A program made the translations under genes and the position numbers. Source: Rhodothermales bacterium (GTDB lineage Bacteria > Bacteroidota > Rhodothermia > Rhodothermales > JABDKH01). From it: DNA of 36,131 bases. The stretch lies in NCBI GenBank assembly GCA_013002345.1, contig JABDKH010000030.1, positions 1-36,131 on the forward strand, given 5' to 3'. Below are positions 1 through 36,131 of the stretch, piece after piece (position 1 is the first letter of the stretch; every line of letters starts with the position of its first letter). A model generated the notes under the pieces. That model was not told the origin of the DNA and made no database searches. It saw nothing but the letters and a program-made list of their open reading frames with translations.

Positions 1-40
1 CGGAACCAATGGCTGCGCGCGCGATAACAGCCTGCCGCTT

Positions 41-125
41 GCGAGAGTGGCGGAATTTGGTAGACGCGCTAGATTTAGGATCTAGTGGGGTAACACCCGT
101 GGGGGTTCGAGTCCCCCCTCTCGTA
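41..125 (+). tRNA. tRNA-Leu (anticodon UAG)
   Basis: The stretch folds as a class II tRNA. A 7-bp acceptor stem joins 41-47 to 118-124, with a G-U pair at the end. The anticodon stem is CTAGA/TCTAG with loop TTTAGGA, which puts UAG at 76-78 and reads leucine CUA codons. A long variable arm (about 86-102) and a T arm with a GGGGG/CCCCC stem and TTCGAGT loop follow. The discriminator is A125. The next bases are CAT, so CCA is not encoded and must be added after transcription. A terminator lies just downstream. Confidence 0.96.
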
Positions 126-134
126 CATCGAAGG

Positions 135-182
135 AAACGCCTCGGAATTGACATCACTGGTAGTTCTGTGGGCGTTTTTTTT
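135..182 (+). terminator. Intrinsic terminator after tRNA-Leu
   Basis: AAACGCC (135-141) pairs perfectly with GGCGTTT (171-177), and the second arm runs into eight T residues (175-182). Stem plus T-run is the classical intrinsic terminator form. It begins 10 bases after the tRNA, whose transcription it most likely ends. The 29-base loop is longer than usual. Confidence 0.75.
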
Positions 183-328
183 GTAGTGCCGATCGCACGG
201 AGTCGGGACGTCCTTCGCGAGATGAAGTTCAACGGAGCCATTCGTCCGAGGCCGCTGGACACGTTCTTGGCGCTTCTCCACCCCGAGGCCTGGCGGTCAT
301 GACCCTTACCGGTGCCTACGGCCCGTTG
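183..328. other. Intergenic stretch without a recognised gene
   Basis: This lies between the tRNA-Leu terminator and the stop codon of the STAS-like gene. The open frames here overlap the tRNA or read as low-complexity arginine-rich strings with no family resemblance. I see no further element. Confidence 0.5.
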
Positions 329-706
329 CTAGTCGTCATCGAAGAAACTCGCAACAGCTTCTGATACTGACACAAACGTCGGTATTCCCACAACCTCGCA
401 GTCATGCGCGAACCTGTAGTCATCGGTCACCACTGTAAGGTGGAGTTCGATGCTGTTCTCGCGTAGCTCCTCAGTCAACGCCATCTCCCATCCCACAAAA
501 AGCTCCGTCGAGAGGCCGGGATTCCGGAGGTCCAGCACGATGCGATGTCGCTCCCGCTCGACGAGTTCTGCCACCGCGGCGTCCAAGAGACGCATGACCA
601 AATAATCGGGCGGCCGATCGACTGCTACTACTGCGATACCTTCGACAAAACTGAAGTGAATTGGGAGTTCGTCCACTGAAATACTCGCCGGTTGGGTGCC
701 GGACAT
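329..706 (-). CDS. STAS-like domain protein (anti-sigma antagonist type)
   Basis: This encodes a 125-residue soluble protein without a signal peptide. Its pattern fits a STAS fold: an early strand (about 16-30), a helix (about 35-50), the strand HRIVLDLRNPG (about 54-64), a helix, the strand LHLTVV, and the ending GIPTFVSVSEAVASF, which closely resembles the last segment of SpoIIAA/RsbV-like proteins. STAS proteins usually act as partner-switching antagonists of anti-sigma factors, with a serine in a D-S-S-G-L turn. Here that turn reads GLSTELFV, so the usual phosphosite is not clearly kept. A GGAGG ribosome site lies 9 bases before the ATG (716-720), which supports the start. No kinase, phosphatase or sigma partner lies nearby. 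Family assignment is inferred; the partner is unknown. Confidence 0.6.
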   Translation of the reverse strand: MSGTQPASISVDELPIHFSFVEGIAVVAVDRPPDYLVMRLLDAAVAELVERERHRIVLDLRNPGLSTELFVGWEMALTEELRENSIELHLTVVTDDYRFAHDCEVVGIPTFVSVSEAVASFFDDD

Positions 707-973
707 TAACCACGACCTCCCGGGAAATCAAGAAACCTCACCCGACCCTTCACCTCTCGACTACGCCGATGTCGAGGCGACGCGGAGGTGGCCCCCTGGG
801 TTGGTGGACGACTCGGTTCTTGATAATGCCCCAACTCACCGTGCAGGTCGGGGTTTTGTCCTTCAGGGATTTCCCCACGGAGGGTGCCAAGCCGCAAGTC
901 TTGTGCTAATTGCGCATGCGCTTATCATCGACATGCGACGAACTACATCACCTGGAGTGGCCGGTAACGATAA
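707..973. other. Gene-free stretch, probably decayed sequence
   Basis: No frame here reads as a recognised protein. It carries the ribosome site of the leftward STAS-like gene. Towards its right end it holds a possible out-of-frame remnant of the surface-protein gene that follows: a different frame at about 950-985 reads GVAGNDNVTRMAL just before the in-frame GGSFSRAGG motif begins. A 10-bp palindrome (GCGCATGCGC, 912-921) has no assigned role. Confidence 0.4.
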
Positions 974-1369
974 CGTGACCCGGATGGCGCTCTTGTCGTT
1001 GGAGGAAGTTTTTCCCGTGCCGGCGGCAAGGCTGCCTCGGGAAACACGCGCTGGATGAAGACCGCGGCACTGGCGACCGACACGATCGAGACAAATACGG
1101 CCACCTCGCCGGTGTCTGACTTCACTGTCTATCCTCTTCCCACCTCCGGCAACGTCAGCATAGGCTTCTTGATCAACAGACCTGCGTTCGTGAAGGCATC
1201 CGTCTACGATGTGCTCGGTCGAATGGTAGCTTCGGTATTCGATGCCATGATGCCGGCGGGTCGCCAGGAGTTCAGACTCGAAACCGGCAACTGGTCGAGC
1301 GGCGTGTATGTCCTGGACGCAGTTGTCGATAACTATCGAGTGAGCAGAACCCTGGTTGTTGTCAAGTGA
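974..1369 (+). pseudogene. 3' remnant of a T9SS surface protein (sorting domain only)
   Basis: The frame is open from just after a stop at 971-973 to 1369. The last ~80 residues form a type IX secretion sorting domain: FTVYPLPTSGNVSIGF, then SVYDVLGRMV, then WSSGVYVLDAVV and a final strand ending VVVK. The only ATG (1055) gives a 104-residue product with no signal peptide and no Shine-Dalgarno, which could not reach the periplasm where these domains act. Upstream of that ATG the same frame reads LVVGGSFSRAGGKAASGNTRW, the hallmark GGxFxxAGGxxA unit of secreted repeat proteins in this phylum. I therefore read it as the 3' end of a larger secreted protein whose 5' part has been lost or frameshifted. 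A short standalone product from 1055 cannot be excluded. Confidence 0.7.
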
Positions 1370-1500
1370 TCGATACACCTTTGCGCCTCCCCTTGTCCAG
1401 ATGATTACCAAGGGTGTCGGTGACGGGTCCCTTCGGCGTCTCTTTGCGACCACTCGCATTTCGCATATCTTCCGGCGCCAACCAACCAATACCCCGTACG

Positions 1501-2418
1501 ATGCATTACAGAACTATCATCTCCCTTTGGGCACTCTCAATCCTTGCAACCCCGGTAATCGCGCAGGACCTATCCGACGCCGAGATCTCGACCGTTCCCG
1601 TGGCGGATGGCATCTACATGCTCACCGGTCCCGGCGGCAACATCGGCCTGTCCGTCGGAGATGACGGTGCGTTCCTGATCGACGATCAGTTCGCTCCACT
1701 GACAGACAAGATCATGGCAGCCGTTGCTGCGCTCACCGACAAGCCGGTGGAGTTCCTCGTCAACACGCATTTCCACGGTGATCATGTCGGAGGTAACGAG
1801 AGTTTCGGCAAGGCCGGCAGCGTGATCATCGCCCACGAGAACGCCCGCCATCGACTGACGACGAAGCAGGTTATCGCGGCATTTGGTATGGAGATGGAGC
1901 CGGCGCCTCTCGAAGCATTGCCAGTTGTTACGTTCCCTGGCACGATCACTGTGCATTACAACGGAGATGTCATCACGGTCTTCCATGCGAAGCACGCTCA
2001 CACGGATGGCGACGCGATCATTCATTTCCAGAAAGCGAACGTGATCCACGCGGGCGACATCGTCTTCAACGGATTCTACCCATTCATCGACGCTAGCAAC
2101 GGGGGCAACATCCACGGTGTTATCCACGCGGTGAACGCCATCCTCGAACTCTGCGACGAAGAAACCAGAATCATCCCAGGACACGGTGGCGTGGCATCAC
2201 GTGAAGACCTCGTCGCCTATCGCGAGATGTTGATGGTGGTTTATGCACGCATCCAGTCCATGCTCGAGCAGGGAATGTCTGTAGAACAGATAGTCGGGGC
2301 GAAGCCAACTGCCGACTACGACACGCAGTATGGCCAGGGCATCTTCAAGCCGGACCAGTGGGTCGGGCTGGTTGCCTCAGGGATGGCAGAGCACCAGCCC
2401 GATCAAGGCATGCACTAG
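1501..2418 (+). CDS. Periplasmic metallo-beta-lactamase-fold hydrolase
   Basis: This encodes a 305-residue metal-dependent hydrolase of the MBL superfamily. Residues 1-21 form a signal peptide ending in Ala-Gln, so the enzyme should act in the periplasm. The metal site is complete: THFHGDH gives H90, H92, D94 and H95; HAHTDGD gives H167; HAGD gives D186; PGHGG gives H228. I chose the ATG at 1501 because it directly starts the signal peptide. An upstream ATG at 1414 in the same frame would add 29 residues and bury it. The loops do not identify a substrate. The family includes B3-like beta-lactamases, lactonases and sulfur or cyclase-like enzymes, so antibiotic resistance should not be assumed. 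It is monocistronic and ends at a strong hairpin. Confidence 0.88.
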   Translation: MHYRTIISLWALSILATPVIAQDLSDAEISTVPVADGIYMLTGPGGNIGLSVGDDGAFLIDDQFAPLTDKIMAAVAALTDKPVEFLVNTHFHGDHVGGNESFGKAGSVIIAHENARHRLTTKQVIAAFGMEMEPAPLEALPVVTFPGTITVHYNGDVITVFHAKHAHTDGDAIIHFQKANVIHAGDIVFNGFYPFIDASNGGNIHGVIHAVNAILELCDEETRIIPGHGGVASREDLVAYREMLMVVYARIQSMLEQGMSVEQIVGAKPTADYDTQYGQGIFKPDQWVGLVASGMAEHQPDQGMH

Positions 2419-2724
2419 TGCCGTTCTCGCAAGCATAGGCCCGACAGTCACCGCAGCCGGGCCTATGTCGTTCCCCTGATGGCGGTCGCACGGACGGATG
2501 TAGCGGCCAAGTCCTGTTGACCGTCGACTCCGGATCCAGATCCCAGGGCGGGCACGGGCCGGGAAGATCGAATCCGACCCTTCAACGTGACCGCGTCCGG
2601 AACAGTAAGGCGAACTCCACTCCGTCGCCAGCAAAAGCGCATCGCCAATCCACCCGAATCATCACTTCCCAATCGGCGGTCCTGTAGATTACTCTGGTGA
2701 TCAGAACATTCGAGACCATCGAGC
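2419..2724. other. 306-base intergenic stretch with a terminator, before dapD
   Basis: This contains the hairpin at 2434-2467 and otherwise no supported gene. Frames crossing it on the reverse strand run into dapD antisense and show no family resemblance. The promoter and leader of dapD must lie here, but no clear promoter boxes or riboswitch-like core is visible. Confidence 0.5.
2434..2467 (+). terminator. Hairpin terminator after the MBL hydrolase
   Basis: CATAGGCCCG (2434-2443) and CGGGCCTATG (2458-2467) form a perfect 10-bp stem with a 14-base loop, 15 bases after the stop codon. There is no real T-run after it, only a short TTCCCCT tract. It shares its GCCCG/CGGGC core with several other gene-end hairpins in this window. 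Confidence 0.6.
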
Positions 2725-3558
2725 ATGATCCGCGAGATCAGAGACCGCATCAACGAGTACTTCGACCAGTCGCCCGACGAGCTGAGACGCGAGCGAGGCC
2801 TCGAAGTGTTCGAGTCTTTTCGACGCGAACTCGAGCACGGCAACATCCGGGCCGCGACGCGCGACGACGCGGGTGTCTGGCACAGCAACGACTGGGTCAA
2901 GAAGGGCATCCTGCTGGGGTTCCGTCTCGGCGAACTCGAGGACTACTCCGAAGGTCGATTCCACTTCTTCGACAACGACACATTCCCGCTACGCCAGATG
3001 GAAGTCGGAGACGAGATCCGGCTTGTGCCCGGCGGATCGGCGATCCGTGCGGGATCGTACGTCGCGCCTGGTGTCGTATGCATGCCGCCGATGTACATCA
3101 ACATCGGTGCCTACATCGATGAGGGGACCATGATTGATTCTCATGCGCTCGTCGGTAGCTGCGCGCAGATTGGCCGCGGCGTGCACCTGTCCGCAGGCGC
3201 GCAGATCGGCGGCGTGCTGGAGCCCCCGCAGGCTCTCCCGGTTATCATCGAGGACGAGGTGTTCATCGGTGGCGGATGCGGAGTGTACGAGGGCTGCATC
3301 ATTAGACACGGCGCCGTGCTGGCCCCGGGCGTTCAGCTTACGAGCTCGATGCGCATCTATGACCTTCGTCGTGAACGGATTATCGAACGGGACGAAGTCC
3401 TCGAGGTCCCTGAGGGTGCGGTTCTGGTCCCTGGAAGCCGCAGCTCACGGAGCGCGTTCGCCCGGGAGCACGGCATTTCCACTTACACTCCGGTGATTGT
3501 CAAGTACAGAGACACACGCACGGACTCGTCTGTCGAACTGGAGGAATTGTTGCGCTAG
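2725..3558 (+). CDS. dapD: 2,3,4,5-tetrahydropyridine-2,6-dicarboxylate N-succinyltransferase
   Basis: DapD transfers succinyl from succinyl-CoA to tetrahydrodipicolinate in the succinylase branch of lysine and meso-diaminopimelate synthesis, in the cytoplasm. The 277-residue length matches the family. The N-terminal helical domain carries WHSNDWVKKGILLGFRL (about 52-68). The middle is a left-handed beta-helix of hexapeptide repeats, seen in PPMYINIGAYIDEGTMID, ALVGSCAQIGRGVHLSAGAQIGG and the long loop VLEPPQALPVIIEDE that is typical of DapD. The C-terminus reads PGSRSSRSAF. It is a single gene, not linked to other lysine genes. Identity is very secure. Confidence 0.96.
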   Translation: MIREIRDRINEYFDQSPDELRRERGLEVFESFRRELEHGNIRAATRDDAGVWHSNDWVKKGILLGFRLGELEDYSEGRFHFFDNDTFPLRQMEVGDEIRLVPGGSAIRAGSYVAPGVVCMPPMYINIGAYIDEGTMIDSHALVGSCAQIGRGVHLSAGAQIGGVLEPPQALPVIIEDEVFIGGGCGVYEGCIIRHGAVLAPGVQLTSSMRIYDLRRERIIERDEVLEVPEGAVLVPGSRSSRSAFAREHGISTYTPVIVKYRDTRTDSSVELEELLR

Positions 3559-3723
3559 CTGCCTTTCCGAGACCGCGGAGACGTTGACAGACCGTGGCGC
3601 GACGACGATGCGCAGCCGAAATCAGTGCGCGATACCTGCACCTGCTCACTAGACCGTTAGCCGGCCCTGCCAGCGTGGTCCGGTGAGGTTGCAGACTCGG
3701 TCGCAAAAAGCGTGACCCGGCTG

Positions 3724-3743
3724 CACTGTCGTCATCGACAGTG
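3724..3743 (-). terminator. Hairpin terminator after porD
   Basis: Two 7-base arms (3724-3730 and 3737-3743, CACTGTC/GACAGTG) pair perfectly around a 6-base loop, 7 bases past the porD stop on the reverse strand. A T-run (plus strand AAAAA at 3706-3710) follows further downstream. It lies between two convergent genes and could also end dapD transcription. Confidence 0.6.
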
Positions 3744-3750
3744 TGACGAC

Positions 3751-4641
3751 CTACTGAATCATGGCATTGTAGTCAGTGAGGTGCGCCGGATCCATCTCGC
3801 TCAGCACGTCGAAGGCCTGGGGAGCCAGCGTCGACTTCTCGAAGATGCTCGCCAACTCCCGATACTTGGCCGAGAAAAACAGATCCACGACATACGAGCG
3901 CGCATTCACGTCTACCATCGGCTTCAGCGCCTCCAGCGACGCGAGCACCGAGTTGCGCGCTACCTCCGTCTCCTGGACGAAGTGGTCGAGTCCATCGAAA
4001 TGGTACTCGAAATAGATCTTTCGGAGCGGACGGTATCTCGGATCCAACAGCTCTCGGACAAGCTGCGACCTGCTTCGGTCTCCGCTCAGCTCCTGCCAGC
4101 CCGCGCCACCGGTCGACTTCGCAATATCCGCAATGCGCCGGGCCCGCTCAAACAGCTCGCTCCCGCCATATTCTGAAAACGTATCGTAGTCGTACCCCAA
4201 CACGATGTAGGCGTAGAAATCGAGCACGGATGTGAGTTCGTCGTACCTGTCAGGATCCGAAATGAGCGGTGTGCCCTGCGGGTAATCGAATGCCCAGTTA
4301 TCGTCGTTGATCTGCAGGATGATGGAACTCTGAGCAGTCCCGTAGATCGGTCGTCGGCTCGCGATAACGAGCTTCGTGCGGAAGCGTGTCAGGGAGAGCG
4401 CTTCCATGAACGTGATCTGGACCGTGCAGTCAATTCGTTCGACTTCCTCGAAGGTGTCGTCGGTCCACTGCTGCAGCCCCAGGTACTCGCGAACCGCCTC
4501 GCGAAACTCGTCGAGATAGGTGTAGTCCGACCCGCTCAGCGCCCTATAATCTACAGTCACACCACAGTTTAACTCCTGCCCGTAACTAATTGCAGGAAGA
4601 GTGATTGTAGCAAGCCACAGGATGGCAATGATTCGCTTCAT
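3751..4641 (-). CDS. porD: DUF4835 family protein, PorD-type T9SS-associated
   Basis: This encodes a 296-residue secreted protein. The start at 4641 gives MKRIIAILWLATITLPAISYGQELNC without the middle interrupted, a clear signal peptide with cleavage near ISYGQ. A longer frame to 4812 would bury it. The body shows DUF4835 features: an ELNCGVTVDY start, FREAVREYLGLQQWTDDTFEEVERIDC, repeated references to paired strands (TVQITFMEA, SSIILQINDDNW), and YIVLGYDYDTFSEYGGSELFERARRI. In Bacteroidota this family is annotated PorD and is linked to type IX secretion and gliding, though its molecular role is poorly defined. It is usually near coaBC or recN, which are not seen here. It is divergent from the outer-membrane pair at 4837-7520. 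Family is secure; T9SS function is by family association. Confidence 0.82.
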   Translation of the reverse strand: MKRIIAILWLATITLPAISYGQELNCGVTVDYRALSGSDYTYLDEFREAVREYLGLQQWTDDTFEEVERIDCTVQITFMEALSLTRFRTKLVIASRRPIYGTAQSSIILQINDDNWAFDYPQGTPLISDPDRYDELTSVLDFYAYIVLGYDYDTFSEYGGSELFERARRIADIAKSTGGAGWQELSGDRSRSQLVRELLDPRYRPLRKIYFEYHFDGLDHFVQETEVARNSVLASLEALKPMVDVNARSYVVDLFFSAKYRELASIFEKSTLAPQAFDVLSEMDPAHLTDYNAMIQ

Positions 4642-4836
4642 GTCGAGCTGGCAAATGCGGATATATGTCGGAATGCCTGCCGGGCCGAAGGCAGTGAATC
4701 CGGCTACGACCTCCTGTATTACAGCCGACCCGTAAGCCGGTTTCTGGACTGCACCATCGTTCCGCAAATGGGTGTTTCGTACGCGGCAGGGCGCCTCCGT
4801 AGAATCCCGCAACGAACAGTATCGGGCCCCGCACTC

Positions 4837-5643
4837 GTGACCGCAAGGCGAACAGTATTCACTCTACCCGTTCTCGCCCTTGCGCTGTCGTCCGCGCTCG
4901 GGCAGCCCCTGGCGGCGGGCCCGCGTGTCGCAGGCCTCGGAGGAGCAGCGACAGCCGTCTCGGTAGATCGCCATGCACTGGGTAATCCCGCATCACCCGC
5001 CACAACGCAAGGTGTAGGACTGGCGCTCTCTTCCAGTCGCTCGTTTGGACTGAGCGAACTGGATCATGTGTCGGCGGCTCTGGCGCTCGCGACGAAAATC
5101 GGTTCGGCGGCAGCCGTCGTCGAATCATTCGGCTTCGAGCAATTCAGGCGACAGACCATGCACGTCGTCGTAACGCCAGTGACATTCTTTCAGTCGCTCA
5201 CCGTAGGTGCCCGTATCTCGTACACCCGCCTGGTTATTCGAGATTTCGGATCCGCAGGGTATGCCAGGGCTGCACTGGGACTCCGGATCAGACTCTCTCC
5301 CACTGCGACTGTGGGAATGGCTATCCACAACCTGATGCGAAGCCGGGACGACGCGGCGGACGCCATCCGGCGAATCGAGTTCGGGTCACGCCTGTTGATA
5401 TCGGACGATCTTGCCGTGAACGCCGTAATCAGCAAGGATGCCGGATTCAATCCATCGGCGCATCTTGCGTGTGAGTACGTCTTGCTTGGTCCGCTGGTAC
5501 TCCGCGCGGCGATTGCGACGGGACCCTCAGCAGTAAGCTTCGGGATTGGTGTGAGACATGGTATTGTCGAAGCGGGGGTCGCAAGCCGTCGGCATCAACA
5601 GCTCGGGTGGTCGCGTTCCGTCGGATTTGCGATCGGCCGCTGA
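4837..5643 (+). CDS. PorV/PorQ-like outer-membrane barrel protein
   Basis: This encodes a ~268-residue exported protein whose pattern matches small FadL/PorV-like barrels. After the signal peptide it reads GPRVAGLGGAATAVSVD and HALGNPAS, the counterpart of the family's usual GLGGAFTAVADDASALYYNPA opening. Alternating amphipathic strands and glycine-rich turns then run to GVRHGIVEAGVASR and a terminal strand ending VGFAIGR. I prefer the GTG at 4837, which places VTARRTVFTLPVLALALSS as the signal peptide. An in-frame ATG at 4768 would add 23 residues. Neither has a good ribosome site. It sits 17 bases before the next barrel gene, so the two are probably co-transcribed and may work together. Function is unknown. 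Confidence 0.65.
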   Translation: MTARRTVFTLPVLALALSSALGQPLAAGPRVAGLGGAATAVSVDRHALGNPASPATTQGVGLALSSSRSFGLSELDHVSAALALATKIGSAAAVVESFGFEQFRRQTMHVVVTPVTFFQSLTVGARISYTRLVIRDFGSAGYARAALGLRIRLSPTATVGMAIHNLMRSRDDAADAIRRIEFGSRLLISDDLAVNAVISKDAGFNPSAHLACEYVLLGPLVLRAAIATGPSAVSFGIGVRHGIVEAGVASRRHQQLGWSRSVGFAIGR

Positions 5644-5660
5644 GAACGGCACGACATCGA

Positions 5661-7520
5661 ATGCGAATAGCTATCATCGTGATCATTGGCCTTCACTGCT
5701 CGCTGGCTGTTGCCCGAGCGCAAGCTGAAGACTCAACACAGATCCCGGGCCTTGAGGATGCGATACAAGGAGTTGAGTCGCCGGAGGAGGCCGATGCCCT
5801 GGCGGGCGCTCTGGAGGAATCCGGGCTGAGCGCGGGTCGGGTGACTCGCACACCAACAGGCAAGACGCGATTCGAGTTCATTCAATTGCTAACCCGACGC
5901 GTAAATACGGGTCGCGGTTACGATCGAAGCGATACGACCAGGACGACCTACGCGGGATCGCCGGTTCGGGCGCTCCTTCACGCGCACCTATCAATCGGTC
6001 AACATGTAGCCATGCGTTTTGGAGCCGAGAAGGATGCCGGGGAACAACTGTCGATTCGACTCCGCGATAAACACACCTTTGTGGATTTTGTGACTGCGAC
6101 ACTCGATGTATCGAATGTGGGCATTCTGGAATCCCTGATTCTCGGCGATTTCGTCGCCCATTGGGGCTGGGGCCTGTTGCTTGGACGGCCTTCCTTCGGC
6201 ATCGCCTCCCGTCCGCTACGACCGCGATCGATGGGCACACGACCCTACCGAGGGTTCAACGAGGCGAGCTTCTATCGAGGCGCCGCCGTTCTGCTCGGCG
6301 CAGGCAGACCGTGGGCAGCGTCGCTTTTTGCGTCTCGACGAAACGTGGACGCCACGCGCGATACGACGAGCCATGATGACGCTCCGGTCACGGCCTATCG
6401 ACTGGCGACAGGCTCCGGCCTGCACCGCACGGAGACGGAGATGGCCCGTCGAGGGCAACTGTACATCGACATAGTCGGCGGGTACGTCAATCTTGGAACG
6501 CGTTCGATCGAAGGCGGCGTGGCGGCGTATGCGTTGAGATACGGCGGCTCGGTACTCCAGGGTATCCGGCCGGATCAGGCCTTCTCGTTTTCCGGGCAGA
6601 CACAGTGGGGCACCGCCCTGTATCTGTCGATGAAGGCTCGCCGGATCGAGGCACACACCGAACTGGCACTGGTCGATGGACGCCAAGCAGGACTCGTAGT
6701 CGGCGCCGTCCTGCCGGTGCACTCCCTCTCGTCGATCTGGGTTTACCTCCGTCGCCTGTCACAATCCGGTTCCAGTTTGCTCGGCTCCGTGCCTCGAAGC
6801 GGCGGTGGACCGCTCGGCAACGAATCCGGTATTACGATCGGTATACGGCACCGCCTGCCAAGAGGGATCCGCTTCAGGGCGTCGCATGACGTGCACTGGT
6901 CTGGCTGGCTGCGATTCGGCGTCCTGACCCCAACGTACGGTCACCATTCCAGCATCGCGATCGAAACCCGACTGGGCAGCAACCACATCCGACTACAGGC
7001 GAGCGTGAAGGAGCGAAGCGTCGCGACCACGACCACGGATTCGTTCGGTCCACCCGTCTTGACCACCGTTCAGTCACGTTCGTATCGCTACTCGATACTC
7101 GCGGAAATACCCATCCGCCGTTTCAGTCGCATGAACTTGCGCTATGCCTCCACGATCGCGAATAGCGGACCGACCGGGTCGTCCGAGGGACACCTGCTCG
7201 CCGTCGACATCCATTCCCGGATTGGCGAATGGCTGGATGTCGTCGGGAGATTCGCCCTCTTTGACTCGGACACGGGAGACGCCAGGGTGTACGCGTACGA
7301 ACCTGGCCTGAGTTACGGGTCGACTATTCCGTCCTTCTCAGGGAACGGCGAGCGCTGGATGCTGGTGATTCGCTTGAGTCCCGATCATCGGATAGACATC
7401 CGCCTGAAATACTCGCGTACGCGATGGCCTGGGCGCGACTCTGCGGGCAGTGGACTCGATGAAACGCCCGGCGACAGAATCTCGACTATTGGAGGTGAGA
7501 TGAGAGTCAGATTCCGCTGA
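5661..7520 (+). CDS. Large outer-membrane beta-barrel protein, partner of 4837-5643
   Basis: This encodes a 619-residue exported protein. The ATG at 5661 directly begins a signal peptide (MRIAIIVIIGLHCSLAVARA). An acidic helical stretch (about 24-60, LEDAIQGVESPEEADALAGAL) precedes a long barrel-like region of alternating strands. The segment LILGDFVAHWGWGLLLGRP matches the conserved LGD..VxxGxGLxLW core of a Bacteroidota/Chlorobi family annotated as helix-hairpin-helix proteins, which carry ComEA-like repeats in front of the barrel. I cannot see a clear HhH repeat here, so this copy may have lost it or replaced it with the acidic helix. The C-terminus ends EMRVRFR, a typical last barrel strand. 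It is co-directional with, and 17 bases after, the PorV-like gene. Function is unknown. Confidence 0.7.
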   Translation: MRIAIIVIIGLHCSLAVARAQAEDSTQIPGLEDAIQGVESPEEADALAGALEESGLSAGRVTRTPTGKTRFEFIQLLTRRVNTGRGYDRSDTTRTTYAGSPVRALLHAHLSIGQHVAMRFGAEKDAGEQLSIRLRDKHTFVDFVTATLDVSNVGILESLILGDFVAHWGWGLLLGRPSFGIASRPLRPRSMGTRPYRGFNEASFYRGAAVLLGAGRPWAASLFASRRNVDATRDTTSHDDAPVTAYRLATGSGLHRTETEMARRGQLYIDIVGGYVNLGTRSIEGGVAAYALRYGGSVLQGIRPDQAFSFSGQTQWGTALYLSMKARRIEAHTELALVDGRQAGLVVGAVLPVHSLSSIWVYLRRLSQSGSSLLGSVPRSGGGPLGNESGITIGIRHRLPRGIRFRASHDVHWSGWLRFGVLTPTYGHHSSIAIETRLGSNHIRLQASVKERSVATTTTDSFGPPVLTTVQSRSYRYSILAEIPIRRFSRMNLRYASTIANSGPTGSSEGHLLAVDIHSRIGEWLDVVGRFALFDSDTGDARVYAYEPGLSYGSTIPSFSGNGERWMLVIRLSPDHRIDIRLKYSRTRWPGRDSAGSGLDETPGDRISTIGGEMRVRFR

Positions 7521-7580
7521 CAGCTTATGTCTGTTCGCGGGGCCAGGCCGCCGTGACCGGAAAGCCGTCGCTAGGCCGCA

Positions 7581-7961
7581 CTAGTTCGTGCAGATCGACT
7601 TCAGCAGTTTGCGGCGATCGCGAAGCTTCGCGTGCCAGATATCGGCATCGACTGGATCGTCGTTCAGGAAGTAGTCCCAGTGCCCGACAGTTCCATCATT
7701 CAATACAATGTGCGTCTCCATATGGGCCACACGCTTCAGAACCGGGTCCATCCCCATCTGGTGAATAAAGACGATCTGGCACTCTCCACCCGATGGCTGT
7801 TCTTTCAGACTCAGCCAGTTGTCTCCGCAGACATGACACGTGAAGAATCGAGACTCCGTGTCGTCGTCACTGATCAGGTCTTCGTACTCGTCGGCCTCAA
7901 CCACGACGTCCATCGGGACCATCGCGTCAGATCCGCACGCTTTGCACACCCGTCGCTCCAT
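7581..7961 (-). CDS. Small zinc-ribbon protein of unknown function
   Basis: This encodes a 126-residue cytoplasmic protein with no signal peptide. It opens with CKAC (C6, C9) and has CHVC (C42, C45), together a likely four-cysteine zinc ribbon, with an acidic linker between them (about 21-36). The second half (about 56-126) has a strand-rich region QIVFIHQMGMDPVLKRV, then HWDYFLNDDPVDADIW and a basic tail. It resembles conserved hypothetical proteins of the phylum but I cannot name a family. A free third-region cysteine (C61) may also bind metal. It converges with the barrel gene on one side. A DNA- or RNA-binding or adaptor role is possible but is not shown. Confidence 0.6.
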   Translation of the reverse strand: MERRVCKACGSDAMVPMDVVVEADEYEDLISDDDTESRFFTCHVCGDNWLSLKEQPSGGECQIVFIHQMGMDPVLKRVAHMETHIVLNDGTVGHWDYFLNDDPVDADIWHAKLRDRRKLLKSICTN

Positions 7962-8137
7962 ATTCAGAGATCTGATTGTTGTTCTCGGTCTCTACCCTTC
8001 CTATCGCTGAATTGAACCCCGACTGAAGACAGAGGTTCGTCGCAAACTCGAATTCATCTACGAACCACAAACTTCCCGCCTCGGGGTCGCCGCGTCCGGC
8101 TTGCTATCCATTTCATGGACCTGCCAGAGCGGTCCGC

Positions 8138-10999
8138 CTATCTGAACACAGCGTCGAATTCCCCGCTGTCCGGTCGATAGGCCGCTCCAAAGCGCATCTC
8201 AAGACTGAATGCGTGCAGCACCCGAAGTTGAAACCCGATTCCACCACCCACGGAATCGAAATCGAAAGACAGGCTCGATGTCGACTTGACGGACTCCGCG
8301 AATCCATACGCGTAGATCGCTTTCAGGAAGACCGGAAGGATGATTAGCCCATTGTCGACGTACAGCAGCGGCTGAATCACGTCTGCGCCAAACTTGAGAT
8401 AAGAACCGCTAGAGAGGTACGTGTCCTCCAATCCGCGTGGCAGAAAGAAGTCGAGGTTGTACACCGAGGGTCTGTTCTGCCAGAGCAGTCCGCCGATCAG
8501 ACTGATGGAGCCTCCCGTGCTCGGGATCGATCTTGTGAAGACGCGGACTTCGGCAAGCATGGCCTGCCGCCTGTCTGCATCACTCCATGCGTCGATGGTC
8601 GATGTCGCGCCCAGGCTGACTCCTCGACTGAACCGAAGGTCTCGACCCGTCGCGTGCAGACCCAGTCCCAGCAGCAGCGTTGGCGTAAGACTTGCACGAC
8701 GAGAGAACGGCGTGAGCGCAGCCCCGCCCGTGTCGAAGAACCGTGCCCTCGATAGCTCCCCGCTCAGACTGAACAGTAACGTGGACCGATAGACATTAGA
8801 TGCCAGAGTGACCGGCAGCGTCAGGGCCATTCGCGCTCCCTGCTCCTCCCAGCCGACTCGGCGGATTCCTGTTTCTGTCTGAGCCAGACGCGTTGATGGC
8901 GTTCGAAACACGGACACCGTGGGCCGAAGAATGCTTCGGCCACTCGCCACGCTGAACTGTCCCCAAAAATCGTTCGCCTGGTAGTACGCACCGCCCACAT
9001 AGGACCACCGCTGAAGTGGATCGGCACCCGTTACGGCCGCGCCAATACCGATCCCGAGATCAATATCCCCTGCATTCCGTGGCGTCAGGTCGTAGTCAAA
9101 AACCGGCAGGAATCCTCTGGGCGACAGGTATCTGAACGCCTTGTATGTGGTCGAAGGCAACGCATCAACTGTTTCCGGAGTAATCGATGCCGCGGCGGGC
9201 GGATCTTCAAAGAGTTCGACGGCCGAAAACTTGTCAGACGGTACGGGCCGCCACTCGAGCTCGCCGAGCCCCGCAACCGCAAGCCTCCACGCCTCATGCT
9301 GGTACTCCACAAACGCGACCCGAGAACCATCCGGTGACACCGATCCCTCGAACGCGCCATACTGTGCGTTCGTGATTCGGCTGACCGAGTTCGCCTCGAG
9401 GTCGTACACGAAGAGGTTGGGCACATCTTCTGTATCAGCCGAAAACATCAGCCGCCTCCCATCGGGAAACCAGCTTAGATCGAGGACCGAGAATTCGCCG
9501 GACAGTATCAGGGGCTCGACGACGAAGTCGCTACCCTTCCGGTAAATCAACTGCACGCCCTGATACCCGTCGCGGTTGACGAGCGCGGCAAGCGTGTCGC
9601 CCGTCGGACTCCACGCCATCGTCTTGACGACGCTTCGTGACCACAGTGGCACGGCCGGCAGAGTCAGGTCCGCGTCGATAGTCGCAAGTCGTGAGTACTG
9701 GCCGGATGTAACGACGCCCCACGCCTCCTCATGACGATTCGCCGCAACCGAGAAGACGTGCCCCTCACTCGTGAGCCGATCTGCCACGCCCGTGCTCACG
9801 TCAAGTCGGTGCGCCTCGGCGATACGACGGCCGGGAATTACAGCGTCTACATGATATCGGGAGAAGGTCAGATGGCTCCGATCCGCGGACAACGAGAAGA
9901 ACGCATCCTCTGTAATTCGCTCTGCCGAAATCCGATGTCTGCTCCCGGTCTTCACGTCAAACCGATAGAAGCCGGGGCGCGAGTAGTAGCCAGTCGCGTA
10001 GGCCACCACCTGGGTATCGGAAAGCCACTGGGGACGTCTGTGCACGTTGCCACGCCCTCCCGCCACAACGCGCGCCTCGGTGATCTGTCCGAGTCGAACC
10101 TGCCGCTCGAGCTCAGCCTGACGCGCTGCCAGTCGAAAGTCGCGACCTACGATCCACGGCGGCCTCCTGGCGCCATACCAGAGACTCACGCCGTAACCGA
10201 AAAGCGGCATGACGTAGTGGAGGCGTTGCGCCCGCCGAAAAGTCTCGCCCTCGTCCCGCTCGTGGAGGTAACGATACAGATACGATCCTCCGTGATAGAA
10301 CCGATCTCCAGGCAAACTGTACCGGGGGCGCTCCAGCATCTGCGCAAGGGACCACGGCCGATCGGCTGCGATTGCCGCTCTGAATTCCATCGTGAAAAAA
10401 GAGTGGTTCATTCGGCCTGGCCGATGCTCACCCTGCGATTCGAGATGAACCGCCACACCCTCAGCAATCCCGGCCGGGACCATGAGGTTTAGCGACCGCG
10501 CCATGTCGGGCGACAGCAGTCGAACCAGGCCAACGAGACCGAACCCGGAGCCAGATTCTGCGTGCGCGGCGTGAACGAGTTCGTGACGGGCCACCGTGTT
10601 CAGCCACGACGGATGCCGCGGCGAAAGACCATTCCCCCGAAGGGGCGGAATCTCCAATTCCATGCGAAAAGGAAACGGCGTCACAAACCCGTTCGATCGA
10701 TCGTTGTAGGCGTCCAGCACCACCGGAACGCGTAACCTTCGCCGCGTACCAGTGAGCGCGTTCGCTTCCAGATAGGAATGTTCGAGGACCGCACCGACCT
10801 CTGCCGCCTCCGCCTCGTATCCGCTCTGGTAGATCAAGTCGAAGTGATCGGTCTGCGCCACGCGGTACGACAGCGCGGGTGGACGGACCTCTATCGGATA
10901 GATCTGCCCGAAGCCCGGTTCAACCGCGACCAGCAGCAAACCCAGAGCAACGACAAAACGAGGTGCGATTCGGATATCGGATATCTTCACAGCACTCAC
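8138..10999 (-). CDS. Zinc peptidase / beta-propeller / outer-membrane barrel fusion
   Basis: This encodes a 953-residue exported protein with three parts. Residues 1-32 form a signal peptide ending GFGQ. Residues ~33-300 are a gluzincin peptidase domain of the MA type: HELVH at 139-143 and a third ligand in GIAEGVAVH (E180). Residues ~310-610 hold TolB/WD40-like propeller blades, for example WSPTGDTLAALVN, WFPDGRRLMFSAD and SVSPDGSRVAFVEY. Residues ~620-953 look like a barrel of the bacterial surface-antigen type, with PVFDYDLTPRNAGDIDLGIGIG at its start and alternating strands to a final EFDAVFR. It is likely anchored in the outer membrane with the peptidase outside or in the periplasm. It is transcribed alone. 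Substrate is unknown; the domain calls are strong, the topology is inferred. Confidence 0.85.
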   Translation of the reverse strand: MSAVKISDIRIAPRFVVALGLLLVAVEPGFGQIYPIEVRPPALSYRVAQTDHFDLIYQSGYEAEAAEVGAVLEHSYLEANALTGTRRRLRVPVVLDAYNDRSNGFVTPFPFRMELEIPPLRGNGLSPRHPSWLNTVARHELVHAAHAESGSGFGLVGLVRLLSPDMARSLNLMVPAGIAEGVAVHLESQGEHRPGRMNHSFFTMEFRAAIAADRPWSLAQMLERPRYSLPGDRFYHGGSYLYRYLHERDEGETFRRAQRLHYVMPLFGYGVSLWYGARRPPWIVGRDFRLAARQAELERQVRLGQITEARVVAGGRGNVHRRPQWLSDTQVVAYATGYYSRPGFYRFDVKTGSRHRISAERITEDAFFSLSADRSHLTFSRYHVDAVIPGRRIAEAHRLDVSTGVADRLTSEGHVFSVAANRHEEAWGVVTSGQYSRLATIDADLTLPAVPLWSRSVVKTMAWSPTGDTLAALVNRDGYQGVQLIYRKGSDFVVEPLILSGEFSVLDLSWFPDGRRLMFSADTEDVPNLFVYDLEANSVSRITNAQYGAFEGSVSPDGSRVAFVEYQHEAWRLAVAGLGELEWRPVPSDKFSAVELFEDPPAAASITPETVDALPSTTYKAFRYLSPRGFLPVFDYDLTPRNAGDIDLGIGIGAAVTGADPLQRWSYVGGAYYQANDFWGQFSVASGRSILRPTVSVFRTPSTRLAQTETGIRRVGWEEQGARMALTLPVTLASNVYRSTLLFSLSGELSRARFFDTGGAALTPFSRRASLTPTLLLGLGLHATGRDLRFSRGVSLGATSTIDAWSDADRRQAMLAEVRVFTRSIPSTGGSISLIGGLLWQNRPSVYNLDFFLPRGLEDTYLSSGSYLKFGADVIQPLLYVDNGLIILPVFLKAIYAYGFAESVKSTSSLSFDFDSVGGGIGFQLRVLHAFSLEMRFGAAYRPDSGEFDAVFR

Positions 11000-11108
11000 A
11001 GGTGGGAGTAGAAACGGAATGCTTGAACCGGAATGACTCTGGGAATAGAACGGAAACGACCATGCGAGGTTCGCAGTCGCACGGCCGGGCTGCGAGCGGC
11101 AGGCACTT

Positions 11109-11139
11109 CGGGCTCCCGATCAATGCAACCGGGAGCCCG
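11109..11139 (-). terminator. Hairpin terminator after tRNA-Ser
   Basis: Two 10-base arms, CGGGCTCCCG (11109-11118) and CGGGAGCCCG (11130-11139), pair perfectly around an 11-base loop. It begins one base past the tRNA-Ser 3' end. There is no T-run beyond it. Its position and strength make it the likely end of the tRNA transcript. Confidence 0.65.
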
Positions 11140-11140
11140 G

Positions 11141-11228
11141 CGGAGGGGGTGGGATTCGAACCCACGGTACCCGCGAGGGGTACTACGGTTTTCGAGACCG
11201 CCCCGTTCGACCACTCCGGCACCCCTCC
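11141..11228 (-). tRNA. tRNA-Ser (anticodon CGA)
   Basis: On the reverse strand this is an 88-base class II tRNA. A 7-bp acceptor stem GGAGGGG/CCCCTCC joins 11222-11228 to 11142-11148, and the discriminator is G (11141). The anticodon stem GCGGT/ACCGT encloses loop CTCGAAA, so the anticodon is CGA (11192-11194), reading UCG. A long variable arm with a TACCC/GGGTA stem and a T arm with loop TTCGAAT are present. CCA is not encoded; CCG follows. Confidence 0.96.
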
Positions 11229-11380
11229 GTATGAGCGCACACGATGTAACCGTGCGTCTATGCCTGCCCCGCGCTACGAACGCGGATGTCCCGTTTCGGT
11301 TCGAAAGGTACATGGCTGTCAGTCTGCACTGCAAGAAGCCCCGTTTAAAATCTCCCGAATAGCAAACACCACGCAACTAA

Positions 11381-12214
11381 ATGACAAGCAAGACGATCCT
11401 GGTGACTGGCGCTACCGACGGTATCGGACTCGCCACCGCAGTAGAACTCTCTCGCCTTGGACATCGCATGATTCTCCACGGCCGGACTCCCGCGCGTCTG
11501 ACCGACGCACATCGTCACGTCCGGGCCGCCGGCGACCGGGATGACCACATCACCGTTTCTGCGGATCTGTCGACGGTGGACGCGGTGTTCGCGATGAGTG
11601 CTGAGATCAAACGGGAGGTTCGCTCGCTTGACGTCCTGATCAACAATGCAGGCGTATTCCTGAATGACCGGGAGGTCAGCCCAGACGGCGTCGAGCTGAC
11701 ATTCGCCGTTAATCACCTGTCTCACTTCTTGCTAACACATGAACTCCTGGAACTGCTGAGGAATAGCAGGCCCTCGCGCATCGTCAATGTCTCTTCCGTA
11801 GCTCACCGAAGTGGAACCATCAACTTCGATGATATCAACAGTGCCGCGCGGTACGGTGGCTACGAGGCCTATGCTCAGTCCAAGCTCGCGAACGTTCTGT
11901 TTACGCAGTCGCTTGCGGACCGGCTGGCGGCCGATGACATCACGGCCAATGCGCTGCACCCCGGCGTCATCGCGACTAAGTTGCTGCGAGCGGGGTTCAG
12001 CATGAAGGGCTCGGGCGTAGAGGAAGGTGCTGCCACCTCGGTCTACCTGGCCACCTCGGCAGACGTGAGCCATGTCACCGGAAAGTATTTTGTTGACTGC
12101 GTCGAAAGGCCCATGGAACCACATGCTCTAGATTCAGACCAGGCAGAGCGACTGTGGGGGTTGAGTGTGGAGTTGGTTCAGCGAGCCCGACCCGGGTGGG
12201 CTTCGGCCGTCTAG
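11381..12214 (+). CDS. Short-chain dehydrogenase/reductase (retinol dehydrogenase-like)
   Basis: This encodes a 277-residue NAD(P)-dependent oxidoreductase of the classical SDR family, in the cytoplasm. The Rossmann motif TGATDGIG is at 9-16, NNAG at 88-91, the catalytic serine in VSS at 138-139, and YAQSK at 164-168 gives Tyr164 and Lys168. The stretch HPGVIATKL and the overall layout resemble retinol dehydrogenase/WWOX-like members, which act on lipid-like alcohols or carbonyls, but the true substrate cannot be read. No Shine-Dalgarno is visible. It converges with the GGGP synthase gene, with 7 bases between stops. Whether it serves lipid metabolism together with that neighbour is only a guess. 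Confidence 0.9.
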   Translation: MTSKTILVTGATDGIGLATAVELSRLGHRMILHGRTPARLTDAHRHVRAAGDRDDHITVSADLSTVDAVFAMSAEIKREVRSLDVLINNAGVFLNDREVSPDGVELTFAVNHLSHFLLTHELLELLRNSRPSRIVNVSSVAHRSGTINFDDINSAARYGGYEAYAQSKLANVLFTQSLADRLAADDITANALHPGVIATKLLRAGFSMKGSGVEEGAATSVYLATSADVSHVTGKYFVDCVERPMEPHALDSDQAERLWGLSVELVQRARPGWASAV

Positions 12215-12221
12215 GATCGCG

Positions 12222-12986
12222 TCAGATCGGACGTGGTACGGCAATGTGCGCCGCCGCAGCGAGCTCCGAGATGAAACCGCCGTCTGGTCGTGCTTCGACG
12301 GCTGTTCCCACGACGACAAACCGGGCGCCCGCCTGCACCTTCCGAGCAACCTCGTTTGGCGATCGAAGGCCACCACCCACGGCGAGCGGAACCGAACAGA
12401 CCTCTGAGATGGCGCTCACAATCGGTTCGGACACGCTGCCCGCTGCTCCGGAGCCTCCGTCGGCAAACAGAAGTCGCATTCCCATCATTTCGGCCGCGAG
12501 TGCCGTGGCGGCGGCAACATCGGGCTTGTCGCAAGGCAGCGGCATCGAATGCGTCACGTACTGAGCCGTCGTGGTCTTCCCGCCGTCCACAAGCATATAG
12601 CCCGTCGCAATGGGCTCCACACCCATCGATCGGATGACCGGCGCCGCATGTACGTGCTGGCCGAACAGATACTCCGGGTTGCGACTGCTGACGACGGAAA
12701 GAAAAAGCACCGCATCAAGGGCTGGAGAAAGCTGGCCGACGGAACCGGGAAAGCCGATGACCGGCAACGAACTCGCTTCCTTCAGAATCGTGACGAATCG
12801 ATGGAAATTCGGGTGGGCAAGTATGCTGGATCCTACAAAAAAGGCGTCTACGTCCGCCTTTTCACACATCGCAACAAGCGAAGGCACCTTGTCCTCAGCG
12901 ATGCGATCGGGATCGACGAGAACAATAAAGCCGGCGCCCTTGGTGGCGCTGGTGGCGAGCAGTTTGTCGTATACCGTGTGGAGCAC
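12222..12986 (-). CDS. Geranylgeranylglyceryl phosphate synthase family protein
   Basis: This encodes a 254-residue TIM-barrel prenyltransferase of the PcrB/GGGPS family, which joins an all-trans prenyl diphosphate to glycerol 1-phosphate by an ether bond. Visible landmarks are LVDPDR (about 22-27), DAFFVGSSIL, PVIGFPGSVGQLS, the phosphate and tail region TGYMLVDGGKTTTAQYV, LLFADGGSGA and PLAVGGGLRSPNEV followed by AGARFVVVGTAVE. Its length and motifs fit the group II enzymes of Bacteroidota, which make geranylgeranylglyceryl phosphate, rather than Bacillus PcrB. The product is the first precursor of archaeal-type ether lipids; its fate in bacteria is unclear. It follows alaS on the same strand with 123 bases between. 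Prenyl chain length is not determined by sequence reading. Confidence 0.9.
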   Translation of the reverse strand: MLHTVYDKLLATSATKGAGFIVLVDPDRIAEDKVPSLVAMCEKADVDAFFVGSSILAHPNFHRFVTILKEASSLPVIGFPGSVGQLSPALDAVLFLSVVSSRNPEYLFGQHVHAAPVIRSMGVEPIATGYMLVDGGKTTTAQYVTHSMPLPCDKPDVAAATALAAEMMGMRLLFADGGSGAAGSVSEPIVSAISEVCSVPLAVGGGLRSPNEVARKVQAGARFVVVGTAVEARPDGGFISELAAAAHIAVPRPI

Positions 12987-13109
12987 TCGTATCCGATGTC
13001 AGGTGATTGATTCGGGCCCTGTGTGAGCTGTGGGGAGCCCTTGTCGGCGCGGGCTCAAGCTAGCCGCCGCCTCCTAAATATTCAACCGCTACGCCTGGTC
13101 CAATCATAT

Positions 13110-15965
13110 TCACGCACCCGTTCGGGATGCGACCCACTTCTGGGCTTCTGCGAGCGCTTCGGCGAGCCGATCGGGATTCTTCCCACCGGCCGTAGCCATT
13201 TCCGGTCTGCCGCCGCCACCGCCGCCCACAATTCTGGCCAGGTGTGAAACCACGTCGCCGGCCTTGATCGACGACCCCGCGATTACATCATCGGTCACAA
13301 CCGCGACGATCAAAGCCTTTTCACCAGACGCGTCGACCGCACCCAGCACGCCGACCGTACCCGAGGCGGCCCGGTCCCGCAGCTGTTGACCGGTTGACCG
13401 AAGCGATTCCATATCCGCCTCACCGACATTCGCGACGGCAACACGTATTCCCGACACGTCGATCGCATTTTTAAGCGCCTCGTCGACGATTCCGCCAAGA
13501 CTCGAACTCTTGAGCTTACCCATTTCTTTCGACAGCGACTTGTTGCGCTCAAGAAGATCGGCTACCTCCTCGTCCGTTGGCCGCTGAAGCGTCTTGAAGT
13601 GACCTCGAACGCGATCCAGCTCATCGATTCGACTCTGCATGAAGGCCAGAGCGTCCAGGCCCGCGATGGCTTCGACCCGACGGACGCCAGCCGCAATGGA
13701 TCCCTCGTGCCGAAAAGCGAACACACCGATCTCACCCGTCGCGTCGACGTGCGTGCCGCCACACAGTTCAACGGAGTAGGAAGGATCAAACGTGATAACC
13801 CGCACGCGATCTCCGTACTTCTCGCCGAACAGCGCCATCGCTCCTCGCTCGAGAGCCTCATCGATCGGAACAGACTGTTCTTCCATCTTCGCGACGTTCT
13901 CCTGGACCTTCTCGTTCACGATGCGTGCCACGGTGTCCAGCTGCTCAGGCGTAACTCGCTCGTAGTGGCTGAAGTCAAACCTGAGATGATCCGGGGCAAC
14001 GAGAGAACCCTTCTGCGCGACATGCGGACCCAGTACCTCACGCAGAGCCGCGTGCAGCAGATGAGTGGCGGTATGATGTTTCTTGATGCGCATTCGGCGC
14101 GGCGCCTCAATGCTGGCTCGTACAGGTCCGTCCAGCTCATCGGGCAGCCGGTCGACAAAATGAATGACGTCTCCGTTGGCCCGCCGTGTGTCGAGCACTC
14201 GAACCTGCTCATCTCCAACGAGAAGTATTCCCGTATCTCCAATCTGCCCGCCGCTCTCTGAATAGAACGGTGTTCGATCCAGAATCAACTGAGACACGAG
14301 TTGGCCGTCTTTACTCTCGACCGTGCGTACCCGCCTTATCACCGCGTCCGCGATGTCCTCCTCATCGTACCCTACGAATTCTGAGTGTGCGCCTTCGGAG
14401 ATCGTCCTCCAGTCTCCGTCCGAAACGTCGGACACGACGAACGTGGCGGCGGCACGCGCCCGATCCTTCTGCTGCTGCATCAGGTCGGTATAGGAATCCA
14501 TGTCGATACCGAGTCCTGTCTCGCGAGCCATGAGCCGCGTGAGATCAACGGGGAAGCCATACGTGTCATGCAGCAAAAAGGCGACCTGGCCCGGAAGGTT
14601 GCCGTGGGCAGCAGTGTCCGCAAACAACCCGGGGATCTCAGATGCATCCTCGACGTCGACATAGGCCTTCGTCAGCAGATCCATCGTCTGCCGATCGGAT
14701 GCCATCGATTTCTGAACCTCCTTCGCGTCGGCACCCTGTTCGATCGACCTGACATAGGGAATAATCTGATCGAAGAACGAGAGTCCGGTGCCGAGCGTCT
14801 CGAGGAAACTCTCCTCCTCCGCTCGTACGATGCGCTCGATGTAATCCCGGTTGCGGTCGATGTCCGGAAACGGACCCGACATCTTGTCGACGAGGGCGTC
14901 TACCAGCAAATACAGGAATGGCTTACGCAGCTCGAGCGTCTGGTAGCCGAACCGAACCGCGCGGCGCAGGATCCGTCGGATCACGTAGCCCCGACCCACG
15001 TTGCCGGGCGACACTCCGTCGGACACGGCAAACGTTATCGTCCGGACGTGATCAGATACGACGCGCATCGCCACGCGAATCCGCTCAACTTCGTCTGCAG
15101 ACCCCTTGATCCGGTCGTACGACTCGAGCCCTTCGAGCGGTGACAGCCGGGCGATCTTTTCAAGGAGCGTCTCAAACAGGTCGGTGTCGTAGTTGCTGTT
15201 CTTCGCCTGCAACACGGCGACGACTCGTTCAAAGCCCATGCCCGTATCGACGTGCTGCGCCGGAAGTGGCTGCAGCGAACCGTCAATCTGAGCATCGTAT
15301 TGAATGAAGACCAGATTCCAGATCTCCATAACCCGGGGATCGTCGGCGTTCACGAGCGACGCTCCCGAAAGCTTCTTTCGATCGGCATCGGAGCGCAGGT
15401 CGATATGGACTTCCGAGCACGGACCGCAGGGCCCCGTATCACCCATCATCCAAAAATTGTCCTTTGTCGGACAGTACAGGATGTGCTCGGGATCGATTCC
15501 CGTTTCCGATTTCCAGAAGCCGGCCGCTTCATCGTCGGGTCCCAGATCAAGATCACTATCTCCTTCATGAACGGTCACATACAGCCGCGCAGGATCCAGT
15601 CCCCAGCGATCGACGAGCAACTCCCAGGCCCAGGCGATCACCTCCTTCTTGAAGTAATCTCCGAAGCTCCAGTTGCCCAGCATCTCGAAGAACGTGTGGT
15701 GGTACGTGTCGACTCCCACTTCCTCCAGATCGTTGTGCTTGCCTGAAACGCGCAGGCACTTCTGCGTATCGGCCGCCCGCACGTACGGACGCTCTCCCGC
15801 ACCGAGAAAAACATCCTTGAATTGATTCATTCCCGCGTTCGTGAACAGCAGCGTCGGATCGTTGTGGGGCACCAGCGAATCGCTGGCCACAATCTCGTGA
15901 TCTTTCTCGCGAAAGAAGTCGAGAAACTCCTGCCGAATCTGCTCGGAAGTCTTGACGTCGGTCAT
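13110..15965 (-). CDS. alaS: Alanyl-tRNA synthetase
   Basis: AlaRS charges tRNA-Ala with alanine and edits mischarged serine and glycine, in the cytoplasm. The N-terminal class II catalytic core is clear (FLDFFREKDHEIVASDSLVP, then TNAGMNQFKDVFLG and YHHTFFEMLGNWSFGDYF). The editing domain keeps its zinc-site motifs: HHTATH at 630-635 and CGGTH near 734-738. A C-terminal C-Ala region ends with the glycine-rich GGGGGGRPEMATAGGK. At 951 residues it is longer than the E. coli enzyme (about 875). Part of the extra length is a ~45-residue insertion around 395-440, before HDTYGFPVDLT. It lies between the glycosylase gene and GGGP synthase, all reverse. Confidence 0.97.
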   Translation of the reverse strand: MTDVKTSEQIRQEFLDFFREKDHEIVASDSLVPHNDPTLLFTNAGMNQFKDVFLGAGERPYVRAADTQKCLRVSGKHNDLEEVGVDTYHHTFFEMLGNWSFGDYFKKEVIAWAWELLVDRWGLDPARLYVTVHEGDSDLDLGPDDEAAGFWKSETGIDPEHILYCPTKDNFWMMGDTGPCGPCSEVHIDLRSDADRKKLSGASLVNADDPRVMEIWNLVFIQYDAQIDGSLQPLPAQHVDTGMGFERVVAVLQAKNSNYDTDLFETLLEKIARLSPLEGLESYDRIKGSADEVERIRVAMRVVSDHVRTITFAVSDGVSPGNVGRGYVIRRILRRAVRFGYQTLELRKPFLYLLVDALVDKMSGPFPDIDRNRDYIERIVRAEEESFLETLGTGLSFFDQIIPYVRSIEQGADAKEVQKSMASDRQTMDLLTKAYVDVEDASEIPGLFADTAAHGNLPGQVAFLLHDTYGFPVDLTRLMARETGLGIDMDSYTDLMQQQKDRARAAATFVVSDVSDGDWRTISEGAHSEFVGYDEEDIADAVIRRVRTVESKDGQLVSQLILDRTPFYSESGGQIGDTGILLVGDEQVRVLDTRRANGDVIHFVDRLPDELDGPVRASIEAPRRMRIKKHHTATHLLHAALREVLGPHVAQKGSLVAPDHLRFDFSHYERVTPEQLDTVARIVNEKVQENVAKMEEQSVPIDEALERGAMALFGEKYGDRVRVITFDPSYSVELCGGTHVDATGEIGVFAFRHEGSIAAGVRRVEAIAGLDALAFMQSRIDELDRVRGHFKTLQRPTDEEVADLLERNKSLSKEMGKLKSSSLGGIVDEALKNAIDVSGIRVAVANVGEADMESLRSTGQQLRDRAASGTVGVLGAVDASGEKALIVAVVTDDVIAGSSIKAGDVVSHLARIVGGGGGGRPEMATAGGKNPDRLAEALAEAQKWVASRTGA

Positions 15966-16112
15966 TCGTCGTCCTGAAACGGGTCTTGTTCACGATGCCG
16001 GAGAAAGGCACCGCCGGTAGTGCATACCGCGGGCGCCAGTCGAGCTCCGTTGGCAAAATACGCCCCTGCGGGCCGGTAATTCCTCGAAGAATACCGTAAG
16101 CCGCGCTCGAAT

Positions 16113-16778
16113 CTATTGTCGCACACTTCTTCGAGTCTTTCTTCGTCTTTCCGCCGCGATATCACTCGGGACCCCCGGCGACACGAACGGATTCCCTTCG
16201 CAGTAAAACCTCCACTGCCGATCCACCGCACGCGTGATCCCGATTCTGGACGATGTAGCGATACGATGATCCGGCATCTCAGGCGGCTCCGCGAAATACA
16301 ACGGCGGCCGCAACAAAGAACTTCGGTGAAACCGATTGTCGATCTCGAGCGCCTGAGTCAATTTCCCCGGTCCATTTGTCAAGTCGACGGTCCGGCGAGC
16401 CGCCGCACGCCTGTCCCACATCGAGGATTCGCCATCCACAGGTTCGATCGCCCGGATGAGAACACAACCCGCTACCCCCTCGCGCTCCGTCAATACGTTC
16501 AGCATCCAGTACATCCCGTAAATGAGGTACACATACGCGTAACCTGGCTTGCCGAAGAGATCGTACCCCCGACCTGTCGGCTTGACGAGCCCCGTCGGTC
16601 CATCGACGATGCCCCAGGCATGAAAGGCCGGATCCTCATGCGTGTACGCCTCCGTTTCGACGATCCGGCCCACCATCCGCCTGTCGGCAACCCCCTCTCG
16701 CACGAGATAACGACCCAGCAGGTCGCGGGCGACTGCAAGCGTCGATCGGTCAAAAAAGTCTGCCCCCAGTTTTTTCAT
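16113..16778 (-). CDS. DNA-3-methyladenine glycosylase (AAG/MPG family)
   Basis: This encodes a 221-residue base-excision enzyme that removes alkylated purines such as 3-methyladenine. GRIVETEAY carries the catalytic glutamate, and YVYLIYGMYWMLNV matches the DNA-intercalating tyrosine region. GPGKLTQALEI and SSRIGITRAVD complete the family signature. The usual DPASHA is DPAFHA here. I chose the ATG at 16778 (MKKLGADFF), where family similarity begins; an in-frame ATG at 16859 would add 27 unrelated residues. It lies 147 bases upstream of alaS on the same strand and is divergent from the SHGD-repeat gene. Confidence 0.92.
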   Translation of the reverse strand: MKKLGADFFDRSTLAVARDLLGRYLVREGVADRRMVGRIVETEAYTHEDPAFHAWGIVDGPTGLVKPTGRGYDLFGKPGYAYVYLIYGMYWMLNVLTEREGVAGCVLIRAIEPVDGESSMWDRRAAARRTVDLTNGPGKLTQALEIDNRFHRSSLLRPPLYFAEPPEMPDHRIATSSRIGITRAVDRQWRFYCEGNPFVSPGVPSDIAAERRRKTRRSVRQ

Positions 16779-16861
16779 CGGGTCCTCGGCGCAACCTCGA
16801 ACGACTGGCTCCGTAGCGCGACTTGTCTCGTTGCCATTCTTATGATCATCCGGCTCCACCC

Positions 16862-17863
16862 ATGAAAACGACTATCACCGCCGTACTGCTCTGCCTCCTC
16901 GCAGCTTTGGGACTTGTCAACGTCGGTCAGAGCATCAAGGATAACTTCTTCGCCACTCATCATGACGCGAGTCAACAGTATACGGTTCGCGTTGCATCGC
17001 ACGGATCTGCAGAAGAGGTGATGATAGACGAGCGGTTCAAAGTCAGCCCGGGAGGCACTCTGGAAGTTGGGCTCTCCCACGCTGACGTCGAGATCACGAC
17101 CTCGGATGCAAACGAAGCTCACGTCCGCGTGCTGCTGTCCGGTAGCGACATGACGAAGGCGCGAGAGTTCTTCGAGTCCCGCAACTTTGAGGTTCGTCAG
17201 GACGGCGACCGCATTGTCGTGAAGACGAATCCAAAGAAACGGAACTGGGACTGGTCACGGAACGGGCGCGCAGAAATCGAGGTGGAGATCAGCATCCCTG
17301 CTCGCTTCAATGCAGAGCTGGCCATGTCGCATGGCGATCTGGAGATGGATGATCTTGAGGGCAATCTGAGCCTCATGAATTCGCATGGAGACGCCGAGAT
17401 TTCGTCCGTTGACGGTTCCTTCGCTGACTTCAAGCTGTCGCACGGGGATGTGGAGATCGGGATGGTAAAGGCGAACCGAGTCAAGCTTCGTAACTCCCAC
17501 GGAGACCTGGAGGTCGATCAAGTATCCGCCAAAGAGATCACGGCCATGTCGTCCCACGGTGACATAAGTCTGGGAATAAAGGAAGCCGGTGCGCTCGACA
17601 TTTCGAACTCTCATGGCGAAATCGACCTGTCCATGAGTTCCGCAGTGGGCGGATCGATCAGCAACAGCCACGGCGACATTGAGATTTCGACATACGACAA
17701 CGCTGCGATGACGCTAGACTTCCGGGGAAGCCACGTCAGCATCGACGAGTCGTTGTCCTTCCGTGGTGACGCTGCTTCGGACAAGGCACGGGGCGACATC
17801 AACGGTGGCGGTCCGCTGTTGAAGGCCCGTACCTCGCACGGATCGATCGAGATCGGATCGTAG
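16862..17863 (+). CDS. DUF4097-type protein with regular SHGD repeats
   Basis: This encodes a 333-residue exported or membrane-anchored protein. Residues 5-22 are a hydrophobic signal or anchor. From residue 46 on, a Ser-His pair recurs, mostly as SHGD: 46, 72, 156, 174, 193, 212, 231, 250, 269, 290 and 325. From 156 to 269 the step is 18 and then exactly 19 residues each time, each followed by an alternating hydrophobic strand such as LEMDDLEG or VEIGMVKA. This is the beta-strand repeat of DUF4097 adhesin-like proteins, which should form a right-handed solenoid. The early part (70-150) has a less regular beta domain. The ATG at 16862 starts the signal; an in-frame upstream ATG (16823) is unlikely. 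Function is unknown. It stands alone between divergent and convergent neighbours. Confidence 0.85.
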   Translation: MKTTITAVLLCLLAALGLVNVGQSIKDNFFATHHDASQQYTVRVASHGSAEEVMIDERFKVSPGGTLEVGLSHADVEITTSDANEAHVRVLLSGSDMTKAREFFESRNFEVRQDGDRIVVKTNPKKRNWDWSRNGRAEIEVEISIPARFNAELAMSHGDLEMDDLEGNLSLMNSHGDAEISSVDGSFADFKLSHGDVEIGMVKANRVKLRNSHGDLEVDQVSAKEITAMSSHGDISLGIKEAGALDISNSHGEIDLSMSSAVGGSISNSHGDIEISTYDNAAMTLDFRGSHVSIDESLSFRGDAASDKARGDINGGGPLLKARTSHGSIEIGS

Positions 17864-17890
17864 CGACCGGCTGGAAGACCAGGTCGGCGG

Positions 17891-19081
17891 CTAGATGGTT
17901 TCGACCGTCACTGCGGTTCCGCCACCGGTACCGTGGCATAGCGCCGCGACGCCGCGGCCTCCATTGCCGTCCCGCAAGGCATGGATCAGGGTGACGATAA
18001 TTCGCGCTCCCGATGCACCGATTGGATGACCCAGCGCTACCGCGCCGCCTCGTACGTTCAGCTTCTCGAACGGGACATCCAGCATGCGATGGAAGAGGAC
18101 GCTGTTGAGCGCGAACGCCTCGTTGTTCTCGAAGAGATCGATATCACTGATCTTCAAGTCAAGCATTGACAGCATGCGCTTCACGGCCGGCACCGGGGCT
18201 TCCGGAAAGCGGTATGGCTCCCCTGCTGCCCACGACCCTCGCAGGAGTTTCGCAATCGGTTTGAGCCCGTGCTTCTCGACGGCTTCGGCACTGGCTAGAA
18301 GAATTGCTGCCGCACCATCACTTATCTGACTGCTGTTGCCGGCCGTAAGCACCCCTTCCTTCGAGAACGCCGGTCGCAACTTTGCCAACGAATCGGTCGT
18401 GGTGTCGGCACGGATTCCCTCGTCCATCGTAAGCGTCTTCGTGTCACGCCTCTCACGGTATTCGATAGGGACAATCTCGGTCTCAAACTTACCGCCCTGC
18501 GTCGCCTCGTTCGCCCTCTTGTGCGACTCTGCCGCGACCGCGTCGATCGCTTCCCGCTCGATGCCCAACTCGGCCGCAAGCTGTTCTGTCTGACTGCCCA
18601 TCGCGTCCCCGGTGAACGGATCGGATAGGCCGTCCCTCTCCAGGATGTCTACGAGGGTCGCAGGCTTACCAGCAAGATACTTGTAGCCCCAGCGCGCCCT
18701 CGACGTCAGGTAGAACCCTGCGCCCGACATCGACTCCGTGCCACCTGCGAGAACCATGTCGGCCTCTCCTGCACGAATGAGTGTCGCGGAGTTCATCACG
18801 GCCATCATGCCGGAGGAACACACCATGTCTACGGCGTAGCCGTCAACGTCTTTCGGAATGCCCGCCTGGATGGCGGCCTGCCGCGGAACAAGCTGCCCTC
18901 GGCCGGCCCGCAAGACGTTGCCAAATATGTACAGGTCGAGGTGCTTGCCATCGACGCCGCCACGATCCAGCGCGGCACTCATCACATGCGCCCCCATGTC
19001 CACGGGAGAGTGATCCGCCAGCGCTCCGCCAAAACGTCCGATCGGCGTTCTTACGGCCGAAACAATGTATACGTCTTTCAT
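17891..19081 (-). CDS. Acetyl-CoA acetyltransferase (thiolase)
   Basis: This encodes a 396-residue thiolase, which condenses or cleaves acyl-CoA and acetyl-CoA in the cytoplasm. The nucleophile is C88 in DMVCSSGM, the GHPIGASGAR motif gives H352, and the second cysteine is C382 in ALCHGTGGG. The last motif is looser than the usual CIGGGMG. NNEAFAL is also present. The start at 19081 is preceded by AGGAAGGAG (19082-19090) and matches the family's first residues MKDVYIVSAVRTPIG; an ATG at 19120 would add 13 residues. It lies 57 bases after the DUF255 gene on the same strand. Sequence alone does not separate a biosynthetic from a degradative role, and no other beta-oxidation gene is near. Confidence 0.93.
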   Translation of the reverse strand: MKDVYIVSAVRTPIGRFGGALADHSPVDMGAHVMSAALDRGGVDGKHLDLYIFGNVLRAGRGQLVPRQAAIQAGIPKDVDGYAVDMVCSSGMMAVMNSATLIRAGEADMVLAGGTESMSGAGFYLTSRARWGYKYLAGKPATLVDILERDGLSDPFTGDAMGSQTEQLAAELGIEREAIDAVAAESHKRANEATQGGKFETEIVPIEYRERRDTKTLTMDEGIRADTTTDSLAKLRPAFSKEGVLTAGNSSQISDGAAAILLASAEAVEKHGLKPIAKLLRGSWAAGEPYRFPEAPVPAVKRMLSMLDLKISDIDLFENNEAFALNSVLFHRMLDVPFEKLNVRGGAVALGHPIGASGARIIVTLIHALRDGNGGRGVAALCHGTGGGTAVTVETI

Positions 19082-19138
19082 CTCCTTCCTGCCCTCCACG
19101 ACATTTGCTTCATGCTTCAAATCTCGAGACTAAGTTCA

Positions 19139-21238
19139 TCAACCATCCGGAGCAACACTTCGTTTCGGCTTGATCAAGTCCTCACGTTGCGCCTGCAGCT
19201 CCGCCACCATCTCCGCCGCGGACGCGGATGGTGCCGCGCAGACATGATCCCGGCACACGTATGCCAGAGCACCCGCCGGAGCGCTCTGAAAGGACCCCGC
19301 AAAGGGAGCAATCCGTTGCAGGTCATCCCAATCAGTTCCCACGCACAGACTGACTGTGTTGGGCAGGTAGCGCCGGCGCAGTTCTCCTATCATCTCTCGA
19401 ACGTCAGGAGACTCTGCAGATCCGGCCACGACCACCTCTGTGGCCCCGCCTTCGATGAACTCCAGACCGATCAACATGCCGGCGTAACCGGAAGGATAGC
19501 GACGTACACGCGGCGCAACCGCCGCAAGTAATCGGGCGGCAAACTCCTCAAAACGGGCGTCGGCAGTTAATCTCGACAGGCGGAGAAAGCACAGAAGGGC
19601 AATCGCATTGCCAGACGGTAATGCACCGTCGTCGAGATCCTTCAACCGGGCGACGAGCTCTTCCCCGTCCACCGGCGTCATGAAGAACCCGCTGTTCGTG
19701 TCATCCCAGAATCGCTCGATCATCTGTTCCGCGAGCGATATGGCCGAGCCAAGCGGACCCGGCTCATACGTTGCCTGGTAGAGTTCGATCAAGCCCCAGA
19801 TCATACAGGCGTAGTCCGTCAAGTGGCCATCGATGCCCGCCACGCCGTCGCGATATCGATGCTGCAGGTGGCCTCGATCGTCGTAGAGCGTATCCGACAC
19901 AAACGATGCCGCCCGTTTCGCCGCGACCACGTACCGGTCGTCGCCGACTGCAGACCCGAGCTTCGACAGCGCTGCGATCATGAGGCCGTTCCAGTCCGTC
20001 AGAACCTTGTCGTCGAGGAGGGGCCGTTCTCGTTGCTCACGGTGCGCGAACAGCAATGCTCTCGCCGCGTCGAGACGATCGGCTCGGTCTGCGCCGTCTC
20101 CCGACTCGTCCAACGAACCGTGCAAGACATTCTCTCCTGTCAACTCACGAGTTGCCTCGTCCAGGAAATTACCGGCCGGCTCCAGTCCGTACGTTTCAAT
20201 AACGAGGTCTGCCAGATCGGCGGACAGAACGTCAACGACTTCGTCGACCGTCCATACATAGAATTTCCCTTCCACCCCCTCGCTGTCGGCATCTTCGGCC
20301 GAGTAGAATCCACCGGCGGGCGCTGTCATATCTCTCAGAACGTAGTCTGCCACCTCTCGTGCGACGTCGGCGAAAAAGTGGTCACCGGTGGCCAGGTAGG
20401 CTTCCGTATACGCCATGATGTGAAGCGCCTGGTCGTACAGCATTTTCTCGAAATGCGGCAGCCTCCACTCTCCGTCTGTGGAGTAGCGATGGAATCCGAA
20501 TCCGATTTGATCGAAGATGCCTCCGCTCCTCATGGACCGTAGCGTATGCGCAACCATCTCCAGTGCACGTGCGTCGCCCGTGCGGTGTGCATACCTCAGC
20601 AGAAAGAGGAGATTGTGCGGAGCCGGAAATTTTGGCGATGCGCCGAATCCACCATGCTCCGAATCGTACCGTTCTGCGAATTGCTCGAACGCCAGCTTGA
20701 GCCACGCGGAATCCAGCGTGCGTGGACCAGTTACGGACTCGTCGATACTTCGCAGCGCAGATGTGATCTGGCCCGCCGACTCTTCAACACGCTCTCGCTC
20801 GTCGCGCCACAGCGCGCTGATGCGCGGCAGCAATTCGACCATCCCTACCCGACCGAAGCGGCTGCTCTTCGGGATATAGGTGGCGACAAAGAACGGCTTG
20901 CGGGACGGCGTCATGATGACGGTCAAAGGCCAACCGCACGATCCTCCCATGAGCTGACACACGGTCATGTACACCTGGTCAATATCCGGCCGCTCCTCTC
21001 GATCCACCTTGATGGATATGAAGCTATCGTTCAGCAGCGACGCAACGGCTTCGTCTTCGAACGACTCGTGCTCCATGACGTGGCACCAGTGACAGGTAGC
21101 GTAGCCGATCGACAGGAATACGGGCTGGTCCAGATCTCGTGCGCGCTGAAACGCCTCCTCCGACCACGGATACCAGTCCACCGGATTGTTACGATGCTGC
21201 AGCAGGTACGGGCTCGTCTCCTCTCCCAGTCGATTCAT
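19139..21238 (-). CDS. DUF255 thioredoxin-fold protein (YyaL/SSP411 family)
   Basis: This encodes a 699-residue protein. The N-terminus is a thioredoxin-like domain: [20 protein letters not shown], then [18 protein letters not shown] with the CxxC pair C49/C52, then [14 protein letters not shown] and [10 protein letters not shown]. The rest (about 190-690) is an alpha/alpha barrel of the N-acylglucosamine 2-epimerase/cellobiose type, including [23 protein letters not shown] and [16 protein letters not shown]. No signal peptide is visible. The family is very widespread, up to mammals (SPATA20), yet its reaction is unknown. It lies 46 bases after the glycerate kinase gene and 57 bases before the thiolase, so a three-gene transcript is likely. 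Confidence 0.93.
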
Positions 21239-21284
21239 CGGGCCTCGCGAGGTTGGTGAATGCGGTTTGACTCCCGCGCCTGGT

Positions 21285-22622
21285 CTAGTCAGTCCGACCG
21301 GTCCCGATCAGACCGATCTGTACGTCCATCACGTTCGTCTGTGTCGGGCCGGTCTTGATGAGTCCGCCGGCCGCCTCAAAGAAGGAATTCGAATCATTGT
21401 TTGCGAGGAACGCAGCAGCATCCAGCCCGAGTCGCTTCGCGTGCATATGAGTGCGGGACGATGCGACCGCTCCTGCCGCGTCCGTGGGCCCATCCACACC
21501 GTCGGTTCCAGCACTTAACAATACGGCGGGTCGTGCACAGCCGCTCAATTCGATGACTGCCGCAAGTGCCATCTCCTGATTTCGACCACCGCGCCCGGTT
21601 CCCGTGACCTTCACCGTGCTCTCGCCGCCCCAGATCAGGCATGTGGGCCGACGTGCGGGTGTATCCATGAGTTGTTGAGCGAGCCGGCGACCAACATCGG
21701 ACGCTTCGCCTGTGACAGGCCTCGGTGCAATCACCGTCTCGTATTCAAGTTCGCTCGCTTTCTTCGCGGCAGCCTCGAGCGCGTCTGCATTTGATCCAAT
21801 CACGCGGGCCTCCGTACTGCGAAAGACGTCATCTCCGGGCCCTGGGGATTCTTCGTTCTTCCCACGCGCTCCCGCATCCAGATGCGCCACAACGGCATTC
21901 GGATATGCACTTCTCCCGCCCCTGCGCTCCAGAACATGCAGGGCGTCGGCGTACGTCGTAGAATCCGGAACTGTCGGTCCGCTCCCGATCGTACTGGGAT
22001 CGTCGCCCGCGACGTCGGAGATCATCAGCGTTACCACGGAGCCCGGTGCGGCGGCCGCTGCCAGCCGCCCTCCCTTGATAGCGGAAATGTGCTTCCTGAC
22101 CGTGTTCATCTCCTCGATATCAGCCCCGGACCTCAGGAGCGTCGTGACCGACTGCTGCAGATGCTCGAGCGTCAATCCATCAGCCGGGACGGACCAGAGG
22201 GCCGAAGCTCCTCCCGAAAGCAGGACGATAAGCAGATCCTCCTCGCGAACACCGTGTGCGAGCTCGAGCGCCCGCCGCCCCGCGGCCTCGCTGCGGTCAT
22301 CCGGTACGGGATGGGAGGAAACCATAACTTCGAGTGGAGACAACGACCCGGAAATCGCCCCGTCGTCGGGAACGGTCACAAGACCCGCATGCACCGACTC
22401 ACCAATGACGGACATCAATGTCGATGCCATCGGCATCGAAGCCTTGCCACATGCAAGTGCCAGCACGCGCTCGTGCTGATCGACAGAGGCGAGTGCCCCC
22501 TCGCGTATCGCTCGCTCCAGGAGGACGGACGGGGACGCGCCGCTGATCGCAGCCGACACGATCTCCCGCGCGTCCGATTCGAGGCGGGCCAGTTCGGAAA
22601 CGATGGTGCGCTCATTTATCAC
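21285..22622 (-). CDS. Glycerate 2-kinase (MOFRL family)
   Basis: This encodes a 445-residue cytoplasmic enzyme of the type-2 glycerate kinase family, which makes 2-phosphoglycerate from D-glycerate and ATP and feeds glycolysis. [13 protein letters not shown] (about 54-66), [10 protein letters not shown] and [11 protein letters not shown] lie in the N-terminal domain, [16 protein letters not shown] in the middle, and the MOFRL end includes [14 protein letters not shown]. Older annotations call this family hydroxypyruvate reductase TtuD, but the motifs fit the kinase. It is the first gene of a probable reverse-strand operon with DUF255 and thiolase genes. It is divergent from the M6-like protease, only 31 bases away. 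Confidence 0.92.
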
Positions 22623-22653
22623 GTGACACTTGCACTGAAAACTTCAAACTATT

Positions 22654-24372
22654 GTGTGCAAACAAGTTAGGTTATACACCAAAATCTGTATTGTCCTTTG
22701 CCTGCTGCCGGCCAACGCGACCGCCCTCGCCCAGGTGGTCCGACCAACGTCCGACACTCTGAAAGTACTCATTGTGTTCGTCAAGTTCGCCGACGACAAT
22801 TCCCCCGGAGATCCGGTCGTGGACTACCGGAAATGGCCACTCTATGACGATCCGGCTCGCCTGCCGGAGTCCGCTCCATTCTTCCTGAGTCCGTCGCCAG
22901 ACGCCCCCTTCGTCGACAGTACCCTCACTGCCTACTTCTTCGAGCAGTCGAACGGCCGTATGGTGCTGTTCGGCAACGTGTATCCCCGCACCATCGTTTC
23001 GTCGGGACCGGAGGCCGACTACCACAGACCACGGGGAGGTTACGGTGCACTGGCCACCGAGGTGATTCACCGACTCGACGACGTGGGCCTTGATTTTTCG
23101 GAGTATGACTTCAACAAGGACGGCCGCGTCGATCACATCTTCCTCATTATCCGCAACGACACGGAGAAGATGTCGGGCCGAATTACCTGGACCGGTGCAT
23201 CCTGCCTTGACGCCCGATGCGCCAACGGGCCGCCGGTTGGCAAGTACATCGAGCCCCTGCGCGTGGACAACGTTCTGGTAGACTGGAATCTATCCGGGTC
23301 AATTCTCTTCAATCGCGTGCCCGGCAACATTATCCCCCACTACTGGCTGATCCGGATGATGGCCCACGAGATCGGTCACGATTTCTGGGCCAGATTCTTC
23401 ATTCATGTGCCCGCCATTACGACGAACGACGTCCCCGCGGAAAGCAACTACCGACCGCCCACAAATGTCCTCGGCTACGTCCTCATGGCCGGTGCGGGCG
23501 GCGGACGAGATGCGCGTGGGGACGAAACGATCTCGGCGTGGGAGCGATCTCTGCTCGGCTGGATCGACTGTCCTGTCCTTTCATCCTCCGAATCTGGCGT
23601 GCGACTCAGGGATCTCTACACGTCGGGAGACTGCCGACGTATTCAGATTGGCGAACCGAAGCGCGAGCGCACCCTGTTCCTCAGTAACCGCCAGCGCATC
23701 GGTGCCTTCGATCGCATTCGGCGTGGCGGAAATGACGGAAGATTTGACATGGGATTGCTCCGCACCACAGGACTCCTGGTCGGACTGTCGGATCGCAACC
23801 GGTACGAGGTCCTGCCGGCCGATAACAGTCTGGAGCTCGCCCTCGACAATGCATCTTATGCGGGCGACCTGTTCGGACCGGGGTCGCGCTCGCAGCTCAC
23901 TCCGTGGACACGCCCGACGAGTAACGGCTACAGCGAACGGCGTCCCGCGTCCGGTGGCTCATGGGCTGCGATCGACAACATCCGCTCGGATGCCGACGAT
24001 CCGGAGGTCATGCTGTTCGATTTCGTAGAGGACTTCCGGACCAGGCCAATCATCCGGGAGGACTCGTGGATGGCAGCGGAATCCGCCAATCAGGAAATAG
24101 ACGCACCGCTGGTAATCACGGACGGCGCGACGCTGACGGTGTCGACCGAGTTGACGCTTGATGGACGGGTTCGAGTTGATCCGGGCGCTGTCTTGCATAT
24201 CTCCAGAAATGCAACGTTGAACCTTGGTCCCCGCTCGACGCTCTCTCTCGATGAGGGATCCGAACTCCGCATCGACGGCCGCCTGAACGTCGCGGGCGTT
24301 GTGACACCCCGTGCCGGGAGCACCGTCGTGCGCGGACGTACCGGCCGTGTCGAAGCGCGAATTACGAGGTAG
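22654..24372 (+). CDS. Secreted M6-like zinc metalloprotease
   Basis: This encodes a 572-residue exported protease. It starts with GTG at 22654, the only good start before an in-frame stop at 22636; residues 1-27 form the signal peptide, ending TALAQ. The M6 pattern is kept: KVLIVFVKFADD, then the calcium-type loop DFNKDGRVDH (152-161), then HEIGH at 238-242. The usual VHAG after the loop is IIRN, and no clear PDLYD motif follows HEIGHDF, so it is a divergent member. Residues ~490-560 form an ordered series of short strands (TLTVSTELTLDGRVRVDPG, NLGPRSTLSLDEG) like a beta-helix, often used for surface binding. There is no T9SS sorting domain. It converges with the asparaginase gene. Confidence 0.82.
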   Translation: MCKQVRLYTKICIVLCLLPANATALAQVVRPTSDTLKVLIVFVKFADDNSPGDPVVDYRKWPLYDDPARLPESAPFFLSPSPDAPFVDSTLTAYFFEQSNGRMVLFGNVYPRTIVSSGPEADYHRPRGGYGALATEVIHRLDDVGLDFSEYDFNKDGRVDHIFLIIRNDTEKMSGRITWTGASCLDARCANGPPVGKYIEPLRVDNVLVDWNLSGSILFNRVPGNIIPHYWLIRMMAHEIGHDFWARFFIHVPAITTNDVPAESNYRPPTNVLGYVLMAGAGGGRDARGDETISAWERSLLGWIDCPVLSSSESGVRLRDLYTSGDCRRIQIGEPKRERTLFLSNRQRIGAFDRIRRGGNDGRFDMGLLRTTGLLVGLSDRNRYEVLPADNSLELALDNASYAGDLFGPGSRSQLTPWTRPTSNGYSERRPASGGSWAAIDNIRSDADDPEVMLFDFVEDFRTRPIIREDSWMAAESANQEIDAPLVITDGATLTVSTELTLDGRVRVDPGAVLHISRNATLNLGPRSTLSLDEGSELRIDGRLNVAGVVTPRAGSTVVRGRTGRVEARITR

Positions 24373-24378
24373 CGTGGG

Positions 24379-25428
24379 CTACACGTGCGCCAGCCTCACG
24401 CGTCGTATCCCGTCCGCGTCGCCCGCAATAAACGTATTGTCTCGACCCCGGACCTCGGCGCCTCCGACCCTTCCCGTCTTGTCGAGCGCGTAGAACTGCA
24501 CATTGAAATTCGGCTTTCCGTTGTCGTCGAGAAGATGCGGGAGTTTCGTATGACGGATGATGCGCTCGCAAGCGTACAGACACGCGTCTTCGGGAGAATC
24601 ACCGGCCCGCATGCGCTCGACGATCAGATAGCACGACAGATTCTCGAGATTCGCTTCGCCGCGACCGGTCGATCCGGCGGAGCCGACCTCGTTGTCCGTA
24701 TACAGCCCCGCACCGATGATAGGCGAATCTCCCACGCGCCCGGGGATCTTGTATGCCAATCCGCTGGTGGTCGTCACGCTGCTGATGTTTCCGCTGAGGT
24801 CGATCGCCGAACAGTGAATCGTGCCGTGATGACGCACCGCGCCACGTGCATTCAACCCGACACCATCCGAAGAACGCGCGGGCAGATAATCATCGTCGGT
24901 CGACAGGTTTTCCTTCCAGTTCACCCAGGCTTTACGCGCTCGCTCGGTCAATAGATCTTCGACCTTGAAGCCGTGCATTCGGGCGAAGCGTTGCGCACCC
25001 TCTCCCACGAGGAGTACATGATCGCTTCGCTCCAATACCATTCGCGCGACGCGTGAGGGGTGCATGATCCCCTTCAGTGCGGCGACGCCTCCGGCGCGGC
25101 ATGTCGGGCCGTGCATGACTGCGGAATCGAGTTCGACTTCACCGTCAGCATTCGGAAGACCGCCGTAGCCTACCGAGGTGTCGTCGGGGTCTTCCTCCAC
25201 GATGTTGACGCCGGCGATAACGGCCTCGAGAGACTCGCCACCAGATTTGATGATGGCGAGCGCCCGCTCCACCGCCGCTTTCCCGTTGCCGCTCGCAACA
25301 ACGAGCGGTCCGGGCGAGCCGGGGATCGGAACTGCGCTTGCAATGCCGGCCGGCGCGGCGGCGACCGCGGCAAGTGCTGCAGCTTTCTTGATGAACACGC
25401 GACGGGACTCGGTCCGGGAATACGTCAT
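24379..25428 (-). CDS. Glycosylasparaginase-type N-terminal nucleophile hydrolase, Tat-exported
   Basis: This encodes a 349-residue hydrolase that cleaves the GlcNAc-Asn link of glycoasparagines, or related beta-aspartyl bonds. SRRVFIKKAAALAA (8-21) is a twin-arginine signal, so it should be exported folded. The precursor splits before Thr203 in HHGTI (201-204); most relatives read HDTIG there. GRVGDSPIIGAGLYTDN and the closing STGRGE match the family's substrate loops. The first half carries GNGKAAVERAL and VGYGGLPNADG. Family assignment is firm; glycosylasparaginase over plain isoaspartyl peptidase is favoured by GRVGDSPIIGAG but not proven. It is divergent from thiE (64 bases) and near other peptidase genes. 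Confidence 0.9.
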   Translation of the reverse strand: MTYSRTESRRVFIKKAAALAAVAAAPAGIASAVPIPGSPGPLVVASGNGKAAVERALAIIKSGGESLEAVIAGVNIVEEDPDDTSVGYGGLPNADGEVELDSAVMHGPTCRAGGVAALKGIMHPSRVARMVLERSDHVLLVGEGAQRFARMHGFKVEDLLTERARKAWVNWKENLSTDDDYLPARSSDGVGLNARGAVRHHGTIHCSAIDLSGNISSVTTTSGLAYKIPGRVGDSPIIGAGLYTDNEVGSAGSTGRGEANLENLSCYLIVERMRAGDSPEDACLYACERIIRHTKLPHLLDDNGKPNFNVQFYALDKTGRVGGAEVRGRDNTFIAGDADGIRRVRLAHV

Positions 25429-25492
25429 AACCAGGGTCGGATATCTCTGTGGTGTTATCTTGGATAGCGGAATCTAAGCCTCTCGCGACACG

Positions 25493-26134
25493 GTGTACAA
25501 CCTGCAAATCGGCAGACTTCATATCCTGACGGACTACCGCTTTCAGCAGCATTGGCCGCACTGGCGAATCGCTGAAATGGCCATGGAGGGCGGAGCATCT
25601 CTCATACAGTTTCGAGAGAAGCACGGCCTGCTGCAACACATCGTGCATGAAGCACGGCTGGCGGTGGCGCGCTGCCACGCGAGCGGAGTGCCCATGATCG
25701 TAAACGACCGCGTGGATGTTGCCCTCGCGATAGAGGCGGACGGCGTGCACCTGGGTCAAGATGACCTTCCGGTCCACATCGCCCGGCGCATCCTGGGGGA
25801 CGATGCGATCGTCGGCGGGACAGCAACGACGGTTGAACAGGCACGTCGCGCGGAGGCAGAGGGTGCCACGTACGTCGGATTCGGTCCGGTCTATTCTACT
25901 CAGTCCAAGGCGAATCCCGCTTCTGTCAAGGGACTGACCGGCCTCGAAGCCGTCTGCTCGGCGATCAGCATTCCAGTGATCGCCATCGCCGGAATCACCG
26001 CAGACAGGACTGCCGAAGTGATCGGCGCGGGCGCCTACGGAGTAGCTGTGATGACCGCGGTGAGCCTGGCTCCGGATCCGCTGGCTGCCACGGCGGAACT
26101 TGCCGAAGCGCTCAGACGAAGTGTCGATGCGTGA
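25493..26134 (+). CDS. thiE: Thiamine phosphate synthase
   Basis: This encodes a 213-residue TIM-barrel enzyme that joins HMP-PP and HET-P to thiamine phosphate. Visible motifs: LIQFREK for the diphosphate pocket, VNDRVDVALAIEADGVHLGQDD, GTATTVEQARRAEAEGATY, GFGPVYSTQSKANP and IPVIAIAGI. It starts with GTG at 25493. The 64-base gap before it is too short for a TPP riboswitch, and no other thiamine gene is in the window. It is divergent from the asparaginase and 99 bases before the M24 peptidase gene. Confidence 0.94.
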   Translation: MYNLQIGRLHILTDYRFQQHWPHWRIAEMAMEGGASLIQFREKHGLLQHIVHEARLAVARCHASGVPMIVNDRVDVALAIEADGVHLGQDDLPVHIARRILGDDAIVGGTATTVEQARRAEAEGATYVGFGPVYSTQSKANPASVKGLTGLEAVCSAISIPVIAIAGITADRTAEVIGAGAYGVAVMTAVSLAPDPLAATAELAEALRRSVDA

Positions 26135-26233
26135 ATTGCGGCCGCGGTTGGTGAACAACTGCGCGGTTGGTTAGCTTGACCCCGCAGGAACCATCGTACG
26201 AACAGAACCAGTAACCCAGAAGACAACGGAGTC

Positions 26234-27355
26234 ATGACGAATCAGCAGGCGGCCGTTCGGTCGCGCCAGGAGCGCCTCGAGAAAGCACTCGACCAGTATG
26301 GCTTTTCAGCAGTCGCCATCAACGCGGGCCCAACGCTCACCTATCTCACGGGATTACATTTTCACCTGTCCGAGCGGCCGGTCGTTGCCGTGTTCGCACC
26401 GGGCAAGCCCGTCTGCCTCGCCCTGCCGGAGCTGGAAATGACGAAGGCGTCCCAGCCCGGTTTTGATCTCTCGCCTTTTGCGTATGGTGAGAACCCGGCG
26501 CAGTGGCACAAGGCTTTTGATGACGCATTCGAGGCTGCCGGCGCCGTGTCTGGACGGATCGGCGTCGAGCCGCGCGCCTTGCGGGTGCTCGAGCTCCGAT
26601 TCATAGAAGGCGCTGCGTCCGGAGTGTCGCTCGAGTCGGCCGAAGAGTGCGTGGCGTCACTCCGCATTCAGAAGGACACCGCAGAACTCGATATGATGAA
26701 GGAGGCAGTCGGAATGGCCGAGGCATCGGTTCAGGCCACGGTCAAGGCGGTGGGTCCGGGTGCGACGGAAAAAGAGATCGCGTCCGAGCTGGTCATCCAG
26801 TTGCTCCGAAACGGGAGCGGATCGGCATTGCCATTCGACCCGATCGTCGCTGCGGGGCCGAACAGTGCGAATCCACATGCCGTACCTACAGATCGAAAGC
26901 TACAGGCCGGCGAGATTCTCCTGATCGACTGGGGTGCAAACAATGGTGGTTACTTCTCCGACCTGACGCGCGTGTTTTCCTATGGCGAACCGTCGAAGGA
27001 GTCGATCGACATCGCGCGAATCACCGCTGAGGCGAACGCCGCGGGACGTGCGGCAGCGGGCCCCGGCGTGACCGCCGGCTCGGTTGATCGCGCCACACGT
27101 GCGGTCATCGAAAAAAGTGGATACGGAGAATACTTCACCCACCGTACAGGTCACGGCCTCGGGATGGAAGTGCACGAAGAGCCGTATATCCGCGGCGACA
27201 ACGAGCAGATTCTCGAACCCGGAATGACGTTTACCATCGAGCCCGGAATCTACCTCGTCGACAAGGCGGGTACGCGCGTCGAAGACGACATGGTGATCAC
27301 CGAGACGGGTGCCGATTCGCTCAGTTCGATCGAACGCGGACTCGTCATCCTCTAG
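26234..27355 (+). CDS. M24 family Xaa-Pro peptidase
   Basis: This encodes a 373-residue cytoplasmic metallopeptidase that removes the residue before proline, as dipeptidase or aminopeptidase. The N-terminal creatinase-like domain spans about 10-145. The pita-bread domain keeps all five metal ligands: D232 in IDWG, D243 in SDLTR, H307 in HRTGHGLG, E336 in TIEPGIY and E350 in RVEDDM. A short GGAG-like site precedes the ATG. It lies 22 bases before the DUF819 membrane protein, an arrangement that suggests uptake and intracellular breakdown of peptides. Whether it prefers di- or longer peptides cannot be told by eye. Confidence 0.93.
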   Translation: MTNQQAAVRSRQERLEKALDQYGFSAVAINAGPTLTYLTGLHFHLSERPVVAVFAPGKPVCLALPELEMTKASQPGFDLSPFAYGENPAQWHKAFDDAFEAAGAVSGRIGVEPRALRVLELRFIEGAASGVSLESAEECVASLRIQKDTAELDMMKEAVGMAEASVQATVKAVGPGATEKEIASELVIQLLRNGSGSALPFDPIVAAGPNSANPHAVPTDRKLQAGEILLIDWGANNGGYFSDLTRVFSYGEPSKESIDIARITAEANAAGRAAAGPGVTAGSVDRATRAVIEKSGYGEYFTHRTGHGLGMEVHEEPYIRGDNEQILEPGMTFTIEPGIYLVDKAGTRVEDDMVITETGADSLSSIERGLVIL

Positions 27356-27377
27356 TAGCCCAGCCGGACCCTGACCT

Positions 27378-28580
27378 ATGCCATTCTCTCCCGGCGATCC
27401 GCTGATAACGGATCCCACGTCGATCTTTGCTCTGCTGGCGGGCATCCTGGCAGCCGTATTCTGGCTAAGCGGACTGGATCAATTCCGGCGCCTGTTCGAT
27501 GTCCTGCCACCGGTCATCTGGGCCTACTTCGTGCCGATGATCGCGACCACCATCGGTATCCTGCCGGATGCCAGTCCCGCGTATTCGTGGATCTCCCGCT
27601 ATCTCCTTCCGCTATCGCTGTTTCTGTTGATGGTGACCATCGACCTGCCAGCGGTGCTCCACCTCGGCAAGCTTGCAATCATCATGATGCTGGCGGGCAC
27701 GGTGGGTATCGTGATCGGTGGCCCGATCGCGTTCCTGGTATTTGGACAGTTTCTGCCCGTTGACGCCTGGAAAGGCCTCGCAGCCCTCTCGGGCAGCTGG
27801 ATAGGTGGTACGGCCAACATGGTGGCCATTCAAAAGAGCGTCGGTGCGGCCGACGCCGCCCTCGGTCCGATCATCGTGGTCGACACGGTGGTGGGATACG
27901 GATGGATGGGCATTCTGCTCTTCCTGGGCTCGTTCCAGAAGCGCTTCGACGCGTGGATCGGCGCCGATACCTCCGCTCTTGAAGAAGCGAATCAGCATCT
28001 TCAGGAAATCGAGGTGAAGCGAAAGCCAATCATGATGTCGCACCTCGGGATGATTCTTGGTCTTGGTTTTGTAGCCACTGTGATTTCCATCTCGATCGGT
28101 CAGATGCTACCGGATCTCGGCGAACCGTCGGTCATCTCGAAGACGACCTGGGCGGTCCTCGTGGTGGTCACGCTGGGACTCGTCCTGTCGTTTACGCCCA
28201 TCCGCCGGCTGGAGGTGTACGGTGCCTCGAAGGTGGGCTACATAGCGCTTTATCTGCTGATGGCCTCCATCGGGGCCCGTGCGAATCTTGCGGCCGTACT
28301 CGATGCGCCGCTGTATTTGCTGACCGGACTGGTCTGGATCTCGATACATGTCGCGATTCTGCTCGCCGCGGCTCGCATCTTTCGCGCCCCGCTCTTTCTG
28401 GTGGCAACGGGTAGCATGGCCAACGTCGGCGGTGCCGCAAGCGCGCCGGTCGTGGCCGGGGCCTACATGCCGTCGATGGCACCGGTCGGGCTGCTCATGG
28501 GCGTGTCAGGGTACATCCTCGGCATCTATGCAGCACTCGGGTGTGCATGGATCCTGGGGCAGCTCTCGCTGCTGCTCTAG
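27378..28580 (+). CDS. DUF819 family integral membrane protein
   Basis: This encodes a 400-residue inner-membrane protein with about 10-12 hydrophobic segments and no signal peptide. It has the DUF819 (YjcL-like) landmarks: PLSLFLLMVTIDLPAVL, the conserved SWIGGTANMVAIQ (about 138-150), PIIVVDTVVGYGWMG, and a second half with MASIGARANL and ATGSMANVGGAASAPVVAGAY. The two glycine-rich motifs occupy equivalent places in the halves, as in transporters with an internal repeat. The family is predicted to be a transporter with no proven substrate. It is in a probable operon with the M24 peptidase, so a peptide or amino acid substrate is an attractive inference. Confidence 0.88.
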   Translation: MPFSPGDPLITDPTSIFALLAGILAAVFWLSGLDQFRRLFDVLPPVIWAYFVPMIATTIGILPDASPAYSWISRYLLPLSLFLLMVTIDLPAVLHLGKLAIIMMLAGTVGIVIGGPIAFLVFGQFLPVDAWKGLAALSGSWIGGTANMVAIQKSVGAADAALGPIIVVDTVVGYGWMGILLFLGSFQKRFDAWIGADTSALEEANQHLQEIEVKRKPIMMSHLGMILGLGFVATVISISIGQMLPDLGEPSVISKTTWAVLVVVTLGLVLSFTPIRRLEVYGASKVGYIALYLLMASIGARANLAAVLDAPLYLLTGLVWISIHVAILLAAARIFRAPLFLVATGSMANVGGAASAPVVAGAYMPSMAPVGLLMGVSGYILGIYAALGCAWILGQLSLLL

Positions 28581-28593
28581 GCTACAAATGCAA

Positions 28594-28621
28594 GAGCCCG
28601 ACCGCTGCTACAGCCGGGCTC
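28594..28621. terminator. Hairpin between two convergent genes
   Basis: GAGCCCG (28594-28600) and CGGGCTC (28615-28621) pair perfectly around a 14-base loop. It lies 14 bases after the DUF819 stop and about 33 bases before the end of the opposite gene, so it may serve both. No clear T-run follows. It is one of several GCCCG/CGGGC hairpins in the window. Confidence 0.6.
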
Positions 28622-28654
28622 CGCACATTCTTCAGACGATAAGACGTGCGTCCC

Positions 28655-30766
28655 TTAACGCAGGAGCGTCATAGACCGGGTCTCGGACCCTCCAACGGCT
28701 TCGACGCGGTAAACGTAGATACCACTACTGACGGCCCGACCGTTCTCGTCCGCACCATCCCACACAACCGTGTAGCGACCGGCGGCATGATCTCGCTCCA
28801 CCAGCGTCCGCACCTGACGACCGAGCAGATCGAAGATCAGCAGTCTCACGTTTCCGCCGGCAGGCACTTCGTAATTGATACTCGTCTCCGGATTGAACGG
28901 ATTCGGATAGTTCTGATCGAGTCGGAGCGTCGACGGCAAGTCTTTGTCGTCCTCGATCCCTACGACCAGACCGGTCCCGGCATTAATCAGGATGAAATCC
29001 GACGCCGTCGAGGACAAATAGCTGAACTCCCAGATCGTCGTCAGAGGATTATTGGAGTCCAACTCCTGCGCAAGCACGACTTCCACGAAGGCGTCAGGAT
29101 TAGCATCCCGAAACCCACCGCTCTCCGCTTCTGCCGCGGCCGTGGCCTGAGGACTGTCGATCCAGCCGTCCGGAATGGCCTGCGTTGAGCGAAGGTCCGT
29201 GAGGCTCCCAAAGCCCTGCTCAAGTATGACGCCTTCCTGCACATCAATGGAGTACACGGTGTTGGCAGGAGATCGATACGTGTAGGTCCAGTAGGCCGAG
29301 ACCCCGGACTTGTGCAACCCGAAGTTGCTACTCTCGACCATCACGAGGAACCCACCGGGAAAGTTCGTTGCAACCGCCGCATCTGCTACATCGAGGTTTG
29401 CGCGCGCGGCCGTGTAGTAGGCCAGAGCAGGATCGACCTCTCCCGTAACCGCGTGGATGATGACGTTCAGAAAGCCGAAGAATGGAGGCTCGTTTAGGAA
29501 AGCGTTGTAATTGACAATCCAGAGAGGAGTTGGCGTAACCAATGCCGCGGCTGCCGAACTCGCGGAAAGCCCCATTCCGACCGGATATGACAGGTCGAAG
29601 ATACCGGCTGAGCGCCACCGCTGCGTGTCCTCTTTTTTGCCCGAGCCAAAGGAATCCGTCACGCTCGCCGCGAACCCGAACACTTCGGCATCCGGAAACT
29701 GCGACAGGAAGTCCGACCCGCCGTTGTCGTTGGCAATTCCGCCAACAACATCGGAGTCAAGAAAGTCCTCTGGAAGGGGTTCGGTCATGTCCGTTCCACC
29801 GCCGAAGTCCTGGTACGGCGACACGCCAAACTGATCTCCCAGCGCAAACAGCACAAAGTTAGCAAGATTCGACGGACTGTAGTAGACGTACAGCCACTGT
29901 GGTGACAATCCTCCCGGCCCGAACTGCCCGTTCACCATGACGAGCTCGGCGTCGGATTCGATCGACGCGGCAATGGGCGTCGCACGGGGAAGATTACTTC
30001 TTGCGCTAACCGGGGTGGGTACCTTGATCGAAAAATCGATCCCGGATATCCCGCCGCCTCCCGACACCTCTACCGCATCAAGCAGACCGTTACCGTCCGA
30101 ATCATACAGGCCAAACGTATCTCCGCTCTCCGGCTCGATCAGCCCGTCCCCGGTGACATCTGCCGCACTCGCGACCTGATAAAAACCATCCGGCACATAG
30201 TTGACGGTGTATTGGCCCGACGAATTCGTAACGGTGGCTCCGAACAGGCCGCTGTCTTCTCCAAAGATGCCATTCAGTGGGTCATCCGGAAAGATCGCAA
30301 CGAGCGCGCCAGCAGCGGTCTTGCCGGAACTGGCATCGGTGACCGTACCCGAAATCGAACCGGTCGGCATGCTCGAACCCGTTGTGAAATTCACTACAAA
30401 CGGTTGGCTCAAGATGTCGCCGGCCTGACTCTTGGCGCCCGTGAGTAAAACCAGGTAGCGCGTGTCGGGCTCGAGTTGGACCTGAGCGAAGAAGGTCGTG
30501 AAGTCAGGGCTCACTCCGGCCAGGGTCGGCTCCGGTATCTCCGGATTGGTCTCAAAGGCCAGATAGAAGTCCTCGTCGTCATCAAAACGAGCTGTCGTGT
30601 CGATCGGAGCTGAAAACTCAATCTGCAGGATAACCGACGTTGAGACGTTGACCATCCCGTCGGCGGGAGAAGAAGAAACAACGGTCAACTGCGCCTGGAC
30701 GTCGGCCGTCGCGAACAGCAGCAGCACCGTGGAGAGAATGGAAACACGCAGTATCGAACTAGTCAT
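28655..30766 (-). CDS. T9SS-secreted protein with Ig-like, SdrD-like and duplicated domains
   Basis: This encodes a 703-residue exported protein. Residues 1-26 are a signal peptide ending VQAQ. Residues ~27-130 form an SbsA-type Ig-like domain (SSSPADGMVNVSTSVILQI). Residues ~136-250 form a carboxypeptidase-regulatory or SdrD-like domain with calcium-type loops DVTGDGLIEPESGD and DSDGNGLLDAVE. Residues ~272-603 contain two related units, each with WxYxYxSPxN, an acidic helix, and W(I/E)xxYxx...TG. Residues ~615-703 are a type IX sorting domain: NYPNPFNPETSI, IFDLLGRQVRTL, SSGIYVYRVEA. A GGAGG ribosome site is 7 bases before the ATG. It likely ends on the cell surface or outside. Function is unknown. 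It is 118 bases downstream of pepF. Confidence 0.9.
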   Translation of the reverse strand: MTSSILRVSILSTVLLLFATADVQAQLTVVSSSPADGMVNVSTSVILQIEFSAPIDTTARFDDDEDFYLAFETNPEIPEPTLAGVSPDFTTFFAQVQLEPDTRYLVLLTGAKSQAGDILSQPFVVNFTTGSSMPTGSISGTVTDASSGKTAAGALVAIFPDDPLNGIFGEDSGLFGATVTNSSGQYTVNYVPDGFYQVASAADVTGDGLIEPESGDTFGLYDSDGNGLLDAVEVSGGGGISGIDFSIKVPTPVSARSNLPRATPIAASIESDAELVMVNGQFGPGGLSPQWLYVYYSPSNLANFVLFALGDQFGVSPYQDFGGGTDMTEPLPEDFLDSDVVGGIANDNGGSDFLSQFPDAEVFGFAASVTDSFGSGKKEDTQRWRSAGIFDLSYPVGMGLSASSAAAALVTPTPLWIVNYNAFLNEPPFFGFLNVIIHAVTGEVDPALAYYTAARANLDVADAAVATNFPGGFLVMVESSNFGLHKSGVSAYWTYTYRSPANTVYSIDVQEGVILEQGFGSLTDLRSTQAIPDGWIDSPQATAAAEAESGGFRDANPDAFVEVVLAQELDSNNPLTTIWEFSYLSSTASDFILINAGTGLVVGIEDDKDLPSTLRLDQNYPNPFNPETSINYEVPAGGNVRLLIFDLLGRQVRTLVERDHAAGRYTVVWDGADENGRAVSSGIYVYRVEAVGGSETRSMTLLR

Positions 30767-30773
30767 AACACAA

Positions 30774-30827
30774 CCTCCGCGGAAGAAAAGGACCGGGGGC
30801 TACCGTTTGGCGCCCGAGAACCGGAGG
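30774..30827 (-). promoter_or_regulatory. Structured leader that could mask the ribosome site
   Basis: Upstream of the T9SS cargo gene the Shine-Dalgarno region (reverse-strand CGGAGG, 30774-30779) is exactly complementary to CCTCCG 43 bases before it (30822-30827). The sequence between has its own nested hairpin: GCCC/GGGC (30797-30800 with 30812-30815) and CCGG/CCGG (30793-30796 with 30821-30824). The upstream CCGG overlaps the anti-Shine-Dalgarno arm, so the two folds exclude each other. This is seen directly; regulation is inferred. Confidence 0.35.
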
Positions 30828-30884
30828 CCGACGCGATGTGGGAAATCGGTCAGCATCCTTCGGAATGTAGTAATCGGAATCCTT

Positions 30885-32669
30885 CTATGCAGTAGCCGCA
30901 GCCAGTTTTTCTGCCTCTCCAATCAACTCGTCAATAGCCGTCAGACCCTGCTTCCAAAAGTCGAGGTCCGTCAGATCTACGCCCAGCCGGCCGACCAGGA
31001 TGTGAGGCCAGTCGGATCCACCAGCACGCAGCAGGTCGACATACTTGTCGGGAAATGTGTCTCCGTGCTTCAGAAACTCCTTGTAGAGCGCCAGCACCAG
31101 CAGCTCCCCAAACGCATAGGCATACACGTAGCCAGGCGTATGCAGAAAATGAGGGATGTAGCTCCACCAGTATCGATAGTGATCGCCGAGTGTGACGCTG
31201 CCGCGAAACATCTCCTTCTGCGTCTGTAGCCAGAGCTCGCAGAACCTGTCGGTCGTGAGCTCCCCCGCAGACCTCCGCTCCGTATGAACGGCATGCTCAT
31301 AACGATTCATCGCAACCTGGCGGAAGACGGTCGCCACCGTATCGTCAATCTTTCCGACCAGCATCGCCAGACGGTTTCGCGGATCACTCTCCGATTCCAT
31401 GAGTCGCTGAAAAACAATCATCTCTCCGAACACGGACGCCGTTTCGGCAGTCGTAAGCGGAGTGTCGGCCTGCAGCACGCCTTGCCCGCGCGACAGATAC
31501 TGATGCACGCCGTGGCCCAATTCATGAGCGAGCGTCTGCACATCCCGAATCCGACCGGTGAAATTCATCATGATGTACGGATGAGCGCTCGGCACCGCTC
31601 CGTGACTGAACGCTCCGCCTCGCTTGCCCTCGGAAACCGGAGCGTCAATCCATGATTCATCGAAGAAACGCGTTGCGATCTCTCCCACCTGCGGGTGAAA
31701 GCCCGAATAGGCGTCGAGCACCACTTCACGAGCCTCCGTCCATTTGTACCGCCGATCCGACTCGCCCACCGGCGCGTAACGATCGTAGTCAAACATCTCG
31801 TCGAGCCCTAGCAGCTTCCGCTTCAGGCCATAGAACCGCTCTACAAGATCGTAGCGAGATGTCACGGCCTCTACCAGCGCTTCGACCGTGTCGTCCGGCA
31901 CCTCGTTATCCAGATTGCGACTCGCAAGCCAGTGAGGATACCCCCGAACCCGATCCTTAATGTTCTTGTCTGCCAGGAGCGTATTCGAGATGAACGTAAG
32001 CGTCCGAATCTCCGTCTTTAGCCCGTCCGTCAGCGACATCGCCGCCATCCGTCTGACCGCCCTGTCCTTCTGGTGCAGCTTCGACAGAACCTCCTGCTCG
32101 GAGATGCTCTTGCCGTCGAAGTCGAACCGCAATGCCGACAGACTCTCGTCGAAGTATCGATTCCAGGCGCTGCGCCCCGAGATATCGAGGTCCGCGAGTA
32201 TCTTCTCTTCCGCTTCGCTCAGCATGTAGTCCTTCCGACGGAGCAAAAGCTCGAGATAATGGCGATACGCTCGTAATGACTCCTGCTCCAGCAGTGCCTT
32301 CGACCGCGCCTCTTCCGTCCGTGCCCACTCCAGGTCGAAGAAGATCAACGCCTGGCTCGTCGCGGTGTATTCCTCCTTGACCTTCTGTAATAGCGCTCCG
32401 CGCGATTGGTCGTTTGTATCCGTCACCCAGTGCAGATACGCATACGTGTATGCCCGACCAAGCGGGTCTATGACGGCCTCCAATTCTTCGAGACTACGCG
32501 CGAGCTGCGACGCGTCCAACGTGTCCACTTTGCCGTAGTATCTCTCACGAAAGACGCCCGCAGCCAATGAGGCCGACGCCATGTCCTGCTCCAGAGCCGC
32601 GCGTGATGGATAAAGATCTTCCAGATTCCAGCGGGCTTTTTCGGCACCGGTTGCAGGTTCGTCAGCCAT
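30885..32669 (-). CDS. pepF: Oligoendopeptidase F (M3 family)
   Basis: This encodes a 594-residue cytoplasmic zinc peptidase that cleaves short peptides. The active site HELGHGVH is at 382-389 (H382, E383, H386) with E409 in TTAETASVFGEM as third ligand. Other M3B marks are NLEDLYPS near the start, FSHGAVPSAHPYIMMNFTG before the zinc site, and HFLHTPGYVYAYAFGELL near the end, where the paired histidine and tyrosines bind substrate. There is no signal peptide. The length matches the family. It likely finishes breakdown of imported peptides, next to other peptidase genes in this half of the window. Confidence 0.95.
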   Translation of the reverse strand: MADEPATGAEKARWNLEDLYPSRAALEQDMASASLAAGVFRERYYGKVDTLDASQLARSLEELEAVIDPLGRAYTYAYLHWVTDTNDQSRGALLQKVKEEYTATSQALIFFDLEWARTEEARSKALLEQESLRAYRHYLELLLRRKDYMLSEAEEKILADLDISGRSAWNRYFDESLSALRFDFDGKSISEQEVLSKLHQKDRAVRRMAAMSLTDGLKTEIRTLTFISNTLLADKNIKDRVRGYPHWLASRNLDNEVPDDTVEALVEAVTSRYDLVERFYGLKRKLLGLDEMFDYDRYAPVGESDRRYKWTEAREVVLDAYSGFHPQVGEIATRFFDESWIDAPVSEGKRGGAFSHGAVPSAHPYIMMNFTGRIRDVQTLAHELGHGVHQYLSRGQGVLQADTPLTTAETASVFGEMIVFQRLMESESDPRNRLAMLVGKIDDTVATVFRQVAMNRYEHAVHTERRSAGELTTDRFCELWLQTQKEMFRGSVTLGDHYRYWWSYIPHFLHTPGYVYAYAFGELLVLALYKEFLKHGDTFPDKYVDLLRAGGSDWPHILVGRLGVDLTDLDFWKQGLTAIDELIGEAEKLAAATA

Positions 32670-32836
32670 ATCCGATCGTCCGTGCTAATGAAGATTGATT
32701 CTTGAGACTCGACACTCGCCCCTGTCAATATCGGGCTTACTGAAACCCGACGTGCGACCTTTCGGTTCTAGGCTCCGAACTCCGACAGCCGAACACCGAA
32801 TATCGCTTAACCTGACGAACCCACGAGACGCAAAGA

Positions 32837-33208
32837 TTGATCTGGGGATCCCGCCGCACCACGTTCGAAGACCTCTCAACGGAGGCTGCCCTTGACGCGC
32901 TCATTCAGGCGTCGATGTCGGAGCCGATCGTGTTGTTCAAACACAGTCAGATGTGCGGCGCGAGCTATCGGGCACAGCGGGAGATGGAGGAATATGGTCG
33001 GGAGGCATCGCCGCGCGTCAATCGGCTGGTGGTTCAGCGAGCCCGTGCCCTGTCCGAAAGGATCGAGGATCTCTTCGGAATCCGCCACCAGACCCCACAG
33101 GTAATCGTGCTGTTCGGTGGCGTATCCGTTTTTGACACGTCGCATCGAGGTGTGACGGCAGAGGCCGTTCGAGCGGCCATATCCAGCGTGCAACGCCACA
33201 ATGACTGA
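32837..33208 (+). CDS. ytxJ: Bacilliredoxin YtxJ/BrxC-like protein
   Basis: This encodes a 123-residue cytoplasmic thioredoxin-fold protein. It matches the YtxJ family along its whole length: PIVLFKHSQMCGAS, VVQRARALSERIEDLFGIRHQTPQ split as in the family, and VSVFDTSHRGVTAEAV. YtxJ-type proteins are linked to removal of bacillithiol from oxidised protein thiols. The active cysteine is C40. The usual CPIS motif reads CGAS here. The start is TTG at 32837; no ATG lies between it and the in-frame stop at 32813. Its last 8 bases overlap the TlpA-like gene, so the two are translated together. It is divergent from pepF. Confidence 0.82.
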   Translation: MIWGSRRTTFEDLSTEAALDALIQASMSEPIVLFKHSQMCGASYRAQREMEEYGREASPRVNRLVVQRARALSERIEDLFGIRHQTPQVIVLFGGVSVFDTSHRGVTAEAVRAAISSVQRHND

Positions 33209-33806
33209 CTCGCACCGCATCGCGTCGTGGCTGCTGATGGCGATCGGACTCGGTCTCCTTGGACCGCTCGTCGCAGGTTGCTCGGAGCAGGATCGCGCTC
33301 GTGCCGTCGATGCGCCCGACACGCGCGGTGTACCCGGCAATGTCCTGCCGAAGACGATCGGAGTTCCCAAGGTACTTGAGCTGACGACGGCACCGGCGTT
33401 CGAGCGCATCACATTACAGGGTGACACGTTTCGAACGGACGATCATCGCGGACGCGTGATACTGGTGAACTTCTGGGCGACCTGGTGCGCTCCGTGTGTT
33501 CGGGAGATTCCGGATCTCGTCGCGCTCGACTTGGAGCTTGCCGATTCCGGACTTACGATTGTCGGCGTCTCACTCGACCACCAGGGTTTTGACGTGGTCC
33601 GACCGTTCATGGAGCGGTTCAGTCCCGGGTATCCGATCGTCCTCGAGGAAGGTCTCTCGTCCGAGTTTCCGGACGTTCTTGGTTTGCCCGTCACGTTCAT
33701 TATCGATCGACATGGACGCCTCGCGGCTCGAATTGACGGGCTGGCAAAGCCCGAACCGTTGCGAAATGCGCTGAAAGTGCATCTTTCGAGCGATGGACCG
33801 TCGTAG
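33201..33806 (+). CDS. TlpA-like thiol-disulfide lipoprotein
   Basis: This encodes a 201-residue thioredoxin-like protein. A lipobox LVAG-C27 follows a hydrophobic stretch (8-26), so it is likely a lipoprotein facing the periplasm. The redox site is WATWCAPC (C96, C99), followed by VREIPDLVAL. GLTIVGVSLD and LPVTFIIDRHG, with its cis-proline, complete the TlpA/ResA fold. Such proteins reduce disulfides in periplasmic partners such as cytochrome c or metal-delivery proteins. The ATG at 33201 overlaps the end of the ytxJ-like gene by 8 bases, coupling a cytoplasmic and a periplasmic thiol protein. A hairpin lies 3 bases past the stop. Confidence 0.9.
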   Translation: MTDSHRIASWLLMAIGLGLLGPLVAGCSEQDRARAVDAPDTRGVPGNVLPKTIGVPKVLELTTAPAFERITLQGDTFRTDDHRGRVILVNFWATWCAPCVREIPDLVALDLELADSGLTIVGVSLDHQGFDVVRPFMERFSPGYPIVLEEGLSSEFPDVLGLPVTFIIDRHGRLAARIDGLAKPEPLRNALKVHLSSDGPS

Positions 33807-33808
33807 GA

Positions 33809-33830
33809 CTACACGCCTGTCAGGGTGTAG
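33809..33830 (+). terminator. Short hairpin after the TlpA-like gene
   Basis: CTACAC (33809-33814) pairs with GTGTAG (33825-33830), and inside it CCT pairs with AGG around a 3-base loop. It begins 2 bases past the stop codon. No T-run follows, so it is a weak terminator or an mRNA 3' end structure. Confidence 0.45.
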
Positions 33831-34042
33831 GCAATATCCCCACAAATGATGCACCAGCCACCCTACAAATTAGATGCCCCGATCGCCATACCATTTGGGG
33901 GCGTAAGTCTCTTAGTTCCGTCCTGGCAGCCTAACCAAAAGGTGAGTCGAGCGCAACAACGGGCTACCTCGCACAGGACTTAGAGCTCCGGCAGACATTG
34001 TCTGTCTCATTTCTACATAGTTCGTAGCATTTCTGCTGGTAA

Positions 34043-34076
34043 GAAGCCCGGTGTGCTGGTGGGGTCGCCGGGCTTC
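34043..34076 (+). terminator. Strong hairpin terminator
   Basis: GAAGCCCGG (34043-34051) and CCGGGCTTC (34068-34076) form a perfect 9-bp stem around a 16-base loop, followed by GTTCTGTCCTGT. It lies 236 bases after the TlpA-like gene, so it ends either a long 3' tail or a separate small RNA from the stretch before it. Confidence 0.6.
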
Positions 34077-34237
34077 GTTCTGTCCTGTAATTTCTAGCGT
34101 CGGAGCAGGCTTCGAGTTAGTTTCGTGCGTCGCGGCCCTGCCAATGATCCGCCGGGCGCCGACCGGAGAACTACCCTCCGTCTTTCTGCCTGCATCCGCA
34201 GCCACCATCCGTCACCCAAGCAAGAGCCATCGGCAAT

Positions 34238-35236
34238 ATGACATATCTAGCCAACGTGAAGCGATACGACGACATGACGTACCGCAGATGCGGCCGAAGC
34301 GGCCTGAAACTGCCGTTGATCAGTCTTGGAATGTGGCACAACTTCGGCGAAGTCGACTCCATGGCTAATGCTCGAACGCTGATACGGGTAGCTTTCGACC
34401 TGGGCGTTACGCATTTCGACCTCGCCAACAATTATGGCCCGCCGTTCGGCTCCGCAGAAGAAACGTTCGGCAAGATCCTGAAGACCGATCTCCGCCCGTA
34501 TCGGGACGAACTCATTATCTCATCTAAGGCCGGCTACCTCATGTGGCCGGGACCATACGGAGAATGGGGGTCCCGCAAGTATCTCGTGGCATCGCTGGAT
34601 CAGAGTCTGAAGCGCATGGGTCTCGACTACGTTGACATCTTCTATCACCACCGTCCTGATCCCGATACGCCGCTTGAAGAGACAATGTCCGCGCTGGACT
34701 TCATCGTCCGCTCCGGGCGCGCCCTGTACGCGGGCATTTCGTCCTACTCGGCATCCCAGACCCGCGCCGCATCACGCATCCTCCGCGATCTCGGAACTCC
34801 GTGCGTGATTCATCAGCCCCGGTACAACCTCTTCGATCGCTGGATTGAAGGAGAGCTTGTCGGCGCACTGGAGGACGAAGGGATCGGGTGCATCGTCTTC
34901 TCTCCTCTCGCGCAGGGAATGCTGACCAACAAGTATCTGGCCGGGATTCCGGACGACTCGCGTGCAGCCAAGTCGCACGGCTTTTTGACGACCGAAGATA
35001 TCACCGACACGAAGCTGGAGATGGTCCGGTCACTCGACCAACTGGCGCGGGACCGAAATCAGACGCTCGCTCAGATGGCGATCGCATGGACGCTCCGGTT
35101 CGAAACCATCACGTCGGCGGTGATCGGAGCGAGCAAGCTCTCGCACGTCGAAGACGCAGTGAGTTCGCTTTCCCGCCTCGATTTCTCAAGCGACGAACTG
35201 CAACGCATAGACGAAATACTGGCCGGTCATTCCTAG
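34238..35236 (+). CDS. yghZ: YghZ-type aldo/keto reductase (L-glyceraldehyde 3-phosphate reductase)
   Basis: This encodes a 332-residue NADPH-dependent reductase of the AKR14/YghZ type, which in E. coli reduces L-glyceraldehyde 3-phosphate and methylglyoxal. The catalytic set is visible: D and Y in HFDLANNYGPPFGSAEETFG, K in IISSKAGYLMWPGPYG, and H in DIFYHHRPDPDTPLEETM. The cofactor end reads ITSAVIGASKLSHVED. The family's usual start is MTYRRCGRSGLKLP, which matches from residue 13, so the ATG at 34274 is an alternative start to 34238. Three 15-base repeats straddle the stop codon. It lies alone, after a structured gap. Confidence 0.92.
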   Translation: MTYLANVKRYDDMTYRRCGRSGLKLPLISLGMWHNFGEVDSMANARTLIRVAFDLGVTHFDLANNYGPPFGSAEETFGKILKTDLRPYRDELIISSKAGYLMWPGPYGEWGSRKYLVASLDQSLKRMGLDYVDIFYHHRPDPDTPLEETMSALDFIVRSGRALYAGISSYSASQTRAASRILRDLGTPCVIHQPRYNLFDRWIEGELVGALEDEGIGCIVFSPLAQGMLTNKYLAGIPDDSRAAKSHGFLTTEDITDTKLEMVRSLDQLARDRNQTLAQMAIAWTLRFETITSAVIGASKLSHVEDAVSSLSRLDFSSDELQRIDEILAGHS

Positions 35237-35272
35237 GCCGGGCACTCCTGGGCTGCGTATTCCTGGGCGGGC
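35228..35272 (+). repeat. Three tandem 15-base repeats across the yghZ stop codon
   Basis: The units are at 35228-35242, 35243-35257 and 35258-35272, with core ATTCCTGGGC and 10-11 of 15 positions identical between neighbours. They keep the reading frame and would encode GHSxA-like pentapeptides. In the first unit TAG takes the place of the TGG in the other two, and that TAG is the stop codon of the reductase. Confidence 0.6.
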
Positions 35273-35318
35273 GACGATCGAGGCATGACGGTGTCCTATC
35301 CTCAAACCGGATCGACCC

Positions 35319-35882
35319 ATGCGCGCCGCCACCGTCAGGAACATCGCCCTTATCGTTTTGATGTGCGCGATAGGTCTGACATGGCTGGGATCGGAATGGC
35401 TGTCCAGAACTGATACCAGAACCGCTGAGCAGGTCGTCTTCCGATCTCTTCGGGAAACTCGGTCCGCCGCGATCAACCGTGTCTCAACAACCCGCCTGGT
35501 CGTCGACGACATCCACATGCGCAACGTGCGGTCCATTGACGATCGAATCAATTTGAGAAACCGGTCGGTGGTCGACGATCCCGAACTGGACGCTGGAGAC
35601 GGACCGCCCGCCCTGGGTGCTTCCCTGCCGACCGCGGTTTCGTGCGCGCAGTTGATCAGGGTCGACGACCGTCTCGTAGATAACCTGCAGAGCGAAATCG
35701 AGCAGACCCGAGATCTACTTGATCAGTACCGGGAGCTGTCGGTGATGTACGAGCGAGAGCTTGACGCCCACTCCGCGGTCCGACGAGATTACGTCAGGAA
35801 AGCGCGTCTTCGGAAGATGCGAAATCGCACCTTTGTCGCGGCGGGCGTCATCGTAACGGTCGTCCTGCTCGTGGATCGATAG
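35319..35882 (+). CDS. Unknown two-TM coiled-coil membrane protein
   Basis: This encodes a 187-residue protein I cannot assign to a family. A hydrophobic segment at 8-25 and another at 171-185, almost at the C-terminus, suggest two membrane spans or a signal anchor plus a tail anchor. Between them are a polar region (30-105) rich in Asp and Arg, a single cysteine (C109), and a charged helix with coiled-coil spacing (about 115-155, EIEQTRDLLDQYRELSVMYE), then a strongly basic stretch RRDYVRKARLRKMRNR before the last span. A tail-anchored envelope or lysis-type role is possible. It is 82 bases after yghZ, and a short hairpin follows its stop. Confidence 0.6.
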   Translation: MRAATVRNIALIVLMCAIGLTWLGSEWLSRTDTRTAEQVVFRSLRETRSAAINRVSTTRLVVDDIHMRNVRSIDDRINLRNRSVVDDPELDAGDGPPALGASLPTAVSCAQLIRVDDRLVDNLQSEIEQTRDLLDQYRELSVMYERELDAHSAVRRDYVRKARLRKMRNRTFVAAGVIVTVVLLVDR

Positions 35883-35900
35883 CGGGCGTCGCGAAGCCCG
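35883..35900 (+). terminator. Small hairpin after the two-TM protein gene
   Basis: CGGGC (35883-35887) pairs with GCCCG (35896-35900) around an 8-base loop, starting directly after the stop codon. The stem is short and no T-run follows, so this is a weak call, kept because the core matches other gene-end hairpins here. Confidence 0.35.
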
Positions 35901-36021
35901 GCGAACGAGGTGATGCGCAAAGCAAGGCCTGTAACTTGCATCTGCATACCCATCAACGACGGCGGGCGCAGATCGGCCCGGCTCAGATACGTATCAATAT
36001 CTGGAGCGGATGACATCGCCC

Positions 36022-36063
36022 TGAAAAGATAAAGCGGATCCTGCCGTTCAGCAGGACCCGCTT
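36022..36063 (-). terminator. Intrinsic terminator of a gene leaving the right edge
   Basis: On the reverse strand AAGCGG/CCGCTT (36032-36037 with 36058-36063) and TCCTGC/GCAGGA (36039-36044 with 36051-36056) form a 12-bp stem with one A-C mismatch and a 6-base loop, followed by a T-rich tail (plus strand AAAAGATAAA at 36024-36033). It fits a gene ending just to its right. Confidence 0.75.
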
Positions 36064-36099
36064 CTCTCACAAGGCCATCAGTGCGTAGTTCAGTCTGAA

Positions 36100-36131
36100 C
36101 TACAGGTTGATGCCAAGCTTCTTGACCGTCT
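36100..36131 (-). CDS. C-terminal tail of a gene truncated by the window edge
   Basis: The reverse strand reads TVKKLGINL and a stop codon (36100-36102). Only these nine residues are inside the window, too few to name a product. The strong terminator at 36022-36063, 37 bases further on, supports a real gene ending here. Confidence 0.4.
   Translation of the reverse strand, partial: TVKKLGINL

Follow-up and report, generated by a model that had tools for sequence, protein, structure and literature searches.

A uniform histidine column at the corners of a predicted Toastrack β-helix from Rhodothermales, and whole-column differences among its relatives

The window analysed here, a stretch of 36,131 nucleotides from a Rhodothermales bacterium (contig JABDKH010000030.1 of assembly GCA_013002345.1), carries on its forward strand, at 16862..17863, a gene that opens with an ATG at 16862 and encodes a protein of 333 residues. 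The initial annotation had placed this protein in the DUF4097 family, an assignment borne out by the Pfam profile for DUF4097/Toastrack (PF13349), which matches residues 67-277 with 69.8 bits at a cut-off of 22.9. The four flanking genes all lie on the reverse strand. Upstream are alaS, encoding alanyl-tRNA synthetase (13110..15965; PF01411), and an mpg ORF for a 3-methyladenine (methylpurine) DNA glycosylase (16113..16859; PF02245), while downstream a convergent thiolase gene (17891..19120; PF00108/PF02803) is followed by one for a thioredoxin-like DUF255 protein (19139..21238; PF03190). The order alaS-mpg-Toastrack-thiolase-DUF255 is conserved. The likely start of mpg (ATG at 16778, reverse strand) leaves a gap of 83 bp before the Toastrack gene (16779..16861), presumed to contain divergent promoters; no sigma-70-like site was found in this gap, but such a scan says little for this group. 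Because the gene diverges from mpg and converges with the thiolase gene, its position suggests that it is probably transcribed alone. The locus offers no operon partner, the neighbours being housekeeping genes on the opposite strand, and metal-related genes were likewise absent from among them. PspA, PspC, LiaI-LiaF-TM or regulator genes do not adjoin the gene either; alaS, mpg, thiolase and DUF255 are its neighbours over the order.

The most conspicuous feature of the protein is a recurrent Ser-His pair, found at residues 46, 72, 156, 174, 193, 212, 231, 250, 269, 290 and 325. Shuffling the residues 20,000 times gave 1.7 such pairs on average and never more than 8, against eleven in the protein. 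Between 156 and 269 the pairs follow one another in steps of 18, 19, 19, 19, 19 and 19 residues, exactly as first reported. The tandem array comprises seven motifs, all forward: SHGD at 156-159 (17327..17338), 174-177 (17381..17392), 193-196 (17438..17449), 212-215 (17495..17506) and 231-234 (17552..17563), SHGE at 250-253 (17609..17620), and SHGD again at 269-272 (17666..17677). Each is supported by sequence, structural model and alignment, and the second to fifth also by the DNA form of SHGD-x15-SHGD, which occurs three times in the window and in none of 100 shuffles. Since adjacent 57-bp coils share only 40-46% of their DNA sequence and the motif copies use four codons for Ser, two for His and four for Gly, the ladder is an old pattern held at the protein level, not a recent DNA repeat.

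The four further copies turned out to be of two kinds. Those at 72 and 325 belong to the conserved ladder: SHAD 72-75 (17075..17086) contributes His73, 84 residues upstream of the tandem array, and SHGS 325-328 (17834..17845) contributes His326, following a conserved NGGG cap motif. The other two are off the ladder and have to be set aside. SHGS at 46 falls into a low-confidence linker (residues 30-48; 16949..17005, forward) that remains unaligned in relatives, and at SHVS 290-293 (17729..17740, forward) position 291 is unconserved and mostly Asp, Glu, Arg or Lys in relatives.

AlphaFold2, working from a shallow alignment of 10 rows and liable to model repeat proteins over-regularly, predicts a β-helix with a pLDDT of about 95, preceded by a poorly predicted N-terminal helix and linker (pLDDT below 50 for residues 20-48). 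The four-residue corners between strands coincide in this model with the motifs at 193-196, 212-215, 231-234 and 250-253, and the other motifs lie at strand ends. The model of a relative with SDGD motifs is built alike, its four-residue corners falling on SDGD. Among PDB structures, Foldseek ranks 4QRK, 3PET, 3LYC, 4OPW, 3JX8 and 3LJY as the best fold matches, with E-values of 1e-7 for 4QRK, at a TM-score of only 0.33, and 3e-6 for 4OPW (target TM-score 0.64). Both of these are given as example structures in the paper that defines the Toastrack domain (PMC11237479). The protein is thus modelled as a single-stranded, right-handed β-helix of Toastrack fold, its handedness assumed from the family, and because one coil takes 19 residues, the histidines should stack in a single line along one edge of the solenoid. 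The solenoid with 19 residues per turn proposed in the initial annotation therefore stands as a prediction, each coil bearing the motif at one of its corners; the common direction of the side chains, also proposed there, is something we infer from the arguments below.

A sequence-profile search of the PDB gave no match, and a relative with a Gly column returned only a teneurin, at an E-value of 0.41. A phmmer search linked residues 37-139 (window 16970-17278) to human PAD2, a protein-arginine deiminase, at an E-value of 5e-5; we judged this probably due to chance, as a profile of 12 homologues did not retrieve PAD2.

Relatives of the protein are present in 53 of 60 related genomes, although a single-protein scan of the genome contigs found none. 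A search of 84,980 species genomes for SHGD-x15-SHGD in its exact DNA form, which captures TCN serines only, gave 24 stretches. Toastrack genes account for eight, and these come from Rhodothermales, unclassified Bacteroidetes or unclassified bacterial MAGs; the remainder are low-complexity or unrelated frames. Two of the loci, L048 and L042, coincide with gene pairs of relatives of the window's genome, namely those of G004 (same family) and G026 (same order). Within 248 genomes of the phylum, the pattern is confined to the window's own order.

Eighteen relatives carry a His column as well (H-type). At the seven core ladder positions of these proteins, His fills 126 of 126 alignment cells, and outside the array it occupies position 73 in 18/18 and position 326 in 16/18 of them, while corresponding coils of relatives are elsewhere only about 30% identical. 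The initial annotation had regarded Ser, His, Gly and Asp/Glu as jointly kept. This holds for His, which is conserved even better than the turn Gly of the same motif, but not for the residue before it, which may be Ser, Ala, Thr, Gln or Arg; the Gly gives way to Ala or Ser in two coils, and the Asp is nearly constant. Because Ser is not kept, and Gly and Asp are shared by the family at large, the alignment indicates that the H-type subgroup is marked by His alone and not by SHGD as a whole. The residue preceding His itself tends towards uniformity within a protein, forming a second, weaker column, with AHGD in most coils of L004 and L014-L023 and THGD in L012 and L017.

Beyond the H-type, the column is filled by a different residue, each protein again keeping mostly to one: Asp (SDGD), Ser (GSGD, SSGD), Ala (GAGN, EAGD), Gly (SGGD) or Tyr (SYGD). 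Free variation of the SHGD positions, which the initial annotation had named as an outcome in homologues that would refute its proposal, is thus not found at the ladder column, but neither is His universal, as other relatives have Asp, Ser or Tyr throughout. Over 76 proteins, the commonest residue takes up 0.58 of the motif positions, a figure that counts off-register turns too and so understates the uniformity, against 0.30 expected and at most 0.33 in 5,000 shuffles. The ladder residue of the respective protein recurs at position 73 in 30 of 31 homologues and at position 326 in 25 of 30, values reached in 0 of 100,000 shuffles, a procedure which, like the p-values given here, ignores the relatedness of the proteins. 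As these two positions lie outside the array and yet follow the ladder type, copying of tandem coils is an unlikely source of the column. Comparison of H-type with D-type (SDGD) proteins points the same way: coils are more similar to the same coil of the other type than to other coils (identities of 0.226 and 0.153, the best of 720 permutations, in a comparison favoured by the alignment itself), and since each coil remains recognisable whichever residue fills the ladder, recent copying is not what made the column uniform.

Where the column points can be approached through the residues around it. Hydrophobic positions lie at -6, -4, +3, +5, +8 and partly -2 relative to His, and the ladder residue itself is polar or small, with the single Tyr-type protein as an exception. 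The core is no smaller where the ladder residue is bulky (summed volumes of 861 with His and 822 with Gly), and the charge of the outward neighbours tracks the ladder, with acids at +4 in H-type and Arg at -3 in D-type proteins (jointly p ~8e-6, uncorrected for relatedness). Long columns of Asp, moreover, would be very unfavourable in the interior of the coil. Because of the unshrunk core, the type-dependent flanking charges and the cost of burying Asp columns, the sequences favour an exposed, ordered column.

A hydrophobic helix at the N-terminus (residues 3-29; 16868..16948, forward), seen in hydropathy and as a low-confidence helix in the model, may be a signal anchor or a signal peptide; it is kept in close relatives, and others have ordinary-looking signal peptides instead. 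Based on this helix and on the signal-peptide-like N-termini of relatives, the protein is probably exported, with or without a membrane anchor. In several relatives (L006, L007 and L012), low-complexity stretches of alternating Asp and Phe (DFDFDFDF) separate the N-terminal helix from the domain.

Taken at face value, these features describe an exported, probably membrane-anchored Toastrack β-helix in which S-H-G-D would occupy one corner of each coil of about 19 residues, stacking about nine histidines (73, 157, 175, 194, 213, 232, 251, 270 and 326) on one edge, with acidic residues lined up beside them at +2 and frequently at +4 as well. We propose that this putative ridge is an exposed, periodic and ordered binding face under strong purifying selection, a reading to which we assign a probability of about 0.5. 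Its chemistry would be fixed per lineage, His in the proteins described here and Asp, Ser or Tyr elsewhere, as is expected if the whole ridge contacts one extended or repeated partner in the envelope; candidates are a polymer of the envelope, a second solenoid or bound cations arranged in a line. There is good support for selection on the ridge, whereas we infer its outward direction, the export of the protein, binding and a role in the envelope.

How the different columns came to be distributed is a separate matter. The H-, D-, S- and Y-type genes all occupy the alaS locus, depending on the species, though the full set of neighbours is not visible on all contigs. On a tree that was built without the ladder columns and whose deeper branches are weakly supported, the ladder types require 6 changes, compared with about 20 for shuffled labels. 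S-type proteins form one clade (100/99), D-type and H-type proteins fall mostly into separate parts, and the lone Y-type protein, an incomplete sequence, nests with the H-type (91/87). It is conceivable that an old tandem pair of D- and H-type genes existed at the alaS locus and that different copies were lost in different species, so that the H/D difference would be one between paralogues. We consider the odds of this to be even. The separation of the two types in the tree fits it, and differential loss is a live explanation for the H/D scatter because one genome still keeps both copies side by side (L096 4835-5950 and 5963-7033). It explains, however, why H and D are scattered over the species and does not explain how an entire column came to differ, and the position of the Y-type protein within the H-type would require at least one real switch. 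Such hidden paralogy concerns the origin of the H/D difference and is compatible with a binding ridge.

Two tandem Toastrack-like genes are in fact common at the alaS locus (L096, L107, L112, L116, L126). Besides the D- and H-type genes of G004, which are 12 bp apart, we found two S-type genes in G047, and a D-type gene together with a ladder-less one in G033, G024 and probably G012, on whose contig no alaS was seen. Next to a D-type gene, L126 7033-9090 encodes a Toastrack-like protein of 686 residues in which SDG and ING turns alternate, as if two columns ran along one solenoid.

The binding-ridge reading has to be weighed against the possibility that the column is a structural ladder only, in which identical side chains stack at the corners and stabilise the coil without any ligand. 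Stacking ladders are well known in β-helices, and a structural role would suit the corner position, the strict periodicity and the fact that relatives sharing the locus may differ in the residue. Yet uniformity is not a property of every such protein. The commonest residue reaches a mean of 0.41 in six actinobacterial DUF4097 proteins, which are distant and of uncertain coil register, versus 0.82 in the Bacteroidota set, and a distant Toastrack-like paralogue from the same genome as the window (contig C41; L105 3232-4215) has mixed turns such as QHGDV, ANGDV and VAGNI. Because of these mixed columns, the fold alone does not appear to impose uniformity, and proteins of this fold class can probably do without a single repeated residue; the notion that a uniform ladder is obligatory for any DUF4097 protein was rejected on the same grounds. 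A second distant Toastrack-like paralogue in this genome (contig C75; L104 523-1653) has a mostly Ala column (GAGN). Further points against a structural ladder are that His is better conserved than the Gly of its own turn, and that 8-11 stacked Asp residues are hard to picture as self-stabilising, although the Arg at -3 may offset their charge. We regard a purely structural role as unlikely, while taking it seriously.

The best-known counterparts are the Asn ladders of right-handed β-helices, for example in pectate lyase, where Asn lies inside the coil. Here, too, a single residue type is stacked at the same corner, through seven consecutive coils and at positions 73 and 326; unlike the Asn ladders, however, this column is charged or polar, probably faces outwards, is longer (about nine residues) and changes its type between relatives.

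A more specific proposal is that the His column, together with Asp at +2 and an acid at +4, serves to chelate ions of transition metals or has its titration point near pH 6, making the protein a metal or pH buffer or sensor of the envelope. One His and two acids per coil in a 19-residue register are a plausible set of ligands, and the unbroken occupancy of the core columns by His would fit this role, but the Asp at +2 is found family-wide, unpaired with His, the locus lacks metal-related neighbours, and the Ser and Tyr columns found at this locus would be unsuited to the purpose. On account of the latter we prefer another reading to metal binding, which we consider doubtful; as the explanations are not mutually exclusive, it would nevertheless be compatible with a binding ridge. 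More generally, the syntenic Ser and Tyr columns argue against a single conserved ligand chemistry. Finally, the constant length of the tandem coils and the lineage-dependent ladder type might recall repeat homogenisation, in which unequal crossing-over or gene conversion spreads one coil and uniformity arises without selection, but this is very improbable and in its simple form was rejected, given the low DNA identity of adjacent coils, the ladder-type match of the outlying positions 73 and 326, and the fact that coils within the protein are only about 17% identical beyond the motif, whereas corresponding coils from different species are more alike.

If the column is indeed a binding ridge, a further step can be tentatively considered, namely that the Toastracks of this order carry a linear binding ridge that evolution can re-set, exchanging the whole column and its flanking charges to suit a different periodic partner, for instance a polymer of the envelope, a second solenoid or metal ions in a row; the corner side chain would be kept the same on every coil, even at the positions beyond the repeat array. 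We think the odds are against this stronger version, although it is possible. The D-type (SDGD), S-type (GSGD) and Y-type (SYGD) proteins share the alaS locus, the domain, the coil length and the corner position with the protein described here, and differ from it in having another residue throughout the column and, for the D-type, in having Arg at -3, the H-type having acids at +4.

With the Toastrack domain as presented in PMC11237479 (PF13349; 4QRK, 4OPW), the protein has in common the profile match, the β-helix and the placement of the domain after a single N-terminal hydrophobic segment. What sets it apart from that account are the uniform His column, a probably extracytoplasmic location, where that paper argues for an intracellular domain, and the lack of PSP, Lia or regulator neighbours; gene links to PSP/Lia systems are described there as frequent in the family, not as obligatory. 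LiaG and LiaX of Bacillota are distant Toastrack relatives and envelope-stress proteins, but the protein scores far below the respective cut-offs (47.4 bits against 285 for LiaG, NF049997; 21.1 bits against 350 for LiaX, NF038025), so that it is not a member of either group, and no LiaFSR-like genes lie beside it. The C-terminal domain of LiaX is regulatory (PMC11601895), and in Listeria the susceptibility to bacteriocins is influenced by a PspC/Toastrack protein (PMC12791056). By title and abstract, we found no relevant paper on a histidine ladder in β-helices, and the accessible portions of the DUF4097 literature yielded no description of such a ladder; a paper on knotted solenoids makes no mention of the DUF4097/Toastrack family. 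While the family is known, it is unusual to see so strict a His column, and a whole column that differs between relatives at one locus.

The DUF4097/Toastrack family, widespread in bacteria, has been proposed to serve as a platform for protein interactions, and we came across no description of its ligands or contact surfaces. The likely working surface is marked by the column, strictly His in one clade and just as strictly Asp or Ser in others, despite relatives in which it is mixed. It also offers a clean case for the question of how matching substitutions arise at 8-11 positions in a single protein while hardly any intermediates survive.
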